DNA of 64,000 nucleotides from a virus, in IMG/VR virus record IMGVR_UViG_3300017917_002560, positions 1 through 64,000 of that record; one strand, given 5' to 3'. How positions within the stretch are numbered: position 1 is the first letter of the stretch; each line of letters starts with the position of its first letter. Under the pieces are notes generated by a model. The model ran no database searches. It was not told the DNA's origin and saw only the letters and a program-made list of their open reading frames with translations. The translations under genes were made by a program, and so were the position numbers. Below, in pieces: positions 1 through 64,000 of the stretch.

Positions 1-79
1 GTACTGTGTTGACAGCAGAAGGGATATATTGACTCTCGTCAATAACTGTGACTTCTACGCCTGGTGATGTTAGGGCCAT
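1..79 (-). CDS. gp18: Tail sheath protein gp18, N-terminal fragment (cut by window edge)
   Basis: Only the first 26 codons lie in the window. The peptide begins MALTSPGVEVTVIDES, the characteristic start of T4-like contractile tail sheath monomers, which polymerise around the tail tube and contract during infection. The start ATG (77-79 on the complement) follows an AAAGGA ribosome-binding site about 7 nt upstream and an exact T4 late octamer TATAAATA further upstream. The gene continues leftwards out of the window. The identification rests on N-terminal similarity alone, but that sequence is highly diagnostic. Confidence 0.85.
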   Translation of the reverse strand, partial: MALTSPGVEVTVIDESQYIPSAVNTV

Positions 80-103
80 AATTGATTCCTTTTCAATTTA
101 AGA

Positions 104-111
104 TATTTATA
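104..111 (-). promoter_or_regulatory. T4-type late promoter of the sheath gene
   Basis: On the minus strand the octamer reads TATAAATA, the exact T4 late promoter element recognised by gp55-directed RNA polymerase. It lies 24 nt upstream of the gp18 ATG and leaves room for the AAAGGA site in the leader. Confidence 0.85.
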
Positions 112-173
112 GCCATTTGCCAAAAACCCAGGTTTACGCCACCCTTTGGCAAAGGCCCAGGGTAAATACCAGT

Positions 174-521
174 ATGAAAAGACCCACTTGTCCAGCTTGC
201 AACCAACGTCCTTGCGCTGTTAACTACTATCGTGACGGTGTTGCACATTACCGGTCGCGGTGTGAAACTTGTGCTAGAAAAAATCGTGGGATCAAACCTC
301 GAGAGCCTAGGTGGAAGGCTGCCGGTTATAAGAAAAAGATGACGTGTGATAGATGCGGGTTTCGTGCTAGATATTCAGCGCAAATTCTAGTGTACCATGT
401 TGACGGGAATCTCAACCACACCGAACACAAAAATTTGCGCTGTATTTGCAGAAACTGCGAAGTAGATGTTGCTAAGGGAGATTTGGTGTGGCGTCCTGGT
501 GATCTTGAACCAGACGCCTAA
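174..521 (+). CDS. Small zinc-binding HNH-like protein
   Basis: A 115-residue basic protein with CxxC pairs at C6/C9, C30/C33 and C58/C61 and a C90-x-C92-x2-C95 cluster, pointing to two zinc-bound modules. The C-terminal part contains a YHVDGN...N...C-x-C-x2-C arrangement typical of HNH-type endonuclease folds in small T4-like phage proteins. I start it at the ATG at 174, because MKRPTCPAC begins directly at the first zinc knuckle; an in-frame TTG at 117 lies inside an inverted repeat and is less likely. Its last 50 bp overlap, tail to tail, the dNMP kinase gene on the other strand. Nuclease activity is an inference; it could be a DNA-binding zinc protein without catalysis. Confidence 0.7.
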   Translation: MKRPTCPACNQRPCAVNYYRDGVAHYRSRCETCARKNRGIKPREPRWKAAGYKKKMTCDRCGFRARYSAQILVYHVDGNLNHTEHKNLRCICRNCEVDVAKGDLVWRPGDLEPDA

Positions 522-1131
522 CTTGCTCGTACAAATGATCCATGGTACTGTTATTGTCTACTACAGCGTCAAATTCAGTGCCAACCCATGAATACTCGCT
601 GGCATGAACTTTGGCTTGTTCTAGGGCTTCCCTGCCAATTGCCCAACCAATCCGTTTTGGACCAGCATTGTAGTTTACAGCATGATTCCACCACTCGGGG
701 TCTGGACCGCGTTGAACACGCACTACTATTCCGCCAGCACGTTTAATAGCGGCTATTTCATTGGGGAACCTACAGTCGCTGATTACAATGTCATCTGTGG
801 TTTTAAGCAGTCTGCTTTCAAGACTTGCTACCCAAATGTCGTCATCGAACCCTTTGCGGCAAACTTCAGTGCCCCAGTACTGTAATACCCAGCGTGGGGT
901 AAGGTGTGGCATGTTCATACGTTTGCTCCACCAAGGATCCACTTGTTCACGCCATTCTCGCGAGCTACGAGTTTTGCCCTCCAACATGTCACGGTCCCAG
1001 CTAAACACCGCAGCCACAGCATCTTTCAAACTGTTGGCAAAACTTTCTCGTCTAAATTGATGTATGTTTACAAGATAATCTGCAATGGTATCTTTGCCTG
1101 CACCAATAAGACCACATACTCCAATGATCAT
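472..1131 (-). CDS. gp1: Deoxynucleoside monophosphate kinase (T4 gene 1 type)
   Basis: A 219-aa P-loop kinase. The Walker A motif GLIGAGKD is at residues 7-14, followed by a DCRFPNE segment near residue 120 typical of the phage dNMP kinase family. The enzyme phosphorylates dNMPs with ATP to supply dNDPs for phage DNA synthesis. The start ATG overlaps the stop of the upstream exonuclease gene (ATGA), so the two are translationally coupled. The stop is TAG, one of few in the window, and the 3' end overlaps the convergent HNH-like gene by 50 bp. Amber readthrough would add about 20 residues. Family assignment is firm; substrate range is not visible. Confidence 0.85.
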   Translation of the reverse strand: MIIGVCGLIGAGKDTIADYLVNIHQFRRESFANSLKDAVAAVFSWDRDMLEGKTRSSREWREQVDPWWSKRMNMPHLTPRWVLQYWGTEVCRKGFDDDIWVASLESRLLKTTDDIVISDCRFPNEIAAIKRAGGIVVRVQRGPDPEWWNHAVNYNAGPKRIGWAIGREALEQAKVHASEYSWVGTEFDAVVDNNSTMDHLYEQVRRLVQDHQDATPNLP

Positions 1132-1643
1132 GCCAATTCCCTTACTTTTAAAAAATCCAAAGTTTCCTGAAGAAGCTTAATTTGCCTACGACAATCTTCT
1201 AATGCGTGGTGACTAGTGGGGGGCTTTTCTAGGCCAGGCCACAAGCCAAACACTGTACGACTGTCACGCACTGCATAGTATTGCCAAGGTATGGGCTTGT
1301 TATAGCTCTTGTATGCATGCTCAAGAATGTTCATATCGTATGTAGGACCTTGAGCCCACACACGTTTGGAGTGCCAAATTAACTTACCAAGTTCGTCTAG
1401 GGCTTGGTCCAAGGGAATACGACCTTCCTCGGCAAAGGCCTCTTCCCTGGCATGTGGGGGCTGGCTTGCCCACCAGGCCAATGTGCCCTCTTCGATGCGA
1501 CGATTCTCTTGGCTTTCAAGTGTGACTCGAGCATAATAGAATTTGTCTTTGTAATAACCCTTGCCCAAGGGATCAAAGCCTTGTGCGGCAATGGTTAAAA
1601 TTGTGGTGTCCGGGCCGGTGGCCAGACCTTCCAGATCAATCAT
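1128..1643 (-). CDS. 3'-5' exonuclease, DexA-like (DEDDh)
   Basis: A 171-aa DnaQ-fold exonuclease. Exo I is the MIDLEG segment (DxE) at the very start, Exo II lies near TYDMNIL (about residue 105), and Exo III has H and D in SHHALEDC. The TLAWWASQP segment matches the 'WW..Q' region of T4 exonuclease A and related Rv2179c-like nucleases. It probably degrades host DNA or trims 3' ends. The ATG at 1643 sits almost on the catalytic DxE and 16 nt from AGGAG, so the true start may be a few codons upstream at a non-ATG codon (see findings). It is the first gene of a two-gene unit with the dNMP kinase (4-nt overlap), behind an extended -10 promoter. Confidence 0.8.
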   Translation of the reverse strand: MIDLEGLATGPDTTILTIAAQGFDPLGKGYYKDKFYYARVTLESQENRRIEEGTLAWWASQPPHAREEAFAEEGRIPLDQALDELGKLIWHSKRVWAQGPTYDMNILEHAYKSYNKPIPWQYYAVRDSRTVFGLWPGLEKPPTSHHALEDCRRQIKLLQETLDFLKVRELA

Positions 1644-1683
1644 TAAGTCGATTTTAATTCTCCTGCTACATTAGCAATGTTTA

Positions 1684-1692
1684 ATTATAGCA
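1684..1692 (-). promoter_or_regulatory. Extended -10 sigma70 promoter for exonuclease/dNMP kinase
   Basis: The minus strand reads TGCTATAAT, an extended -10 (TGn plus TATAAT), 40 nt upstream of the exonuclease ATG. No good -35 is present 16-18 nt further up, only a T-run, which extended -10 promoters can tolerate. It suggests early or middle expression of the two nucleotide-metabolism genes. Confidence 0.55.
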
Positions 1693-1719
1693 GAATATTT
1701 AAAAAAAGTCTAAGGTGAG

Positions 1720-2490
1720 TTAACCAATAACCCAGGTAATGGGTTGGCTTCCGTCTACGTAGTTTTTGAGTTGATCTTCTAGAGCTACCATGGCTTCTTT
1801 GGCTTCGGCTTTCATTGCGGCACCATTGAGAGAGCCACCGCCTTGTGGACCAGCAATTGTAGCAAACTTTTCACGTGCTTCGCCTATGATCATTTTGCAG
1901 TTGGCAACCATGTAGTCCTTGATCCACTGCTGAATTTGATAGTCACTCAACAAGTTAAATTCTGGCTTAAGGTTATATGTCCAAATTAACACAGCTTCAC
2001 CTGTGTTTTTAGGGTCGCGCATGAGCTGTAGTTTTTTGGTTACTGGATTGTAAGTATAGTTGAAGTATGCACCAAACATACGTCCGGCTAGTTCTACATA
2101 TTGGCTATAGAAGTCGTATGTAGCAAGTCCACCAGCTACGTTGAAGTTCATCAAATATACGTTGACACTGGCTTGTGCAAATGGGTCAAAGTTTGATGCA
2201 AACGGACCTGTGGCATCACCAAACGTTCTGCGGAAACACTGGCGCACCGAAATAACTTCTTGTGGCAGTGTGTAGATATTTTGATCCTTGACTAGATCAA
2301 AGAAGCTGTAGCTTTCTTCGTAAGCATTTTGCGCACGTTGGCGATAAGTTCCAATGGTTTTTTGATACGCAGATTCGTAGTGTGCAGGGTCCAGTTCAAG
2401 ATCAATGATCTGGTCGCCCAGTTGTAACTTGACGTAATCTATTAGATTTTGCTTGAGTTGACTCAGTGTATCTTGTTGCTGTTCTGCCAT
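1720..2490 (-). CDS. gp13: Neck protein gp13
   Basis: A 256-aa protein resembling T4-like gp13, the head-to-tail connector ring that joins the portal to the tail with gp14. It has the N-terminal helix pattern (LIDYVKLQLG...IDLELDPAHYESAYQKTIGTY), a YTLPQEVISV strand, and a C-terminal helical part ending in a YVDGSQPITWVIG tail. I start at MAEQQQDT (2490), preceded by GGAGA, rather than the ATG 33 nt upstream that lies between promoter and SD. A late octamer precedes it. T4 gp13 is 309 aa. It lies opposite and about 1.5 kb from its partner gp14. Confidence 0.75.
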   Translation of the reverse strand: MAEQQQDTLSQLKQNLIDYVKLQLGDQIIDLELDPAHYESAYQKTIGTYRQRAQNAYEESYSFFDLVKDQNIYTLPQEVISVRQCFRRTFGDATGPFASNFDPFAQASVNVYLMNFNVAGGLATYDFYSQYVELAGRMFGAYFNYTYNPVTKKLQLMRDPKNTGEAVLIWTYNLKPEFNLLSDYQIQQWIKDYMVANCKMIIGEAREKFATIAGPQGGGSLNGAAMKAEAKEAMVALEDQLKNYVDGSQPITWVIG

Positions 2491-2506
2491 GGGAATCTCC
2501 GTGTTG

Positions 2507-2514
2507 TATTTATT
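2507..2514 (-). promoter_or_regulatory. Late promoter of gp13
   Basis: The minus strand reads AATAAATA followed by C, a one-base variant of the T4 late octamer, 16 nt before the gp13 ATG with a GGAGA site between. Confidence 0.65.
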
Positions 2515-2535
2515 TCCGCCCATGGCAGAACATCT

Positions 2536-3702
2536 TTACCAACTACGCAAGATAACAATGTTCTCAGTACCACGCCCGTTAAATGCTGTTTCGGTTGTTT
2601 TAAGTTCTTTAAACACCTTGCGGGCCGCTGGTTTACCAACTGTGGTTATTTGTTTAAGTGTATCTGCTGGCTTGCGCAAAGTCTTTTGCAGTGTTTCCAC
2701 GGTACTAAACCCAATTACGGCGTTGTTCTTCACAGTAAACACCTTGGCGTATTCGTCAGCAACAATGTGAATAAGTTTGCGCTTTTTAGTGTCGTACAAC
2801 CATGCTTCGCTCTTGTCTACTAGTTCCTTGGGATGCAAACTAGTCAACTTGAGTTCATCAAATTTTGCACAATACTTGAACTTGACTGTACGTTTTTCTG
2901 GGCTTACTGGCTTAACCTTGCGTGGCTTGCGTTCTACTTTCTTGATTTGAACATACGCACCGCAATCGTTGATCACAGTTTCACAGAATTTAACAATGTT
3001 ACGCATTTGAATTTTGTTAAAGTTTGAGTACCCTTCAACAAGATCAGCATCTTTGCCGCTAACAACTTCTTCGTACTCGGCCAAACGTTTTTTCCAAATA
3101 TCGGCAATTTGATTGACCATTTGTGGTGCCACATTCATGCCGCGAATTGTAGCAATGGGTTTGATGCTAGCTGACATTTTGGCACCATCAGCAATGAAAT
3201 CATCAAACATGCCTTCGAGTTCGCCAGCGCATTCTGACACTTTTTCACGCAGTCGATCTTGAATAGTCAGTTTGGCTACCGTGGTTTCTTCTTCGGACGT
3301 TTCAGCTTTTTCCTCTTCTTTGACCTCTAGCATTTCAGCAATCATACTTTCAAGCTTGGCTTGTTCGGATGCCAGCAATTCTAATCCCACAAGATTCATA
3401 CGGCACACCCATGCTGGTGTCAATCGAATTTGACTATCGGGAATTCTACGAATCTTTTTAGCGTCCTTGCTTCGCTGTTTTACTTCAAGCCAATGCACAA
3501 TCATGTCCTTGGCATCCTTTTTGCCATAGTGGTAATTGTACCAACTAAAAGCACTGCTCATTGCACTGATGCGATTCTCAGTGGGTTGGACTTTCCACTC
3601 AGGCTCGCCGCCAGTGTACTTGGTTTCATGTGATTTTGGATTGAGCAGTTTGACGCCAGTTGAACTGGTTGCAGAAAGAGTTTTTGAAGCAGTACGTGCC
3701 AT
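2536..3702 (-). CDS. Unknown 388-aa protein under a consensus early promoter
   Basis: I do not recognise the function. The protein has a Ser/Thr-rich N-terminus, a conserved-looking block around residues 40-100 (WKVQPTENRISAMSSAFSWYNYHYG), a charged Glu/Lys coiled-coil stretch near residues 110-150, and a very basic segment around 255-275 (KKVERKPRKVKPVSPEKRT). The start MARTASK at 3702 is chosen because AGGAC stands 7 nt before it; a longer frame begins 21 nt upstream without an SD. A perfect sigma70 promoter stands just upstream, so it is probably expressed immediately on infection although it lies between the late genes gp13 and gp14. A takeover or DNA-binding role is possible but unproven. 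Confidence 0.7.
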   Translation of the reverse strand: MARTASKTLSATSSTGVKLLNPKSHETKYTGGEPEWKVQPTENRISAMSSAFSWYNYHYGKKDAKDMIVHWLEVKQRSKDAKKIRRIPDSQIRLTPAWVCRMNLVGLELLASEQAKLESMIAEMLEVKEEEKAETSEEETTVAKLTIQDRLREKVSECAGELEGMFDDFIADGAKMSASIKPIATIRGMNVAPQMVNQIADIWKKRLAEYEEVVSGKDADLVEGYSNFNKIQMRNIVKFCETVINDCGAYVQIKKVERKPRKVKPVSPEKRTVKFKYCAKFDELKLTSLHPKELVDKSEAWLYDTKKRKLIHIVADEYAKVFTVKNNAVIGFSTVETLQKTLRKPADTLKQITTVGKPAARKVFKELKTTETAFNGRGTENIVILRSW

Positions 3703-3731
3703 GGTTTGTCCTATCTTTAGCAATACCTATA

Positions 3732-3760
3732 ATTATACAACATTTTGGATTCTGTGTCAA
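3732..3760 (-). promoter_or_regulatory. Consensus sigma70 promoter (TTGACA-17-TATAAT)
   Basis: On the minus strand TTGACA (3755-3760) and TATAAT (3732-3737) are separated by exactly 17 nt. It drives the 388-aa unknown gene. The TGA inside TTGACA is the stop codon of the upstream 84-aa gene. Confidence 0.88.
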
Positions 3761-4011
3761 CCGTACAACAACCGGGCAAAAGTTAGGTGTTTTTCCAGGT
3801 TGACCAATAAATCTTCGCACTCTTGTTTGATCTTTTGGTACTTTACTGTTTCTCGCTTGATGCGCCTACATTCCACGCTTTCTTGGTCCAATCGATTGAG
3901 TGCTGTGTCTAGGGTATGTAGCATCGTGATCAAATCACGTTGAGCTTGCTTGTTTTTGATCGTGCGAATTTGATTATAAACAACGTCAATTCGGTCAAAA
4001 ATTTCTTGCAT
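3757..4011 (-). CDS. Small helical hypothetical protein (84 aa)
   Basis: An 84-residue, charged, almost wholly helical protein (heptad-like Leu/Ile spacing through residues 5-70, few Gly or Pro), probably a short coiled coil. An AGGTAAA ribosome-binding site precedes the ATG. It has no recognisable family. Its TGA stop forms part of the -35 box of the next gene's promoter, so the two genes are packed but separately transcribed. It lies back to back with gp14, whose late promoter is only 40 nt from its start. Confidence 0.6.
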   Translation of the reverse strand: MQEIFDRIDVVYNQIRTIKNKQAQRDLITMLHTLDTALNRLDQESVECRRIKRETVKYQKIKQECEDLLVNLEKHLTFARLLYG

Positions 4012-4051
4012 ACTGTATTTTACCTGGTCTAGCTTTTCTGGTCAATCTCAC

Positions 4052-4059
4052 AATAAATA
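4052..4059 (+). promoter_or_regulatory. Late promoter of gp14/gp15
   Basis: AATAAATA followed by C, only 7 nt from the gp14 ATG. There is no SD between, so the transcript should begin within a few bases of the start codon. Confidence 0.7.
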
Positions 4060-4066
4060 CAACACT

Positions 4067-5425
4067 ATGCCAAGATTAAGCTTATACCGCCCCAACCGAA
4101 CTAAAGATTACCAATTTTTGGATCGTACTATCAGTGAAATGTACACTGTAGGCGGCTTGGATATTTACATTCACAAATACATGGGCCCACAAACTGGTGG
4201 GGAAGATTCGGCTTTCTCAGGCAATGCTGATGCCACCCAGCCAGTGTACGACGAGTTAAATCCGTTGAATATCCAGGACTTGTTGTTACTAGAAAACCGA
4301 GACAGAGTATATGCACCCGATGTTTATGTACTACGTGGTGTGTACCGTGCCCAGGACGTTGATTTTGACTTGAGTCAGTTTGGGTTGTTTTTGAACAATG
4401 ATACATTGTTTATTACTGTACATTACAATGACATGATTGACACAATTGGTCGCAAACTCATGAGTGGCGACGTAATTGAAATTCCCAACTTAAAGGATTA
4501 CAATCCGTTAAACACTGCACTGCCGTTGCCACTGCCCCGATACTATGTTATTCAAGATGCGGCGTTTGCATCCGAGGGCTTTAGCCAAACTTGGCAACCA
4601 CACTTGTGGAGAATAAAAGCTACCCCAATGGCCGATGCGCAAGAATACAACAGTATTACCAACAAGCCGTTTGTTACAGAATATATTTGGGACCCAAGTG
4701 ATTTTTATCCGCAAGGTGCTATTGTTAACTACGGCGATGTGTACTATCAAGCACAGCGCAACGTACCAGCCGACACTGAAATTACAAACACAACATATTG
4801 GTTAGAATATACACCGCCCACAATCAGTGAAAGTCAAGGCACACGTGCCAAGGATCAAGAAATCAACGATGCTATCCTTACACAAGCCGAAGTTGAAGTT
4901 CCGCTCAGTGGCTACGACAACACCAAATTCTACATATTGCCTACCCAAGACGGCGAACCTGCCAACCCTGATGGTCTTACTGCCGACAACTCTAATACTA
5001 CCGTGGACACCACAGAAGGCGGCATGGGTGTTACTCCCAAGGCCGAAGGTTACACACTGGGCTACTTAACTGGCGACGGTGTTGCGCCTAATGGATTACC
5101 AGTTACCCCTGGCGTGGCATTCCCGCCAAACCCTGTGGCCGGCGACTACGCATTGCGGTTGGATTACAAACCAAATCGTTTGTTCCGCTACGACGGGCGT
5201 CGTTGGGTCAAGATTGAAGATCGTGTGAGAACTAACCTAACCAATGGTCCTACAAACGAAACTTTACGCTCAGGCTTTGTAAACAATACATACACTGTGC
5301 CCACAACAGACATGGGCAACATACCAAGTCGTCAGAGTCTAAGTGAAATTTTGAGACCCCGAGCAGACAATGGTGATGATGGTGGCAATTTGCCGCCCAA
5401 CCCAAGACCGCCAGGAGTAAAGTAA
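4067..5425 (+). CDS. gp14: Neck protein gp14, long form
   Basis: The first 200 residues match T4-like gp14 (SLYRPNRTKDYQFLDRTI, MYTVGGLDIYIHKYMG, then the LLLENRDR block), the neck protein that joins the filled head to the tail. At 452 aa it is far longer than the 256 aa of T4. The extra C-terminal part contains a YPQGAIVNYGDVYYQAQ segment like a small carbohydrate-binding (CBM5/12-type) module near residue 210 and a second module NPVAGDYALRLDYKPNRLFR near 360, as also seen in cyanophage gp14 proteins. It ends in a Pro/Gly-rich tail. The gp15 start follows its stop with no gap. Confidence 0.85.
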   Translation: MPRLSLYRPNRTKDYQFLDRTISEMYTVGGLDIYIHKYMGPQTGGEDSAFSGNADATQPVYDELNPLNIQDLLLLENRDRVYAPDVYVLRGVYRAQDVDFDLSQFGLFLNNDTLFITVHYNDMIDTIGRKLMSGDVIEIPNLKDYNPLNTALPLPLPRYYVIQDAAFASEGFSQTWQPHLWRIKATPMADAQEYNSITNKPFVTEYIWDPSDFYPQGAIVNYGDVYYQAQRNVPADTEITNTTYWLEYTPPTISESQGTRAKDQEINDAILTQAEVEVPLSGYDNTKFYILPTQDGEPANPDGLTADNSNTTVDTTEGGMGVTPKAEGYTLGYLTGDGVAPNGLPVTPGVAFPPNPVAGDYALRLDYKPNRLFRYDGRRWVKIEDRVRTNLTNGPTNETLRSGFVNNTYTVPTTDMGNIPSRQSLSEILRPRADNGDDGGNLPPNPRPPGVK

Positions 5426-6823
5426 ATGGCTCAAAGTTTTTTTTATGACGAACAAATACGCAGATTCCTGCTACAGTTTGCTAGAATTTTCAGTGGTTTC
5501 CAAGTAGAATATGGACGCCAAGAAAACAGCGATGCCGCGGCATTGCTACGTGTGCCGGTTCGTTATGGTGATGCTAGCCGTAATGCGCAAACCATTATTC
5601 AAGAAAACTCAGCCAGCAGTTTGCCATCAACACCACTGATGACATTTTATATTGCAGCCTTGGACTACGATCGACCACGCATGCAAGAACCGTATTTTGT
5701 TAGTAAAGTTAATGTACGTCAACGCACTTATGATACTGCAACTGAAACATACGAAACCAGTCAAGGCAATGCATTTACTGTGGAACGTTTGATGCCTGTT
5801 CCTTATAAGATGACCATTAACTTGGACATTTGGACGTCAAACACCAATCAAAAGTTCCAACTAATTGAACAAATTGTTACATTGTTTAATCCAGCACTGG
5901 AAATACAAAGCACAGACAACTACATTGACTGGACCAGTTTGACAGTGTGCGAACTCGAAAGTATCAACTACAGTTCAAGAACTATCCCCATGGGCACAGA
6001 AAACCCTATAGACATTTGTACCATGCGGTTCAATGTACCAATTTGGATTTCAAGCCCGGCCAAGGTCAAGAAGCTTGGTGTGGTTGAGCGTATTATTTTT
6101 GGTGTGTTTAACTCTTCTGGCGACGCCAACGAAGCACTCACAAACAATGATTTGTTGTTGGGCACACGACAGTTGATTACTCCTTACAATTATAAAATTG
6201 TATTAATTGGAAATAAAATTCAAGTGCTTCAAGAAGTTAGTATTGTTGACAACGACCCCACTGACTTGGCACCTGAACAACTTGATCCCAACAGCAACTT
6301 GATGTGGCCGGCAGTGATTAATCTATACGGAGTATTACGCCCGGGCGTTAGTCAAATTAGACTTGATCAGCCCGATGGCACTGAGATTATTGGTACTATT
6401 GTTATTGATCCCAACGATGATAGATTCTTATTGTTTGACGTGGACGTAGATACTGTTCCACGCAACACATTAGAGCCTGTTAATGCAGTAATAAATCCAC
6501 TGCTGAGTGGACCTGGCAGCGGATTACCGGCTGCACAAGAAGGTCAACGTTATTTGTTGACTGAAAGTACTGGTGATGACAGCAACGTTGGCCCAGCTAT
6601 TGCATGGCTTGGTACTAACGGACGCCCACTTATTGCAAATGCCAACGATATTATTGAGTATCGCGGAGGCTTTTGGAGAGTAGAATTCCCGGCCAATCAG
6701 CAAGGTGGCGGCCAATATGTCACAAACATCACCACAGGTGTGCAATATCTTTGGACTGGCGAATACTGGACCAAGAGCTATCAAGGTGTGTACTTGGGAG
6801 GACAATGGAGTCTGGTGTTGTAA
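5426..6823 (+). CDS. gp15: Proximal tail sheath stabiliser gp15
   Basis: A 465-aa homologue of T4 gp15 (272 aa), which caps the sheath and tube at the head-proximal end. The N-terminus MAQSFFYDEQIRRFLLQFARIF and the repeated 'YKMTINLDIWTSN..QKFQLIEQI' block are typical. The region after residue 240 is an added domain rich in beta structure, ending in a WLGTNGRPLI...WTGEYWTK module, an extension known from cyanophage gp15. Its ATG directly follows the TAA of gp14, so the two are cotranscribed and coupled. Confidence 0.85.
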   Translation: MAQSFFYDEQIRRFLLQFARIFSGFQVEYGRQENSDAAALLRVPVRYGDASRNAQTIIQENSASSLPSTPLMTFYIAALDYDRPRMQEPYFVSKVNVRQRTYDTATETYETSQGNAFTVERLMPVPYKMTINLDIWTSNTNQKFQLIEQIVTLFNPALEIQSTDNYIDWTSLTVCELESINYSSRTIPMGTENPIDICTMRFNVPIWISSPAKVKKLGVVERIIFGVFNSSGDANEALTNNDLLLGTRQLITPYNYKIVLIGNKIQVLQEVSIVDNDPTDLAPEQLDPNSNLMWPAVINLYGVLRPGVSQIRLDQPDGTEIIGTIVIDPNDDRFLLFDVDVDTVPRNTLEPVNAVINPLLSGPGSGLPAAQEGQRYLLTESTGDDSNVGPAIAWLGTNGRPLIANANDIIEYRGGFWRVEFPANQQGGGQYVTNITTGVQYLWTGEYWTKSYQGVYLGGQWSLVL

Positions 6824-7251
6824 AAGCAGTTGGGGTTTGGTTTAGAGCCAACTCAACTGGCAGATACCTTTACTTGCTGAGAAACGACCAGCGTCATCCC
6901 GGCGCTTGGGGGCTGCCTGGTGGCAAAGTTGAAACTGGCGAAACACTGCTGGGCGGCATGGAACGCGAATGTGTCGAAGAGCTGGGGCAATTTCCCACTT
7001 ATCAACAATTACTACCACTAGAAAAATTTACTTCTGCTGACGGGCAGTTTGAATACAACACCTGGGTGTGTGTTGTAGAAGAAGAATTTCAACCTATATT
7101 AAATCACGAACACTTGGGGTACGCCTGGATTGACTATGGTCACTGGCCTCGTCCCATGCATCCTGGGCTTTGGAGTACTGTTAATATTGAAGCAGTACAA
7201 AGCAAGATTGAAACAGTTGAGTCCAATCTTGCTCGTACCAAACGCAATTAA
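6805..7251 (+). CDS. Nudix hydrolase
   Basis: A 148-aa Nudix protein. The Nudix box (G-x5-E-x7-R-E-U-x-E-E-x-G) is intact in GGKVETGETLLGGMERECVE followed by ELG, at about residues 36-58. Enzymes of this fold hydrolyse nucleoside diphosphates linked to another moiety; in T4-like phages they act on nucleotides, NAD-type cofactors or ADP-ribose, and the substrate here is unknown. I use the ATG at 6805, preceded by GGGAGG and overlapping the end of gp15 by 19 nt; a longer frame upstream lies wholly within gp15. Its stop overlaps that of the convergent virion protein gene. Confidence 0.85.
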   Translation: MESGVVKAVGVWFRANSTGRYLYLLRNDQRHPGAWGLPGGKVETGETLLGGMERECVEELGQFPTYQQLLPLEKFTSADGQFEYNTWVCVVEEEFQPILNHEHLGYAWIDYGHWPRPMHPGLWSTVNIEAVQSKIETVESNLARTKRN

Positions 7252-10200
7252 GCCTGGCTTTCCTGGAAGCTCAACTGAATATCTCCCAACGGACCTGCTT
7301 GTGTAGTCAATGCTGTGATTGTAACAGCAAGAACTTCTGGACCGTTTGGATATGTACCAATGCCAGGTACTGCGCTGGTACCAATCTGTTTAATTCTGTC
7401 AAGTTCCAACGCACCAGTACCAGTGCTGGTAATAGGCACCGCAAACAGTCTTTCACCACCAGTAACTTCAGCCGCAATGGTCAACACTGTTAAATTCAAA
7501 TCGTTCAACGGTGTAGATCCACCCAAGGCGTTGCCAAGAATCTTCAATGTGTCGCCCACAGCATATCCAGTGCCTGGGTTCTGCACTGTGATTGATGTTG
7601 TAGTGGTCGAGTACTGTGTACCAGTAGAGGTTAAACGTACTGTTAAGTTGGCACCAGTTCCTGAACTTGATACCACTGTAGGTGTCAAGTTGGCATAGGT
7701 ACGTGAACCTGAAAATATTGCTTTGGTGCCACTACGTTGGAAACCGCCCGATGTGTTCTGTGGAGCATCTTGTACACCACCAGTTGACACACCACTAAAC
7801 GCAGGAGCAACTGCAAACTGCGTAAAGCTTGGTTGGAAACCACCACCAGCGTTGTTTAATCCAGCCCACACTGTGTTGGCGGTATCAATGTTGTTGGGAT
7901 TCAAAATACCAGTAACTAGATATCGACCAGCTGATGCGTTGATGATTAGCTGATTCAGTGTCAACTGTGAACGGTTAATTAGATCGCGTTGACCTAAATC
8001 ACCAATGATACCGTTTGACACACTGGGGCTCAATCGCATCAAGAATGCCACTTGCTGAGCGCCCACTGTTGTAGGTAAGCCATAGCTGGTACGGTTGTAT
8101 GTAAAGCTAAAGCCTTGGTCGCCATCAAAACCACCGTCCATGATAACCGCACTACCCCAGTGGTTAACTAGTGGCACACAAGTGTTTGAAATCAGTATCA
8201 CACCAGTATTATCTGCATGACTTGCGGCTGCTGGCGATGTGAAGCTTCTACTTGCGCCTTCAACCCATTGAACCAATGTGGCTGCACGTGTGCATCCAGT
8301 CAAATCATTGCCACTCTTGCCAGAGTACTTGATGATCTCACTGTCAATCATTACCCAAACTGGGTAAGTTACACTGGCTGCAGGATAATCAGTTGCATCT
8401 TTAAGAGTGATAGTTGTTTGACTATCTGTGATAGCACCGTCTAACGAACTAATTGCAGTTTCGTTAATGGCTTCGTATCGCCCTGGCAAGTTACCAGAAC
8501 GCATGTAAGCTTCGTTGTTGCGGTTGTTGTTGGGAATCTTATGTGCCATGATAAATCTACCATCTTGGCCACGAACCATGAACTGTGCATAACCAGCACC
8601 GTACCATGAGTATTCAATACCCAACATCTGCATCTTTGTAGTGTCAATGGTAAAGCCGCTGGGGCCAGTGCCATTGAGTTTGTCAATGTTAAAGTTAGTT
8701 TGACGAATGCGCTGTTCAGTTCTCAATGCCATTCTCACACGAGATTGATTGGCAACACCACGGAATGTTGGCACAATAGTCATTCTATTGTTGTCCAACA
8801 CACTGGTAACTGAGTGTGTCATGCCTTTGATAACCACAACATCACCAGCATTGAGCTGATCTTCAAAACGAGATGTGCCGTCACCAGTCACAAGGTTGCT
8901 ACCAACCCCTACGCTAACCAAACCAGCCAACTGTGCAGTACTGCTTCGTTGAACAACGTTCAAACTTTGACCGTCGTGTTCCCAGAACAATCCGTTTTGG
9001 TCGTCAAAGATACCAGCTCGGATACTTGATCCGTGCCAACTAGAAACGTTGATTCTTGGCTGTTGTCCCAGCACCGGAGTGGCACTGTCCAGCGTATTTT
9101 GTGCCTGCACTGTAAATGCAACATCACTTACAACAGTGGTCACAACATAATCATTGTCATTGTAGCCGCCTGTGGTAACGCCGCTTAGGTCAATGGTTGC
9201 TCCAGGATTCAACCCATGTTCTATGTCTGTAGTAATTGTGATATTACTGTTAGGAGCAGTACCGTCGGCACTCATTGCAACTACGTCAAATGTTGGCTTT
9301 AACATAGTGCCCGATGTAAACAGAATACCTTTACCAGATTGGTAGCGGAAATACTTTTTGGTCTGACGTGTTGCGGCTGCACCACGTGTAGGCGAACCTG
9401 GTCCCATGATAACACCGCCGTCAAACGGTCTTGGTAAAAATGCCGCATTACTCCGTACGTTAACGGTTTGCACCACTGGACTGGTTACTGCCGCACCTGT
9501 TTTGGCTTGGTATGTAAATGTGTTTGTGGTTGGCACACTGAGGATAAAGAAGCTACCCTCAGCATATACAGCATTTGTACCAGACGCCAACACTACCATG
9601 ATTGGAGTTCCAGGAACAAGACCATGAGCGTAAGTTGTGGTTACTGTAATTGTGCTGGGGTTTGCACCATCACTGACCATTGAAACCACATCCAAGTCAG
9701 CACCTGTGTAAGGGAATGCCTGACGCAAAATTGTGTCTGTTTGATTTAGTGGGAAACCCAGTGCAGTGCTTACACTGCGTCTTGGGTAGTATGCAAAGTT
9801 GTTGGTTTCGGCCAGGTACACCAAACTGACACCTTCGGCGTTGGAAGAGCTGGTATTCTGTGTACTGACATATTCGTCTACTGCCAATGGACTGTCTGTT
9901 ATGTTGACTGCCACAGCAGGAATGTTTGTGTTGTTGCTGGCATTAAACATACCAGTCATACGCACAAACAATGATCCAGATTCTGCATTGGTCAAAGCAG
10001 TGCTGTTGAATTGAGCACGTGCGATAGTTTGCGATCCGTTAACCGATGAGCTAACAGACGAATGCTTTACCAATTCAACGTTGGCGCTGAGTTTTTGTAA
10101 GATTGTTCCTGAAGCAAGAGTGCTTACCGCTGGAATGTTGTACCATCCACGATTTACGTTGATTGTAGTCAAATCAGGAACATCAACAATCTGTGATATT

Positions 10201-11210
10201 TCCATGTCTGACACAACGTACACATTGTTGCCAATTGAAATATTTGCACCGGCGCCGTTGGTGTTGTTTCGACGACGCACTACAGTCAGCGCATTGGTCA
10301 ATACTGATGTAACTGCCATAATTTCGTAAACTCCAGCAGTGTCAGTTTGCACAATGATATACTCACCAGCACTAATGCCTGCGGCAGAAGCGTTGGTTAC
10401 GTTGACTGTTGTGGTTGCTGTGCTAGTAATGTTGGCCACAGCAATGGTTGTACCACCCGATGTTGGTCGTCCAACAATTAGAATATTGTCACCAGCAGTG
10501 AATCCAGTTGTACTGGCCACGGTGAATGTTCTCTCAGCTGAACTGTTGATATTGGCTGTTGTGTAATTTGAGGTAAACGGAGTAACGTTACCTTGAGTTT
10601 GACTGATCAACAATACGTAATCATCTGCTACCCACGGTGCTGTGCCTTGGTTTGCCAATCGAACAGCAGTGTCAACGTTGCTGGAAATAGTGTCAGTACT
10701 GGCGATGTAAGTCAAATATCCGTTGGTGTTGTACACCAGGTCAGCACCAATATCTTCGTAAAAACCAGGAATGTTATTGGTAGTGCTAACGTTCTGCCAC
10801 TTGGTTTGTTGTAGACCATATTCAAAGTCAGCGTCAATCAGTGATTGCGGGTTAGCAACACGACTACGTCCAATTGCGTCTTGTTCAAAATCCCAAGGCT
10901 CGGTTTGAACTGCCTGAGACTCATAATAAATTGCCAAGGCATCGGCAGCATTCATTGAACTAGTATCAAAGTTCAATGTCAGTGTAGTTACGCCAGCATA
11001 GGCATACGGAAAGTTGGCATTGCCACCTTGTCCACTCCAACTCACTGTTCCCCCTAAATTGGGATCGCTGAAATTATAGATACAAGTATTTGTCGTGGTG
11101 TTATATATGGCCAGGAAGTCTTCAAGATTAACTCGACCCTGTACTTCAATTGTTCCTAATCCTGACGTACCTGGTGAAAATACGTAATCATAAATTCTGC
11201 TTCTTGCCAT
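7248..11210 (-). CDS. Large virion structural protein, adhesin/fibre-associated (1320 aa)
   Basis: A 1320-aa, Thr/Ser/Asn/Gly-rich, mostly beta-structured protein. The N-terminus (IEVQGRVNLEDFLAIYNTT, IYNFSDPNLGGTV, YAYAGVTTL) and the NPQSLIDADFEYGLQQTKWQ element are shared by large virion proteins of cyanophages and related aquatic T4-like phages. The second half carries a NHWGSAVIMDGGFDGDQGF segment and an LTLNQLIINASAGRYLVTG region, also typical. I infer a role in the distal tail or fibre apparatus; the exact position in the virion is unknown. GGAG stands 10 nt before the ATG. It is the last gene of the leftward adhesin block. Confidence 0.7.
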   Translation of the reverse strand: MARSRIYDYVFSPGTSGLGTIEVQGRVNLEDFLAIYNTTTNTCIYNFSDPNLGGTVSWSGQGGNANFPYAYAGVTTLTLNFDTSSMNAADALAIYYESQAVQTEPWDFEQDAIGRSRVANPQSLIDADFEYGLQQTKWQNVSTTNNIPGFYEDIGADLVYNTNGYLTYIASTDTISSNVDTAVRLANQGTAPWVADDYVLLISQTQGNVTPFTSNYTTANINSSAERTFTVASTTGFTAGDNILIVGRPTSGGTTIAVANITSTATTTVNVTNASAAGISAGEYIIVQTDTAGVYEIMAVTSVLTNALTVVRRRNNTNGAGANISIGNNVYVVSDMEISQIVDVPDLTTINVNRGWYNIPAVSTLASGTILQKLSANVELVKHSSVSSSVNGSQTIARAQFNSTALTNAESGSLFVRMTGMFNASNNTNIPAVAVNITDSPLAVDEYVSTQNTSSSNAEGVSLVYLAETNNFAYYPRRSVSTALGFPLNQTDTILRQAFPYTGADLDVVSMVSDGANPSTITVTTTYAHGLVPGTPIMVVLASGTNAVYAEGSFFILSVPTTNTFTYQAKTGAAVTSPVVQTVNVRSNAAFLPRPFDGGVIMGPGSPTRGAAATRQTKKYFRYQSGKGILFTSGTMLKPTFDVVAMSADGTAPNSNITITTDIEHGLNPGATIDLSGVTTGGYNDNDYVVTTVVSDVAFTVQAQNTLDSATPVLGQQPRINVSSWHGSSIRAGIFDDQNGLFWEHDGQSLNVVQRSSTAQLAGLVSVGVGSNLVTGDGTSRFEDQLNAGDVVVIKGMTHSVTSVLDNNRMTIVPTFRGVANQSRVRMALRTEQRIRQTNFNIDKLNGTGPSGFTIDTTKMQMLGIEYSWYGAGYAQFMVRGQDGRFIMAHKIPNNNRNNEAYMRSGNLPGRYEAINETAISSLDGAITDSQTTITLKDATDYPAASVTYPVWVMIDSEIIKYSGKSGNDLTGCTRAATLVQWVEGASRSFTSPAAASHADNTGVILISNTCVPLVNHWGSAVIMDGGFDGDQGFSFTYNRTSYGLPTTVGAQQVAFLMRLSPSVSNGIIGDLGQRDLINRSQLTLNQLIINASAGRYLVTGILNPNNIDTANTVWAGLNNAGGGFQPSFTQFAVAPAFSGVSTGGVQDAPQNTSGGFQRSGTKAIFSGSRTYANLTPTVVSSSGTGANLTVRLTSTGTQYSTTTTSITVQNPGTGYAVGDTLKILGNALGGSTPLNDLNLTVLTIAAEVTGGERLFAVPITSTGTGALELDRIKQIGTSAVPGIGTYPNGPEVLAVTITALTTQAGPLGDIQLSFQESQA

Positions 11211-11213
11211 TTG

Positions 11214-11612
11214 TTAAACTCCAAAAATTATTGAATCTGCCAGCAAACGTGCTTTGAGTGTGGTGTTAAATTTGTCATAACTCACACTGGCCGGTGCCAA
11301 TTTACTATTTGTAACTGTCGCATCGCTGGGCGTTCCAGTATATAGTGTGTCGCCCATGATAATACCAAAAAACGTTGTCAAAGGGGCAGGTGGGTTTGCA
11401 AAACTAATTGTTGGTCCTGAAATACTAAAATCAACATCGGGATTCAGCACACTACCGGCCAATACCACCATCATGGCATAAGCAGTGGGCGGCGTGACTG
11501 CTTGCCCGCCCACAGTGATATTAAATGTTGTCAATAACCCGTTGAATTGCGGGGTTAGATCATCCATTTTTCTGTAGTTACCAATTTGCGGTACGTTACC
11601 TACGTATGCCAT
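11214..11612 (-). CDS. Small virion/fibre accessory protein (132 aa)
   Basis: A 132-aa protein beginning MAYVGNVPQIGNYRKMDDLTPQFNG and ending in a TNSKLAPASVSYDKFNTTLK segment, a pattern common in short phage fibre-associated proteins (an N-terminal virion-binding part, then a beta sandwich like 'FNITVGGQAVTP'). Its AAGGA SD overlaps the TAA stop of the upstream fibre gene. Probably it forms a connector or head domain for the fibres; function is inferred from composition and position. Confidence 0.6.
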   Translation of the reverse strand: MAYVGNVPQIGNYRKMDDLTPQFNGLLTTFNITVGGQAVTPPTAYAMMVVLAGSVLNPDVDFSISGPTISFANPPAPLTTFFGIIMGDTLYTGTPSDATVTNSKLAPASVSYDKFNTTLKARLLADSIIFGV

Positions 11613-11621
11613 GTTTTTTCC

Positions 11622-14600
11622 TTAAATTTTACCCACAACAACTTCAATTGTGCCTTCGGTGCCGTTGAAATCGGCTAGAGCTTTACCAATTACACTGCCA
11701 ATGCGTGGATTAGCTTCTGCTCGTGCCATGCCGTAACCAGCTGACACCATCATGTCGCCTTTCTTAACTGGACCTAGTACTCTTGTTGGTACTCTACCAG
11801 TCAACGCAACCACAGCTACATTCTTGCCTTCAAGTCCACTGTTCATGATATAACTTGGATTGGTAGATACCACGCCAGCTACTCTAGTATCACTATCAAT
11901 GTGACTCAATGAAACTTCGGCTGGTCCACCAAATATCAACACAGTGCCCGGTGGATATTCTGCGTCAGCTTCGTAGCACTCTGCCAAGTCAGCGTATTGT
12001 GCTGATGTTGCTTTAGCAAACACAGTGTTAAAGTATCCAGTTGCACTGCCAATGTTACCAACTCCGTTGGCACCAGCATTGACTACGTTGCCCAGTGTTA
12101 CGTTACCAGTTGATACCGATAAACTGCCACCTGTGATTGCACCAGTTACTGCCAAAGATGTCAATGTGCCTAGGCCAGTGATATTAGTCTGACTGGCAGT
12201 TTGTACTAAACCATAATAATTACCGTTGATGTTTAGTGCATCAACGTTGCCGCTGGCACTTAAACGAGCAGTGTTGACGTTGCCGCCTACCACGTTGCCA
12301 GATGCGGAAAGTGTAACACCTTGTACCAACGCCGCACTAATAATGTTACCACCGTTGACGTTACCGCTTGCGCTGATGCTGGTTCCAGTTACTGCCCCAC
12401 CAACAATGGTACCTAATATATTACCACCAGTGATGTTACCTGTGGCACTGATAGATCCACCTGTAGTGATGTTGCCACCAGTTACGTTGCCTGTGGCTGT
12501 AATCAAACCAGCAGTGCGCAAGTTGCCGCCATCAATGTTGCCAGTTACGTTGACTGTTGAACCAGTGTGTGTTGTAGCGTTGACGTTGGCGCCACCCAAT
12601 ATGTTACCACCAGTGATGTTACCTGTAGCACTGATTGTTCCTGCGGTAGAGAAGCTACCGCCTGTCACAGCACCTGTGGCACTGACTTCGCCAGCTGTGG
12701 TAATGTTTCCGCCAACAACGTTGGCTGTAGAAGTTATTGTGCCTGTGGCAGTAATTAAACCAGCAGTTGATATATTCCCGCCAACCACGTTGCCAACTAC
12801 ACTCAATAGTGAAGCTACTCTAACTTGTCCAACGCCGTTTGGTGTTAGAACAATGTTGGCGTTGGCTGCTGTTGTTGCAATATCAAGCTGATTAGTGTCA
12901 TAGATGCCACCAGTAAGGTTCAAACTTGCGCCATTGATGTTGGCCGCTGAAACAACGTTACCAGTTGCTGAAATAATTCCACTGGCAGTGACACCGGCTG
13001 CTGTAACGCCGCCCACGGCTGTAATTAATCCAGTACTAATAATGTTACCGCCAGTGATGTTGCCAGTTGCTGTAATTAGGCCGCTGGCATTGATGTTGGC
13101 CGAAACTACATTGCCACTGGCGCTGAGTGTAGTACCTTGTACCAATGTGGCTGCCAACAAGTTGCCACCGCTGATGTTTGCTGTACCAGTAATAATGTTA
13201 CCAATTGCACTGACCACGCCAGTTGAATTGATATTACCACCAGTGATGTTTGATGTAGTGGCAATCTGTGATATCACGTTGCCGCTTAGGCTCAAACTTG
13301 TACCTAAAAATACTGTGCCAGTGATGTTACCAGTGGCAACAATGTTGGCAGTGGCGCTGAGGTTTGCCGCAGATACTAACTGAGTTGCCAACAAGTTGCC
13401 GCCAGCTACGTTACCGCTAGATGTAATGTTACCTGTGGCAGTAATCAAGCCAGCTGTGTTGACATTACCACCTGTGACGTTGCCAGTGGCGCTGATTGCT
13501 CCACCTGCGCCAATTGCACCTGTTGTAGAAATGTTACCACCAATTACGTTGGCAGTTGCACTGATAGCCCCAACAGCGTTGATAGATCCACCTGTGCTGA
13601 TGTTACCACCAGTGATGTTACCTGTGGCTGTGATTAATCCACTGGTTACAATATTACCACCAGTGACGTTGCCAGTGGCGCTGGAAATTCCAGCGGTCAA
13701 TAAGTTACCACCAGTGACGTTGCCAGTTGCTGAGATTGTCCCAGTTGCCGAAACAGCTCCACCAGTTATGATGTTACCACCTGTGATGTTGCCAGTTACG
13801 CTGGCTAGTCCGCCAACAAAAGCATTGCCTGCTACACCTAATCCACCTGCTGTACGCAATGCACCAGTAGTTGTACTGGTTGATGTTGCTGTACTGGTAA
13901 TGTTTGCGTTACCAGTAATTTGTACGTTGCTTCCGGCTGCTGGATCTAATGTGATATTACCAGCATTGGTTGTAACTGTCAATGCGCTGGTGTCTCTAAT
14001 GCCACCAGTAATGTTTAAGTTACCACCATTAATGTTGCCAGTTGTTGTTATTGTGCCTGTGGTAACAAGATTTGCACCAGTTACGTTGCCTGCGGCGCTG
14101 ACTTGACCAGCTGTTAGTATATCGCTGGTTGCACTCACAACTCCAGCACTGAGTAAATTGCCTCCAGTGATGTTGCCTGTAGCAAACACTGTGTTGGTAG
14201 CAGTAAAGTTATTGCCGTAAACGTCGCCTGCGGCGCTGACAATACCTGCTGTTCGGACGTTGCCGCCAGTTACGTTGCCACCTGCACTGGCTTGACCAGC
14301 TGTGAACACATTACCAGCAGTAATGTTACCAGTAGCAGTAATCAGTCCTGGTGTTTCAATATTACCACCAAACACTCTACCAGTAGCAGATACTTCCCCG
14401 CCACTTAAAATGTTTCCGCCTGATAAGTTACCACTGCTGGTGATGTTGCCAGCGGCACTGATTCTAGTGGCTGCTGACACACCTTGTGTGTTGACGTTAC
14501 CAGCAGATATGATGTTACCACTGGCGCTGATAAATCCTGTTACGTCAACACTGACTGAAGTAACGTTGGCTACTTGTGCCCCAGCAACATTCATTACAAT

Positions 14601-15620
14601 GTTACCGTTGGGGCTAGGGATTATTACCTTGCTACCGCTGTTGAAGATTTGTGTTGGGTCGCCTTGGGTGCCAGTTAAGAAAAAGCCGTTACCAACAAAA
14701 TATGTACCAGAAACGTTGCCTGTGGCGCTGAGATTGGCTAGCACCAAGTCATTGTATTGGAAGCTAGGGTCTGTGGTATCAACAGTGGTTGTTGGACGTG
14801 CTGTTAAGTTTCCAAATAGTTTGTATCGTTGATCAGTGATGTCTCGGAAATAACCAGTGTAACGAGTTTGATCAGTAAAGTATTCAGCAATGACACCCAT
14901 GTCATAAGTGTCACCAGGGTTGGCATTGGCCAAGAAAATAAACGGATCATTGACTTCCAAACTGTCAGTACCAGTTGTAGTAAATGTTCCGTTAACTGTA
15001 AAATCGCCCACGCAAGTGATGTCACCGCCAACGTTTAGGTTGCCAATAATGCCTGCACCGCCACCAATTTGCAATGCACCAGTTGCAACACTGGTACTCT
15101 GTGTGGTATTTGTGGTTTTTATTAATCCGTTGCCATTAATGTTGCCAGCAACGCCAATACCGCCTTGAACTGTAACGGCACCGGTTGTTACGTTGGTTGA
15201 CTGCGCTTGTCCGTTAAATGTAGCACGGTTAGCACCACCCACTGTGGCCACCATTGTTGTGGCATTAGCCCAGTAAAAACCTGTGTTGTTGGCTGCAACT
15301 GAAACAATACCAGGTGCGCCTACTGTACCAGCTTGGAAAACTGTGGCTGTTAAATCAAGACTGTTTAGCGCACCAGCTCTGAATGTAACAGCAATATTAT
15401 CGCTGCCACTGCCTGGTACGGTATTAAACAACAATGTTGTATTGTTGGCAGTGTAGTCAACAAATGGTACTTGTAACGTTCCATCAACAATTACGTCAAT
15501 GTCTGATGCCGAAGCAATAGATCTTGACAGTGTAAATTGAATGGTAAGGGCGTCCCCGCTGAAAAAATCAGTACTGGTATTCAGTAACGGGGTATTGGGG
15601 TCAAGACCTAGGTAGCTCAT
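11622..15620 (-). CDS. Repetitive tail fibre protein with C-terminal chaperone-like domain (1332 aa)
   Basis: Residues 1-110 form a non-repetitive N-terminal domain (MSYLGLDPNTPLLNTSTDFF) probably attaching to the virion. A spacer follows, then about 800 residues of a 17-residue repeat with consensus GN(I/V)xGGNIxTAGxVSAT, expected to form a long trimeric beta-structured shaft. The last 140 residues (AQYADLAECYEADAEYPPGT, DTRVAGVVSTNPSYIMN, then GRVPTRVLGPVKKGD) match a C-terminal domain found on many aquatic phage fibres and resembling autoproteolytic Peptidase_G2-type fibre domains; cleavage is an inference. The ATG overlaps the TAA of the preceding gene (TAATG). Confidence 0.8.
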   Translation of the reverse strand: MSYLGLDPNTPLLNTSTDFFSGDALTIQFTLSRSIASASDIDVIVDGTLQVPFVDYTANNTTLLFNTVPGSGSDNIAVTFRAGALNSLDLTATVFQAGTVGAPGIVSVAANNTGFYWANATTMVATVGGANRATFNGQAQSTNVTTGAVTVQGGIGVAGNINGNGLIKTTNTTQSTSVATGALQIGGGAGIIGNLNVGGDITCVGDFTVNGTFTTTGTDSLEVNDPFIFLANANPGDTYDMGVIAEYFTDQTRYTGYFRDITDQRYKLFGNLTARPTTTVDTTDPSFQYNDLVLANLSATGNVSGTYFVGNGFFLTGTQGDPTQIFNSGSKVIIPSPNGNIVMNVAGAQVANVTSVSVDVTGFISASGNIISAGNVNTQGVSAATRISAAGNITSSGNLSGGNILSGGEVSATGRVFGGNIETPGLITATGNITAGNVFTAGQASAGGNVTGGNVRTAGIVSAAGDVYGNNFTATNTVFATGNITGGNLLSAGVVSATSDILTAGQVSAAGNVTGANLVTTGTITTTGNINGGNLNITGGIRDTSALTVTTNAGNITLDPAAGSNVQITGNANITSTATSTSTTTGALRTAGGLGVAGNAFVGGLASVTGNITGGNIITGGAVSATGTISATGNVTGGNLLTAGISSATGNVTGGNIVTSGLITATGNITGGNISTGGSINAVGAISATANVIGGNISTTGAIGAGGAISATGNVTGGNVNTAGLITATGNITSSGNVAGGNLLATQLVSAANLSATANIVATGNITGTVFLGTSLSLSGNVISQIATTSNITGGNINSTGVVSAIGNIITGTANISGGNLLAATLVQGTTLSASGNVVSANINASGLITATGNITGGNIISTGLITAVGGVTAAGVTASGIISATGNVVSAANINGASLNLTGGIYDTNQLDIATTAANANIVLTPNGVGQVRVASLLSVVGNVVGGNISTAGLITATGTITSTANVVGGNITTAGEVSATGAVTGGSFSTAGTISATGNITGGNILGGANVNATTHTGSTVNVTGNIDGGNLRTAGLITATGNVTGGNITTGGSISATGNITGGNILGTIVGGAVTGTSISASGNVNGGNIISAALVQGVTLSASGNVVGGNVNTARLSASGNVDALNINGNYYGLVQTASQTNITGLGTLTSLAVTGAITGGSLSVSTGNVTLGNVVNAGANGVGNIGSATGYFNTVFAKATSAQYADLAECYEADAEYPPGTVLIFGGPAEVSLSHIDSDTRVAGVVSTNPSYIMNSGLEGKNVAVVALTGRVPTRVLGPVKKGDMMVSAGYGMARAEANPRIGSVIGKALADFNGTEGTIEVVVGKI

Positions 15621-15952
15621 TAGGTGATTTCCATGATACTCATAACAACATCAACACTGGATGCGGCACTGCTTTGGACATAAATTTTGTCGCCAGTTTC
15701 TAACACTACTTTTTGATCTCCACCAACTACTACCAAGCTTGATCCTGAACTAATTGGAGCTGTAGTTAGCAAACTGGTATTGGCTGATCCATCATTGATA
15801 AACACGTTTGCGCTCACAGTTGAGCCCAAAATGTTTGTCACAGTCAATCCAATTATGACAGAGGTTGCGCCAGCACCCACTGTGTAGCTTCCTACTATAG
15901 TGGGTGTTGTTCCTACTGATCTGCTGAGTTTTCTTTTAAACGTATTTGCCAT
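15620..15952 (-). CDS. Small virion protein (110 aa)
   Basis: A 110-aa beta-rich protein, MANTFKRKLSRSVGTTPTIV, with strands separated by Gly/Ser/Val stretches and no Cys. Proteins of this size and start sit beside fibre genes in many cyanophage-like genomes and are usually called virion structural proteins. It lies between two giant fibres, 4 nt downstream of the 2268-aa one and overlapping the next start by one base (TAATG), which suggests one polycistronic late mRNA and a role as fibre cap or connector. Confidence 0.6.
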   Translation of the reverse strand: MANTFKRKLSRSVGTTPTIVGSYTVGAGATSVIIGLTVTNILGSTVSANVFINDGSANTSLLTTAPISSGSSLVVVGGDQKVVLETGDKIYVQSSAASSVDVVMSIMEIT

Positions 15953-15956
15953 TTTA

Positions 15957-18900
15957 TTATCCTAGTGCTATTGCCAATGCCACTGCATCTGCCACTGTTG
16001 CTACCTGAGCACCTGCAATATTTATGGTGCTACTTGCGACGATATTATTGCCAGTGATGTTACCAGTAGCAGTTATATTTCCTGCTGTCAACGCTGTGAT
16101 GTTGGCACTGGTTCCAAGAATGCTGGCTGCTTGAATTCTGCCTGTGACATCTAAATCTCTTGTGCTAACCAAATCTTCTACAAATACATCATTCTGCACA
16201 GTTAAACTAGCAGACATTATTACATCTGGAGTCACAGTTATTGCGGAACTGTCTCCACTGTCAATCAGTGTTGTAAAGATTGGGCCATAAACACCATTGG
16301 TACCTATGACGTTGCCACCGGCCACATTGGCTGTAGATGTTACGTTTCCAGTTGCTGTTACAGCACCAGTTGAAACGTTTCCGCCTGTGATATTACCAGT
16401 TGCTGAAATTATACCTGGTGTATCAAAATTAGCACCAGTTACATTGCCGTTTGCAGTGATCAGTCCAGCTGTTGATACATTGCCACCTATGATGTTGCCA
16501 GTTGCACTGATCAATCCACCAGTGATAATGTTTGCACCGCTGACGTCGCCCAGTGCCGCAACCTTGCCGCTGGAATTAACGTTGCCACCCGAAATGTTGG
16601 CAGTTGCAATAACTTGTCCGCTGGCTACAACATTACCACCACTGACGTTGCCAGTATTGGTCGTAATGTTACCAGTTGCGCTGACAATACCGCCAGTGTT
16701 GATATTACCACCTGTGACGTTGCCAATACCACTGATCTGTGCACCGCTCAGTATGTTACCACCAGAAATGTTTCCAGTGTTGGTCGCAATGTTACCTGCG
16801 GCACTGATTGCACCGCCAACATTGATGTTGGCTGTTGCACCGTTGGTTGCAAATGTGCCAGTGATGCTGAGTGCGTTTGTGGTTTGATCAAATGTAAATC
16901 CGCCACTTTGCCCAATTATGCCATTGTTGTTGTACAGCACACGGGTGTTGCTACCAGCACCCAAAGTGATGTTACCAGTGATATTACCAATAAAGTTTTG
17001 TGCAATGACGTTTGTAGCACTGATAATGTTACCAGCTGACGAAATCTGAGTGGTTGATATTAAGTTACCACCTGTGATGTTGCCGGTAGCTGTAATTAAT
17101 CCACCTGTGCCGATGTTGCCACCAGAAATGTTGCCACCAGCATCAATCAAACCAACTACACTGAGTAACCCGCTGGTGTTGATGTTACCACCAACAACGT
17201 TTCCAATTGCACTGACCAATCCTGCTGTATTGACGTTGCCACCAATTATGTTACCTGTGGCACTGACAGCACCAGCAGTACTCAAACCGCCAACAGTGGC
17301 TGTTCCAGTTGCTGATACTGCGCCCCCAGTGTTGATGTTACCACCAACCAAATTACCAGTGGCACTGACTTGACCAGTTGACAACAAGTTGGCACCAGTT
17401 ATGTTGGCACCAGTGATTGAACCAGTTGCTGTGATCAGTCCAACGGTTACAACGTTACCACCTACAACGTTACCAGTTGCACTTACAGTGCTTGCGGCAA
17501 CTATGCCAGTGTTTAAGTTTCCGCTGTCAACGTTGCCAGCAACGCTGATCAGGCCTGGTGACAGTATGTTACCGCCTGCAATGTTACCGGTTACATTGAA
17601 TGCACTGACTACGTTGCCACTTAGACTCAAACCAACAGCGTTTAGATTACCGCCTGTGATGTTACCAGTTGCAACAACAGTGCCTGGGGTTGTGATACCA
17701 CTGGCAGCCACTGCGCCAGTTACGTTAAGCGAGCTTACTACGTTGCCGCTTAGGCTCAATCCAACAGCATTTAAGTTACCACCAAATATGTTTCCAACTG
17801 CGCTGACAATACCAGTTGTGGCAATGTTTCCACCTGCAATGTTTCCAGTGTTTAGTAAATCGCCATTGTTGATAACATTACCAGCAGTGATGTTGCCTGC
17901 GGCTGAAACAGCACCGGCTGTGGTGATGTTGCCACCTGTAACATTGGCTGCTGATGTAATTGTTCCTGTTGCTGTAATTAATCCAGCTGTGTTGATGTTG
18001 CCGCCAACTACGTTTGCTGTTGCAGAAAGTGTTGTGACATTTACTGCTGTGGCATCAACGTTTCCTGCTGTAGTAATATTACCACCAACTAGGTTACCAG
18101 TGGCGCTGACTAGGCCAGCTGTGTTGACATTACCACCAACTAGGTTACCAGTGGCGCTGACTTCGCCAGCAGTAGTTAAGTTACCACCAACAACGTTTGC
18201 TGTGGCACTAACTAGTCCTGCTGTGTTAATGTTACCACCAACAACGTTGGCTGTAGCACTGATTACTCCAGTTGCCGAAACTGCACCACCAGTTACAATG
18301 TTACCACCAGTGACATTGCCAGAAACACTTACAACTGAGCTGTTTAACGTGCCAACTACGAATGTACCATACTGATTTACTGTAACAATGTCATTGGCAA
18401 TTGATACGTCAATTGCGGCAATTATGCTGTTGGCGCCATTGTCGTAACCAATAAACGCAGACTTTTCTGCGCCATCATAATACCAAAGTTGTTCGCCGCG
18501 ATCTTTGCCGTCATTTGTGATCAACGGAGCATTGTTTGGCCCACGGCCAATACCAATTATGGGATCTTCAACGTGCAGGCTGTTGATGTTGATGTAGCTG
18601 GTATTGCCGTTTACAATCAAATCGCCACCAACAATGACATTGCCTGTTGTGGTCATTGTACCAGCTGTAATTTCACCTGTGGTGTTGACGTTTCCGCCTA
18701 TGACATTGGCCACTGCGCTGACTGCGCCCAAACTATTGATGTTACCAGTTGTGATGTTACCAGTTACACTCAAACTGGCCAATGTTCCAATACCTGTGGC
18801 TTGTACGCCAGTTAGTAAACTACCATTACCAATGTAGTAGCTGGCTGAAATATTGCCAACTGCTGTGATTTCGCCTGGTGTCAGTACATTGCCACCAGTG

Positions 18901-21900
18901 ACATTGCCAGTTATGTTGAGAGGACTTACTACGTTGCCACTTAGACTCAATCCAACTGCATTTAAATTACCGCCTGTAATGTTTCCAGTGGCAGTTACCA
19001 ATCCTGCGGTGTTAAAGTTTGCGCCGCGAACATTGCCAGATGCTGACACAACACCGGTTGCACTGACATCAGTGGTTAATACATTACCACCAGTGATATT
19101 ACCAGTGGCACTGACTTGACCAGTTGTAGTTACATTGCCACCTATGATATTAGCACCACTAGTAATAGTGCCTGTAGCAGTGATCAATCCACCAGTAACA
19201 ATATTGCCACCTGTGACGTTGCCGCCGGCTGTGACTTCTGCGCTGGTAACCAAATTGCCACCAGTTACATTGCCCAAAGCTGATACTACACCAGCTGTTA
19301 ATAAATTACCACCTTGTATGTTTCCAGCCACAGTGGCTGTTTGTACTGTTAATGCTTGATCAATGCCATCCAACAGCAAACTACTATCGTCGGCAAACAC
19401 TGAACCTTCTAGATCGCCAACAAATCTCAGAGCTGTCATTACTCCAGCAGTGTTGATGTTGCCACCAACAACGTTGCCCAAAGCACTGACTGTGCCAGCA
19501 GTGTTAATGTTGCCACCTATGACATTACCACTAGCAGTTAGTGTTACTGCACTGACTTGTGCTGTAGCTGAAATACTGTTACCAGACTGTATATCGCCGG
19601 TTGCACTTACTATACCAGCAGTATTAATATTTCCACCAGAAATATTGCCTGAAGTGGTTATAGCCGATGTTGTGTTTATTGGGCTAATAATGTTGCCACT
19701 CAAACTCAAGTTAGTAGCATTTACATTTGTAGCCGTTACATTGCCAGATATATCTGCTTGTGAGGCAAACAATCTGTTATCAACTGCATCAACTATTAGT
19801 GTAGAGTCATCAGCAAATACTGACCCAACCAAATCACCGCGGAATTCAGTAGCTGTTACTGTGTTGGTAATGTTAGCGTTTGCACCAAAAATGGTTGCTG
19901 TAGCTATAACATTACCTCCTGCGGTGACTTCACCAGCTGTGTTGATATTGCCACCTATGACATTACCAGTTGCTGTTACCGTGCCAGCAGTGGTCAAGTT
20001 GCCACCTATGACATTGCCGCTTACTGACGCTAGTCCAGCTGTGTTAATGTTGCCACCTATGACATTACCAGTAGCCAATACTTCGCCAGCAGTATTGATA
20101 TTGCCACCTATGACATTGCCGCTTACTGACGCTAGTCCAGCTGTGTTAATGTTGCCACCAACTACGTTACCGGTTGTGGTAATTGATCCACCAGTATATG
20201 TGGTTGCAATGATGTTTGTAGCATTGACGTTTGCACTAGTAACATTGGCTACAGCACTGATTGAACCAGTACTGTTAATTGTTCCAGCCTGAACAATACC
20301 ACTTACTGTGGCGTTGTTTGTAAAGATTTCGTTGCTAACTGCATCAACAATCAAAGTGCTGTCGTCAGCAAATACTGAACCAACCAAGTCACCTTCAAAT
20401 CGTACAGCACTCAAAGTGTTGTTGACAACAATGTCATCACCAGTGATTGTGCCAGCTACAGTGAGACCACCCGGATACATTGTAATAACACCCGGTACAC
20501 CTGAGATATTACCAACAATATTTCCGTCAGCCAAAGGAATGTTAAGTTCTGTAGTACCTTGTGCAATCTTGATTGCGGCACCAACGTTGGAGCTAGCAAC
20601 CACACCGGTCAAGCCAGCACCGTTGCCAATAAAGATACCGTTTATGGCAGTAATGTTACCAATGGCAGTGATTGCACCAGTTGTGTTAACGTTGTTGGCT
20701 TCAACGTTACCGGCTGTGTTAATATTGCCACCACGGATGTTGCCCACGGCACTTACAACACCTGCGGTATTGACGTTGCCACCTGCTATGTTACCAGACG
20801 CTGTTACGGTCGCTGTGCTTACACCATTTGTAACATTGACGTTGTTGCCGATCAAGTTGCCGGCTGCGCTGACAACGCCATTAGATAGTACATTTCCGCC
20901 AGTGATGGTATCAGTTGCAACAATTTGTCCAGCTGAAGAAACGTTACCACCTAAAATATTTCCAGTAGCACTCACTGTGCCACCTGTGGCCACGTTGCCA
21001 CCTGTCACTGTTCCAGTGGCACTCACTGTGCCACCTGTGCTTAAACCACCAACTGTGGCTGTACCAGTGGCACTGATTACGCCAGATGTTCTTAAATTAC
21101 CACTGTCAACGTTGGCTGTAACGCTTAGAGCTGTGCCAGTGATGTTTGTGCCTGCAACATTGCCACCAGTGATGTTGCCTGTGGCGCTGATTGTTCCAGA
21201 AGTTTGTAAATTTCCACCAACCACATTGCCATCGGCGCTGACTGTGGTACCACGTACCAACACAGTGCCAACAATGTTGGCACCTGTAACATTGCCTGCT
21301 GTACTGATGTTACCACCAGTCACAGTGTTGACTGCTACAACATTGCCACCACGTATGTTGCCACCTGCGCTGACAACGCCTACTGTATTGACATTTCCGC
21401 CAGTGATGTTACCAACCGCAGTTAAGTTACCAGATGTGTTGATACCCAACGGTGTGGCATCAAGAATATTGCCTACACCGCTGATGATACCACTGATGTT
21501 TCCGTTCACACCAGTAATACTCAAAACTGTTGTGCCATTACCTAACTGGCTGGCATTGATATTACCGCTGACAGTGACGTTGGACAAGAAGCCGCCGTCA
21601 CCTAAAATATATTGTCCTACAACGTTACCAGTTGTGCTGAGTCCGGCTGCTCTAACTGTACCAGTGACATTGGCGTTGGTTACGATGTTTCCGCCTAGAC
21701 TCAATGTTCCAGCACGAACCTGGCCAACTGCATTTAAGTTACCACCAACATTGGCATTGGCTCCAACACTCATTACTCCTAGCACACTGGCATTGCCATT
21801 GACTTGTGTATTATAAAGTGCAGTAATGTATCCGGCTTGTATATTGCCAGTGAATGTCTCTAAGAAACTTTGTACATTGGCATTGCTGTACTGAGCTGGC

Positions 21901-22763
21901 AAACCTGTCAGGAACGCACCGTTACCCAAAACGTAGGTACCACTGACATTACCAAATGCAAACATTTCTCCGCCAACTGTGACTTGGCCAGTTACACTCA
22001 TGCCAGCAGTAGACACCACTACTTTGTTTGCGCCAGCTACACCAATATTGACATTACCGTTGGGAGTGGCAATTGCCACGTTGCTGGTGCCGTTGGTAAT
22101 AGCGTTACCGCCAACTTCACCTGTGCCTTGAATTGTAAATGTACCACCTTGCTCGTTGGTAATCACAACGGCTGTGGCATTGCTGGTGATGCTGGCTGTG
22201 TTTAAGTAGATTGAGTTACCGCTGAAGTAACCATCACGCCATTTGGCTGTGGGAGATCCTAAATCGTATGTTGAATCTGCCGACGGCAGTAAGTTGCCGG
22301 CAAAAGTTGTTGCAAATCTGCTGAACACTGCTGTGTTGCTGGTGTTCTGGATGTTAATTGTTACGTTACCGCCAGATGTGACTTGTACGTTACTGGTGCC
22401 ATTTACTAGATTAGAACTAGGAGCGGCTACTACTCCTGTGAGACCACTGCCGTTACCTACAAAGTACGCGGCATAAACTGTGTCAAATCTTTTAGCAGGA
22501 CTACCTAGATCTCGAACAGCATCAATGCTGGGCACAACTGAGCTATTGACTTGAATAACCCCAATACCGTTGGCTGCAATTACAATGTCGCTGTTTACGC
22601 CGTTTACAGTAATTGTGTTATTGGCTATTACAACATTACTGCCCACCGGACCGGCGGTATAAATTTCCGTGAAATTTTCATTTACGGCGTTAAATGCGCT
22701 TCTTAATTGTTCACCTGTTCCGTCATTGGCTTGTGCGCCAATGTTAATAATTTGTTGTGCCAT
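15957..22763 (-). CDS. Giant repetitive tail fibre protein (2268 aa)
   Basis: The N-terminal 40 residues (AQQIINIGAQANDGTGEQLR, AFNAVNENFTEIY) are the standard virion-attachment start of fibre proteins in aquatic T4-like phages, followed by a DLGSPAKRFDTVY element (seen twice near residues 85 and 165). About 1900 residues then consist of the 17-residue GN(I/V)xGGNIxTAGxVSAT repeat, interrupted by three copies of a unit with (D/E)GSVFADDS(T/S)L-type sequence (starts near residues 795, 985 and 1115) and by HVEDPIIGIGRGPNNAPLI. There is no obvious globular receptor tip at the C-terminus, so one of the small adjacent proteins may supply it. A late-type octamer and AGAGGA precede the ATG. Confidence 0.8.
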   Translation of the reverse strand: MAQQIINIGAQANDGTGEQLRSAFNAVNENFTEIYTAGPVGSNVVIANNTITVNGVNSDIVIAANGIGVIQVNSSVVPSIDAVRDLGSPAKRFDTVYAAYFVGNGSGLTGVVAAPSSNLVNGTSNVQVTSGGNVTINIQNTSNTAVFSRFATTFAGNLLPSADSTYDLGSPTAKWRDGYFSGNSIYLNTASITSNATAVVITNEQGGTFTIQGTGEVGGNAITNGTSNVAIATPNGNVNIGVAGANKVVVSTAGMSVTGQVTVGGEMFAFGNVSGTYVLGNGAFLTGLPAQYSNANVQSFLETFTGNIQAGYITALYNTQVNGNASVLGVMSVGANANVGGNLNAVGQVRAGTLSLGGNIVTNANVTGTVRAAGLSTTGNVVGQYILGDGGFLSNVTVSGNINASQLGNGTTVLSITGVNGNISGIISGVGNILDATPLGINTSGNLTAVGNITGGNVNTVGVVSAGGNIRGGNVVAVNTVTGGNISTAGNVTGANIVGTVLVRGTTVSADGNVVGGNLQTSGTISATGNITGGNVAGTNITGTALSVTANVDSGNLRTSGVISATGTATVGGLSTGGTVSATGTVTGGNVATGGTVSATGNILGGNVSSAGQIVATDTITGGNVLSNGVVSAAGNLIGNNVNVTNGVSTATVTASGNIAGGNVNTAGVVSAVGNIRGGNINTAGNVEANNVNTTGAITAIGNITAINGIFIGNGAGLTGVVASSNVGAAIKIAQGTTELNIPLADGNIVGNISGVPGVITMYPGGLTVAGTITGDDIVVNNTLSAVRFEGDLVGSVFADDSTLIVDAVSNEIFTNNATVSGIVQAGTINSTGSISAVANVTSANVNATNIIATTYTGGSITTTGNVVGGNINTAGLASVSGNVIGGNINTAGEVLATGNVIGGNINTAGLASVSGNVIGGNLTTAGTVTATGNVIGGNINTAGEVTAGGNVIATATIFGANANITNTVTATEFRGDLVGSVFADDSTLIVDAVDNRLFASQADISGNVTATNVNATNLSLSGNIISPINTTSAITTSGNISGGNINTAGIVSATGDIQSGNSISATAQVSAVTLTASGNVIGGNINTAGTVSALGNVVGGNINTAGVMTALRFVGDLEGSVFADDSSLLLDGIDQALTVQTATVAGNIQGGNLLTAGVVSALGNVTGGNLVTSAEVTAGGNVTGGNIVTGGLITATGTITSGANIIGGNVTTTGQVSATGNITGGNVLTTDVSATGVVSASGNVRGANFNTAGLVTATGNITGGNLNAVGLSLSGNVVSPLNITGNVTGGNVLTPGEITAVGNISASYYIGNGSLLTGVQATGIGTLASLSVTGNITTGNINSLGAVSAVANVIGGNVNTTGEITAGTMTTTGNVIVGGDLIVNGNTSYININSLHVEDPIIGIGRGPNNAPLITNDGKDRGEQLWYYDGAEKSAFIGYDNGANSIIAAIDVSIANDIVTVNQYGTFVVGTLNSSVVSVSGNVTGGNIVTGGAVSATGVISATANVVGGNINTAGLVSATANVVGGNLTTAGEVSATGNLVGGNVNTAGLVSATGNLVGGNITTAGNVDATAVNVTTLSATANVVGGNINTAGLITATGTITSAANVTGGNITTAGAVSAAGNITAGNVINNGDLLNTGNIAGGNIATTGIVSAVGNIFGGNLNAVGLSLSGNVVSSLNVTGAVAASGITTPGTVVATGNITGGNLNAVGLSLSGNVVSAFNVTGNIAGGNILSPGLISVAGNVDSGNLNTGIVAASTVSATGNVVGGNVVTVGLITATGSITGANITGANLLSTGQVSATGNLVGGNINTGGAVSATGTATVGGLSTAGAVSATGNIIGGNVNTAGLVSAIGNVVGGNINTSGLLSVVGLIDAGGNISGGNIGTGGLITATGNITGGNLISTTQISSAGNIISATNVIAQNFIGNITGNITLGAGSNTRVLYNNNGIIGQSGGFTFDQTTNALSITGTFATNGATANINVGGAISAAGNIATNTGNISGGNILSGAQISGIGNVTGGNINTGGIVSATGNITTNTGNVSGGNVVASGQVIATANISGGNVNSSGKVAALGDVSGANIITGGLISATGNIIGGNVSTAGLITANGNVTGANFDTPGIISATGNITGGNVSTGAVTATGNVTSTANVAGGNVIGTNGVYGPIFTTLIDSGDSSAITVTPDVIMSASLTVQNDVFVEDLVSTRDLDVTGRIQAASILGTSANITALTAGNITATGNITGNNIVASSTINIAGAQVATVADAVALAIALG

Positions 22764-22785
22764 AGATAATCTCGGTCCTCTGGTG

Positions 22786-22793
22786 TATTTACC
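22786..22793 (-). promoter_or_regulatory. Late-type promoter of the giant fibre gene
   Basis: The minus strand reads GGTAAATA followed by C, a weaker late octamer, 22 nt before the ATG at 22763 with AGAGGA between. Assigned mainly by position. Confidence 0.45.
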
Positions 22794-22825
22794 AAAAACC
22801 TACGATTGCTTTTTACGGAAAACTG

Positions 22826-24724
22826 TTAAGCTGTTCTAGTGTAAACCAGGTATGAACCACTGCTAGCGGTTACATTAGCAATGGATGTTTGGAAACTCAA
22901 GCTCACAGTAGTGTTGGCTGTGTGACTGAAAAGTCCTGTAACCCGCAGAGTTCTAGCATCTGTACCAGTGCTGTTGTAAGTGGTAGAGACGTTGTCGCTT
23001 GTGGTTTTTGTTGCTATGTTCAATGCTGAAGTTGCCGTGGTTTGAATTTCTGTTGTGTACACACAATCTCCAGCTGGGAAGTTTACTGCGGGGGCCACTG
23101 CGGTTGATCCGCTGGGAATTAGAACAACATACGCTTGAAACTTATATACCTGATTGGCCAATGCAATAAACTGCAAAGAGCCAATGGGCTCAGGGGTAGC
23201 CAAACTTAGTTCATAATCTGTTGTTTGTAACACAAGATTATCAACGTTGATGCCCGGGCCACCAAACGACTGTCTGATTGATACGTTTCCGGCTGTGATA
23301 TTGCCGGTTGTATTAATGTTGCTTATAGAATTGATGTCACTGAGTACGTTGCCAGTCAAACTTAAATTTGTAGTGTTAACGTTACCGCCAGAAATGTTGG
23401 CAGTTGTGGTAATGGTACCCACGGTGTTAACAGCACCCAAAATGTTACCAGTCAAACTCAAAATACCAGTATTGACATTGCCACCAGTGATGTTGCCGGT
23501 GGCGCTGATTAGCCCGGCTGTTGTAACGTTAGCTCCGGTGATGTTGCCAGTTACTGCTAGGGCGCCAGTGATGTTTGCGCCGGCTGTTGTGGCTACAACA
23601 GCGTTAACGCCGTTTGGTGCCAACGACACATTGCCTGATGCGGCTGTAATAATGCTTATAGCGCCAGTGTCAACAATGTTACCGCCAAGATTGATATTAT
23701 CAACAGTTAAATTACCCACAGTACTAAAGCCTGTGGCTGCAATAATACTATCGCCCAATACGTTACCGGTAGCAGAAATTCTAGTATCAATGTTTAAGTT
23801 ACCACCAGTGATGTTGCCCACTGTGCTGATACCAGCTGTGCCTGCACCCAAAAAGCCACCAGAAATAATGTTTCCGCCGTTGATGTTACCTGTAGCGGTA
23901 ATTAATCCGCCAGTGATAACATTGCCGCCTGTAACGTTGGCAGTGGCACTGACTTGGCCAGCAGTAATTAAGTTTCCACCTGTGATATTGCCTACTGCGG
24001 TAAATGTTGAACTGCCATACATTGTGCCTTGCACTGTGAACAAATGCACCGGAGCGGTGTTGCCAACCCCAACATTACCAGTACTCAATACAGTAACTTT
24101 GGTTGTGGCCGCGGCACCAGCAGTTGATGTTAGAATTTGAACACTGGCATTACCCAGTGTACTTGATGCAACAGTTCTGACAGCGGCAGTTACTCTAGGG
24201 CCGCCGCCAACTGAGTTATTGGTAAACCACTCAACTGCACCCAATACTTGCCCATCGGCGACGCTGACATCAGTGTCAGTGAATCTAATAGTGGGCTGGG
24301 CAGTGCTGGCATCTCTAGAGATCCAAACGTTGCCAGCTGTGTTAATATTAGCGCCAGAAATATTACCAGTTGCTGTAATAAGCCCAGCAGTGTTGACGTT
24401 GGCTCCTGTAAGGTTGCCAGTGGCTGTAATATAACCTGTGACATTTGCGCCAGCTGTGCTGAACACTGCTATGTCAGGAGTTCCGTTTATGTTGATGTTG
24501 ACATTACTACCCGGTGAAGGGATTGTAACGCTGGTAGTTCCGTTAAAGATGTTATCAGCCGCAATATTACCAGTCAGGCTAGCATTGCCAGTGACTGTAA
24601 GATCGCCATCAATAACGAACGAGTTGACGTCCACGGTCATGTTTGTTGTTAATATTTCAACAACATCTCCCGTGTTTATTGTTTTGATTACATAATCACC
24701 GCTGATACGCTTAACAGTTGCCAT
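22826..24724 (-). CDS. Tail fibre protein with repeat shaft (632 aa)
   Basis: The N-terminus MATVKRISGDYVIKTI is followed by a short stretch of the 17-residue repeat. A globular insertion follows near residues 130-220 (WISRDASTAQPTIRFTD, GAVEWFTNN, VGVGNTAPVHLFTVQG) of a kind found in tail-spike and fibre head domains. More repeats lead to a non-repetitive C-terminal domain of about 130 residues (DYELSLATPEPIGSLQF, VTGLFSHTANTTVSL) that could be a receptor-binding tip. The ATG directly follows the stop of the upstream 195-aa gene, and a late promoter lies inside that gene's 3' end with AAAGGA as SD. Confidence 0.75.
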   Translation of the reverse strand: MATVKRISGDYVIKTINTGDVVEILTTNMTVDVNSFVIDGDLTVTGNASLTGNIAADNIFNGTTSVTIPSPGSNVNININGTPDIAVFSTAGANVTGYITATGNLTGANVNTAGLITATGNISGANINTAGNVWISRDASTAQPTIRFTDTDVSVADGQVLGAVEWFTNNSVGGGPRVTAAVRTVASSTLGNASVQILTSTAGAAATTKVTVLSTGNVGVGNTAPVHLFTVQGTMYGSSTFTAVGNITGGNLITAGQVSATANVTGGNVITGGLITATGNINGGNIISGGFLGAGTAGISTVGNITGGNLNIDTRISATGNVLGDSIIAATGFSTVGNLTVDNINLGGNIVDTGAISIITAASGNVSLAPNGVNAVVATTAGANITGALAVTGNITGANVTTAGLISATGNITGGNVNTGILSLTGNILGAVNTVGTITTTANISGGNVNTTNLSLTGNVLSDINSISNINTTGNITAGNVSIRQSFGGPGINVDNLVLQTTDYELSLATPEPIGSLQFIALANQVYKFQAYVVLIPSGSTAVAPAVNFPAGDCVYTTEIQTTATSALNIATKTTSDNVSTTYNSTGTDARTLRVTGLFSHTANTTVSLSFQTSIANVTASSGSYLVYTRTA

Positions 24725-25312
24725 TTAGAGATCCTTTGTGTTATTTATGCGGTCTAAGAACTCTGTCATGGGCATGTGTGCCATGTTGGGAATTTTTCTG
24801 AACTCTGCTATTTCAGCTGTAGTCGATCCCATTACACGAAAAAACGTAGTGTTAGGAAATGTTTTTGCAATCTGCTGAATTTGCCTCATCCAGTTTCCGC
24901 TAAAAGTAGGCCGAGCCGAGCTCTTTTTGTAAAATTCAGTGTCTGCGTAAATGTTATTGAATTTGTCCCCAGGTAGTGGCCCAAGATCAAACCCCAACAT
25001 ATAAACATATAAATTGCCGTCTTGCGCCGCAATTGCTGTTGCCACAGGCCCTGAACTAAACCCATACCACTCTTGAGGTATTTTGAGCGCACCCATGCCA
25101 GGAACAGGCTTTCTGGTGTACATTCTGGTTTGCATTTGCACACCTTCTTCTTGTATTCTTGTGGCAATGGGCCGGTCTGTACTAACCAACACTGTGGGCA
25201 CAAATTCTCTATACAGTGCATTGCACCCATAGATGGGCCCAAACTCTCGAAGTTGGTGTAAGTTTACTGCTTGGCGACTAACGCCATTTCCAAGTACAAA
25301 TGCTCTAGTCAT
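24725..25312 (-). CDS. Conserved phage protein with Rossmann-like GNG motif (195 aa)
   Basis: A 195-aa protein beginning MTRAFVLGNGVSRQ, where VLGNGxSR resembles the nucleotide-binding start of DUF115/MptE-like Rossmann folds. It continues with a STDRPIA strand and a MLGFDLGPLPGDKFNNIY segment. Similar proteins occur beside structural genes in aquatic T4-like phages. A catalytic role (pyrophosphokinase or sugar-nucleotide enzyme) is possible, but no active site can be named. Its SD (GGGAGG) lies in the 3' arm of a strong terminator hairpin whose U-run touches the ATG, so it should be translated mainly from transcripts that read through, or when the hairpin opens. Confidence 0.55.
   Translation of the reverse strand: MTRAFVLGNGVSRQAVNLHQLREFGPIYGCNALYREFVPTVLVSTDRPIATRIQEEGVQMQTRMYTRKPVPGMGALKIPQEWYGFSSGPVATAIAAQDGNLYVYMLGFDLGPLPGDKFNNIYADTEFYKKSSARPTFSGNWMRQIQQIAKTFPNTTFFRVMGSTTAEIAEFRKIPNMAHMPMTEFLDRINNTKDL
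24742..24749 (-). promoter_or_regulatory. Late promoter of the 632-aa fibre gene
   Basis: The minus strand reads CATAAATA followed by A, inside the last codons of the 195-aa gene and 17 nt before the fibre ATG, with AAAGGA between. Confidence 0.65.
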
Positions 25313-25343
25313 AAAAAATCCTCCCAGTATGTAGCTGGGAGGA
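25313..25343 (-). terminator. Intrinsic terminator overlapping an SD sequence
   Basis: On the minus strand CCTCCCAG (25335-25342) pairs with CTGGGAGG (25320-25327) around a 7-nt loop; a further T-A pair extends the stem, and A plus six T follow immediately. It lies 18 nt downstream of the virion protein gene ending at 25361 and ends exactly at the ATG of the 195-aa gene, whose SD is the GGGAGG of the 3' arm. Confidence 0.85.
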
Positions 25344-25360
25344 CCTTGTGCAGTTACAAA

Positions 25361-26122
25361 TTAAGATGTAACGTTGTCTACGATACCCAAATTGATACCA
25401 GTTTGAGCTGTACCTGACTTGATCACAGTGCCTTCGTCTGTGAAGAAGTTGGCAACATAACGAACATCGTTTGTTACTTCGGCTTGTGTAAAGCCGTTAC
25501 CACCAGTAAAGTCAAGCAAGAACTTGTTGGTCAACTTGCTGAGTGGAGTAGCTGTACTGTCGCCAGTTGATTCAGTGAATGTAATAGCCATCAAGCCCGC
25601 CGCTGGAGTTACGTCATTGTCTAGTACACATACGCCAACTGAATTAGCAACACCGTCACCGGCACCGCCAACTGAAGTAGCTGTAAACACATCACCAACA
25701 CCAGCACTTGCGGGTGCGCCAGCCAATGTCCAGTTGGTTGTTGTGCCTAGAGTAGCAATTTGATATGCTTGACCAACCACAAAGCTGCCGTCGTTGACAC
25801 CAGTGGTATCGCCCACTAGATACTTACGTGACCCTTTCTGACGGATGATATATCCGGCAGCAACACCAATGCCTGTGCCGTCGGATGCGGCAATGTTAAC
25901 AATTACATCAATTCTTGGATTTGTTGCAGTAGGTGCGTCTGTAGGTGCCGCTCCACCAACTACACCTAGGTACTGAGTACCACTTAGTGTGTCAGCAGTG
26001 TTGACCACAGGGTTGGTCAAACTAGCAAAGTTTGGAAAACCTAAGTCAATACCTACGGCTGCGCCAGGTGAACCTTGGCCAGAATTAGCTGAATATTTTT
26101 GAATTTTGAGAGGACGTCCCAT
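25361..26122 (-). CDS. Virion structural protein (253 aa)
   Basis: A 253-aa Gly/Thr/Val-rich protein. MGRPLKIQKYSANSGQ at the start and an IIRQKGSRKYLVGDTTGVND segment at about residue 115 are shared by a family of abundant virion proteins in cyanophages and other aquatic T4-like phages, probably decoration or tail-surface proteins. The start at 26122 is chosen because a purine-rich AAAGGAGA site lies before it; the frame extends 27 nt further upstream. It has its own late promoter and a strong terminator just downstream, so it forms a monocistronic late unit, consistent with high expression. Exact location in the particle is unknown. Confidence 0.65.
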   Translation of the reverse strand: MGRPLKIQKYSANSGQGSPGAAVGIDLGFPNFASLTNPVVNTADTLSGTQYLGVVGGAAPTDAPTATNPRIDVIVNIAASDGTGIGVAAGYIIRQKGSRKYLVGDTTGVNDGSFVVGQAYQIATLGTTTNWTLAGAPASAGVGDVFTATSVGGAGDGVANSVGVCVLDNDVTPAAGLMAITFTESTGDSTATPLSKLTNKFLLDFTGGNGFTQAEVTNDVRYVANFFTDEGTVIKSGTAQTGINLGIVDNVTS

Positions 26123-26215
26123 TTTGTTTTCTCCTTTAAAGAAGCCCAATGCGGGTTCTAGCCGCTACGCGGTGGGTTTTAAGCTCCGCATAAAACGCAT
26201 TATTGCGTTGACTTG

Positions 26216-26223
26216 TATTTATG
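26216..26223 (-). promoter_or_regulatory. Late promoter of the 253-aa virion protein
   Basis: The minus strand reads CATAAATA followed by C, about 93 nt upstream of the ATG. The intervening leader holds short inverted repeats (AACGCATTATTGCGTT near 26194-26209). Confidence 0.65.
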
Positions 26224-26227
26224 GAAA

Positions 26228-27412
26228 ATGTACAATAGTGTTTCGCAACCATTAAATATTGTCATGAACTCAGACTTTTTAGTTGCACAAGGCAACGATC
26301 ATCGTGCCAATCGTAGATATCCTGAAGCTTTGCAATGCTATGCGTTGGCTTTTTCGCAAGATCATAACTCCGGCGCCGCCTTTAACAATTACGGCAATGT
26401 GCTGAGAGAAATGGGATTTCCAGATCGAGCTGTGCCGTTTTTACAGCATGCCGCTATCATTGATCCCACCAGCATTACAGCAAAATTTAACTTGGCTGTG
26501 AGCTATCTGCTCATGGGCGACTATCAACGTGGTTGGCCAGCATACGAATCCCGATGGAATTACGAGCATTTGGCTGGTACAGAACCACAGTTTCCTCAAC
26601 CACGTTGGCGCGGCGAAAGTTTGCAGGGCAAAACTATTCTTGTTGTAGGCGAGCAAGGACACGGGGACAATATTCAGTTTGTGCGTTTCATTTATAACTT
26701 GCATGTACTAGGTGCCAAGGTCAAACTTCAAGTCACTGATGGATTGGTACCACTGCTAAAGCATAGTCCCATCATGGAACGTGTGGGCACTTACACTGAC
26801 GACATGGGCGAGTTTGACTACTGGGTACCTATTATGAGTATCCCCGGTATCCTAGGTGTTACTATCGAAAACTTACCACGTCCAGTTAACTATCTAAATG
26901 CCGATGCTGGACTAGTGCAAGCTTGGCAACAACGTTTAGGGCCAAAGACTCGCATGCGTGTGGGCTTGAGTTGGAGTGGACGTAGAGACTCATGGTTGAA
27001 TCAACACAAGGGCATGCCGTTTGATGTTGTGTGCCAAATGATTGCAGACAACCCACAATACGAGTGGATTAATTTACAAATTGATGCCACACCCGAAGAA
27101 GAAGCCGAGCTAGCTCGTTTGGGGGTTAGTATGTTTCCCAACAGTATTGCCAGCTTTGCCGAAACAGCCGCATTGATGATGCACATGGATGTGGTTATCT
27201 CTGTTGATACTGCTGTAGCACACCTTAGCGGTGCGTTGGGCAGACCAACATGGGTTCTGTTACAAAAGTTTTCCACAGATTGGCGTTGGTTACTCAACCG
27301 TGATGACAGCCCTTGGTACAGCACTGCCAGACTGTTTAGACAGCCAGACTTTGATGATTGGACAAGTGTTACCAAACGTGTTGGCCAATTTCTGTCGTGG
27401 TTTAAAGTTTAA
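26228..27412 (+). CDS. TPR-containing GT9/GT41-like glycosyltransferase
   Basis: About 394 aa. Residues 15-110 hold two to three tetratricopeptide repeats (PEALQCYALAFSQD..., AAFNNYGNVLREMGFPDRA, AKFNLAVSYLLMGDY). The C-terminal 270 residues match the bacterial 'TPR-containing glycosyltransferase' family: KTILVVGEQGHGDNIQFVR, MRVGLSWSGR, then VISVDTAVAHLSGALGRPTW near the sugar-nucleotide site. These enzymes transfer a sugar from an NDP donor to protein or glycan; here phage virion proteins or host surface are plausible acceptors. Start choice is uncertain: ATG at 26228 or 26264, neither with a strong SD. It stands alone on the plus strand next to the fibre block. Confidence 0.75.
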   Translation: MYNSVSQPLNIVMNSDFLVAQGNDHRANRRYPEALQCYALAFSQDHNSGAAFNNYGNVLREMGFPDRAVPFLQHAAIIDPTSITAKFNLAVSYLLMGDYQRGWPAYESRWNYEHLAGTEPQFPQPRWRGESLQGKTILVVGEQGHGDNIQFVRFIYNLHVLGAKVKLQVTDGLVPLLKHSPIMERVGTYTDDMGEFDYWVPIMSIPGILGVTIENLPRPVNYLNADAGLVQAWQQRLGPKTRMRVGLSWSGRRDSWLNQHKGMPFDVVCQMIADNPQYEWINLQIDATPEEEAELARLGVSMFPNSIASFAETAALMMHMDVVISVDTAVAHLSGALGRPTWVLLQKFSTDWRWLLNRDDSPWYSTARLFRQPDFDDWTSVTKRVGQFLSWFKV

Positions 27413-27416
27413 GTCG

Positions 27417-27422
27417 TATAAT
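27417..27422 (+). promoter_or_regulatory. -10 element of the tRNA
   Basis: A perfect TATAAT ends 8 nt before the first base of the tRNA, so transcription would begin almost exactly at the mature 5' end. No clear -35 is seen at the usual distance. Confidence 0.45.
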
Positions 27423-27430
27423 ACAAACAT

Positions 27431-27504
27431 GCGCTAGGCCCGTATGGTACGGGAGAAGCCTCTAAAACTTCCGATAGTGGGTTCGATTCCCATCTAGCGC
27501 ACCA
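27431..27504 (+). tRNA. tRNA with anticodon CUA (amber suppressor type)
   Basis: A 74-nt cloverleaf with encoded CCA. The acceptor stem GCGCTAG/CTAGCGC is a perfect 7 bp, and the discriminator is A. The D arm is CCCG-TATGGTA-CGGG. The T arm is GTGGG-TTCGATT-CCCAT with the conserved TTCRA loop. The anticodon arm is GAAGC-CTCTAAA-ACTTC: with U33 at 27461 the anticodon is CTA at 27462-27464, reading UAG. Oddities: only one base (G) joins acceptor and D stems, so the usual U8 is missing, and the pair closing the anticodon loop is C-A. There is no long variable arm (5 nt), which excludes Leu, Ser or Tyr types. The amino acid cannot be read from the sequence. Confidence 0.8.
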
Positions 27505-27710
27505 AGGCAGCGGTTTCTTTTTTTAAGTTGAATCCAGTATGAGTTGCACGGTAAGCTAGATAAATCCGTGGGCAGGCAATAGTATCAAAATGTAACTTAA
27601 ATGACAGCCAGGAAAGACTGGCACTAATAAATAAATTTGTAGGATGGTCCTACAAACCAACACTCTTTAAAAGATAGGTGTTTAGAGTGTACACCGTAAA
27701 AGGAGAAATC
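27505..27710 (+). other. Structured leader upstream of the zinc-ribbon gene
   Basis: About 200 bp without a gene. It contains a T-run just after the tRNA (27518-27524) and three hairpins: GCCAG/CTGGC at 27607-27622, a 9-bp TTTGTAGGA/TCCTACAAA with 3-nt loop at about 27636-27656, and ACACTC/GAGTGT at about 27660-27690. A late octamer lies between the first and second. Confidence 0.55.
27626..27633 (+). promoter_or_regulatory. Possible late promoter of the zinc-ribbon gene
   Basis: AATAAATA followed by A, 77 nt before the ATG at 27711. A transcript from it would begin at the foot of the 9-bp hairpin. Confidence 0.5.
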
Positions 27711-28454
27711 ATGATGTATGAATCAAAAATGGTCGCCGCCATTAAAGTAAACGGCAAAGTCCTACGTGAATTCAAGGACACAGTGCATATTCCATTCTCT
27801 AGCGAATATAGCATTTTACTAAAAAACCTCAACACACAACGAGCAGTAGTCAATGTTTTCATTGATGGCGAAAACATAGTACCCAACGGCCTAGTGCTCA
27901 ATGCTGGACAAGAAATTGATCTTGAACGATCAATCAAAAACGGTAACTTAACCGAGGGCAATCGTTTTAAGTTTATTGAACGCACTGGCTCTGTAGAGGC
28001 ACATCGTGGTGTCAAGCTCGAAGATGGTATTGTACGAGTTGAGTTCCAGTTCGAACAACCACGTCCAATTTGGACCAACATCACATATAGCAACAATCAA
28101 ATTTATCCACAAGGTAGTATCCTGCGTGGTATGAACAACAGTGTTGGCCCAGTTGGTTCAGTGACTTGTTCTGCTACATACGACAGCTATTCTGCATCAG
28201 CTACATCAGCCGTTGCCAACGACGTTGGCATTACTGTGCCTGGTAGCAAAAGCACTCAGTCTTTTTCAACTACCTATGTTGGCGTCCTAGAATCAACTAA
28301 GCACACCATGGTGTTTAAACTATTGGGTGGTGAAGCTGTTAAGCAAGCTGTCACTGTCAAGCACAAACCCAAGTGTGTCACATGTGGCAAGCAAAATAAA
28401 GCAACGGCAAAATTTTGTACAGAATGTGGCACGGCTCTAGAAATTTTTGCTTGA
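27711..28454 (+). CDS. Phage protein with C-terminal zinc ribbon (247 aa)
   Basis: The first 110 residues (KMVAAIKVNGKVLREFKDTVHIPF, then VFIDGENIVPNGLVLNAGQEIDLERS) form a beta-rich domain that I believe recurs in many large phages but has no known role. A low-complexity Ser/Thr linker leads to a second beta domain and a C-terminal zinc ribbon with two pairs, CVTC and CTEC (residues about 223-241). It may be a virion or nucleic-acid-associated protein. The start at 27711 (or ATG 3 nt on) follows a strong AAAGGAG site. Its TGA stop lies inside the -35 box of the next promoter. Confidence 0.65.
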   Translation: MMYESKMVAAIKVNGKVLREFKDTVHIPFSSEYSILLKNLNTQRAVVNVFIDGENIVPNGLVLNAGQEIDLERSIKNGNLTEGNRFKFIERTGSVEAHRGVKLEDGIVRVEFQFEQPRPIWTNITYSNNQIYPQGSILRGMNNSVGPVGSVTCSATYDSYSASATSAVANDVGITVPGSKSTQSFSTTYVGVLESTKHTMVFKLLGGEAVKQAVTVKHKPKCVTCGKQNKATAKFCTECGTALEIFA

Positions 28455-28479
28455 CACAGTGCAATCAATCATATATAAT
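28451..28479 (+). promoter_or_regulatory. Consensus sigma70 promoter (TTGACA-17-TATAAT)
   Basis: TTGACA at 28451-28456 and TATAAT at 28474-28479 with a 17-nt spacer. It should give strong early transcription from about 28486 into the leader of the amber-containing gene. The -35 contains the TGA stop of the previous gene, the same arrangement as at 3755-3760 on the other strand. Confidence 0.9.
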
Positions 28480-28536
28480 GAGCACATGTTAGTAAATTAT
28501 ATCATACTAGTATAGGTCATTAAACACTTATTATCT

Positions 28537-28583
28537 GCCCGGACTACTCCTCGTCTGACCAGCTTGGATGTCGCGGGCTTTTT
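28537..28583 (+). terminator. Intrinsic terminator/attenuator in the leader
   Basis: GCCCGGAC (28537-28544) pairs with GTCGCGGGC (28570-28578), one bulged G, and is followed by TTTTT. It lies between the promoter and the gene, so it either ends a small RNA of about 100 nt or acts as an attenuator. The loop contains CTCCT, complementary to the AGGAG of the downstream ribosome-binding site. Confidence 0.65.
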
Positions 28584-28612
28584 CACGACCGTAACTTTTA
28601 AAGGAGATCAAA

Positions 28613-29161
28613 ATGTCGTAGATTGAATATGCTTGCAAGGACGTAGTGTTCCATTTTAACAAAAAACACTTAGAAGACGAGACCATTCCTATGTGGGTCT
28701 TAAAAACACATGGAGAAACTTTTTATGTTGATCATGTCGAAGCTGACATGTCATGGAGTACAAAAGAAACGCCCAATAACTCACACACCAAAGGCAGTAT
28801 CAAGTTCAAAGAAGTGTTGCTTCAAATTGACGAGCACAACTGCGCAAAGTTAAGCAAGCTATCTGTAATTGACAAAATTCGCTTGCGCAATCAAAAGCTA
28901 GGCATTACTCGAATCTTATTTGGGTGGAACAGCGACATCCATAAAGCATTAAAAAACAATGAGTTCAAGCACAGCCCTTTTAAAAATGTCGAGGGAGCAT
29001 GCGGCACTAGCTATGTTGTATGTGACTTGTTGAAAAAAGAAGAAGCAACGTTTGCTGGGTTGAAATATCATTTTCGTGTGCTGATGCCAAACGAAATGTA
29101 TTATCAGTTCTACGACAGCAAGGAAAAGTATATCGATGAGATATACGAAGACGACGACTAA
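28613..29161 (+). CDS. Early protein with in-frame UAG at codon 3 (182 codons)
   Basis: The ribosome-binding site AAAGGAG (28600-28606) stands 6 nt before ATG-TCG-TAG-ATT-GAA. After the TAG at 28619-28621 the frame stays open for 179 codons to TAA at 29161. The codons just after TAG read IEYACKDVVFHFNKKH, smoothly continuous with the rest, so the protein seems to begin before the TAG. The only in-frame start beyond it is a GTG at 28646 with AAGGA just 4 nt away, giving a 171-aa product that loses the first strand. The protein is acidic, ends in EIYEDDD, and has THGETFYVDHVEADMSWSTK and a conserved-looking GSIKFKEVLLQIDEHNC stretch; function unknown. The phage's CUA tRNA lies 1.1 kb upstream. 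Alternatives are a sequencing error, a GTG start with a two-codon leader, or a population variant. Confidence 0.7.
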
Positions 29162-29688
29162 CCAATACGCCAAACGCTACCGTCTGACCACACTGGCACA
29201 ATGTTGCTGCCACCGTCTGTGATCTGGGCACCAAAGTTGCCTGCGGCTACTAAATTGGCATCATTGGCAAATCCGCGGAGACCAGTATTGCCAGCAGGAT
29301 TAGGAAGATTGTTCAAGGGCATTACATCAAATATCATATATTTGGCTGAAAGTTGATCCAAGGCTCCAATTGTGTTGGCAAGAATGTTGTTAGTGACAGA
29401 GATGTTACCACCGGTAATGTTGCCTGTAGTTGAAATAGTGTTGGATCCAAATGCGGCCAACAATGTTACTACGTTAGCATTACCATAATTGCCAGCTGAC
29501 GAAACAGCAGTCAGCTGACCAGAATTATTGCCTACATATATTGCAGGTGGATTAGTCTCAAGATTAACTACAAGTTCGCCCGGACGTGCGTTGCCGTTGT
29601 ATTGCGCTAGAGTGATCTGCGCATTGTCTTTCATTACAGCACGGCTTATACCTGTAATGTCATCATATGGTGGTGGTGAATTTGCCAT
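29158..29688 (-). CDS. Short fibre-like virion protein (176 aa)
   Basis: The N-terminal half (MKDNAQITLAQYNGNARPGE, then LVVNLETNPPAIYVGNNSG) is the head-binding module that starts many fibres and spikes of aquatic T4-like phages. It is followed by one copy of the fibre repeat (TGNITGGNIS) and a C-terminal GFANDANLVAAGNFG...VWRIG domain typical of short distal fibre proteins. It ends in TAG, at a natural-looking terminus, and overlaps the convergent early gene by 4 bp. The annotated ATG is exactly 5 nt from a perfect late octamer and lacks an SD; the internal ATG 54 nt on (MKDNAQ) is an alternative start. Confidence 0.7.
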   Translation of the reverse strand: MANSPPPYDDITGISRAVMKDNAQITLAQYNGNARPGELVVNLETNPPAIYVGNNSGQLTAVSSAGNYGNANVVTLLAAFGSNTISTTGNITGGNISVTNNILANTIGALDQLSAKYMIFDVMPLNNLPNPAGNTGLRGFANDANLVAAGNFGAQITDGGSNIVPVWSDGSVWRIG

Positions 29689-29693
29689 AACAA

Positions 29694-29701
29694 TATTTAT
29701 A
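29694..29701 (-). promoter_or_regulatory. Late promoter of the 176-aa fibre-like gene
   Basis: Exact TATAAATA on the minus strand, followed by TTGTT and then ATG, so the predicted start of transcription coincides with the start codon. Confidence 0.8.
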
Positions 29702-29710
29702 TAACCAACA

Positions 29711-29734
29711 AAAAAGGGCCTTGCGGCCCTTTTT
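29711..29734. terminator. Bidirectional intrinsic terminator after gp23
   Basis: AAAAAGGGCC (29711-29720), TTGC loop, GGCCCTTTTT (29725-29734): a perfect 10-bp stem with A-tract and T-tract on its two flanks, able to work on both strands. It lies 24 nt downstream of the capsid gene. Confidence 0.9.
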
Positions 29735-29757
29735 GTGTTTTCGCAATCCGTATTGGA

Positions 29758-30954
29758 TTAACTGAAAGACAAGTTGCTGACAGCGATCTCGCCAACATAG
29801 TCACCGGCGTTACCAAAGCTTGATGCTGTGTTGGTAAGTTCGATGTATCCGTAACGAGTCATGAAGCTCACGACTGGTTCGAATGTTGTTGGATCAAGAA
29901 CAACGCCACTGCTCATCAACGGAATGTATGGGCAGTAGAATGCTGGAGCGTCAGCTTCGCTGGTGCCCTTATAACCAACCAACACTGGTGTAGTGTCGCT
30001 AGCATAAGAGTCAACAAACACACGCATTGCACCGTTCAATGTACCAACAAACTTGGTGTTTGTAGGTGCTTCGAATGTGCCTTCTGTTGTGCGAGCAAAA
30101 GCTGAAGTTGTTGCAGATTGCAACACTGTCAAAGCGGCAGAGCTTACAACAGCGTAGTTACCAGCGCCACGACGTGTACGCTGAGCGATCAAGTTAGCAA
30201 CACGGTTGATTAGAACTGCCAATGCGGCGTGCTCGTCACCAACGAATGTAGCTGTACCAGATACAGTAGCTTGGTTGTATGTGAACTCAGTTGCGGCCAA
30301 ACTGCGTAGGCTCAAGAGAATCTCTTGGTCAATTTCAGCAGTAATTTCTTGTGCTAGAGCAGCCATGATTTCTGCTTCAACGTCAATACCATGCATGGCT
30401 TGTGCGTCTTGTGCAGATTCAAATGTCCAGCGAGCTTGCAACTTGCGTGTCTTAGCTTCAACAGCTTGCTTCAAGATCTGAACGGAAATTTGCTTACCGC
30501 CAGTACCTTCCATAGTAGCTGTGTTACCACCATTGTAACTGGTTGTGCTATCAGTATCTTTAGGTACTGTAGAATATGCAGTTGCAATTGTGAATGGGCT
30601 CAAAGCTTCTTGACCAGCTGTGACGCTTGTAGCGGCAGCACTGTTGTCTGTCAAGCTCTGTGCATAGCGAACACGCAGAGTGTGGATCTGACCAACTGGG
30701 CCAGTCATAGGCTGAACACCTACCAACTCGTTAGCGATAACTGTTGGCATCACACGGCGGATAACTGGTAGAATCACACGGTTCAATGTAGCGATATTAC
30801 CAGCAGTTGTGCTACCAGCACTTGCGTTTTCCTTCAAATACTTACGAGTATTTTCAAGAATAACTTTCATGCTGTTGCGTTTGGTACCACTTAGACCCTC
30901 AAGAAGGGCCTCTTTGGTTTCATCCCAACGACTTTCTAATAGTTCTTGTGACAT
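29758..30954 (-). CDS. gp23: Major capsid protein gp23
   Basis: A 398-aa homologue of T4 gp23 (521 aa), within the size range of cyanophage-type capsid proteins. The N-terminal about 42 residues form the propeptide, with a probable gp21 cleavage site after YLKE (residue 42; T4 consensus I/L-x-E). Then the HK97-fold core begins with NIATLNRVILPVIRRVMP, and the VQPMTGPVGQIHTLRVRY segment is highly characteristic. The order 20-(core)-21-22-23 is the T4 order. GGAGACGTAA precedes the ATG, and a strong terminator follows. No exact late octamer is seen in the short gap to gp22, so transcription may come from upstream promoters. Confidence 0.95.
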   Translation of the reverse strand: MSQELLESRWDETKEALLEGLSGTKRNSMKVILENTRKYLKENASAGSTTAGNIATLNRVILPVIRRVMPTVIANELVGVQPMTGPVGQIHTLRVRYAQSLTDNSAAATSVTAGQEALSPFTIATAYSTVPKDTDSTTSYNGGNTATMEGTGGKQISVQILKQAVEAKTRKLQARWTFESAQDAQAMHGIDVEAEIMAALAQEITAEIDQEILLSLRSLAATEFTYNQATVSGTATFVGDEHAALAVLINRVANLIAQRTRRGAGNYAVVSSAALTVLQSATTSAFARTTEGTFEAPTNTKFVGTLNGAMRVFVDSYASDTTPVLVGYKGTSEADAPAFYCPYIPLMSSGVVLDPTTFEPVVSFMTRYGYIELTNTASSFGNAGDYVGEIAVSNLSFS

Positions 30955-30975
30955 TTACGTCTCCTGTTTATTAAA

Positions 30976-32073
30976 TTAAAGCCCTGCCAGACGCTTGAGG
31001 TCAATCACGTTGCTAGTAGCCTCGTGACTTTCTTCTTGCTGGTTCGGAACATTTTTATCACCAGTTGCTACGGACACGGACTCTGCAATCACTTTTGTGG
31101 CTCTTGCAGAACGATCTTCCAATACGGCTGGTAGATATTTTTCGAAAGCACCTTTCAGACGACTTGTCTGAACACTTTCGAGCAAATTACGCATGACTTC
31201 AGCTTTTTCCTTGTTTAGAGGAGCTAGCAATTCACGCATAGTAGCTTCACGCTCGTTGCTCTCTTTAAGCATGCGTACTTCGCGTTCTTTGGACTCAACG
31301 ATGACTTTCGCCTTTTCGGTGAGTTGGATGGCTTCCGCCAATTTTGTATCTTTGTCAGACAATAGCTGATGCAACTTGCGCACTTCGGCTTTCTCATTGA
31401 GGTGAGTAGCACCAAATTCTGCGGCGTATGCTTCAAAAATACGACGACCAAAATTGTTCTCACGAGCAACTTTGATATCTTCTTGCAATTGTGTTAGTTC
31501 GGCCTTTAGATGACGGCTAACTGCTTGACTCATCTTTTCAGCAGATTCTTTTACGAATTTTGCTTTCAAAGTTTCAAGTTTGCTACGTGCTTCGCGAACC
31601 AAGCGAACCTTGGTTTCCACAACTTCACGTTTGTCTTGAGCAAATTCTTGAATTTCACGAGCCAATGCTTGCACAACAAATCCTTCTAGTTTTTCTAGTC
31701 CTTCATTGTGTGTGCGACGATCTTTACGTAATTCGCTAATTTCTTCAGCAAGTTTTGTCACCAAGAAGCCGTTAAACTTCTGTGCTGACTCTTTCATCTT
31801 GACTTGGAACTTAACTCGATCTTCTGCAAGTGCTTGCTTTTCGGCTGCCACTGCTTTAATCTCTTCTGCAAGACCATCTGTTACCATCTTATCTAGGGCT
31901 TCTACCATTACTGTTTTGTCGTGCTGATAGCGTTGTGCAAACTCTTCGCGGAGTTCTGCACTGATCTGTTCACGTGCTTCGTTGAGCTTTGATTCCCACG
32001 CTTCGTTGAGAGTTAAGCCTACTTCTTCAGTGATCAGGTTACTATCCAGCAAAGGTTTAATTGCGTCAAACAT
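30976..32073 (-). CDS. gp22: Prohead core scaffold gp22
   Basis: A 365-aa, highly charged, almost wholly helical protein with long Glu/Lys heptads (for example EKMSQAVSRHLKAELTQLQE and SKEREVRMLKESNEREATMR) and many Leu/Ile-x-Glu sites that gp21 can cut, as expected for the T4-like internal scaffold that is degraded during head maturation. Its C-terminus NVIDLKRLAGL is typical of these scaffolds. T4 gp22 is 269 aa. It lies between protease and capsid genes, 12 nt after gp21, with AAGGAG 9 nt before its ATG. Confidence 0.85.
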   Translation of the reverse strand: MFDAIKPLLDSNLITEEVGLTLNEAWESKLNEAREQISAELREEFAQRYQHDKTVMVEALDKMVTDGLAEEIKAVAAEKQALAEDRVKFQVKMKESAQKFNGFLVTKLAEEISELRKDRRTHNEGLEKLEGFVVQALAREIQEFAQDKREVVETKVRLVREARSKLETLKAKFVKESAEKMSQAVSRHLKAELTQLQEDIKVARENNFGRRIFEAYAAEFGATHLNEKAEVRKLHQLLSDKDTKLAEAIQLTEKAKVIVESKEREVRMLKESNEREATMRELLAPLNKEKAEVMRNLLESVQTSRLKGAFEKYLPAVLEDRSARATKVIAESVSVATGDKNVPNQQEESHEATSNVIDLKRLAGL

Positions 32074-32085
32074 TCCTGGTTCTCC

Positions 32086-32727
32086 TTAGATTTTGAGATC
32101 TCTAATGAGGCGTTTAATTTCCTCACCTAAGTATCTCTGTACTTTGTTGTCCACACCAGCTTCGCGGGCCATCTCATAGATTCTATGACCGTGCTTCATA
32201 TTCATGAGCCCTTCATAGATCGCTTGGGGATACGCATTTGGTGCGCTGGGTTGGGCAACTACATCAATAGTGACTATTTCAAAGTCACTAACGTGTCCGG
32301 TTCTATCGTCAACGTTTCCACTACCACGACTACTCACGCCCAGTTTTACACCACTTTGCAACAATGTTTTAATCAAGTTGCCCATTGGAGTAGGCAATAT
32401 TTTCAGTTTGCCGCAACCAGCATGTCCGTCCATCCACATGCTTTCAACACTGTGACACACTCGATCCAAGTTGATTTTTAAATCATCTGGATGGTCCACT
32501 TCACCTAAAACGGAGTTACCGTCACGGATCTGCTCGTTGATGGTCTCAACTGCCTTGATAATTTCATGGCGTGGGTAAATTCTTTCATTTGCATTGCGCT
32601 TGTCGCCTTCAATACAAATGCCTTTGAGATAGAGGTTTTTACCACCAGTAGCCGCATCGGACTCTTCCAACACTTGAATGTTGGCCTGGTGGAACGTTAG
32701 ATCTTCTCTTAGGTAACGTGATGACAT
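32086..32727 (-). CDS. gp21: Prohead core maturation protease gp21
   Basis: A 213-aa serine protease of the T4 gp21 family (S77). The catalytic His is H79 in GEVDHPD, and the Ser lies in GVSSRGSG (about 132-133). The segment GICIEGDKRNANERIYPR near the start is also diagnostic. It cleaves the scaffold, core proteins and the gp23 propeptide, and then itself. It follows the acidic core gene by 7 nt and precedes gp22 by 12 nt, within the leftward head operon. Confidence 0.92.
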   Translation of the reverse strand: MSSRYLREDLTFHQANIQVLEESDAATGGKNLYLKGICIEGDKRNANERIYPRHEIIKAVETINEQIRDGNSVLGEVDHPDDLKINLDRVCHSVESMWMDGHAGCGKLKILPTPMGNLIKTLLQSGVKLGVSSRGSGNVDDRTGHVSDFEIVTIDVVAQPSAPNAYPQAIYEGLMNMKHGHRIYEMAREAGVDNKVQRYLGEEIKRLIRDLKI

Positions 32728-32734
32728 TTACGTC

Positions 32735-33583
32735 TTAGCCTTTAGCAAGTGGTGAGCGTGTGTTAACACCGCTGGCTTGTGATGTCACAGGCTTAGGAGC
32801 GGCTGTTTTAAACGCACCTTTGGCAGCGTCTTGTGGGCCCTTAACCCCCAACTCTTTGGTACTATTACTGTATGCACCAGGAGCATCATGACGACCACCC
32901 ATTTCGCCACCAGCGTGTACTGGTTTGCCAGCCATGCCAGTTGCGCCACTGTTAGCGGCAACAGTAGACTTCTTGTTTACTCCGCCTTCTTCACTTGTGG
33001 TTGGTTTTGGAGCGGCTTTTAAGCTAACAGCTTCCATCATGCCTGGCTCTTCTAGGTCCATTTCTTCAGTGTCGTCGACTTCGATTGCATCTCCGCCTTC
33101 GTCAGCGCCAAAATCGTCGCCGTCGCCTTCCATGCCTTCATCGCCCATTAGTTGTTCAAATTCGGCCATTAGCTGATCAAGCTTGCTTTCCAAGTCCATG
33201 ATGTCGTCCTTGGTAGCTGGCTCATCACCGCCTTCGGAACCTTCGTTACCAAAGTCGCCGTCTTCGCCTTCTTCATCTTCGCCTTCCATGTTGATGTCGC
33301 TTTCTTCTTCCATCTCAACGTCATCAATTAGGTTATCGGCTGCATCGCCGCCCATGGCTGCTTGGTCGCTTTCTTCAACATCTTCAACTTCTTCGTCAAG
33401 TTCTTCTTGACCTTCTTCAATGTCTTCGGCTTCTTCAATGTCTTCAGCTTCATCTAATTCGTCTTGCATTAGATTTTCGTAAATTTCACGACTTTTTTCC
33501 ACAACGATATTGTGGAAAAGTTCTTTGGCTTTCGCCTCTTCATCATTGATCACGTATTCGATCAATTGTTCAAATCTGTTCAT
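32735..33583 (-). CDS. Acidic prohead core protein (gp68/gp67 position)
   Basis: A 282-aa protein with an extremely acidic region (residues 40-180, long Glu/Asp runs such as EEEVEDVEESD) and a Gly/Lys/Ala-rich C-terminal third with repeated APKP(T/V)TS(E/Q) motifs near residues 195 and 265. The N-terminal 40 residues are a normal helical domain. In T4 the genes between portal and protease are the prohead core genes 67 and 68; position and composition suggest the same role as an internal, protease-degraded core component. AGGAG stands 7 nt before the ATG. Confidence 0.65.
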   Translation of the reverse strand: MNRFEQLIEYVINDEEAKAKELFHNIVVEKSREIYENLMQDELDEAEDIEEAEDIEEGQEELDEEVEDVEESDQAAMGGDAADNLIDDVEMEEESDINMEGEDEEGEDGDFGNEGSEGGDEPATKDDIMDLESKLDQLMAEFEQLMGDEGMEGDGDDFGADEGGDAIEVDDTEEMDLEEPGMMEAVSLKAAPKPTTSEEGGVNKKSTVAANSGATGMAGKPVHAGGEMGGRHDAPGAYSNSTKELGVKGPQDAAKGAFKTAAPKPVTSQASGVNTRSPLAKG

Positions 33584-33686
33584 AAGGAAACTCCTGTAGG
33601 TAAAGTGTACTATTATTTAATAGTGTGGTTAAAAACTGTGTGTTTATCGGCAGAAAAAGGCAGATATTTGACAAGTTTGTCAAAAT

Positions 33687-33905
33687 TTATGCAGCCGGGG
33701 CAGGAGGTGGAGAATATTGCTGTTTGATCTGTTTGAGTTTCTCTTTGTACTCAAATGTTCTAACATCATTCATTTTGCGCAGTTTGTTAAGTTGTCGCAG
33801 AGTGAGACGTGTTTTACGCAAGTCCGACAAGCGGACTTGACTGTTATCTTGTGATAGATCCTGATAAGCATCAGGTTCTTTTTTCCAGAATTCTTGTAGC
33901 AACAT
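33687..33905 (-). CDS. Small basic prohead-region protein (72 aa)
   Basis: A 72-aa basic, helical protein (VRLSDLRKTRLTLRQLNKLR, then EYKEKLKQIKQQYSPPPAPAA). Small proteins with the same 'R..NKLRKMND...EYKEKLK.I..QY.PPP' pattern occur between portal and prohead core genes in cyanophages, corresponding to the T4 gp67/gp68 position. A late octamer lies exactly 5 nt before the ATG with no SD, so its mRNA is predicted to be leaderless unless it is translated from the portal transcript. Confidence 0.6.
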   Translation of the reverse strand: MLLQEFWKKEPDAYQDLSQDNSQVRLSDLRKTRLTLRQLNKLRKMNDVRTFEYKEKLKQIKQQYSPPPAPAA

Positions 33906-33910
33906 ACAAG

Positions 33911-33918
33911 TATTTATG
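33911..33918 (-). promoter_or_regulatory. Late promoter inside the portal gene end
   Basis: CATAAATA on the minus strand, then CTTGT and ATG of the 72-aa gene. The octamer spans the portal stop codon. Confidence 0.7.
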
Positions 33919-35716
33919 CGCCGGCTGCTGGAGGCGCACCACCGCCTGCGGGCAATACTCCGCCAGGACTCATAGCACCCGGAGCTTCAGCGCCAGCTGT
34001 GGTAGGTGCTCCACCAAATTGATCCATACCAGCAACTTGTTCGCCAGTTTGCAAGTCGCTTTCAATGCCACCTGGGGTAATGCCCACGCTACGTAAGTCT
34101 TGCCCCGAAGAAGTTTGTAGATCAGGTTGATCACGCTCTTCTCTCCAGAGCTCTTCGTTCTTCTTGATTTCTTCCTCAGTCAATCCCAAGAAACGTTCAA
34201 GCAAGAAACGCTTGCTCATGTAAGGCAATGCTTCTAGCGAAGTAAATGCTCCAATTCTGGTAGTATCCAATTCGGCTTGGCGATAGCTGGCAAAGTTTTG
34301 AGGTGGGTTAAACTTCAACGAGAACAAACTAGAGTCAATGTTAAATCCTCTCCACTTGAGAAACATTTTAAATTCGTCATCTAGTTTTTGTGCAATCGCT
34401 GTTTGCAAACGCTCGCAGTATTGATTAAAACGGTATTCTTGAATCAGTGCTGTGCCCACTTTACCGTCGCTCATGGCGCGATCTGAATCGTCTGGTCCTG
34501 TGGGCAAATAGCTACTTGGCACACGCAAGCCACGTGCCATTTTATTGTTAAAATATTTTAAGTCGTCAATTTCGCCTAGATTTTGACCGCCTTGCAGTGT
34601 GTCAACTGAACTACCGCGACCGTCTGACGTTTGTGGGAAGAAGTAATCTTCGTTAATGCTGAGTGGGTTATAACTAGCATCCATCATGTTGTTGCCGCCG
34701 CCAGTTACTGTGGGGATTCTACGCTGGTGCATTTCGTTTTTAACACGCTCAACAAACTGCATAGCAAGGTGGCTAGGCATGTTACCAACGTCAATTTTAA
34801 ACACACGACGTTCTGGAGCACGACTTACACGATAGATAAGCACAGCATCTTCCAACAACTCTTTTTGCTTGAATACTTTGTAAATCTGTTCTAGCACACT
34901 GCGTCCAAAAGGCCAAAATACGTCAAGACCTTCGTTTAAACTCATGTGAACAACGTGCTTGGCATCAATGCAAGTTTCGTTCATGGCTGTCATGAAACGA
35001 CTGTTGCCCACACCGCCGCCAGTGCCGCCATTGGGCATGGTGTAGTTTGCGGCACCTGTGATTGATCCAGTCACAGGGTTGGTCATGTAGTCAGTTGTGG
35101 TTTTTTGCGCCACACTCATGTTCTGGAAATTGGGGTTAATGTCACGAATCACATATTGCTCAGGACGCTTGCCTTCGCTTTCATTTACAATGATTCTTGA
35201 CACTTTGCTCATGTCAACCCACATCATTTCAAATGTTTCTGGGTCACGCACAAACACTTGATCGCCGTACTTAATGGTGTTGCGGAACAGTTTGAATATG
35301 CGCTGATCTAACTGATTAAGCTTGGTCCACTGCTGTAGCTGTTTGCTAATAATATCAACTTCGTGATCAGTGGGCTTGTCGTTGTAAAAAATATCAAACG
35401 GTGTGTTATTTTGTTCGTTTAGTTGTGTAGAGAACTCAGCAATGATGTCTAAGCAAGCATTGATTTCTGAATCCATGTCCATGTTTTCGTATTGGTTGTA
35501 ACGCTGAATACGGTTAGGATGTCCTGAGTAAACTTCTGGCAATCTACTTGCATAGTTACGGAACACAAAGTCCGGAGGCATGCCATTGTAGCCGCCGTTG
35601 TTGCGGCCATATCCGGGCAAACCAAATTGGTTACCACCCGAAATTGGGCTCATGACACCTGAGGTGTCTGCTACCTTGAAATACTTTTTCCAGCCTTGCT
35701 TGTTTTGATCTGCCAT
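33914..35716 (-). CDS. gp20: Portal vertex protein gp20
   Basis: A 600-aa homologue of T4 gp20 (524 aa), the dodecameric portal on which head assembly starts and through which DNA is packaged. Recognisable blocks include RIQRYNQYENMDMDSEINAC, FRNTIKYGDQVFVRDPETFE, RVSRAPERRVFKIDVGNMP, KYFNNKMARGLRVPSSYLPTG and ALPYMSKRFLLERFLGLTEE. The C-terminus ends in a Gly/Ala/Pro-rich tail with three GGxPP-like motifs. It is first in the leftward head operon with a perfect late promoter 7 nt before the ATG. Confidence 0.95.
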   Translation of the reverse strand: MADQNKQGWKKYFKVADTSGVMSPISGGNQFGLPGYGRNNGGYNGMPPDFVFRNYASRLPEVYSGHPNRIQRYNQYENMDMDSEINACLDIIAEFSTQLNEQNNTPFDIFYNDKPTDHEVDIISKQLQQWTKLNQLDQRIFKLFRNTIKYGDQVFVRDPETFEMMWVDMSKVSRIIVNESEGKRPEQYVIRDINPNFQNMSVAQKTTTDYMTNPVTGSITGAANYTMPNGGTGGGVGNSRFMTAMNETCIDAKHVVHMSLNEGLDVFWPFGRSVLEQIYKVFKQKELLEDAVLIYRVSRAPERRVFKIDVGNMPSHLAMQFVERVKNEMHQRRIPTVTGGGNNMMDASYNPLSINEDYFFPQTSDGRGSSVDTLQGGQNLGEIDDLKYFNNKMARGLRVPSSYLPTGPDDSDRAMSDGKVGTALIQEYRFNQYCERLQTAIAQKLDDEFKMFLKWRGFNIDSSLFSLKFNPPQNFASYRQAELDTTRIGAFTSLEALPYMSKRFLLERFLGLTEEEIKKNEELWREERDQPDLQTSSGQDLRSVGITPGGIESDLQTGEQVAGMDQFGGAPTTAGAEAPGAMSPGGVLPAGGGAPPAAGA

Positions 35717-35723
35717 GGTTTAT

Positions 35724-35731
35724 TATTTATA
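35724..35731 (-). promoter_or_regulatory. Late promoter of the head operon (gp20)
   Basis: Exact TATAAATA, followed by ATAAACC and the gp20 ATG. No SD lies between, so the leader is at most a couple of bases. Confidence 0.8.
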
Positions 35732-35732
35732 G

Positions 35733-38700
35733 TTAATTCGCTGATGCTCTAAGTAATCTTGTACTAGCTTCAGCTGACTGACTGTTGGTTCTAGCAATGT
35801 TTTGCAGTACCGACAACATCTCGGCTTGAATGCCAGAATCAGCCGTTTTCTCAGTCATCTGTTTTACCATTTCAGACATACTGGTTTGGAATTCTTCTTT
35901 CATTTTGGTAATCACAGACGATGCATCGTTAGTGTTGGTTACCATGACTTCCTTGATACGTTCCCCAATATCGTTACCAATGTCTGGTCCCAGTGCTTTA
36001 GTGCCAACGTCAAGAGCAGCCATGTCGTAGTTTGCCAACATATCCGATCCCATCATTTGCTTCCAAGTTTTGGGATCAGTGATTATTTTTGACTGTTGAT
36101 CAAGCGCACCGACTTTGCCAGCAATTTGTTCTAGCACTTTTAAATCTGTGCCCATGGGACTCATGCGGTCCTTGACGTCGTTGATACCGGCTACTCTAGG
36201 ATTAAAATCACTGCCAGCGCCAGGCTTCTTTTTATCAATCCCAGTAAGCATTGCATTGGTCAGGCCTTCAAGAGTTGTTTTAAACGATTCTTGACCAAAT
36301 GATCCACCGGCCACTGCGCTGAGTTTGGCCATAACATCAGTGAGTCGATCAATACCTGGCATAGAAACCGGTACTGCACCGCCTTTGAGCGGAATAATTG
36401 CTTCAGTATCGTGCATTTCAAGATCGGGTTTATAACCTGATGATGGTCCGCTTAGTACAAGCCCGTCACGAGCTTGGAAATGCACTGGATCGTTGGGCAC
36501 TTTTTGTGACAGGCCTTGGCGATTCATTGCGGCAACTGCCGCAGGATCTTGATATTGTTGAATATCAACTGCTTCGCCTTTTTCATGCAGACTGCGACCA
36601 GGCTTGCCCACTTTCATACCAGTGGGCCCAATACCAGGACGTCCAGCGGCCACTGTTTCGTCGTACAGTCTTTGCTGATCTTCAGAATCTCGCTTGGCGC
36701 TGTTGATCTGTATAGGCTTGCCAGTGGCTGCTTTGTATTCTTCGGCAGCTCTAATTACAGCATTTTTAATACCGCTGTTCAGTCCTTCAAATGCTTCTTT
36801 GGATCCAGATCTAGCAGTAAATTTTAAGATATCGTCAAGCTTGGTTTGTTGCTCAGGTCCAGCTTCGCCTTCAGGCGGCTGTGGAGTCAGTGGAGGTGGT
36901 TTAGTAGCTCCGCCTGCGGCCCCGCCACCAGATGGAGTTCCTTTGGCAGTAGGTGCCGAGGGTGCTGATGGAGCAGGGGCAGCCGCACCACCTCCACCTC
37001 CTGCGCCCGCAGGCGGTGCACCATTGGCTGAAGGTGCCGCAACAAATCTACCTTGCTGTTTGAGATATTCAGTTTCGGCAGCCACACGCTCGGCTTGGGC
37101 TTTGTCAACAACCCCTTGAATCGCTTTTTCGCCACTACTACTAACTAGGCCTACACCTTTGGCAATGACTGAGCCAGCACTTTCAAGCAACTTGGCCGGT
37201 GCTTGTTGCGCCTTTTCCCAGAATGTAGCCTGTGCTGTGTTAGCTTCGTCTTGTGCCTGAACTTTGCTTTTTTCTTCGTCTACTTCGCCAATGCCAAACA
37301 TCTTATTAAGAGCCTTGGATGCATCTCGTGTTGTTTCAGCCAGCTTGATCATTGCTGTTTGTGCTGGTGCAATGCCTGCTTTGACAAAGCGTTCAGTAGC
37401 TTCGTTTGCTTGAATTTGTGTGTTTATTAACTTGGCTTGATTGTTAACTAACTGATCGCCTGAGCCACTCAGTGTCTTGGTTTGATCTTCTTGGATCTTG
37501 GTTAGCTTTTCTCTAATGTCGCCTTCAGCCAAGGCTTTGAGCTTGATGTCCCCGGACAAGTCACCAAAGGTCTGATTGTACGTACCAATCTGACCCATTG
37601 TTGCGCCCATTTCTTCAACAGTTTTACCATGAGCGGCAGCAACTCGTTGCGCACCTTCGGCAGCATCCATTTGCCCGGCACTGATTGCCTGAGCAACACG
37701 CATGCTTTCGCCTTGTGTGCCCATCAATGATTTTTGTGCGGCTTCAGTTTGAACGTTGTTGGTTGAAATGTCTGCAAAGCCTTGGGCGGCTTCTTTGCTT
37801 TGACTTCGCAATACTAGGTATGTGTCTTCCAGCGCCTTGGCTTCTTTATCTCGGCCTTGCTGGCGTAGTTCCATGAGCTTGGCGCCAAAGCGTTCTTGCG
37901 CACGAATTTCTTCACGTGATTTTTCTTGTTCTTCACGAGTCATACCTGTGAGCTTGGTCAACGCATCTTGCTCAACCAAATACTTTCTAGTACTCTCAGC
38001 TAACTCGTTTGCTGTTTTATTTTGTGTTTGGCCAATCTGCGATTGTAAACGCAAATAGCCCATGCTGGCTTTGGCTTGTTCCTCTGCGGACATGCCCAAG
38101 CGCAAAAATCCTTCGCGGCTACCTTCCATGGCCTTGCCCATGTCAGCAAACTTTTTACGACCTTCAAATACTGCTCCGCCGAACAGAGCCATGTCTTTAG
38201 AGTTTTCGCTGACCATGCCCACAAAGCTGTCCAGCTCGTTCATGCTTAGACCAAGCTTCTTGGCATCCTCAAACACACCGGTCATGCCATCGCTGGCTGC
38301 GGCACCTGATTTAGCTAATCCGCTGTAACCTTTGTACAGCTTGTCAGCCATGTCATTGGCTGCTTTGGTATATGCAGTCAGCGCACCAACTGCGGCAGTG
38401 GCGCCAGCTACAAGTAGTTTGAATACTGGACCACCAGGGATCAAGAACGTCAGTGCTACACCAGCGGCTGTGGCCGCTTCGCTCATGGCATCTAAACTGT
38501 TGTTAAATGCCCCAGCACCTTTTTGCCCATCGTACATGGCCTTGGCCGAGCCCATGGCTGCTTTGGCCACAGATCCCAATGCATTGGCTGCGGCTTCACC
38601 ACCAGCTTTGAGTTCTTTGGCTCGAGCCTCACTACCAGATTTTAAAGCAGCCGCAGTTTCTTCGGTGATTCTGCCGTAACGACGCATCTCGTCATTGACA

Positions 38701-38750
38701 CGTTCCATTATTTCTGCTAATTCTTGCGCTTGTTGATTTAAATCCGCCAT
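35733..38750 (-). CDS. Tape-measure protein with M15 (D-Ala-D-Ala carboxypeptidase) domain
   Basis: A 1005-aa protein. Residues 1-110 are helical and charged; a hydrophobic segment follows (AAGVALTFLIPGGPVFKLLV, about 92-125), then long Ala/Gln/Lys-rich coiled coil to about 560, as in tail length rulers. A Pro/Gly/Ala linker (about 570-650) leads to a peptidase M15/VanY domain: INSAKRDSEDQQRLYDE, then the zinc motif SLHEKGEAVD with H722 and D729, and PVHFQ with H757. A further helical part ends the protein. It should set tail length and open the peptidoglycan on injection. T4 gp29 (590 aa) lacks such a domain. It lies divergent from gp26. Confidence 0.8.
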   Translation of the reverse strand: MADLNQQAQELAEIMERVNDEMRRYGRITEETAAALKSGSEARAKELKAGGEAAANALGSVAKAAMGSAKAMYDGQKGAGAFNNSLDAMSEAATAAGVALTFLIPGGPVFKLLVAGATAAVGALTAYTKAANDMADKLYKGYSGLAKSGAAASDGMTGVFEDAKKLGLSMNELDSFVGMVSENSKDMALFGGAVFEGRKKFADMGKAMEGSREGFLRLGMSAEEQAKASMGYLRLQSQIGQTQNKTANELAESTRKYLVEQDALTKLTGMTREEQEKSREEIRAQERFGAKLMELRQQGRDKEAKALEDTYLVLRSQSKEAAQGFADISTNNVQTEAAQKSLMGTQGESMRVAQAISAGQMDAAEGAQRVAAAHGKTVEEMGATMGQIGTYNQTFGDLSGDIKLKALAEGDIREKLTKIQEDQTKTLSGSGDQLVNNQAKLINTQIQANEATERFVKAGIAPAQTAMIKLAETTRDASKALNKMFGIGEVDEEKSKVQAQDEANTAQATFWEKAQQAPAKLLESAGSVIAKGVGLVSSSGEKAIQGVVDKAQAERVAAETEYLKQQGRFVAAPSANGAPPAGAGGGGGAAAPAPSAPSAPTAKGTPSGGGAAGGATKPPPLTPQPPEGEAGPEQQTKLDDILKFTARSGSKEAFEGLNSGIKNAVIRAAEEYKAATGKPIQINSAKRDSEDQQRLYDETVAAGRPGIGPTGMKVGKPGRSLHEKGEAVDIQQYQDPAAVAAMNRQGLSQKVPNDPVHFQARDGLVLSGPSSGYKPDLEMHDTEAIIPLKGGAVPVSMPGIDRLTDVMAKLSAVAGGSFGQESFKTTLEGLTNAMLTGIDKKKPGAGSDFNPRVAGINDVKDRMSPMGTDLKVLEQIAGKVGALDQQSKIITDPKTWKQMMGSDMLANYDMAALDVGTKALGPDIGNDIGERIKEVMVTNTNDASSVITKMKEEFQTSMSEMVKQMTEKTADSGIQAEMLSVLQNIARTNSQSAEASTRLLRASAN

Positions 38751-38773
38751 GGAAAGACCCTATAAGTACACAT

Positions 38774-38781
38774 TATTTATA
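38774..38781 (-). promoter_or_regulatory. Late promoter of the tape-measure gene
   Basis: Exact TATAAATA on the minus strand, 23 nt before the ATG at 38750. It lies in the 39-bp gap shared with the divergent gp26 gene. Confidence 0.75.
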
Positions 38782-38789
38782 GGTGAAAT

Positions 38790-39632
38790 ATGACCCAATC
38801 TAACAACCCCTTGAAAGCTTTTTTTAGACAGCCAGCAATCTATGTTCGACTGCCTAGTGACGGCAAGTACTGGGCAGACTCTGCATTAGCCATGCCGCAT
38901 AACCATGAATTACCTGTTTATCCAATGACTGCTGTGGATGAAATTACCTATCGAACTCCAGATGCATTGTTCAATGGCCAAGCTGTAGTAGACGTCATGC
39001 AAAGCTGTATTCCAGCTATCAAAGACGCATGGGTTGCGCCAGTAACTGACGTTAACAGTTTGTTGATTGCTATTAGAATTGCCAGCTACGGGCACGAAAT
39101 GGAAGTTGGTACTACTTGTCCAAAATGCAATCACAGCGACGAATTTGGATTAGATCTACGCACAGTGCTGGATCAAATGCAATCCCCTGACTTTGATAAA
39201 ACAGTACAACACGGTGATCTTGAAATTATTTTCAAACCAATGAACTATCGTCAACAAAATCAAAGCAACGTAGAGCAATTTGAAAATCAACGTATGATTC
39301 AGTTGATTCCCAACAGTGACTTACCTGATGACGAAAAGCTAAATCGTATGACCGAGATCATGAAAAGCATCACTCGCTTAACCATCAAAGCACTCAAAGA
39401 CAGTATTGCCGGAATCAAGACCCCGGGCGCATTTGTTACTGAACCTGAATTCATTGAGGAATTTTTAACCAGTTGCGATCGTACAGTGTTTGCGGCCATT
39501 CGTGATCACGCTGTGGCCTTGAGACAACAAACTGAATTAAAACCAGTTGAACTAACTTGCAGTGAATGCCAGAACAAATATCAACAACAATTAAGTTTGG
39601 ACATGGCAAATTTTTTCGCACCCGCCTCCTAA
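38790..39632 (+). CDS. gp26: Baseplate hub / tail assembly protein gp26
   Basis: A 280-aa protein of the T4_baseplate family (T4 gp26, 208 aa). Diagnostic are AIYVRLPSDGKYW at the start, ELPVYPMTAVDEITYRTPDALFNGQ, and SCIPAIKDAW. Two CxxC pairs (CPKC near residue 114 and CSEC near 258) suggest a zinc site. It is placed next to the tape measure, as tail assembly chaperones are in other long-tailed phages. The frame ends FFAPAS-stop just after a -1 slippery sequence, beyond which the -1 frame is open for a further 80 codons. AGGTGAAAT precedes the ATG. Confidence 0.85.
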   Translation: MTQSNNPLKAFFRQPAIYVRLPSDGKYWADSALAMPHNHELPVYPMTAVDEITYRTPDALFNGQAVVDVMQSCIPAIKDAWVAPVTDVNSLLIAIRIASYGHEMEVGTTCPKCNHSDEFGLDLRTVLDQMQSPDFDKTVQHGDLEIIFKPMNYRQQNQSNVEQFENQRMIQLIPNSDLPDDEKLNRMTEIMKSITRLTIKALKDSIAGIKTPGAFVTEPEFIEEFLTSCDRTVFAAIRDHAVALRQQTELKPVELTCSECQNKYQQQLSLDMANFFAPAS

Positions 39633-39847
39633 CTTTATCCAACGACGACATAGCCAAATATGTCGAAGATTTAGAAAAGGAGGCCAATCACATTCGTTCC
39701 GACAGTTTAAGACTTGCTTGGTACATGCGAGGCGGCATCAACTACGAACAAGTTATGCAACTTAGCTATGCAGAGCGTCAGATGATCAGTGATTTGGCTA
39801 AAGAAAATATTGAAACCACAAAGAAAACACAGTTGCCATGGTTTTAA
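39566..39847 (+). CDS. -1 frame extension of gp26 (chaperone-type C-terminal domain)
   Basis: This frame overlaps the last 67 nt of gp26 and runs 93 codons if begun at the ATG at 39566, which has no SD. Its conserved part (SLRLAWYMRGGINYEQVMQL, then SYAERQMISDLAKENIETTKK) resembles the small protein that follows gp26 in cyanophages and pairs with hub assembly. Joined to gp26 by a -1 slip at 39608-39617 it would add about 80 residues, giving a G/GT-like pair of long and short products beside the tape measure. Independent translation from 39566 is the alternative. It overlaps the next gene by 10 nt. Confidence 0.65.
   Translation: MPEQISTTIKFGHGKFFRTRLLTLSNDDIAKYVEDLEKEANHIRSDSLRLAWYMRGGINYEQVMQLSYAERQMISDLAKENIETTKKTQLPWF
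39608..39617 (+). other. Candidate -1 ribosomal frameshift site
   Basis: In the gp26 frame the codons are GCA-AAT-TTT-TTC, giving two overlapping slippery heptamers, A-AAT-TTT (39608-39614) and T-TTT-TTC (39611-39617). The zero frame stops five codons later; the -1 frame continues to 39847. Confidence 0.6.
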
Positions 39848-40350
39848 ACATCAATCAAGTACAAGCAGACATTGAGCACTGGATTGAGAACTTTGTAGAA
39901 GTTCCACATCCGGCCCTGGGTGGCTGGGCTCCTTGCCCATATGCTAGACGAGCTCGCATGGATCGAGACTTTGAAGTTCGCTTGGGCCTTGCTCCTATTC
40001 ATGACTTAATCAAAATTAGTAAAAGCGGACTTGGTGGTAAAAGTGTTGTGGTCATTGCTTATGATCCTGCAGAATACACACACGAAGTATTCAGCCGTGA
40101 ACTAGACATTGCCAACCGTGAATTTTTGTTGGAAAAAGATCTGTTGGTCCTGGAAGATCACCCTGGTGATGCCGAAATAGTCAACGGTGTTTGTATGAAT
40201 CAAGGCACGTATGCTTTGGCGCTGGTACAATGCCTAAGTGATCTCAACGAAAAAGCACGTGCCATGGCACGTCGTGGCTTTTATGATACATGGCCCGAAG
40301 ACTACTTACAACAGTTGTTCCAGCATAGAGAGGATCCTAGAGGTGTTTAA
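39838..40350 (+). CDS. Conserved hypothetical protein with CPYA motif (170 aa)
   Basis: A 170-aa protein with HWIENFVEVPHPALGGWAPC and PYARRAR at residues 13-43, followed by alternating helices and strands and a LEDHPGDAEIVNGVCMNQG segment at about 102-120. I think I have seen similar proteins of unknown function in aquatic bacteria, but I cannot name a reaction. It overlaps the preceding gene by 10 nt and the amidinotransferase by 8 nt, and has no SD of its own, so it is translationally coupled and likely belongs to the same pathway as the following three genes. Two cysteines (C33, C119) could be catalytic or metal-binding. Confidence 0.55.
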   Translation: MVLNINQVQADIEHWIENFVEVPHPALGGWAPCPYARRARMDRDFEVRLGLAPIHDLIKISKSGLGGKSVVVIAYDPAEYTHEVFSRELDIANREFLLEKDLLVLEDHPGDAEIVNGVCMNQGTYALALVQCLSDLNEKARAMARRGFYDTWPEDYLQQLFQHREDPRGV

Positions 40351-41527
40351 TGTTTACCAACCTTGGGATCCGTTGCGTGTCTGTGTAGTTGGCCGCACGT
40401 ACGGTCCAGAATTTTATTCTTGGATTGAAAATCCCAGCATTAGAGAAAAGTTTGAAAAGATTGCAGTTGAAAGCGAAGAAGATCTACAATCGCTAATTGC
40501 TATACTCAAGCGATTTAACGTTGAAGTATTACGGCCAACTATACCCAAAAAAACGTTGCGCAACGGAGTACACGCACTGCCACCGCTGATACCAAGAGAT
40601 CACATTGCCATGATTGGCAATGTGTGTTACGAAAATCAAAGTTTTGATTTTAAATCATTTTATAACAATGTGCGGGATCCTTCTTGGCCAAACTGTACTA
40701 CATTGGAAGACTTTTTTAATTTGCCAATGCATATACAAACAGAATGCATCGACGTTCACAAGTTGTGGGAACACAAAGAATATTTTAGTTCTTACAACCA
40801 CATCATTGAATATGTGCAACGACAAGGCAATGCAATCAAGTCAAATGTACGAACTGATTTAGACATTTGTAACCGAGCACAAATATTGCCTGCTGGCCAA
40901 GACTACTTTGTTGGAACGTGGCATTACAATGAAAGACCAGCTTGGAAAACAGTAACTCTGCAACAACAACAAAAATTTATTGACCAAGAGTTTCCTTATA
41001 CTAGGAACCACATTGTTAACACCCTAGGGCATTTGGATTCGAGCTTTAGTATCATCAAGCCAGGGCTAATACTGTCAGATCAGTATGAATACAACTTACA
41101 AAAATATTTCCCAGACTGGGAAATTGTAAAGTTTCCGGCGAACCAATCTATATTGAGCAATCGAGAAAAATTTAGCATCATGGGTACGTTTAAAATTTTC
41201 AATCAAAACTTGCGTACCTACAGTTATCTCATTCCTGGGTTTGATCACAACGAAGAAACTGCTGAATTTGTTGAAAATCACTTGAGTCACTGGTTAGGCA
41301 ACAGCATAGACACCAAATTTGAAATTGGCTCGTTTGTGATAGATGAACAAAACATTGTGGTGTTTGGCGAGGAGCCCACTGCAATCAAAGCATTTGAACG
41401 TCATGGCATGACTGTTCATCCGGTTAATTTTAGGCATGCGTGGTTCTGGGACAATGGCATACACTGTATCACTAGTGATTTACATCGAGAAGGCACAGTG
41501 AAAAATCTACGTGGAGTTGCACTATGA
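40343..41527 (+). CDS. Amidinotransferase (glycine amidinotransferase/StrB family)
   Basis: A 394-aa member of the guanidino-group modifying superfamily. It starts NVYQPWDPLRVCVVG, the usual start of arginine:X amidinotransferases. The active site is intact: GHLDSSFSIIKPGLILSD gives His230 and Asp232, aligned with the HID motif of human AGAT, and the nucleophile Cys375 lies in WDNGIHCITSDLHREG near the C-terminus. Such enzymes move the amidino group from arginine to an amine such as glycine, giving guanidinoacetate and ornithine. The acceptor here is unknown. The GTG at 40343 is chosen as start (AGAGAGGA upstream); a longer frame from 40238 overlaps the previous gene heavily. The stop overlaps the next ATG (ATGA). 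Confidence 0.8.
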   Translation: MFNVYQPWDPLRVCVVGRTYGPEFYSWIENPSIREKFEKIAVESEEDLQSLIAILKRFNVEVLRPTIPKKTLRNGVHALPPLIPRDHIAMIGNVCYENQSFDFKSFYNNVRDPSWPNCTTLEDFFNLPMHIQTECIDVHKLWEHKEYFSSYNHIIEYVQRQGNAIKSNVRTDLDICNRAQILPAGQDYFVGTWHYNERPAWKTVTLQQQQKFIDQEFPYTRNHIVNTLGHLDSSFSIIKPGLILSDQYEYNLQKYFPDWEIVKFPANQSILSNREKFSIMGTFKIFNQNLRTYSYLIPGFDHNEETAEFVENHLSHWLGNSIDTKFEIGSFVIDEQNIVVFGEEPTAIKAFERHGMTVHPVNFRHAWFWDNGIHCITSDLHREGTVKNLRGVAL

Positions 41528-41967
41528 CTTATCAATTTGCAAGAATCAGCTTAGGAGCAACTAATTACCAGTCCACAGTGGAGTGGCAGTATCTTGACAA
41601 ACACGACACTGCAACACTGTTCAAGTTACACGATATCTACAAAACATATTGTACCTATAAACACTTTGCCAGTGTAATGCCTATGTTTAACAGTAGGTTT
41701 CAAGACCCCATGGCTGATGTAATTGGTTATTACGATCAAGGGAAGCTAGTTGCATGGAGTCTGATTAGACGCTTTGACGAGCACAATGCCTTGTGCGATC
41801 AGTTTGCATGGACGTATCATAGGCCACGCATGAGACTGGGAATTGAAACAATGAAAACCGAGTGTGCCATTTATCGAGAGCGAGGCTTCAAATATTTGTA
41901 TCTGGAGCAAGCACACTTATATAAACAAGAAATAGCAGGATTTGAAATCTTAGGACCACTGGAGTAA
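41524..41967 (+). CDS. GNAT-like hypothetical protein (147 aa)
   Basis: A 147-aa alpha/beta protein. The order of elements (a helix near residue 35-50, then VIGYYDQGKLVAWSLIRRF, DQFAWTYHRPRMRLGIETMK, YRERGFKYLYLEQAH) resembles a GNAT acyltransferase core: two strands, then a helix whose start replaces the acetyl-CoA loop, then a strand. The usual Q/RxxGxG/A loop is not obvious (RMRLGIE), so assignment is tentative. It is coupled by a 4-nt overlap to the amidinotransferase, so its substrate may be the guanidino product or a related amino acid. Confidence 0.45.
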   Translation: MTYQFARISLGATNYQSTVEWQYLDKHDTATLFKLHDIYKTYCTYKHFASVMPMFNSRFQDPMADVIGYYDQGKLVAWSLIRRFDEHNALCDQFAWTYHRPRMRLGIETMKTECAIYRERGFKYLYLEQAHLYKQEIAGFEILGPLE

Positions 41968-41970
41968 ACT

Positions 41971-42306
41971 ATGGCAGACTTATACACAATTTGGGCAAAC
42001 AAAGAAGGCGACATATCAGACCTAGACTGGGTCAATGGCATGAAGAGTTTCTTTGATCACTTGATATCAGAAGGCAAAATGGAGAGCTACCGAATTACTA
42101 GATGTAAAATGGGATTCCGTAGTATTGCTGACATGCCCGAATGGATGATACTCATGGAGTTTCGGGACATGGGTCAAATGGATTCAGCATTCCGTCGTGT
42201 TGCTCCACTTGAAGGCGAACTAGAACAAAAGCACAAGTCATTCAATCAGTTTGTTGCAGGTGATATTCAACATGCACTGTTTCGTGATTGGCCAGATCAG
42301 TTCTAA
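41971..42306 (+). CDS. DUF6614-like small protein (111 aa)
   Basis: A 111-aa protein of the pattern 'YxIWxN...DxxWxxxxxxFxxHLxxxGxxExxRxTRxKxGF', followed by a central strand MILMEFRDMGQMDSAFRRVA and a helix with EQKHKSFNQFV. This matches my recollection of DUF6614, a small ferredoxin-like (ABM/EthD-like) fold of unknown function. It has its own SD (GGAG 6 nt before ATG) and follows the GNAT-like gene by 3 nt, closing the operon that begins with gp26. Confidence 0.5.
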   Translation: MADLYTIWANKEGDISDLDWVNGMKSFFDHLISEGKMESYRITRCKMGFRSIADMPEWMILMEFRDMGQMDSAFRRVAPLEGELEQKHKSFNQFVAGDIQHALFRDWPDQF

Positions 42307-42795
42307 AAGTCTTAACTATTCATAAAGCTCAATGCTTCTAGAACTTCTTCGAAGTTCTATTGATTCGCTATCGCTCATCAATATTTTTTTTATTTGAATT
42401 ATAACGCGAAGCGTTTAAGCTATCATCCAGATTAATTGGTCACACTTTGCCCGCACAGGGCAAAGATTGTTCTGTAGCATCATCCGAGTAGCACAGTCAC
42501 TTAGCGTTAGAACTACATTACTTTCGTAATACACAGGCGGTTGTCCGGTACCTGCTCGTTCCGTCTTTCACAACGGCGGGGCGATATCTATACGCTAACA
42601 TACATATCGTCCGTGTAGCATCACTGCTACGTCTTTTTAGCTTTTTTAAATTCTGTTCAAACAGCAAAACCGCAAGCATTTCGCGATCGTCGTCCGGTCA
42701 AGGATAGTTGCTGAGTGCTCACTGGCGCGGTGAGTCTTCCATCCCTGCGATCCGAGATCCAGGTCTAGGGCACACGAGTTAGGCCTGTGCTAGCC
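42307..42795. ncRNA. Hairpin-rich non-coding region, possible structured RNA
   Basis: 489 bp with no supportable gene on either strand, unusual in a genome packed to overlaps. Perfect hairpins: TAGAACTTC/GAAGTTCTA (42339-42359, 9 bp, 3-nt loop), AACGC/GCGTT (42403-42415), CTTTGCCC/GGGCAAAG (42445-42465, 8 bp), ATTAC/GTAAT (42517-42530), GTAGCA/TGCTAC (42615-42630, followed by T-runs), CTCAC/GTGAG (42718-42734). No tRNA T-loop or known RNA family could be recognised. It could be a structured RNA, an intron remnant beside the GIY-YIG gene, or an insertion scar. Confidence 0.4.
42615..42638 (+). terminator. Intrinsic terminator of the gp26/amidinotransferase operon
   Basis: GTAGCA-TCAC-TGCTAC followed by GTC and TTTTT, then a second run of six T at 42642-42647. 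It lies about 310 nt after the last gene of the rightward operon. Confidence 0.6.
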
Positions 42796-43221
42796 TTAAA
42801 TTTTGCCTTTGATGTGACTGCCATGCACACGGACTTGTATGTGTCCGTTGTACCAGTCATCACTTTCTAATACACGTCTTTGGAATTGTTCTCGAGCTTC
42901 GATATAGCTACATTCAGCCTTGGACCTACAGTAGTATAAGATCTCTCGAGTAAAGTTTTCGCTGCCTAACTGTTCTACGTCTTTTTTAAGTTGATCGTTG
43001 GAGCCGTAATATGTTTGCCAGTCTGATTCTATCTTACCACGAATTTTTTTGCGTTTTTTGTTGCCGTTTTTGAGTTTAACTGTTCGGTATGTTGTTTTAG
43101 AGAATTTTGCTAATTTTTTGCCAATGTATTTCCTGCCGGTAATGTTATTTGTGATCAAATAAACAAAACCAACGCAATCTTCGGGTAACTCAGAAATTTC
43201 ATTTGATTCGAACAGCCACAT
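42796..43221 (-). CDS. GIY-YIG family endonuclease
   Basis: A 141-aa protein with the GIY-YIG core GFVYLITNNITGRKYIGKKL at residues 16-35, a basic RTVKLKNGNKKRKKIRGKIE stretch, the DWQTYYGSNDQLKKDVEQLG block and a KAECSYIEAREQF motif whose Glu would be the metal ligand. Similar small proteins in T4-like phages are annotated as Seg-like or putative GIY-YIG endonucleases. I start it at MWLFESNE (43221); the frame extends six codons upstream with a TTG. No good SD is visible. It stands between the structured region and gp46, and may be a mobile free-standing endonuclease or a resident nuclease. Confidence 0.7.
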   Translation of the reverse strand: MWLFESNEISELPEDCVGFVYLITNNITGRKYIGKKLAKFSKTTYRTVKLKNGNKKRKKIRGKIESDWQTYYGSNDQLKKDVEQLGSENFTREILYYCRSKAECSYIEAREQFQRRVLESDDWYNGHIQVRVHGSHIKGKI

Positions 43222-43261
43222 TGGACATATAGTTATCAAAAATCTCTGATGCCCTAGATTT

Positions 43262-45025
43262 TCACACCATGTCTACGTCTGTGTTGTAGCTGGTGAATCC
43301 GTTTTCTTTTACTACTTTTAAAATATTTTCTACTCGACCAGCCAGCTCGTCCTTGTGACTCACAAGCCAAATTGATTTGTGTCGCTCACGACTCATTTTC
43401 TTCAACAGTGCTAGGCCATTCTCAACACCTTGTGTGTCAAGTCCGTTGTCCATGAGCTCGTCAATAAACAGCACGTTGATGGGGTGGTACAAGCTTTCAA
43501 ACACGTCACGGAATGCCCAGCTCATGCTTAAAATAAGTCTAGTACGTTCACCGCGACTCAAGTTGTCAAAGTCCAGTTCGCGACCCAGTTCTTCAATGCT
43601 CACACTCAAGTCATTTTGAAACACCACAGTGTGTGGCAAACCAATGCGATCCAAGTAGTGTGTGAGTCGCTGGTTAAGATAACTCAAGTTTTGTTCAATT
43701 ATCTTTTTACGAATAAAGCTGTCTTTGCTTGTAAGCAGTTTAAGCAAGAACTCTTGATGCTCTTGCAAGCGGGTCAAGTCGTTTAATGCATCGTAACTGA
43801 TTTCCTGTAGAGCTTGCCCACTCATTTCGTCAATTTGTTCACCATATGGATCTGTTTCGTTTTTCTTTAGTTCCAACTGATTTTCCAGCGCAGACAAGTT
43901 AGCACGGTGTTCAATAGCATCGTGTTCGTTGTCGTAAAACATTTTGGGTGGCTTACCTATCTCGCCCAAGGCTTGGATGGCAGCCTGTAGCTCTGATACT
44001 GTGGTGCTATGCTCTGTGCTCGCTGTTCTCGCAGTTGCCAGATCTTTCTGCTTACTCTCCAATACCTGTTGGTGCTTACTGTCGTGGAATGCTTGACCGC
44101 ATGTGTGGCACGTGTGAGTTTCCAGTGATGCAATTTCTTGCGATAGCTTTTTAACTGCTTTGTCCTCTCGATCCCGGTCAAGTTTAGCCTGTGACAACGC
44201 CTTTTGTAAATCATTAAAGGTCCTACGGGCTTGATCCCACGCGGCGTAATCTTTGTGGGCCTGTATTTCTTCCTCGATATCAATAGCCTTGAGCCCTTGA
44301 ATAGCCGTCTCAAGTTTTTGTGTATCTTCCTTGTGCTTGGATAACCATAGCCCCTGGCGCCGTTTGAGATTTTCGATTTGTTCTTCAATTCGTTTATTGG
44401 CCTCCTGTACAGCCCTAATACGCATTTCTTCTTGACTGATGCCGTCTTTGGTTTCTCTGTTGAGCTCTTTGATACGGTCAGCACGTTCACTCAGCATGGT
44501 AATACCCAACAACTGTTCAATGATAGTGCGTTGATCGTTGGCTTTTAAACTCAAGAACGGTTCAGTGTATGTGTTCAGGGCCATGATGTGCTTGAACATT
44601 TCATGGCTGATGCCCAGCACACGCTCAATAGCATCTTGTGTTTCTCTGCTGTCGCCTTGTGCGTCATCAGTAGCAGTTTGTTGCTCGTTGTCAACATAAA
44701 ACTTTAGCACATTGGGTTTGCGCCCTCGCTCAATTTTAAAGTCTTTGTTGTTGACTGAAAACTCTAAACTCACCAACATGTTTTTGCCGTTGGTCTTGTT
44801 TACCAAATTGTCTTTGCGAATATTTGAGAGAGCATTGCCATACAAGGCATAACTCAGTGCGTTGATGATTGTGGTTTTGCCTGTACCGTTGCGACTACCG
44901 TCGCCGCCTAGGTCCAGATTTTCGCCTAGCACCAAAGTTAAGTCTTGGCGATTAAAATCAATACCTTGTGTGGCATTGCCCACACTCATGAAATTTTTAA
45001 CTGTGAGAGTTTTGACTTGTATCAT
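43262..45025 (-). CDS. gp46: Recombination endonuclease subunit gp46 (Rad50/SbcC-like)
   Basis: A 587-aa SMC-type ATPase. Walker A is RNGTGKTT (K50) with an unusually long Gly-rich lead-in GENLDLGGDGS. A coiled coil surrounds the zinc hook CHTC near residue 304, and the ABC signature LSRGERTRL and Walker B NVLFIDELMDNGLD are near the C-terminus. With gp47 it forms the nuclease that resects DNA ends for recombination-dependent replication and degrades host DNA. Between it and gp47 lie five sugar genes, whereas the two are normally adjacent or nearly so. Confidence 0.93.
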   Translation of the reverse strand: MIQVKTLTVKNFMSVGNATQGIDFNRQDLTLVLGENLDLGGDGSRNGTGKTTIINALSYALYGNALSNIRKDNLVNKTNGKNMLVSLEFSVNNKDFKIERGRKPNVLKFYVDNEQQTATDDAQGDSRETQDAIERVLGISHEMFKHIMALNTYTEPFLSLKANDQRTIIEQLLGITMLSERADRIKELNRETKDGISQEEMRIRAVQEANKRIEEQIENLKRRQGLWLSKHKEDTQKLETAIQGLKAIDIEEEIQAHKDYAAWDQARRTFNDLQKALSQAKLDRDREDKAVKKLSQEIASLETHTCHTCGQAFHDSKHQQVLESKQKDLATARTASTEHSTTVSELQAAIQALGEIGKPPKMFYDNEHDAIEHRANLSALENQLELKKNETDPYGEQIDEMSGQALQEISYDALNDLTRLQEHQEFLLKLLTSKDSFIRKKIIEQNLSYLNQRLTHYLDRIGLPHTVVFQNDLSVSIEELGRELDFDNLSRGERTRLILSMSWAFRDVFESLYHPINVLFIDELMDNGLDTQGVENGLALLKKMSRERHKSIWLVSHKDELAGRVENILKVVKENGFTSYNTDVDMV

Positions 45026-45065
45026 ATCTTATACTATAGCACTTTCGTGGTCAATATGCAAAATG

Positions 45066-45674
45066 TTATTGTTCTTTTGTGTCGTTAAGGTACTGCTGTT
45101 CTATTTCAACACAGCGTTGTGATCGATTTTTGATTTTCTTTGCAGGCGATCCAAAGTAAACACCCCATGGGTCCAATGACTTTGTAACCAAACTCAATGC
45201 ACCTACTGCCGCGCCTTCGCCCAAGGTAACATTGGGCAATACAACAGAGTTTGCACCAATAATAACAAACTTTTCCAATGTTATAGGTCCAAAGTGCTGT
45301 TTAGAATATCGTTCAATATCTGTACCTGGCGGAAAAGTTGCGGCACCAGCCAACCAACGACCAGTGTAATCATCAGACTGCGAAAACATGCGAACACCCG
45401 ACGAGCATCCAGAAAAGTTTTTAATAGTGATACCACCAGCGCACGTCAGTTGCGAGTTGCCGCCGATGTGAACATTGTTGCCTAGTTTTAAAAAACCCTG
45501 TGCGGCTGTAATAATACAATAGTCATCAATGCGAACGTTGTTACCAATTGAAATATTTTTCAACCCAATGATTGTAGTATTTCGAGCAATGCGTACATTT
45601 TTGCCTACGCTGGCAAAACCAAATTGTTTCAGCTCAGTTTCGTTGTAATAACCTTGATCAAATGGATTATTCAT
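45066..45674 (-). CDS. Left-handed beta-helix acyltransferase (sugar O/N-acetyltransferase)
   Basis: A 202-aa LbetaH protein with hexapeptide repeats (VGKNVRIARNTTIIGLKNIS, IGNNVRIDDYCIIT, LGNNVHIGGNSQLT) and the C-terminal block FVIIGANSVVLPNVTLGEGA followed by AVGALSLVTKSLDPWGVYFG and SPAKKIK, as in galactoside or amino-sugar acetyltransferases. It uses acetyl-CoA to acetylate a sugar hydroxyl or amine. Being last in a cassette with an aminotransferase, N-acetylation of an amino sugar is plausible. Its ATG overlaps the upstream stop (ATGA). Confidence 0.8.
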   Translation of the reverse strand: MNNPFDQGYYNETELKQFGFASVGKNVRIARNTTIIGLKNISIGNNVRIDDYCIITAAQGFLKLGNNVHIGGNSQLTCAGGITIKNFSGCSSGVRMFSQSDDYTGRWLAGAATFPPGTDIERYSKQHFGPITLEKFVIIGANSVVLPNVTLGEGAAVGALSLVTKSLDPWGVYFGSPAKKIKNRSQRCVEIEQQYLNDTKEQ

Positions 45675-46840
45675 CGTTGCAATCCTTGATAAAATTTATT
45701 TTTTTCTTGCTCACCAAACGCATGAACAAAATGATCATAGTTATGTTGCAGTATTGGTGTCATCGCTGATAACATATCTTGTAGTTCTGTTGTACTTTTT
45801 TTAGATAACGTATCCAGTATGTTTAAAATTGCGTCTGTGCGAGATTCAATGTCTGCAATACTGTCGTATTCCTCACTCCAGAATTGATCAAATGTTTTAA
45901 ACCCTAGTTCTTTGAGGTAACCAAGGTGTCCTGGCGGAGCAAACAAAATAAATGGACGTTTATGTACTATACCCTTGAAGGATATTGCTGACACATAGGG
46001 TTCTGGGTATTGTGCTACAGATTCAAGGCCTACATAAACCAGCGCCTGTTGCACTGCTGGCAGACTGTCCCAGGTTGCATAGTTATGATCGCTAACATCA
46101 ACTGGCTCATCAAAGTTTTTAAAAGACAATACTGAGTTTGAAAAATTTGCTAAAATTGATTGATTGTGTAAATCTTTTATCAATAGATCATTGTTATCTC
46201 TTTTGAACGGCACAGTGTACAAGAAATTACGCGGACACAGTTGATGATCATTAATTGTATTGGGGCTCATGCTTGAATTATCCCTGAGAATTTTTGTTTC
46301 TGGAATATTATTGTACCCAACAAGCCCCAAATGATGCAACCCTTGTCTAAATAACTTTGACATAAAGTATGTTCTATGGGGGCGCCGGCGTCGACTCAAC
46401 ACTATAAACGGGCGTTTAATAATGTTGCTGTGTGTTGCTGGACACAAGTCTTTGACTAAATTGGCATGCCAATCAGCGCCTTCATAGCAAGATGTAATAC
46501 CACTGATAGAAAAATCATCACAGGTCAGCAGTTGCCTGGCCAGCTCAGTATATTTGTGATAGTGTTGTGTTCGCGTTACCACTGCACAAAAATAATTAGA
46601 AATATCTAATTCTTTAAGAATTAATTGTAAGTTATATAACGTAAGCCCAGGAAAACTATCATTGATATAAAAATCAACATCCTGGTGCCAAAACACTATG
46701 CGCTGGTTTGGTTGAAAACTAACTGGCTCGTTACCAAATCTTTGATACAGCCATGACTTTAGATCATGATACAACAATGACATGTTGTAATCATAATCCA
46801 GCAAGCAATACTCCTTGACAATGTCAAATTGATCACTCAT
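45671..46840 (-). CDS. Glycosyltransferase-like protein (389 aa)
   Basis: I do not recognise a named family with certainty. The C-terminal third (SAISFKGIVHKRPFILFAPP, then HLGYLKELGFKTFDQFWSEEYDSI) is the signature found in exostosin/fucosyltransferase-like (GT-B) enzymes, where a buried Lys/Glu region binds the sugar nucleotide and the protein ends with a helix facing the donor. The middle has an unusual RPFIVLSRRRRPHR strand that could start the second Rossmann domain. Start at MSDQFD (46840), overlapping the aminotransferase end by 8 nt. It probably transfers the sugar made by its neighbours. Confidence 0.6.
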   Translation of the reverse strand: MSDQFDIVKEYCLLDYDYNMSLLYHDLKSWLYQRFGNEPVSFQPNQRIVFWHQDVDFYINDSFPGLTLYNLQLILKELDISNYFCAVVTRTQHYHKYTELARQLLTCDDFSISGITSCYEGADWHANLVKDLCPATHSNIIKRPFIVLSRRRRPHRTYFMSKLFRQGLHHLGLVGYNNIPETKILRDNSSMSPNTINDHQLCPRNFLYTVPFKRDNNDLLIKDLHNQSILANFSNSVLSFKNFDEPVDVSDHNYATWDSLPAVQQALVYVGLESVAQYPEPYVSAISFKGIVHKRPFILFAPPGHLGYLKELGFKTFDQFWSEEYDSIADIESRTDAILNILDTLSKKSTTELQDMLSAMTPILQHNYDHFVHAFGEQEKNKFYQGLQR

Positions 46841-47426
46841 AGATTTCAATTTCTCTACAGTCAGGGTAGCCAGTCCAGTTGATTTGGTTCAAAGTAAAAT
46901 CACAACGAGATAATTTTTCAATACCCAGCTCGGCTTCGTTGGGAGTCATTTTGTAATGAAACCCTAGTTTAAATTTCTTTTGTGATTCCCAAGGCAATAT
47001 AGTCAAATCTCTGCCATCGTAACGTTGCAGTTTTATTGTTTCGTAAGCGGCTTGGTCATCTAACAACAGCGCACCGCCGCGGTGCAAGTCCAGTGGTTTA
47101 CCACGACCAAAACTCACACAAGTAATAGTGCCGGCCTTATACATGCCTGGAGTGAGTTGTCGTGCGCTGTCAATGATTCTTGTTCCATAAAAGCGATATT
47201 GTCCGGTCCACTGATCATCTAGTAATTTGTATCTAATTCCCAGCTTGTGCATTGTCATCAACACACTGAGATAGTTATATGCTGAAAATTCTGTGTACTT
47301 TATTTGATCATAGCGCATGGCCAGCTCAATGGCATGGGTGCAACAGTCTACAGCCACAGCATATGGTGCACCGGTGTATGCTGCCAGCTGTGTTTCAAAT
47401 TCACTAATTTTATAAAATGGATCCAT
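46833..47426 (-). CDS. Short DegT/DnrJ/EryC1-type aminotransferase
   Basis: A 197-aa PLP-fold protein. The N-terminus FETQLAAYTGAPYAVAVDCC and the SFGRGKPLDLHRGGALLLDD block match the DegT/StrS sugar aminotransferase family, the Lys in GRGK being the expected PLP lysine. Typical family members are about 370 aa, so most of the C-terminal domain is missing, though the frame shows no sign of breakage and the gene ends in an overlap with the next gene. It may be a compact variant or may have lost activity. Start MDPFYK at 47426, one base after the stop of the epimerase gene. Confidence 0.65.
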   Translation of the reverse strand: MDPFYKISEFETQLAAYTGAPYAVAVDCCTHAIELAMRYDQIKYTEFSAYNYLSVLMTMHKLGIRYKLLDDQWTGQYRFYGTRIIDSARQLTPGMYKAGTITCVSFGRGKPLDLHRGGALLLDDQAAYETIKLQRYDGRDLTILPWESQKKFKLGFHYKMTPNEAELGIEKLSRCDFTLNQINWTGYPDCREIEIYE

Positions 47427-47427
47427 G

Positions 47428-48411
47428 TTATTCCTTTGTGGCTGTAGCAATACAAACATCTATAAGTTCTTGCACAGTTTTTGTGTGCCGGAACCCAATG
47501 TCTTGGGCTTTTGCACTGCTGGGGATTCTCACAATGACATCATCTTTGTAGCTGGTAACAAAGTGCGCCCGGAAGTCATCGATTCGGCCTGACTGTTGCC
47601 AAATCATACGTGCTAGTTCAATAATATGCGTAGGTGTTTCACTGCCTAAGTTGTAAGCTTGTTGACTGGTCTCTGGTAGCCAGCTAGCACGTGCAATGGT
47701 TTCAGCAACGTCATCAATCCAAGTAAAACAACGAACTTGATTGCCATTGCCAAATATTTCCACTGACTCACAGCGATCTAGCACAATCTTTTTAATAAAA
47801 TCTGTGAACACATGAGCAATGCCTGGCTCGTTTTCAAATTGCTCCAATGGAGTAATGATGTTGAACGGGCGCCAAATTACATAATCTAATCCGTATTGGC
47901 GATGGTATTCTTTTACTAATTTTTCGCCAAACAGTTTGCTTAGGCCGTATCCAGTGTGCGGACATGGTAGGTCTTCTACCATGTCTTCTGTGAGTGGAAA
48001 TGTTGCGGCACGTTCATAAACCATGCTACTAGATAGATATGCAACTTTTTTTACTTGCCAACGAGCAGAAGCTGCCAACACAGAATGAGTACTGGTAGCA
48101 TTGCCGGCAAGAATGTCAGCACTGTATTTGTGGAATCCCACTACGCCATAAATCTGTGCGGCACAGTGCAAAACATAAGTGGGACGAAACTGATCAAACA
48201 CAGTGTCCACCCAGGCATGATCGCACAAGTCGCCTTGAACAAACGTGTAGTCTCGGTCACGCTCTTGATGTCCGTATCGTGCGCAATTGTCAACACCAAT
48301 GATGTTGTACTCGTGAGAAATCTTTTTAATAATCCACTGCGCAAGTGAGCCTTCGCTACCGGTGATTAATAGTCGGGGTAGATCATTTTTTAATGAAAGT
48401 GTTGTTGTCAT
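47428..48411 (-). CDS. NAD-dependent nucleotide-sugar epimerase/dehydratase
   Basis: A 327-aa extended short-chain dehydrogenase. The nucleotide-binding motif is TGSEGSLA (residues 17-24, a variant of GxxGxxG). The catalytic triad is Ser in YLSSSMVYE and YGLSK (Tyr and Lys, near 160-164). RPFNIITPLEQ and RCFTWIDDVAE are conserved substrate-side motifs. It epimerises or dehydrates an NDP-sugar, probably feeding the aminotransferase. It overlaps the dehydrogenase gene upstream by 29 nt. Confidence 0.85.
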   Translation of the reverse strand: MTTTLSLKNDLPRLLITGSEGSLAQWIIKKISHEYNIIGVDNCARYGHQERDRDYTFVQGDLCDHAWVDTVFDQFRPTYVLHCAAQIYGVVGFHKYSADILAGNATSTHSVLAASARWQVKKVAYLSSSMVYERAATFPLTEDMVEDLPCPHTGYGLSKLFGEKLVKEYHRQYGLDYVIWRPFNIITPLEQFENEPGIAHVFTDFIKKIVLDRCESVEIFGNGNQVRCFTWIDDVAETIARASWLPETSQQAYNLGSETPTHIIELARMIWQQSGRIDDFRAHFVTSYKDDVIVRIPSSAKAQDIGFRHTKTVQELIDVCIATATKE

Positions 48412-49159
48412 TTAAGATAGCATCAAACAATGTGTTGGGTATGTTGTGTTGTTTTAAAAATTCAGTAAATGCCGCTGTGTCTTTGGGCAAACACTTGCCG
48501 CCAAATCCTCGCAGTTGGTCTGAACATCTTAGATAGCTGTCGTGTGCAATGACTTTTCTAGTGATTGCGGCACCTAATACTTTGTTGTAGTCTGCGCCCA
48601 TGCCTTGGCAAGACTCATAGAAAACGTTGGCAAACACAATTCGCAATGAATTAAATGTGTTCACAAAATATTTAGTAAACTCAGCTTCGGTGTGTGATAC
48701 TCTAAAAAAGTCTTTACTGAAGTCTTGATGCAGTGTTTTGACCATTTCAAATACATCGTCGCGGTCACACCCCACAATTAATTGTTGTTGTTGTTCTAAA
48801 TAATCTTCTGTGGCATGGTCCTGACGCAAAAATTCAGGAATAAAACAAATGTTGAGATTGATGTATTTCTTACAGAACTCATCTGTGGTGCCCGGAGTCA
48901 TAGTAGACTTGATTACCACTAACTTTTCGTAATAGAACTCATTGAGTTGCTCCAGCGCCCAATCCACAGCAGACACATCACATGTGCCATCTTCCAATGT
49001 GTTGGTAGGTACACAAATAAACACAGCATCAGTGTCTGTAACAGGCAGGAATGAAGTGCTGTATTTGGGATCATAAGTCACAACAGCGTGACCGATTTTG
49101 GTGTAGTTGTTGTAGATAGCTTGGCCAACCACACCTAAGCCAATGATACCAATTTTCAT
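48383..49159 (-). CDS. UDP-glucose/GDP-mannose dehydrogenase family protein
   Basis: A 258-aa protein with the N-terminal NAD-binding motif GLGVVGQA (residues 7-14), FICVPTNT, KSTMTPGTT, IPEFLRQ, a YFVNTFNSLRIVFANVF helix, and the catalytic GFGGKCLPKDT with its Cys. It matches UDP-sugar 6-dehydrogenases (UGD/WbpA-like) in the first two domains but stops before the C-terminal UDP-binding domain (normal length about 430). Such enzymes oxidise C6 of an NDP-sugar to the uronate. It is the first gene of the sugar cassette and overlaps gp47 by 4 nt (ATGA). Confidence 0.82.
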   Translation of the reverse strand: MKIGIIGLGVVGQAIYNNYTKIGHAVVTYDPKYSTSFLPVTDTDAVFICVPTNTLEDGTCDVSAVDWALEQLNEFYYEKLVVIKSTMTPGTTDEFCKKYINLNICFIPEFLRQDHATEDYLEQQQQLIVGCDRDDVFEMVKTLHQDFSKDFFRVSHTEAEFTKYFVNTFNSLRIVFANVFYESCQGMGADYNKVLGAAITRKVIAHDSYLRCSDQLRGFGGKCLPKDTAAFTEFLKQHNIPNTLFDAILNDNNTFIKK

Positions 49160-50172
49160 AAGTTTTGATATATCTTTAAAAGCAGTTTAGAATCGTAAAA
49201 CTCACTTTCAATGTTGGTGAGTTGGTCTGTAATGATTTGATCTACACTTTCAAATTTGACTTCGCCGGGGGCCATGTCAGTGTCTACGGCAGAACTCTTT
49301 GTGGGCACCAAGGCCATTTCTCTCAAGCCATAGTCTTTGACAAATGTGTCTTTGATGAAGTTGGCTTCTTCGTAGCTAATTTCAATGTCTAGTTCCACAC
49401 GCACATGCATGTTTTGTTTCAACAGCGACGGCGCATTGTCAATCAAGTTGCCCAACTTCAATACACGATATGTGGGCTGATTGGGCCAAGCATGATACAC
49501 AGGCTTTTGCCCCCACTTAAGAATCATAACACCGCGGTCGTCGTCGCCAGCGTCAGCATAGTTGTGTGGGAAAGCATTACCAATGTAGGTAATGTTGGCT
49601 TTGGTCTGACGCTTGTGAAAGTGTCCAGTAAACACATGCCCAAAACCTGACAGTTGTTCTCTGCGGATCTCGCCATGATCTGGCATTTCTACCATGGCGT
49701 TCATTAAGTAGCCCGGCAGTTCAAAGTGACCAAATAAATAGTCGCCGCCCATTTTGGCTAGCTTTTTATGATCGTCGCCCACAAGCCACGGGGCAACTAC
49801 AACACCGCCACTGTTAAACCAATCGTTGCAGATATGCACATTGGGCAAGTGCTTGGCCCACTCTACACTTTGGATGTCACGTTTGTCACGATAATACAAG
49901 TCGTGATTGCCAGGGATAAAGTAAACCTGTTCAAAATTGGCGTTGAGATGTTCCAATGCTCGCAAACTGTAGTTGAGAGTCATGATGTTTAGATTGGCAC
50001 GGTTGTTGTGCCAATCGCCCAGGAACAAACATGTTTCACAGCCTTGAGAGCGAGCCAACTCAGTGGCCCACTTTACAAACTTCAAACAGTCTTCGTTGTG
50101 TAGTTGGCTGTTGCTTTTGAGTCCAAAATGGATATCTGTAAAAACCGCAGCCTTTTTGAATAAGGTAGTCAT
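49156..50172 (-). CDS. gp47: Recombination endonuclease subunit gp47 (Mre11/SbcD-like)
   Basis: A 338-aa metallophosphoesterase: DIHFG (residues 13-17), GDWHNNR, PGNHD (about 89-93) and GHFHK carry the metal-binding Asp, His and Asn residues of the Mre11 nuclease. It partners gp46 in DNA end processing. The C-terminal half is a capping domain. Its gene precedes the sugar cassette by a 4-nt overlap, so the recombination subunit and the sugar genes are one transcript. A TATAAT lies directly before the ATG. Confidence 0.92.
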   Translation of the reverse strand: MTTLFKKAAVFTDIHFGLKSNSQLHNEDCLKFVKWATELARSQGCETCLFLGDWHNNRANLNIMTLNYSLRALEHLNANFEQVYFIPGNHDLYYRDKRDIQSVEWAKHLPNVHICNDWFNSGGVVVAPWLVGDDHKKLAKMGGDYLFGHFELPGYLMNAMVEMPDHGEIRREQLSGFGHVFTGHFHKRQTKANITYIGNAFPHNYADAGDDDRGVMILKWGQKPVYHAWPNQPTYRVLKLGNLIDNAPSLLKQNMHVRVELDIEISYEEANFIKDTFVKDYGLREMALVPTKSSAVDTDMAPGEVKFESVDQIITDQLTNIESEFYDSKLLLKIYQNL

Positions 50173-50178
50173 TTAGTG

Positions 50179-50207
50179 ATTATACTACTCATCAGTAGTA
50201 ATCACAA
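50179..50207 (-). promoter_or_regulatory. Probable sigma70 promoter of gp47 and the sugar cassette
   Basis: The minus strand reads TTGTGA (50202-50207), 17 nt, TATAAT (50179-50184). The -10 begins directly after the TAG stop of gp55, and the start point would fall within a few bases of the gp47 ATG. Confidence 0.5.
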
Positions 50208-51081
50208 CCTCACTGGGCATATACGTAGGATCCTTTTTGCCAGCGTTCTGACGAGTCCAGCTTGGGTTCAAACCGTTCATTTCCAAAATGTCATCACGGA
50301 TATTTTGCATCTTCTTTTCAATGTTCAAAATACGTGTGAAGCTGTTGGTAATTGCGGCAGTGTAGTAAGCAAATGGATTTTGCGATTTGGATTCGTCAAA
50401 CTGCAACCCAATTTGGCTAAGTTGTAGCAGAGCTTGGCCCCGCATTTCTTCATTATAGGTATAACCACGCCAGTTGCTACGTGTGGCATATCGTTCACAC
50501 AGTTTCATAAACATCATGGCCAACTTGCGAGTCATAGTGCCGTGATCCTTGGAGAACTCTCCGTGCTCCAGATCGCCTTTCCAGTGCGACTTGCCTACAA
50601 TATACGGTACCTTGTGCTCGTTAATTCTGTAGTGAAAGAATGGAGGAAAGTTAACTCTAATGTGTGTGGGATCCAGCACAGGTACATCAACAATGTCTTC
50701 AATGCTGTCGTCAACTACATCTTCTAAGTCTAGGATGTCTTCTAATCTGCGCTTTTTTGGGGCAGTTTTGCTGACTTTTTTAGGTGCTAGTGGTATATGT
50801 TCCCATGTTGTGATTCTAAAAACAATGTCTGTATTGGGAATCTTTTTGGGGTCTAGCACAATACCGGTTTCTTTTTTAATGCGCTCTGCACGTAGTCTAC
50901 GAGCTTCGGCAATGGTTTTTTGATTTATTTTTGCAACACTGGGCAAGATCATGTCGTATTGATGATCGGCTACAGGATCACGGAAACTACAGTAGGTGTT
51001 CTTGCTTAGGTGTATTTCTTTTAAGATATCTCTATTGTTGAGATAGTTGACTTTGGGTGCAGTCTTGGGAATAAGTGTCAT
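50185..51081 (-). CDS. gp55: Late-transcription sigma factor gp55, N-terminally extended
   Basis: A 298-aa protein whose last about 110 residues match T4 gp55, the sigma factor for late promoters: NWRGYTYNEEMRGQALLQLS, then KSQNPFAYYTAAITNSFTRIL (region-2 like), ending in a flexible acidic tail. T4 gp55 is 185 aa; here about 130 residues are added in front, including a basic KKVSKTAPKKRRLED stretch and an acidic LEDVVDDSIEDIVD stretch. It is consistent with the many nATAAATA octamers in the window. It has a near-consensus sigma70 promoter, and its stop is TAG. Confidence 0.85.
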   Translation of the reverse strand: MTLIPKTAPKVNYLNNRDILKEIHLSKNTYCSFRDPVADHQYDMILPSVAKINQKTIAEARRLRAERIKKETGIVLDPKKIPNTDIVFRITTWEHIPLAPKKVSKTAPKKRRLEDILDLEDVVDDSIEDIVDVPVLDPTHIRVNFPPFFHYRINEHKVPYIVGKSHWKGDLEHGEFSKDHGTMTRKLAMMFMKLCERYATRSNWRGYTYNEEMRGQALLQLSQIGLQFDESKSQNPFAYYTAAITNSFTRILNIEKKMQNIRDDILEMNGLNPSWTRQNAGKKDPTYMPSEVVITTDE

Positions 51082-51108
51082 ACTTTTATTGTCTCCAGAG
51101 TATTACTT

Positions 51109-51136
51109 ATTGTAGCATAAAAACAACACTTGTCAA
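51109..51136 (-). promoter_or_regulatory. Sigma70 promoter of gp55
   Basis: The minus strand reads TTGACA (51131-51136), 16 nt, TACAAT (51109-51114), with TGC before the -10 as an extended -10. It fits early or middle synthesis of the late sigma factor. Confidence 0.85.
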
Positions 51137-51168
51137 CCATTTTCTTTAAAGACGCCGTTTAAAAAATG

Positions 51169-51176
51169 GTTAAATA
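51169..51176 (+). promoter_or_regulatory. Late-type promoter of the baseplate module
   Basis: GTTAAATA followed by C, 18 nt before the gp48 ATG, with ATAGGAA as SD. A weak match to the octamer, assigned by position. Confidence 0.45.
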
Positions 51177-51194
51177 CGCTATAGGAATACTGAC

Positions 51195-53222
51195 ATGGCA
51201 TACGATCCACGCAAAGCGGCAACGTACAATAAACTAAGAAAATCTGGCTTATCAGAAGATGCAGCCTTGGCGCAGTCTGGCATCAGCAATGCCGAGATTG
51301 GTAATTATGCTATTGGCATGAACGGCGAGCTAGGCTCTGTTGTAGCCGGAGGCGGTAAAGTTGCTGGTGTTGATTATGACAAACTGTCGGCTGCTGAGTT
51401 GCGAGAACAAGCTAGATTTGATCAAGGTCTACAAACCACTGATTACGATCAAACAGCCAGTGGACGGCCTGCACAACAACCGGTTAAAAAATATTCATCA
51501 TACACTTCTGTCAGTACAGAAACTGTAAGCGGTGGCGGCTCAACAACTGTGGTGTCAAGACCTCCCAAAGACACCGCAGCCAGCAATGCAGTTCAGCCTG
51601 CTATTAATGCCAAGCAAGCTGAAATAGATCAGTTCATCAAAGATAACCCCAGTAACTTTGCTAGAAAAAAGCAAGGATTACCACCGCTAACTCCTGAAGA
51701 AGCTGCCGCAAGACAGTCACAGTTAGACAGCTTAAACAATCAGCGCGGCGAGTTAGTTAACCAACAAAATGCTGCCAAGGAAGCAGTTCCTCCAGCAGTT
51801 ACCACAGTCCCAAACACCACAACCACCACAGCTACAATTACATCGGTTACGTCATCAACTAACCAACCAGTTAACTTCAACAATGACGAACAGCTAAGTC
51901 AACAAACCGAAGCAGCCATTGATGCTGATCTTCCCACTGCCTCCACTGAAGGTAACAGTGAAAGATCGCCAAATCCAGTTGATGATGCCACACTGGTGCC
52001 AGATGACACAGTTGAGATTCCCGAAACCTTTGAGCCAGAGTTTGTTGAAACTGATACTGGATTAAATGTTTTAGATGAAGATTTGGCAAACCAAGACAAT
52101 GTAGAAAGTTTTGAACCACTGAATCAAGAGTTTGATGACGGTGGCGGCGAGTTTGTTGAACAAGATGGTTTGTTTGTATTGGCTGAAGAAGCTGAGCCTG
52201 TACCCGACGAGGATGGCTTTGTTGAATCTGACACTGGGTTATTGGTATCACAAGAAGATGTTGATGCCGAAAATGATGAAGCATTGTTCCGTCAAGAGCA
52301 AGAAGACCAAGAAGGCCCAACATTGCTGGGTGGCGACGATGACGACGAATCAGCTAATGCAGCCAGCACCAAGGCCAAGCTAGCAGAAACACAACAGCAA
52401 GCAACAATACAGCAACGCTATAATCAAACCACTCAAGGCGATTGGCGGGTGCGTCTGCGACTAGCACCTGGCGCTAACTTTTTGTATAACGATCCCAGCA
52501 ATTCATTGCTGGCACCACTGCGAGTCAGCAACGGAGTAATATTCCCATATACTCCAACTATTTCCACAAGCTTTACGGCCAACTACGACAAGTATGATTT
52601 AACGCATTCTAACTATCGTGGGTACTTTTACAAAAATTCTGCAGTGGGCGATATTTCAATCAATGGCACATTTACTGCGCAAGACACTAGCGAAGCCGCA
52701 TATCTGTTGGCTGTGATTGTGTTCTTGCGATCAGTTACAAAAATGTTTTATGGCAAAGACGAACTACGTGGTGCACCGCCCCCACTGGTTGAGTTGTCAG
52801 GGTATGGCCAATATCAATTCAATAATCACCCTTGCCTGGTCACAAGCTTTAACTACAGTTTGCCTAACGATGTAGACTATATTAGAGTCACTCCCAACAA
52901 CCAAGGTATCAACTTAGGCAATCGCCAGAATCAAGTTAGTTCAAGTCCTGGTAGTACTATCCAAGATGCCGCAAGACGGTTGGGAACGCTGATTAATTTG
53001 GCATCGGGGCAACCGGGAGTACCACGAGGCGCAGTTGGCTCTCCAGTGGATCTTGGCTCAGTAAATTCCACAGTGGCCGGTCTTGGGCAGTCCACTTATG
53101 TTCCTACAAAAATGGAGATACAAATTACATTGCTGCCAGTACAAACACGACAACAAGTCAGTCAACAGTTCTCAGTTAAGAACTTTGCCAACGGTAATCT
53201 ACTCAAAGGAGGATTCTGGTAA
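51195..53222 (+). CDS. gp48: Baseplate tail tube cap gp48, with long acidic N-terminal region
   Basis: The C-terminal 280 residues (WRVRLRLAPGANFLYNDPSN, LRVSNGVIFPYTPTI, KYDLTHSNYRGYFYKNS, VIVFLRSVTKMFYGKDELRG, LPNDVDYIRVTP) match the gp48 tube-cap family, which seals the baseplate side of the tail tube. In front lie about 395 residues that are Gln/Thr/Ser-rich and then strongly acidic (VPDDTVEIPETFEPEFVE, repeats of ESDTGL or ETDTGL), clearly disordered. T4 gp48 is 364 aa. The extension may be a scaffold-like or interaction tail. gp53 begins within its stop (TAATG). Confidence 0.8.
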   Translation: MAYDPRKAATYNKLRKSGLSEDAALAQSGISNAEIGNYAIGMNGELGSVVAGGGKVAGVDYDKLSAAELREQARFDQGLQTTDYDQTASGRPAQQPVKKYSSYTSVSTETVSGGGSTTVVSRPPKDTAASNAVQPAINAKQAEIDQFIKDNPSNFARKKQGLPPLTPEEAAARQSQLDSLNNQRGELVNQQNAAKEAVPPAVTTVPNTTTTTATITSVTSSTNQPVNFNNDEQLSQQTEAAIDADLPTASTEGNSERSPNPVDDATLVPDDTVEIPETFEPEFVETDTGLNVLDEDLANQDNVESFEPLNQEFDDGGGEFVEQDGLFVLAEEAEPVPDEDGFVESDTGLLVSQEDVDAENDEALFRQEQEDQEGPTLLGGDDDDESANAASTKAKLAETQQQATIQQRYNQTTQGDWRVRLRLAPGANFLYNDPSNSLLAPLRVSNGVIFPYTPTISTSFTANYDKYDLTHSNYRGYFYKNSAVGDISINGTFTAQDTSEAAYLLAVIVFLRSVTKMFYGKDELRGAPPPLVELSGYGQYQFNNHPCLVTSFNYSLPNDVDYIRVTPNNQGINLGNRQNQVSSSPGSTIQDAARRLGTLINLASGQPGVPRGAVGSPVDLGSVNSTVAGLGQSTYVPTKMEIQITLLPVQTRQQVSQQFSVKNFANGNLLKGGFW

Positions 53223-53521
53223 TGGCCAATTACGAAGCAACCAGTCCGTACTTCCTTACACAGTACAGTCAATTCTTTCTTGATGTCATGGTCAACCGAC
53301 CAATACCTCAGCAAAGCGATGATCTTAAGACCACTATAAACTTAACGTATCAATACAGACCAGACTTGTTGGCATACGACTTGTATGGTACACCAACACT
53401 GTGGTGGGTGTTTTATCAACGCAACCCCAACACACTTACAAAACCACCGCTGGATTTCAAAGCAGGTACCACAATATACCTACCAAAAGAATCAACACTT
53501 AAATCAGTTCTGGGGTACTAA
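53222..53521 (+). CDS. gp53: Baseplate wedge protein gp53-like
   Basis: A 99-aa protein (T4 gp53 is 196 aa). It has SPYFLTQYSQFFLDVMVNRPIP and the block YRPDLLAYDLYGTPTLWWVF followed by YQRNP and AGTTIYLPKE, a LysM-like wedge protein typical of cyanophage gp53 homologues. It links the wedges at the baseplate edge. It overlaps the gp48 stop by one base and is followed 3 nt later by the large hub protein. Confidence 0.8.
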   Translation: MANYEATSPYFLTQYSQFFLDVMVNRPIPQQSDDLKTTINLTYQYRPDLLAYDLYGTPTLWWVFYQRNPNTLTKPPLDFKAGTTIYLPKESTLKSVLGY

Positions 53522-53524
53522 TCC

Positions 53525-56422
53525 ATGGCAGATCCAATACTACCGGACACACTGGAAGATGGCGATGGCGACATTGGCCTTGACGCAGAAACAGTTACCT
53601 TAGAAGAAAGTCAAGCAGTTGACGAATACTCTCCTGAGTACGAAGGAGAGTTACTGGCCGAACCATTGGAATTGCCTCCAGGCGCAGAACCAGATGAAGC
53701 CACAGCACTCAACGAAGAAGACGGTCCTATACTACTCAATGAAGAGTCAGGAGACTTAACCACCAGCGAAGGTGCTGGTGCAGATGACGATGCTGGCTCG
53801 CCAGGATCAAATACTGGAACATCAAGAACTACTGGAACACCCAGCAACTCTTCCACTGGTGGTGCTGGTGGAAAAATCACACCACAGCCCAATATACTAG
53901 ATAGATTTGCTTCGTACACTTATTCGGCATCGGTGTACATGCTAACCCCTGAACAACTGGATGCATACTCACGCAACGGTCGCCGCAATGTACAAGGATA
54001 TAACTTGATAATGCAAAGCGGTGGTGCCCCTAACAACGTTGGTGGTCCGCAAGGCGGGCAAGGTCCGGCCAATGCCGGACGTAATCCATTTTTTCCGTTG
54101 GACTATTACATTGACAGCATAACACTTACCAACAACTTGTTTGGCAAAAGTACCAACGCCGCGCACAGTGTTGTGGACATGAAGTTCACAGTAAACGAAC
54201 CCAACGGTATCAGTTTGATTGACAACTTGTACAAGGCCGCACAAGACTTGGCTCCAAAAACAGCAGCCGGAACAGTTAACTATGCGGCTGTGGTATATCT
54301 CATGGTCATACGTTTTTATGGCCAGACTATTGATGGTAAAGTTCAACAAGTTGGTGCAGCCGATCCCAAGACTGGCCTCAGCGATGCCAATGCCTTGGTT
54401 GAAAAGTTTATCCCATTTAAGATCAAGGAAATCAAATTTACTATTGCCAACAAACTTGTAACATACGAGTTTGATGTGGCGCCTATTGGGCAAATGGTTG
54501 CCGCGGGCACACGTCGTGGTACTATTCCAGCTGACATCGAACTCAGTGCCACAACAGTGGGCGCCATGCTCACAGGCGATGCACAATACAGTGGAGCAAC
54601 TGCTTCGGCCACCAGTCCTGGTGCAAGTACAACTCCGGGCTCAGCCGCAGGCAATGATGGCAGAACTTCTACCAGTGCACCAGCTAATGAAAATCCAGCA
54701 TCGCCGGCCAAGGCCAATAGCGCACCTAATAACAAAAAGACTATCAAACAAGGCTTGATTGCGGCCATGAACGATTTCCAGAAAGAGCTAGTCAAAAAAG
54801 AAATATATGATGTAGCTGACGAATATGTGCTGGAATTTGCCAACGGTGCCGAAGCCATACGTGATGGCAAAATTGCTAAAACAGACAAAAAAGTCAACAA
54901 GAGTGCAACCCCAATGAGTCAGGCACCTAGCCAAAATACACAGAGTGCTAGCCCAGACAAAAGCAACATGGATGTTACTGCACGTAACTGGGGAGTCACA
55001 GCTGGTATGCAACTGGTGCAAGTGATAGACATGATTATTCGCAACAGCACATACATTACCGATCAAGCTGTGGTCATAATTGACGAGGAAACTGGCAAGC
55101 CTGTGCCCAACCCCAAGGCTGGCACCAAGGGCATGAAATGGTTTAATATTGCCATGAAAGTCACACAGTTAGACTATGATAAAAAGCGCAACGATTTTGC
55201 TCATCGTATTACCTATATCATTGAGCCATACACTCTGACAGACTTTAACAGTCCGTATTTCCCAATTGGTAACTTCCGAGGAGTACACAAGCGTTATCCA
55301 TATTGGTTCACTGGGGAGAACACTCAGGTCCTGGATTACCAAGCCAGCTTTAACAAGCTATACAATCTTACCGTGAGTGGTGCCGACGGCAACAGCGCAC
55401 TCAATAGTGTACGTAAAAAATACACATCCAGCATGCGTGACATTGCGTTCTATCAGTATCAAGCTCGCAGTACAGAATCTGCACAAGGCGCCGAAGGCAA
55501 AGCCAACGAGCTAGCCGCATCAGCCGCAGAATACCTCTACAACCCCAGCGACAACGCCAACGCTAAAATACGTATTATTGGTGACCCTGCTTGGATTCAG
55601 CAAGGTAGTATCACTAACTTTGTAGACAGCAAAAGCGTAAGTTACGGACCATTCTTGCCCGACGGTACTATAAATTTTGAAGTCAACGATGTAATGTTTG
55701 AGATTTCTTGGCAAAAACCGCAGGACTATAATTTAACCACAGGCGTTGCAGATCCATATTCCTCACCAGGCAGATCGTTTGGGGATCGCACACCAATTCA
55801 AAGTGTAGTGTACAGAGCCAAGAGCGTGGTAAGTGAATTCCGACAAGGTAGATTTGAGCAAACAGTTGAAGGCACACTGTACACTTATCCTGTGCCCGAG
55901 GGCACCAACAAGGCCACAACAGCCAGCAACCCTGTTGCTAATTCTTCTGGCAGCAACGGCGCAGATACCAGCGATAATTCTGACACTGAACGTGTACCGT
56001 TGGGCGAACAAACTATCAACACTGGAGATAGAACCAGCGGTGATCAAAATGACACTGATGAAGAACTGGTACAGTTGGGCGGCCCCGGGTTTGATGATTT
56101 TTCTCAAAGTGCCGAGTATGAAAATTACGGTGGACCTGGCCTAGTAGCAGAACCAGATTTAGACTTTGTAGACCCTGGGGCAAGTTCAGGAGAGTTTGAA
56201 GATGATACCTTGTTTCCCGACGACACGGTTGGCATTCCCGACGAAGCAGAAGTTGGCGTTGACAGCAATGGTGAGGAAGTCAGTGTTGGTGCTGGCGGAA
56301 TTCCCTCCAGTGGACGAATAACAGCCGACCAACGTGCGGCGATAAATCAAGATATAAGCGGGTTTGATGTAGAGTTGAGTCCACAACCAGCTAATCCACA
56401 AATCATAGCTAGAGATTGGTAA
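53525..56422 (+). CDS. Large baseplate hub protein of cyanophage-type module (965 aa)
   Basis: A 965-aa protein between gp53 and gp5, the place of a large baseplate structural protein in cyanophage genomes. Residues 1-110 and about 800-950 are acidic and disordered; the central 650 residues are structured (ILDRFASYTYSASVYMLTPE, NPFFPLDYYIDSITLTNNLF, YAAVVYLMVIRFYGQTIDGK, MDVTARNWGVTAGMQLVQVI, VLDYQASFNKLYNLTVSG, GDPAWIQQGSITNF). A VTYEFDVAPIGQ-type beta domain suggests a hub ring component analogous to T4 gp27, but I cannot prove this. The acidic C-tail contains FPDDTVGIPDEAE, echoing the VPDDTVEIPETFE of gp48. Confidence 0.6.
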   Translation: MADPILPDTLEDGDGDIGLDAETVTLEESQAVDEYSPEYEGELLAEPLELPPGAEPDEATALNEEDGPILLNEESGDLTTSEGAGADDDAGSPGSNTGTSRTTGTPSNSSTGGAGGKITPQPNILDRFASYTYSASVYMLTPEQLDAYSRNGRRNVQGYNLIMQSGGAPNNVGGPQGGQGPANAGRNPFFPLDYYIDSITLTNNLFGKSTNAAHSVVDMKFTVNEPNGISLIDNLYKAAQDLAPKTAAGTVNYAAVVYLMVIRFYGQTIDGKVQQVGAADPKTGLSDANALVEKFIPFKIKEIKFTIANKLVTYEFDVAPIGQMVAAGTRRGTIPADIELSATTVGAMLTGDAQYSGATASATSPGASTTPGSAAGNDGRTSTSAPANENPASPAKANSAPNNKKTIKQGLIAAMNDFQKELVKKEIYDVADEYVLEFANGAEAIRDGKIAKTDKKVNKSATPMSQAPSQNTQSASPDKSNMDVTARNWGVTAGMQLVQVIDMIIRNSTYITDQAVVIIDEETGKPVPNPKAGTKGMKWFNIAMKVTQLDYDKKRNDFAHRITYIIEPYTLTDFNSPYFPIGNFRGVHKRYPYWFTGENTQVLDYQASFNKLYNLTVSGADGNSALNSVRKKYTSSMRDIAFYQYQARSTESAQGAEGKANELAASAAEYLYNPSDNANAKIRIIGDPAWIQQGSITNFVDSKSVSYGPFLPDGTINFEVNDVMFEISWQKPQDYNLTTGVADPYSSPGRSFGDRTPIQSVVYRAKSVVSEFRQGRFEQTVEGTLYTYPVPEGTNKATTASNPVANSSGSNGADTSDNSDTERVPLGEQTINTGDRTSGDQNDTDEELVQLGGPGFDDFSQSAEYENYGGPGLVAEPDLDFVDPGASSGEFEDDTLFPDDTVGIPDEAEVGVDSNGEEVSVGAGGIPSSGRITADQRAAINQDISGFDVELSPQPANPQIIARDW

Positions 56423-56425
56423 AAT

Positions 56426-57925
56426 ATGGCAGAAGAAGTACAACGAAGTCGGGGTCGTCCCAGTAATTACAAACAAGACCGTGGTGGCACACCATCGGAA
56501 TATGGTCCGTTCTTGGGCATTGTAAAGAACAATGTGGATCCCACACGTTCGGGTCGTATGCAAGTGTATATTGAAGCGTTTGGCGACGGTGGTGAAAACG
56601 ACGACAAAAAATGGGTAACTGTAAGTTACTTGCCACCGTTTTATGGTGCCACTCCTCCCGGCGGCGCAGCCAAGGAGGGCACAGGCGGATACCCCGGTAA
56701 CCAAAACAGTTACGGTATGTGGTTCACTCCTCCCGACATTGGTGTCACTGTAGTTTGTATATTCGTCAATGGTGACCGTAGTCAAGGTTACTACATTGGT
56801 GCAGTGCCTGAAAATGGCATCAACCACATGGTTCCAGCCATTGGTGCCGAAGCAAATTTCATACCCACCAACGCTAATCAGAAAGCATACTTTGCCAACG
56901 CACCGCTGATGCCGGTGACAGAAATCAACAACAACAATATCAAGTTAGACAACAATGCTAGATTCTTTGATCAGCCCAAACCTATACAAAGTGTTGTGGC
57001 TGCTAGTTTCTTCCAGCAAGGGGTGGCCAAAGACATAGAACGTGGTCCTATACGCAGTAGCAGTCAACGCGAGAGCCCCAGTGCTGTGTTTGGTATTTCA
57101 ACACCGGGTATCCCTATCTATCAAGGTGGCTTGGCACCGTCTGATGCTAGAAAAAAGCTTAACTCAGGCACAGTAAAACCTGGAGACCTTAAAGTTATTG
57201 GTCGCATGGGCGGGCATACATTTGTTATGGACGACGGTGACATTGACGGCAACAATCAGTTGTTCCGACTACGCACTGCCAAGGGTCATCAAATCATGAT
57301 GAATGATTCTGGCGACTTTTTACAGCTCATGCATGCCAATGGGCAAACTTGGATTGAGTTGGGTGTAGAAGGTACAGTAGACGTTTTCAGCACCAACAGT
57401 GTGAACATTCGTTCACAAGGTGACATTAACTTACATGCTGATCAAGACATCAACATGTTTGCTGGGCGCGATATCAAAATGAAAAGCGCAGCCGACACTA
57501 CAATAGAATCCGCAGTTAACATGACACTGTCATCGCAGGCTGGCACTGTAATTTACAGCAAAGCCACAATTGGTATCAAAGCCGATGGTAGTCTTGCATT
57601 GCAAAGCGAAGGCGGTAGCTGGAACGGTGGCGGTAGCTTGGCATTTACTGGAGGTGGTATTGACCTAAATGGTCCTGCCGCAGCCGCTGTAGCCGCACCC
57701 ACAGCATTGCAAAAAACTATATTGGACGACACAAAGTTCAGTAGCAGTACTGGTTGGCAAGTGGCTGCTGGGGATCTAGAAAGTATTGTGACTAGAGCAC
57801 CAACACACGAACCCTATCCATATCACAACAAAGGTGTTGATGCCAAGGTTGTGTTTGAAGAAGGTAACGCACCGCCTCCAGCAAGCGAACCTGTACCTGG
57901 TGGCGTGGAGATCCAAGCACTATGA
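56426..57925 (+). CDS. gp5: Baseplate central spike gp5 (no lysozyme domain)
   Basis: A 499-aa VgrG-like spike protein. Residues 25-140 form the OB-fold (YGPFLGIVKNNVDPTRSGRM, TPPDIGVTVVCIFVNGDRSQ, then GYYIGAVPE). Residues about 245-410 form the spike beta-helix with INLHADQDINMFAGRDIKMK, SAADTTIESAVNMTLSSQ and QSEGGSW repeats. The T4 gp5 lysozyme domain is absent; here the peptidase domain of the tape measure may take its role. The protein ends in a Pro/Glu tail. It overlaps the next gene by ATGA. Confidence 0.88.
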   Translation: MAEEVQRSRGRPSNYKQDRGGTPSEYGPFLGIVKNNVDPTRSGRMQVYIEAFGDGGENDDKKWVTVSYLPPFYGATPPGGAAKEGTGGYPGNQNSYGMWFTPPDIGVTVVCIFVNGDRSQGYYIGAVPENGINHMVPAIGAEANFIPTNANQKAYFANAPLMPVTEINNNNIKLDNNARFFDQPKPIQSVVAASFFQQGVAKDIERGPIRSSSQRESPSAVFGISTPGIPIYQGGLAPSDARKKLNSGTVKPGDLKVIGRMGGHTFVMDDGDIDGNNQLFRLRTAKGHQIMMNDSGDFLQLMHANGQTWIELGVEGTVDVFSTNSVNIRSQGDINLHADQDINMFAGRDIKMKSAADTTIESAVNMTLSSQAGTVIYSKATIGIKADGSLALQSEGGSWNGGGSLAFTGGGIDLNGPAAAAVAAPTALQKTILDDTKFSSSTGWQVAAGDLESIVTRAPTHEPYPYHNKGVDAKVVFEEGNAPPPASEPVPGGVEIQAL

Positions 57926-59226
57926 GCCAATTTACATTTATTGACCCCGAAACTGGAAAAGAATTCCTAGTCAAAGGAGCCGCTGGCTTAACAGAAGAGC
58001 AAGCGTTTGAAATATACAACAAACAAAAAGACGTTGGATCTTTGATTAACCTCAAGCCTGGGGACATACTCAGTGCAGCCAGCCAAGCCGCTCAAGGGCT
58101 AACCAGCGCTCTGTCGCAAGTTTCACAGGGTATTGCTGGCATTGCTGGTTCAGTAACTGGTGCATTAGGCGGGGCTATCAACAAAGCCACACAAGTGGCC
58201 ACAGGGCTAGTGTCTGCACCTTCTCTCAGCAGTGGATTGTCAGGGGCACTGGGCACTGCACAAAGCTTGGCTAGTAAAACTGTAGCTGGTATTGCCAGCG
58301 CAGTAAAAACCTTGCCAGTGACCAATGGTATAAACATTGCAGACTATGCCAAGCAAGCTACAGCTCTAATGCCAGTGGGCAATTTGAGCCCAAACAATCT
58401 CACAGCCACACTGTCGCAAGCATCTAAGTTAGTTGGGCAAGGTGCCGACGCTCTTACAAATTCTGCTGGCCTAGGCAAGTACGGGTTGGATTGCACACAA
58501 TTGGAACGTGCCGGATTTGTTAAACCTGGCACAGCAGGAAAATATCTAGCTTCTGGGGTTAGCGACTTAACATCAGTGTTAAACAGTCCAGCAGTATGGA
58601 CCGGCAAAGACGGAGTAGCCAACGTAGACAAACTGTTGAGCTCAATACCAAAACAAGATGCTATTCAACAAGGATTAATGGCCACTGGACTGCAAAGCGT
58701 ATCACAGTTGGGAATACCAATTGACAAGCTTAACCCCAAAGAGTTAGCTGGTACAGCACTCAATGCCGCAAAGTCAGCCGGAGACACACTAAAATGGGCC
58801 GCAGGGCAAGCACTGCCAACTGACGTGCTTAACAAATTTAATACAGCAGCCAAAGACGCATCGTTTGCAGTGGATTTTAGTGAGTTAAAAATTGACAGCG
58901 CAATGGCTAGCGAAATTGTCCCCCCAGCACTCAATGCCACTGTTGATAGAAAAACTCTCAATGCCGCAGTTAACCGTGTGGTTGGTAACAAAAAGATTCC
59001 TGAAGTTTCGTTTGATATTCCTGAATCTATTACTTCAGCAGCCGCTGGGGCAAGCTCAAGTGTTAATCAAGGGTTATATTCTAGCACAAAAGATGAAGAT
59101 CTCACATATACTGGGTCTGACCCGCTGGTTTGGGATCGAATCAATGCCGAAAGATTGCGTAGAGGATTACCAGGGCTGGCAGCAATTGGATATCCTAGAC
59201 CGCCTGATGAACCCAGGGTTGCATAA
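57922..59226 (+). CDS. Ala-rich baseplate-region protein (434 aa)
   Basis: A 434-aa Ala/Ser/Gly-rich protein. Residues 55-140 have Gly-zipper-like helices (QVSQGIAGIAGSVTGALGGA, SKTVAGIASAVK), which could insert in or cross a membrane. A conserved central block follows, KYGLDCTQLERAGFVKPGT...SVLNSPAVWTGKDG, then DAIQQGLMATGLQSVSQLG. This block resembles a cell-wall or virion-associated module found next to gp5 in cyanophage-type baseplates, but no enzyme motif is visible. It is coupled to gp5 by a 4-nt overlap. Confidence 0.55.
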   Translation: MSQFTFIDPETGKEFLVKGAAGLTEEQAFEIYNKQKDVGSLINLKPGDILSAASQAAQGLTSALSQVSQGIAGIAGSVTGALGGAINKATQVATGLVSAPSLSSGLSGALGTAQSLASKTVAGIASAVKTLPVTNGINIADYAKQATALMPVGNLSPNNLTATLSQASKLVGQGADALTNSAGLGKYGLDCTQLERAGFVKPGTAGKYLASGVSDLTSVLNSPAVWTGKDGVANVDKLLSSIPKQDAIQQGLMATGLQSVSQLGIPIDKLNPKELAGTALNAAKSAGDTLKWAAGQALPTDVLNKFNTAAKDASFAVDFSELKIDSAMASEIVPPALNATVDRKTLNAAVNRVVGNKKIPEVSFDIPESITSAAAGASSSVNQGLYSSTKDEDLTYTGSDPLVWDRINAERLRRGLPGLAAIGYPRPPDEPRVA

Positions 59227-59228
59227 TC

Positions 59229-59236
59229 AATAAATA
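59229..59236 (+). promoter_or_regulatory. Late promoter of gp25
   Basis: AATAAATA, then TTGAT, then ATG. No SD, so the transcript start is predicted at the start codon. Confidence 0.7.
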
Positions 59237-59241
59237 TTGAT

Positions 59242-59616
59242 ATGACTACTTTTATCGGCTTCAGTACAATAGGGCAAAACAAAAAATTTACCTTGGTAGA
59301 TTTCCCGCTAATCAAGCGTGACTTTTTGAATGCCCTTAACATACGCCAAGGCGAATTGCCAGGCCGCCCAGCGTATGGTACAGTGATGTGGGACTTTATT
59401 TTTGAAAACCAAATTGAAGAACTACAGCGAAATATTGAAGTTGAAATACAACGTGTGGCTGGTGGTGATCCACGTATTCAAGTCAGCAACATACAGGCCT
59501 TTCCCCAGGAAAATGGAATCTTGATTCAACTTGAAATCGCCATTTTACCTACCACTAATGCAGAAATCCTAAGCATTTTTTTCGATCTACAACAACGTCG
59601 CGCCAGTTACATCTAA
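59242..59616 (+). CDS. gp25: Baseplate wedge protein gp25
   Basis: A 124-aa GPW/gp25-family protein: LVDFPLIKRDFLNALNIRQG, AYGTVMWDFIFENQ, then GDPRIQ at the conserved EPR-like corner and a final QQRRASYI. It joins wedge to sheath and is essential for contractile signalling. T4 gp25 is 132 aa. It has a late octamer immediately upstream; gp6 follows 51 nt later behind its own late promoter. Confidence 0.92.
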   Translation: MTTFIGFSTIGQNKKFTLVDFPLIKRDFLNALNIRQGELPGRPAYGTVMWDFIFENQIEELQRNIEVEIQRVAGGDPRIQVSNIQAFPQENGILIQLEIAILPTTNAEILSIFFDLQQRRASYI

Positions 59617-59637
59617 AACTAAGCCGTTTTTTATTCT

Positions 59638-59645
59638 AATAAATA
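59638..59645 (+). promoter_or_regulatory. Late promoter of gp6
   Basis: AATAAATA followed by C, 22 nt before the gp6 ATG, with GCGAGGC in the leader. Confidence 0.7.
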
Positions 59646-59667
59646 CTAGAAGCGAGGCTTAGTACGA

Positions 59668-62600
59668 ATGGCAAAGACAACCAGACAAACCGCAATATTT
59701 GGCGTTGAAGATTGGAAACAAATATATCAGACCTATCGAGAGGCTGATTTCCAAAGTTATGACTTTGAAACACTGCGCAAGAGTTTCATTGATTATCTGC
59801 GTTTGTACTATCCTGAAACTTTCAATGACTACATTGAATCCAGTGAATTTATTGCCTTGTTGGACGTCATTGCGTTCATGGGCCAAGCACTGGCTTTCCG
59901 CACAGACTTAAACACTCGCGAAAACTATTTAGATACTGCTGAACGTAGAGATTCTGTCACACGTCTTGCCGACTTAGTAAGTTACAGCGCAAAGCGCAAC
60001 ACAGCCGCTCAGGGATTTTTGAAAGTATTCAGTGTTGTTACAACAGAAAACGTTGTTGACTATACTGGTACTAATTTAAGCAACGTTACTGTAAACTGGG
60101 CAGACCCCACAAACCCTGATTGGCAAGAGCAGATTACTACGATCATAAACGCGGCGCTGGTAGACAGTCAAAAAATTGGTCGTCCAGGCAACCGCCAAAC
60201 TATTTTGGGTGTGCGCACTGACGAATACTCTATTAACTTAGTGCCCGGCTTTTTGCCTGTGGTTCCCTACAATGCCACAGTTGACGGTATTGCTATGCCG
60301 TTTGAAGCAACTACATCAACATCTGTGGGTCGTAACTATGTTTACGAACCAAGCCCAGTGGCCAATGGCGTTTTTAACATTTTATACAAAAATGATCAGT
60401 TGGGCTTTGACAGCGCCAACACTGGTTATTTCTTTTTCTTCAAACAAGGAACACTGCAAAACCAAGATTTTAACTTGGCTGAACGCATTGCTAACCGCAC
60501 AGTAAACATCAACGTTGAAGGTATCAACAACGAAGACCGTTGGTTGTTCCAGTTAGACAACGTGGGAAATATTGCACGTGAGTGGCAGTATGTAGAAAAC
60601 ATCTATGCCGGTGCAGTGGAACAAACTGCTGGCCTGCGCCCAATATACAGCACAACAAGTCGTGCCAATGACCAAATTACAATGAACTTTGGTGACGGTG
60701 TGTTTTCAGAAATTCCTGTGGGTATTTTCCGTGCCTATGTACGTGCATCAAACGGTTTGCAATATATCATCAACCCAGAAGAAATGCAAAACGTAGTGTT
60801 GCCTATCAGTTACATCAGTCGTAACGGCAACTTGGAAACTATTACATTTACATGTGGCATCACACGCCCTGTGAGCAATGCACAGAGTCGTGAACCCATT
60901 GCAGAAATCAAACAACGTGCTCCGGCTCGTTACTACACACAGAACCGCATGGTCAACGGCGAAGATTACAACCTCTTCCCATACACACTGTACAACTCAA
61001 TTATCAAATCCAAGGCAGTAAACCGTGCGTCAATTGGCACAAGTCGTTATCTTGACTTAGTGGATAACACTGGCAAATATTCTAGTACCAATACGTTTGG
61101 TAGTGATGGTGGATTGTGGAGAGAAAATGTATTGCCTACAATTTTGTTCTCTTGGACAAACCGCAACGAAATTGCTGACGTTATTATAAATCAGATTCAG
61201 CCTAGAATTACTCAAAGTACATTGAAGCAGTTCTATTATGCTAACTTCCCACGCAAGTTGGCCAACGTATTTGATTTTGTGTGTACTGGTACTACAGCTA
61301 CGCTGAATACAATTACAACAAACTCTGAAGAATTTTTTGCTTTAGCAGCCGCAGGTCAAATTACATCTGGGTCCCCCATTGTGTTTGCTGATCCCATTGG
61401 CGGCCTTACTGCGGGACTGCCGTACTATATTAGAAGTATCAATCCCAACAACTTTACATTTACTGTAAGTACTGCGCCCAATGGTTTGAACTCAACACTG
61501 ACCACAGCAACTGGTAATATGCCAACAACTGTGACATTGACCACAGGTGGCACCAACTGGAATCAAAGCACTACATTGGCTAACGAAACCACTGGTTACT
61601 TTAGAGATGTTTTAAATTCTCCTGTGTCAATTGGTGAATCAACATCTACAGTACTAAGATACGGTGTAGTAGGAAGCTTGATTAGATTTATTCCGCCCAC
61701 TGGTTATTATTTTGATCGCAATAATAAACTACAGCTTGGTGTACCAACACGTGCTGATGAGCGCACAGAAATTTGGGCTAGCCCAATTCGTATCATTGGC
61801 GATGGTGACAACGCTGGCCTTGGCAACTTGTTGAACGGCTCAGGGCCTGTAACATTAAACAACTTTGTGCCCACAGGCGCTATTGTTGACACAATTATTC
61901 CTGTGTTTACCACAGACCTGCCATTTAGTATTCAACAGCAAATGACCGAGCAGTTCTTGTTGCTAAGAAACTTTGGTCTTGGTTACGACAACGATGGTAC
62001 TGTGACTGGAGTTCCTTACAGCTGGTATGTTATTAACAGCACAAACCTGGCAACAGATGCACCATTCAGCGAAGAGTATGCCGGCAACACCAGCGGTGCA
62101 AACCTTGACGCAAGTTGGATAGTACAGTTTGTAGTGTTGAATCAAAACTACACAATTACATTCCGAGGATTGCAATACAACTTTGGTTCAGTGTTGCAAA
62201 CACGTTTCTTCTTCTATGACGGCCAGCAAGTTTACGATAGTCGCACTGGTACAGTGATCAAAGATTTTGTTAACATCTTGGCAGTGAACACACGCCCAGA
62301 CTCTGCGCTACCACTACCTGGCGACATTCCTGTTACAATCACAGGGCAGCCTGTAGAAAGCGACGGCTATGTTGATGACTTCCAAGTGCTAGTGGGATTC
62401 CGCGACAGTGACAACGACGGTGTGCCAGATAACCCAGACTTTTTTGACGAAATTGTTGCGCCAAGCATCAACGCTAATCAAAAGTTTGTGTTCCTAGAAC
62501 AAACAGTTGACTTTGACAACTTACAACGTTATGTGTTGGCAGAGCCAGGTCGTGTCAACAGTGACTATGCAACACTTAATGATATTGAAGCAGAAAAGTT

Positions 62601-63363
62601 CCAGTGGACGCCTGGACAAATATTCTATGCATACAGCCAAGATAGGTTCTATGAACTCAGTAGAGAAGTTACAGGCAACTTGCTATTGACTTTGGTAACT
62701 GGCTGGATTGCAAGAACTGGCCGCCAGAGCTTGTATTATCAGTATCGTCACAACTCACCGTTGACCAATCGTATTGACCCAGGTACTACAAACATCATTG
62801 ACTTGTATGTTGTTACCCAAGAATACTATACATCTTATCAAAATTGGTTGCGTGACACAACAAACACAGTGCTTGAACCTGAACAGCCCAGCATTGATGA
62901 TTTGAACACAGCATATCAAAATTTGCAAGACTATAAAATGATCAGCGACAACATTGTGTTGAACTCAGTGACGTTCAAGCCGTTGTTTGGCGCCAAGGCC
63001 GCAATCACATTGCGTGCCACAATCAAAGTGATTCGTGCCCAAGGCTCAACAGCCAGCACAAGTGAGATTAAGAGTTCAGTGATTGCACAGATGAATAATT
63101 ACTTTAGTATTGACAAATGGAACTTTGGAGACACATTCTACTTTTCAGAACTGGCAGCGTTCTTGCACCGTCAGTTGGGAACAATCATCAGCTCGGTAGT
63201 GTTGGTGCCCTTGGATCCAGAAAAGAGTTTTGGTGATTTATATGAAATACGCAGTCAGCCCAACGAGATTTTTGCCAATGCGGCAACCGTTGACAACATT
63301 GATGTGATTGAAGCACTAACAAGTACAAACTTGAGAACAGCACCAGGTAGTGGAGTAATTTAA
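59668..63363 (+). CDS. gp6: Baseplate wedge protein gp6, expanded
   Basis: A 1231-aa homologue of T4 gp6 (660 aa), the wedge dimer that forms the baseplate ring. The N-terminus (YREADFQSYDFETLRKSFID, VIAFMGQALAFRTDLNTREN, YLDTAERRDSVTRLADLVSY) and ARYYTQNRMVNGEDYNLFPY are diagnostic. The GEDYN block lies near residue 430. An inserted beta domain near residues 540-630 (TNSEEFFALAAAGQITSGSP, Thr-rich) and a long C-terminal part account for the extra length, similar to cyanophage gp6. It overlaps the next gene's ATG by one base (TAATG). Confidence 0.88.
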   Translation: MAKTTRQTAIFGVEDWKQIYQTYREADFQSYDFETLRKSFIDYLRLYYPETFNDYIESSEFIALLDVIAFMGQALAFRTDLNTRENYLDTAERRDSVTRLADLVSYSAKRNTAAQGFLKVFSVVTTENVVDYTGTNLSNVTVNWADPTNPDWQEQITTIINAALVDSQKIGRPGNRQTILGVRTDEYSINLVPGFLPVVPYNATVDGIAMPFEATTSTSVGRNYVYEPSPVANGVFNILYKNDQLGFDSANTGYFFFFKQGTLQNQDFNLAERIANRTVNINVEGINNEDRWLFQLDNVGNIAREWQYVENIYAGAVEQTAGLRPIYSTTSRANDQITMNFGDGVFSEIPVGIFRAYVRASNGLQYIINPEEMQNVVLPISYISRNGNLETITFTCGITRPVSNAQSREPIAEIKQRAPARYYTQNRMVNGEDYNLFPYTLYNSIIKSKAVNRASIGTSRYLDLVDNTGKYSSTNTFGSDGGLWRENVLPTILFSWTNRNEIADVIINQIQPRITQSTLKQFYYANFPRKLANVFDFVCTGTTATLNTITTNSEEFFALAAAGQITSGSPIVFADPIGGLTAGLPYYIRSINPNNFTFTVSTAPNGLNSTLTTATGNMPTTVTLTTGGTNWNQSTTLANETTGYFRDVLNSPVSIGESTSTVLRYGVVGSLIRFIPPTGYYFDRNNKLQLGVPTRADERTEIWASPIRIIGDGDNAGLGNLLNGSGPVTLNNFVPTGAIVDTIIPVFTTDLPFSIQQQMTEQFLLLRNFGLGYDNDGTVTGVPYSWYVINSTNLATDAPFSEEYAGNTSGANLDASWIVQFVVLNQNYTITFRGLQYNFGSVLQTRFFFYDGQQVYDSRTGTVIKDFVNILAVNTRPDSALPLPGDIPVTITGQPVESDGYVDDFQVLVGFRDSDNDGVPDNPDFFDEIVAPSINANQKFVFLEQTVDFDNLQRYVLAEPGRVNSDYATLNDIEAEKFQWTPGQIFYAYSQDRFYELSREVTGNLLLTLVTGWIARTGRQSLYYQYRHNSPLTNRIDPGTTNIIDLYVVTQEYYTSYQNWLRDTTNTVLEPEQPSIDDLNTAYQNLQDYKMISDNIVLNSVTFKPLFGAKAAITLRATIKVIRAQGSTASTSEIKSSVIAQMNNYFSIDKWNFGDTFYFSELAAFLHRQLGTIISSVVLVPLDPEKSFGDLYEIRSQPNEIFANAATVDNIDVIEALTSTNLRTAPGSGVI

Positions 63364-64000
63364 TGGCCCGAGTACGTTCGGTAGACTTTTTACCAGAAAT
63401 TTTTAGAACTGAGCCCAATAAACAGTTCTTGGCAGCCACCCTTGATAATTTAATTCAAGAGCCAAAGTTTAAAAAGACACAGGGCTTTGTTGGTCGTAGT
63501 GTTGGTCCTGGTATCAACCCCAATGACAAATACGTAGTTGAACTCAACAAAACTCGTGCCGACTATCAATTGGAACCTGGTGTTGTCAGCTTACGCCCAG
63601 ATACAAACGAGATCCAAGATGCTATCACCTATCCAGGTATAGCAGATGCTATTAAGTTTCAAGGCGGCTTGGGTAATCGTGCTGACTTGTTGTATGAGAG
63701 CGAGTACTATACTTGGGACCCGTTTGTTAACTACGATAGTTTTGTAAACTTTAGTCAGTACTACTGGTTGCCCGAAGGTCCAGACGCAGTGGATGTATTT
63801 TCCACAGGTGTGCCTATTACAAACAATATCACAGTCACACGTGAAAACGGCGTTTACACTTTTAGCGACGTAGTGGGCGAAAACCCTACATTAGAATTAG
63901 TACGTGGTGGCAACTACACATTCCAAGTGGCACAGAACGATAAAGAAACTGTAAATTATCGTGTGGGCAACAAAGGCAATGGTAGCTATACCATTGACAA
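63363..64000 (+). CDS. Baseplate wedge protein, gp7 position (5' part, cut by window edge)
   Basis: The first 212 codons of a large protein starting MARVRSVDFLPEIFRTEPNK, with FLAATLDNLIQEPKFKKTQG, YQLEPGVVSLRPDTNEIQDA, ITYPGIADAIKFQGGLGN and YYTWDPFVNYDSFVNFSQYY. This is the start of the very large wedge protein that follows gp6 in cyanophages and takes the place of T4 gp7. A cupredoxin-like segment (PTLELVRGGNYTFQVAQNDK) begins near residue 180. The stop lies beyond the window. Confidence 0.75.
   Translation, partial: MARVRSVDFLPEIFRTEPNKQFLAATLDNLIQEPKFKKTQGFVGRSVGPGINPNDKYVVELNKTRADYQLEPGVVSLRPDTNEIQDAITYPGIADAIKFQGGLGNRADLLYESEYYTWDPFVNYDSFVNFSQYYWLPEGPDAVDVFSTGVPITNNITVTRENGVYTFSDVVGENPTLELVRGGNYTFQVAQNDKETVNYRVGNKGNGSYTID

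Follow-up and report, generated by a model that had tools for sequence, protein, structure and literature searches.

The window analysed here, a stretch of 64,000 nucleotides, forms part of G000, a virus record of 138,095 bases that we attribute to a large freshwater phage. ARAGORN finds a sole tRNA in the window, on the plus strand, and reads its anticodon as CTA (the label 'Pyl' that the program attaches to it is merely its name for this anticodon). The tRNA and the features around it are the following:

27417..27422, plus strand: TATAAT, a -10-like box read from the sequence, with the transcription start expected close to the tRNA's first base
27431..27504, plus strand: putative amber-decoding tRNA, anticodon CUA, with encoded CCA and a C31.A39 mismatch (ARAGORN, Rfam)
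27711..28454, plus strand: intervening gene between the tRNA and the target gene, with a C-terminal zinc ribbon; a conserved neighbour; from the sequence we took ATG 27711 as its start
28600..28606, plus strand: Shine-Dalgarno (SD) sequence AAAGGAG, positioned for ATG 28613 (sequence)
28613..29161, plus strand: proposed target gene, ATG-TCG-TAG-ATT-GAA..., encoding 182 residues if the UAG is read, with a predicted beta domain and ferredoxin-like part
28619..28621, plus strand: in-frame amber codon at codon 3, the proposed decoding site, invariant in relatives

The tRNA folds into a cloverleaf with CUA at positions 34-36, as required of an amber suppressor tRNA, and scores 41.5 bits against the Rfam model RF00005 (gathering cut-off 29). 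More specifically, the acceptor stem (GCGCTAG/CTAGCGC) is separated by a single linker base (G) from the D stem (CCCG/CGGG), whose loop contains GG; the anticodon arm (GAAGC-CTCTAAA-ACTTC) has a 5-bp stem whose last pair is the C31.A39 mismatch; the variable region is 5 nt long; and the T arm (GTGGG-TTCGATT-CCCAT) is followed by the discriminator A73 and the encoded CCA. An earlier reading of the locus, made from sequence alone, had claimed the CUA anticodon, the encoded CCA, the one-base linker and the mismatch closing the anticodon loop, and all four held; the pseudo-tRNA score that it named as a refutation did not occur. Its -10 box set for a start at the first base of the tRNA also held: TATAAT is a perfect -10 that ends 8 nt 5' of that base. 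A good -35 box is absent upstream, the best having four mismatches. The tRNA is isolated, lying about 98 kb from the other tRNAs of G000, some 40 of which are found at 125-138 kb. The tRNA is thus genuine, and we consider it likely to be a working amber suppressor; its transcription, charging and decoding of UAG are inferred, and the promoter-like sequence upstream is suggestive only.

Other structured RNAs were observed in these records. Rfam matches in the window comprise a Polynucleobacter-1 RNA (42659-42795, minus strand, 114.5 bits) and a freshwater-2 RNA (26120-26210, minus strand, 72.1 bits), and a GOLLD RNA lies inside the tRNA cluster both in G000 (about 134.3-134.8 kb) and in contig L077 (14321-14781, minus strand).

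An IMG/VR search that used the product of the neighbouring gene (27711-28454) as query returned 65 loci, the majority of which have a CUA tRNA close by. A search for CUA tRNAs by pattern only was misled by false matches from tRNA-Arg(TCT), and ARAGORN confirmation was therefore applied wherever a locus was available. From these IMG/VR loci, later loci and cultured phages we compiled 66 distinct CUA tRNAs. Three anticodon loops occur among them (CTCTAAA, TTCTAAA and TTCTAAC), all 66 genes encode the CCA, and G1-C72 (66/66), C2-G71 (65/66) and A73 (65/66) are nearly or fully invariant. Acceptor pairs 3-7 and T-stem pairs switch type jointly, a compensatory pattern that meets the stem criterion for a suppressor tRNA. 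The 31-39 pair that closes the anticodon loop is mismatched (C.A, A.C or C.C) in 54/65 CUA tRNAs versus 13/439 other tRNAs, and U8 is missing in half of the CUA tRNAs versus 36/467 others. The other tRNAs come from the retrieved records, and the 31-39 counts are not corrected for kinship. Most relatives of the window tRNA have a linker of two bases. TTGACA/TATAAT (at most two mismatches) is placed for a start at the tRNA in 31 of the 66, with 0.46 expected in mononucleotide shuffles. Since these features recur in 66 distinct CUA tRNAs they are more than chance, and we conclude that the odd body of this tRNA is a maintained trait.

The sequence-only reading had further noted that TAG ends genes at 472, 29158 and 50185, which held, and had proposed controlled partial suppression rather than a full reassignment. 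For genes that are conserved between genomes, TAG is the stop in 3/69 in G000 and in 2.3-6.5% over all eight genomes tested. In-frame TAG throughout many genes, the mark of genetic code 15, was not seen, and in the five genomes scored none of the TAG-ending ORFs of at least 100 aa continues into a coding-like extension, as programmed C-terminal readthrough would require. The persistence of TAG at the ends of conserved genes, together with the lack of coding-like extensions, argues against wholesale reassignment and against ordinary C-terminal readthrough; we read TAG as not reassigned here. Partial suppression is supported, in that TAG is still a stop and an early-TAG gene is found (see below); expression and charging remain inferred. 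We also rejected the idea that the tRNA causes the rarity of TAG stops, as they are similarly rare in G005, where no CUA tRNA was found. A TAG between the prohead protease and scaffold genes of G002 proved to be an ordinary junction: other genomes have TAA there, and the TAG abuts an SD. Separately, the gene at 50185 matches a late sigma factor family, which points to T4-like late transcription.

A search for in-frame stops within conserved genes gave one clear case alone, the phage IscU gene of G003 (65423-65809), which was later met in phages where no CUA tRNA was detected. In all, 23 contigs (L301-L325 without L308 and L310) carry in IscU a 9-nt insert, TAG-NNN-GGN, after a GGN codon in the active-site loop (PACG^DVMKL), and the first inserted codon is TAG in 23/23. 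Removal of the insert restores the usual sequence, and the arrangement resembles a short translational bypass. The large records G027 and G030 yielded no CUA tRNA.

In the window, an in-frame TAG overlooked by the sequence-only reading sits 1.1 kb downstream of the tRNA, at 28619-28621. The first gene after the tRNA opens with ATG-TCA-TAG-ATT-GAA in G002 and with ATG-GCA-TAG-ATT-GAA in L042, and a search with this first-gene protein led us to recognise the window copy. It reads ATG-TCG-TAG-ATT-GAA-TAT..., with 179 sense codons open past the TAG and a TAA stop ending at 29161; the mechanical ORF list began it at GTG 28646, and we read the actual start as 28613.

We then counted early TAG codons in the 80 best relatives from IMG/VR, 79 of which have their N-terminus covered. 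A TAG stands a few codons past the ATG in 79/79, never replaced by TAA, TGA or a sense codon; it immediately precedes the aligned Ile codon in 77 and is displaced by one codon in the other two. In most copies 2-4 codons form the leader before it, and in a few 9-12. Over the 57 distinct aligned sequences (61-79% protein identity to the window) the TAG is invariant, a property shared only by the codons of M24, W25, K28 and W45, and the codon preceding it varies freely (AAA, CAA, TCG, TCA, GCA, GCC and others). We also scanned eight genomes for an SD and ATG followed, after no more than 12 codons, by a stop of any kind and then a long open frame. The target family was recovered in six, with TAG every time, and no other family recurred in these eight genomes for TAG, TAA or TGA. 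It is very likely that the target of the tRNA is the gene at 28613-29161 with its TAG at codon 3, the decoding itself being inferred.

An alternative is that the UAG closes a regulatory leader mini-ORF (ATG-NNN-TAG), that the protein begins at the post-stop ATT or at an internal GTG, and that the CUA tRNA is linked to the gene for some other reason. In favour of this, almost all close relatives have ATT, ATC or ATA as the codon after the TAG, and AUU is a known, though rare, start codon. The majority-codon fraction is moreover higher in codons 1-20 (0.73) than beyond (0.52-0.62), a possible RNA signal. Against it, the SD lies 8-9 nt from the ATG in most copies and 15-42 nt from the post-TAG codon, and the latter is AAC in Rhizobium phage RHph_I1_18 and ACC in XacN1 and RAS14. 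The V9 codon is GTG in 28 of the 57 sequences, GTC in 20 and GTT in 7, so no internal start is conserved; the residues conserved between the TAG and V9 are I1, E2, A4, C5 and D7. The mini-ORF also leaves unexplained the exclusive use of TAG and the link to a CUA tRNA, and we regard it as unlikely.

A second alternative, ribosome bypass or frameshifting at the UAG independently of the tRNA, draws support from the IscU genes described above, whose in-frame TAG resembles a bypass site in phages where no CUA tRNA was found; such events may therefore exist here. However, no matched take-off and landing codons of the T4 gene 60 type flank the target TAG, the codon before it varies freely, and the frame does not change across it. 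This explanation appears very unlikely.

In records of at least 100 kb, a CUA tRNA is present in 24/24 with the target gene versus 1/5 without it (Fisher p = 2e-4), the exception, G007, being a 102-kb fragment. The records are related and not independent, so the p-value overstates independence; for several of them (G records) the CUA call rests on the pattern plus an ARAGORN run on that contig's locus. The tRNA lies upstream of the target gene and within 3.8 kb of it in 44/57 distinct loci, often within 300 nt and nine times under 50 nt. In the cultured RHph_I1_18, an unannotated short ORF beginning MSEFM-TAG-NESCREVIFHFNKAHL... ends about 33 nt before an annotated tRNA-Pyl(cta). In Agrobacterium phage Atu_ph07 and Sinorhizobium phage Phosso the target domain ends a larger protein and has no TAG; a CUA tRNA was sought in both phages and not found, and the Atu_ph07 paper gives an opal suppressor as the only suppressor tRNA. 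Similarly, a Paenibacillus contig has a target homolog without TAG and no CUA among its 12 local tRNAs. In a wider search, with labels corrected by eye, the early TAG is present in 69/77 homologs and absent in eight; L636, L641, L642, L644 and L657 were counted as lacking it, an SD and ATG following their TAG. Five homologs without an early TAG (L598, L636, L641, L642 and L644) nevertheless have a CUA tRNA nearby, and the coupling is therefore strong but not absolute. For the TAG-bearing records L591, L592, L606, L631, L645, LR745206 and L663, a CUA tRNA was not verified with the tools used.

Other cultured phages revealed a second family with the same arrangement. Scanning XacN1 for an SD, an ATG and an early stop gave a single coding-like TAG candidate, GAGGATTAATACC-ATG-AAG-TAG-ACC-ATT, with just two codons before the TAG. 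The gene is annotated from a later ATG as ORF364; from motifs, without a profile search, we take its product to be of the HD type (HDIGKP), with a C-terminus like Pth2. Its homolog in RAS14 begins ATG-AAG-TAG-ACC, and a TAG is found two to four codons into a separate Pth2-like gene in ME3, XbC2, Kaldavass, CBB, GAP32, Arash and pT24; in Arash the gene at that place is annotated as a peptidyl-tRNA hydrolase. ARAGORN identifies a CUA tRNA in all nine (in Salmonella phage Arash it is the tRNA annotated as Phe at L571 1916-1990), which are jumbo phages of Xanthomonas, Stenotrophomonas, Acinetobacter, enterobacteria and Tenacibaculum.

Two further observations concern these genes. A second in-frame TAG occurs within the HD gene (LDTG-TAG-GDPVLLEV) of XbC2, CBB, GAP32 and Kaldavass (L568, L569, L570 and L575). 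Outside the window, G000 encodes at 129305-129936 (minus strand) a small RF-1-domain (GGQ) protein adjoining a Pth2-like gene without TAG.

A third alternative is that the tRNA acts broadly, weakening termination at host UAG stops in the course of infection, partnered by a tmRNA or GGQ protein of the phage for ribosome rescue, with the early-TAG gene as one effect of many. A permuted beta-type tmRNA does score over the cut-off in 19/23 records of the clade (L195-L213), G000 encodes an RF-1-domain protein, and TAG is rare as a phage stop. On the other hand, the tmRNA is shared by large phages in which no CUA tRNA was detected (G027 and G030), for which reason we rejected it as a specific partner, and none was found in G000. 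TAG is equally rare in G005, which lacks the tRNA, and an early TAG kept invariant in a single gene would not be expected from broad action. We consider this explanation unlikely as well.

The target protein itself gives little indication of function. It has no Pfam, PHROG or NCBIfam match, no significant match among PDB sequences and nothing at E<=0.001 in a Foldseek search against PDB; its one match in BFVD is an uncharacterised phage protein. AlphaFold2 predicts (mean pLDDT 84) a beta domain at about residues 1-80 and an alpha/beta part at 82-168. The nearest structural neighbours of the predicted alpha/beta part are ferredoxin-like domains at low Z, the top Z by VIA-align being 5.8 and for the C-terminal part only. 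Given these weak or absent structural matches, we claim no fold family for this protein.

The sequences themselves show the tRNA and the UAG, that both are conserved and that they occur together. From this we propose, as the likely interpretation, an amber lock on a single gene that is opened by the phage's own suppressor tRNA; charging, decoding of the UAG and timed gating are inferred, and expression is not shown. Ribosomes would initiate at ATG 28613 and, without the tRNA, RF1 would terminate after two residues, leaving no useful product. Once tRNA-CUA accumulates, a fraction of ribosomes would decode the UAG as an amino acid and produce the 182-residue protein. As only two residues precede the stop and no useful partial product results, the arrangement would switch the gene on or off, without yielding two forms of the protein. 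Which amino acid is inserted is not settled: an isotype check by similarity to other phage tRNAs gave no clear answer (nearest Met, Thr, Arg and Phe). By the known identity elements of tRNAs, A73, U35 and a short variable arm leave room for lysine and lower the likelihood of glutamine, tryptophan, leucine and serine.

On a bolder reading, towards which we lean with some reserve, this is a natural amber lock-and-key, in which large phages that are not related to one another each retain a suppressor tRNA dedicated to licensing one early-UAG gene, with at least two unrelated target families (beta/ferredoxin-like and HD/peptidyl-tRNA hydrolase) and the conserved 31.39 mismatch tuning the tRNA. Weighing against the proposed lock on the window gene itself, the target protein has no known function and the reason for gating is unexplained.

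Amber suppressor tRNAs have been reported before in phages that do not reassign TAG. The jumbo phages XacN1 (PMC5852040) and RsoM2USA (PMC8504454) likewise have a CUA tRNA, many tRNAs and normal TAG stops, and XacN1 contains a relative of the window gene at 27711-28454. The XacN1 authors tested predicted genes at their amber stops but identified no target for the suppressor tRNA. The early-TAG gene offers such a target, and because its TAG lies so early, searches of annotated genes miss it. We found no description of a phage amber-tRNA/target pairing in the open-access literature searched (subscription journals were not covered).

The tRNA for pyrrolysine is also a dedicated tRNA that reads in-frame UAG in particular genes, and it shares the one-base linker with the window copy. 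However, tRNA-Pyl has no GG in the D loop, a 3-nt variable loop and a 6-bp anticodon stem, whereas the window tRNA has GG, 5 nt and 5 bp, and its criteria are not met. In code-15 phages (crAss-like and others, with TAG read as Gln; PMC9523058, PMC10607447), a phage CUA tRNA likewise alters the meaning of UAG during infection. There TAG is inside many genes, whereas in the present phages it is confined to one gene family per genome and still terminates genes. There is also a likeness to a suppressor-tRNA feed-forward loop engineered in E. coli (PMC7969014), in which an amber codon in the gene and a controlled suppressor tRNA form a tight translational switch, as proposed here. That loop is a laboratory design, and to our knowledge the switch has existed only as an engineered device, with no natural version. 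If our reading is correct, the window would hold its natural counterpart, directly testable in cultured phages.

Follow-up and report, generated by a model that had tools for sequence, protein, structure and literature searches.

A putative suppressor-tRNA gate close to the start codon in two phage gene families

How can a gene be expressed when the third codon of its reading frame is a stop codon? The question is raised by a gene, here called X, in a 64,000 nt window of viral DNA (positions 1 to 64,000 of IMG/VR record IMGVR_UViG_3300017917_002560, which has 138,095 bases). X (28613-29161, plus strand) begins with ATG (28613-28615), TCG and an in-frame amber codon TAG (28619-28621), which is followed by an A (TAGA context). 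A Shine-Dalgarno (SD) sequence, AAAGGAG (28600-28606, plus strand), is separated from the ATG by 6 nt (ATCAAA). After the amber codon, 179 sense codons follow up to TAA (29159-29161), giving 182 residues with the amber codon counted. On re-reading of the sequence, this layout was found exactly as given in the preliminary description. An amber suppressor tRNA had been placed about 1.1 kb upstream, and tRNA(CUA) is confirmed there, 1,109 nt 5' of the ATG. We consider it very probable that X is a natural example of a gene gated by a suppressor tRNA, forming a coherent feed-forward gate. The device appears to extend beyond the gene first described: start regions that would be gated by a suppressor tRNA recur in diverse phages and in no fewer than two families of genes.

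The locus and its suppressor tRNA

X is preceded by a perfect sigma-70-type promoter (TTGACA-17-TATAAT, 28451-28479, plus strand, 12/12 match to the consensus), one of six such sites in the whole 138-kb record. For the 5' leader of about 120 nt (28480-28599, plus strand), the predicted fold is no better than that of shuffled sequences (z-score +0.42), and a structured leader or attenuator was therefore rejected. The gene between the tRNA and X (27711-28454, plus strand) codes for a protein with a C-terminal zinc ribbon (PF13240); it has a strong SD of its own and no in-frame stop. Farther upstream, a freshwater-2 cis-regulatory RNA motif (26120-26210, minus strand; 72.1 bits in Rfam against a gathering threshold of 49.9) precedes a minus-strand gene that starts at about 26120.

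The suppressor tRNA (27431-27504, plus strand, anticodon CTA) was detected by ARAGORN and matches Rfam RF00005 with 41.5 bits (E 1.4e-6); the GG of the D-loop is present. The ARAGORN label "tRNA-Pyl" reflects the anticodon only, because the record has no PylS C-terminal domain. As such a domain was found above cutoff in none of the nine phage records searched, that of the window phage included, a pyrrolysine system was rejected. The record contains 39 further tRNA genes. An ordinary, ungated gene for the peptidyl-tRNA hydrolase Pth2, of the canonical subfamily, lies inside the tRNA cluster and outside the window (G000 129601-129969, minus strand; locus L005).

Conservation of the amber codon in X homologues

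A first homologue search in IMG/VR, for which only the residues 3' of the TAG served as query, yielded 35 loci. In all of them (35/35), an ATG is followed by 1-8 codons, TAG and a conserved IEYACKDVVFHFNKK block. From a second, profile-based search, the best 80 of 340 relatives were kept; 76 of these could be read automatically, and each of the 76 has the TAG. The common form is ATG-(0-8 codons)-TAG-domain, with the ATG in frame 1-9 codons 5' of the TAG and, as in the window, a SD upstream. The short N-terminal tags vary in sequence and length (MS*, MQ*, MSM*, MTDLNPIAI*, MTQK*, MSKQ*, the asterisk denoting the stop), and the distance between the TAG and the domain shifts by whole codons, the frame being kept in every gated X. 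Across the readable homologues of both sets, the TAG is never swapped for CAA, CAG or any other codon, and neither TAA nor TGA serves as a gate in the X set. All 21 complete members of the family end in TAA or TGA, and none in TAG. The TAG recurs at the gate in more than 100 distinct sequences and in GenBank isolates, a count of genes with common ancestry and not of independent events. To judge from these alignments, the pattern is not due to chance.

In the codons that follow the TAG, pN/pS is 0.07 for the first four and 0.15 for the first eight, with an overall range of 0.07-0.20. Values this low directly 3' of the stop imply that these codons are translated. Two signs of readthrough or recoding are found here: the coding region beyond the in-frame stop is conserved and under selection at the level of the protein, and the stop codon itself is conserved. 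The earlier view of codon 3 as a sense position is strongly supported by the invariant TAG, the in-frame changes in spacing and the selection that sets in right after the stop. The preliminary description had also named a case that would speak against it, in which all homologues start at the position of the GTG at 28646. This is ruled out by the homologue comparison, and the GTG was rejected as the true start since most homologues have GTC or GTT in its place.

X of the window consists of a conserved beta-rich N-terminal domain (28622-28861, plus strand; FHFNKKHLxDxxIPMWVxK...TKETPDN..TKGS in the alignments) and a C-terminal domain. In other phages, the conserved domain occurs alone, fused, or adjoining Pth2. 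A single-domain version, which has escaped annotation, is found in the cultured Rhizobium phage RHph_I1_18 (MSEFM*NESCREVIFHFNK...) with a tRNA(CTA) 12 nt downstream. No homologue was found among 84,980 bacterial and archaeal species. Neither Pfam nor PHROGs gave a match to X, so that it was rejected as a Pth2. The structural model of two-domain X has no match in the PDB below E 0.14. The single-domain model, which AlphaFold predicts with a pLDDT of 94, has none below E 0.28; its one viral match (E 3e-4) is an uncharacterised phage protein labelled DUF2061. The beta-rich domain of X is uncharacterised; it is modelled with confidence, and its structural matches are uninformative.

A second gated family and the linkage to suppressor tRNAs

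In one clade, X lacks the TAG. Here, the gene directly upstream of X carries it, and this gene codes for Pth2 (PF01981), with a tRNA(CTA) directly before it. Pth2 proteins from gated genes match the Pfam PTH2 family with 33.0, 30.8, 60.6 and 59.2 bits (cutoff 23); they differ from other members in carrying a stop near the start codon. They were found in Bacteroidota-type phages, in Sinorhizobium phage Phosso (MKY*VEEK...), in huge phages (LR756500, LR756501, LR745206) and in mycobacteriophages of cluster C, where Pth2 starts with ATG-TAG-GTG (Cane17, Breeniome) or GTG-TAG-GTG (Myrna, Phabba, ScoobyDoobyDoo). In cluster C, a tRNA(CTA) lies about 130-310 nt downstream, and a -10 element is found 6-7 nt before the start, which suggests that the mRNA is leaderless. 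The annotated starts of the cluster C genes lie after the stop; in general, annotations either overlook gated phage Pth2 genes or give them a wrong start.

When X and Pth2 are neighbours, it is the first of the two genes that bears the amber codon, in 16 of 16 distinct cases (12 with the order Pth2-X, four with X-Pth2). This rule explains two apparent exceptions (L182 and L210), in which an ungated X lies 3' of a gated Pth2. At one of the 16 loci (L189), both genes are gated. In phages other than that of the window, the putative gate is located on Pth2 or on whichever of X and Pth2 comes first in the operon. The Pth2 frame of LR756501 (locus L229, a 735-kb phage) contains an additional TAG, with two tRNA(CTA) genes some 2 kb farther downstream; wider use of TAG as a sense codon is probable in this phage. 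At locus L322, an ORF of 200 codons on the minus strand, about 0.9 kb away from the gated Pth2, begins with MT*VLSNTIEELHEAMSS... and may represent a third gated family or a chance occurrence.

Of the gated genes found by homology, 103 are flanked by at least 2 kb on either side, and for 78 of these the fetched stretch contains a tRNA(CTA). It is always on the same strand, at a median distance of 347 nt. At about a quarter of the gated loci, the fetched stretch shows none. A cognate suppressor tRNA in the same phage, one element of our working definition of gated expression, is the rule, with four large records as exceptions: no tRNA(CTA) was detected in G007 (330 kb), G021 (150 kb), G024 (101 kb) and G034 (67 kb), which are whole or nearly so. 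Part of the genome may be missing from these records, or the decoder there may be a host tRNA. Overall, the linkage speaks more for the tRNA of the phage itself than for a host suppressor as the likely decoder. Across loci, the tRNA(CUA) sequences are very diverse, too much so for a simple call of amino-acid identity. The base after the TAG is a purine in all 148 distinct gated genes from all sets (130 A, 18 G), and a purine 3' of UAG is a favourable context for amber suppression.

Agrobacterium phage Atu_ph07 departs from TAG. Its Pth2 gate is TGA (ATG ATT GGC GAA CAC TTT TGA ATT AAT; MIGEHF[TGA]INYEE...), and its whole record contains a canonical 75-nt tRNA with the anticodon UCA and no tRNA(CTA), whereas Phosso, a close relative, combines a TAG gate with a tRNA(CTA). 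The authors of Atu_ph07 reported this opal suppressor tRNA and suggested UGA-terminated genes in general as its targets (PMC6102473). Although it is a single case, the covariation of stop and anticodon between the two phages is the clearest indication that the tRNA reads the gate. According to the preliminary description, translation of X depends on amber suppression, and the early stop blocks the product fully without it. Comparative evidence, to which the tRNA linkage and the covariation in Atu_ph07 also belong, argues strongly that this would be so.

We also scanned 118 IMG/VR loci for which the tRNA(CTA) pattern alone served as seed, looking for ORFs in which an SD and an ATG are followed by 0-9 codons, a stop and 60 or more open codons. 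We counted 31 such ORFs with TAG, against 19 with TAA and 17 with TGA as controls; 13 of the 31 are X, five are Pth2, and the remainder look random. When the same scan is evaluated by domain, gated Pth2 has TAG in 13 cases, TAA in two and TGA in none, and gated X has TAG in seven cases and no other stop. Seeding with the tRNA alone thus recovers the same two families.

Some phages with a tRNA(CTA) depart from this pattern. Locus L134 has an ungated X with a tRNA(CTA) 6.6 kb away in the record, and no convincing gated gene was found close to that tRNA. Both XacN1 and RAS14 combine a tRNA(CTA) with a Pth2 that is ungated and belongs to another subfamily, like the ordinary Pth2 of the window phage, and the SD-ATG-STOP scan revealed no gated gene near the tRNA. 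Stenotrophomonas phage Summit carries a mini-ORF (L440:49442-49468; AAGGAG...ATG AAG TAG GTC TAC AAG CCG CCG TAA, MK*VYKPP) about 400 nt 5' of its suppressor tRNA. It is found at the same place, with a silent change, in DLP3 (L442) and DLP5 (L443), and is possibly an amber-gated leader peptide. The authors of Summit had sought a target of the suppressor tRNA and found none (PMC9022506). At many loci (L007, L015, L018, L060, L065, L086 and others), permuted tmRNA genes (e.g. with the tag ANDTRFALAA) are no more than a few kb away from gated X, which suggests Betaproteobacteria-type hosts. As tmRNA genes occur at 22 of 133 gated loci and at 11 of 75 ungated tRNA(CTA) loci, tmRNA is not enriched and was rejected as a specific partner of the gate.

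Proposed mechanism, comparable systems and alternatives

Ribosomes would initiate at the strong site of X. As long as charged tRNA(CUA) is lacking, a peptide of 1-9 residues would be released at the UAG and neither X nor Pth2 would be made. Once the phage tRNA has been transcribed, matured and aminoacylated, UAG followed by a purine would be read as sense, and the X or Pth2 protein could probably be made only from then on. The logic would be that of a coherent feed-forward loop, in which expression is delayed and dampened and signals that a functional suppressor tRNA exists. Sequence comparison points directly to the conserved stop, to in-frame translation past it, to the tRNA linkage and to the covariation of stop and anticodon; the decoder in the cell would be the phage tRNA, and the purpose would be timing or sensing, with Pth2 perhaps feeding back on peptidyl- or aminoacyl-tRNA. 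Why these two genes should be the targets we can only infer.

Several known systems share parts of this arrangement. The RF2 gene prfB has a start-proximal in-frame UGA that is passed by +1 frameshifting and senses RF2. It resembles the phage gate in that the synthesis of a translation-related protein depends on decoding at an early stop, but in the phages there is no change of frame, and UAG (or UGA) is paired with a cognate suppressor tRNA. The lambda bar minigenes (AUG-AUA-stop) are biologically linked to peptidyl-tRNA hydrolase, and they share with the gate both this link and the mini-ORF of start, sense codon and stop, but no protein follows in frame. As in selenocysteine and pyrrolysine decoding, a dedicated tRNA would redefine one stop in specific genes. 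The phages differ in that no PylS was found, and the gate is not part of the conserved fold and has neighbours that vary, so that the stop itself and not a special residue seems to matter. A further counterpart is synthetic: in the "leak dampener" of Ho et al. 2020, an amber codon immediately after the start and a co-regulated suppressor tRNA form a type I coherent feed-forward loop which curbs leaky expression (PMC7969014). The logic is the same, but that circuit was engineered in E. coli, while the phage gate would be natural and widespread. In a search of the open-access literature, we came across no account of the arrangement.

The gate might instead serve negative feedback, Pth2 (or X) hydrolysing or sequestering charged or peptidyl suppressor tRNA, so that suppression is metered and UAG-terminated genes are spared in a manner reminiscent of prfB, which controls its own synthesis at its in-frame stop. 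A feedback on the tRNA or on suppression is plausible because Pth2 acts on peptidyl-tRNA and because peptidyl-tRNA drop-off, which is recycled by Pth, is described in PMC10192219 as frequent early in elongation. That peptidyl-tRNA hydrolases make up one of the gated families, that X shares an operon with it in several phages and that the gate adjoins the tRNA would fit as well. However, phages with X only are common (no Pth2 match was obtained in 17 of the 31 records searched), and the window phage has its separate, ordinary Pth2 without a gate; we regard negative feedback as possible but doubtful. The gate could also be a form of addiction or quality check, a useful product being made dependent on the integrity of the suppressor tRNA, for instance so that host nucleases attacking phage tRNAs are detected, with timing playing no part. 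In its favour, unrelated phages retain the tRNA next to the gate, and the tRNA sequences are highly divergent; against it, some gated records show no such tRNA, and we think this explanation unlikely.

Termination and reinitiation would require no suppression at all: ATG-x-TAG would be a minimal upstream ORF, and X or Pth2 would start at a weak codon (ATT, GTA, GTG) right after the stop. The codon 3' of the TAG in X is indeed usually ATT or another ATN, and the GTG after the TAG is the annotated start in the mycobacteriophages. Reinitiation, however, does not need a common frame of ATG, TAG and domain, which is always kept despite variable spacing; the codons directly 3' of the TAG do vary (AAC, TTA, GTA, ACA), while the peptide is conserved from the first of them. 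It would also leave the linkage to tRNA(CTA) unexplained, as well as the restriction of the stop to TAG, the sole departure being TGA with a UCA tRNA. We therefore consider reinitiation very improbable. Even less credible, to the point of being negligible, is genome-wide recoding of TAG to Gln (code 15), with X as one among many TAG-containing genes. Like crAss-like and other gut phages with this code, for which a role in timing has been proposed (PMC9523058, PMC11210395), the phages described here carry a suppressor tRNA that would make TAG sense, and one of them, the huge phage LR756501, has a second TAG in its Pth2 frame. In code 15 phages, however, TAG stands for Gln in many genes and interchanges with CAA/CAG, and neither is the case here. 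In the 138-kb record, TAG is a rare ordinary stop (it ends 4 of the 69 ORFs that reach 200 aa) and a search for further amber-interrupted genes gave none that was convincing, so that this phage does not read TAG as sense throughout. Not one of the 14 loci whose amber tRNA is Gln-like has a gated gene, as against 23 of 88 loci with other amber tRNAs. The case described here is that of a standard-code phage with a single invariant TAG, always just after the start of one gene or operon, and a tRNA that is not Gln-like.

We return to gating by a suppressor tRNA as the preferred reading. Phage suppressor tRNAs have repeatedly been reported without a known target, and the gate of X and Pth2 would be the first concrete, specific and conserved one. 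The gated genes form a class that is lost or mis-started by automated gene calling. The circuit would be a natural version of one that synthetic biologists have built independently, and the question can be tested directly in cultured phages, including the cluster C mycobacteriophages that are grown on M. smegmatis mc2 155. The chances seem to us evenly balanced that phages of Betaproteobacteria-type, Bacteroidota-type, Rhizobiales and Mycobacterium hosts use a suppressor tRNA and a start-proximal stop as a switch for a translation-maintenance module (Pth2 and its partner X), the circuit being closed because the enzyme under the control of suppressor activity itself acts on tRNA. If this is true, it would be the natural counterpart of the synthetic feed-forward gate and would explain in general terms the purpose of many phage suppressor tRNAs.
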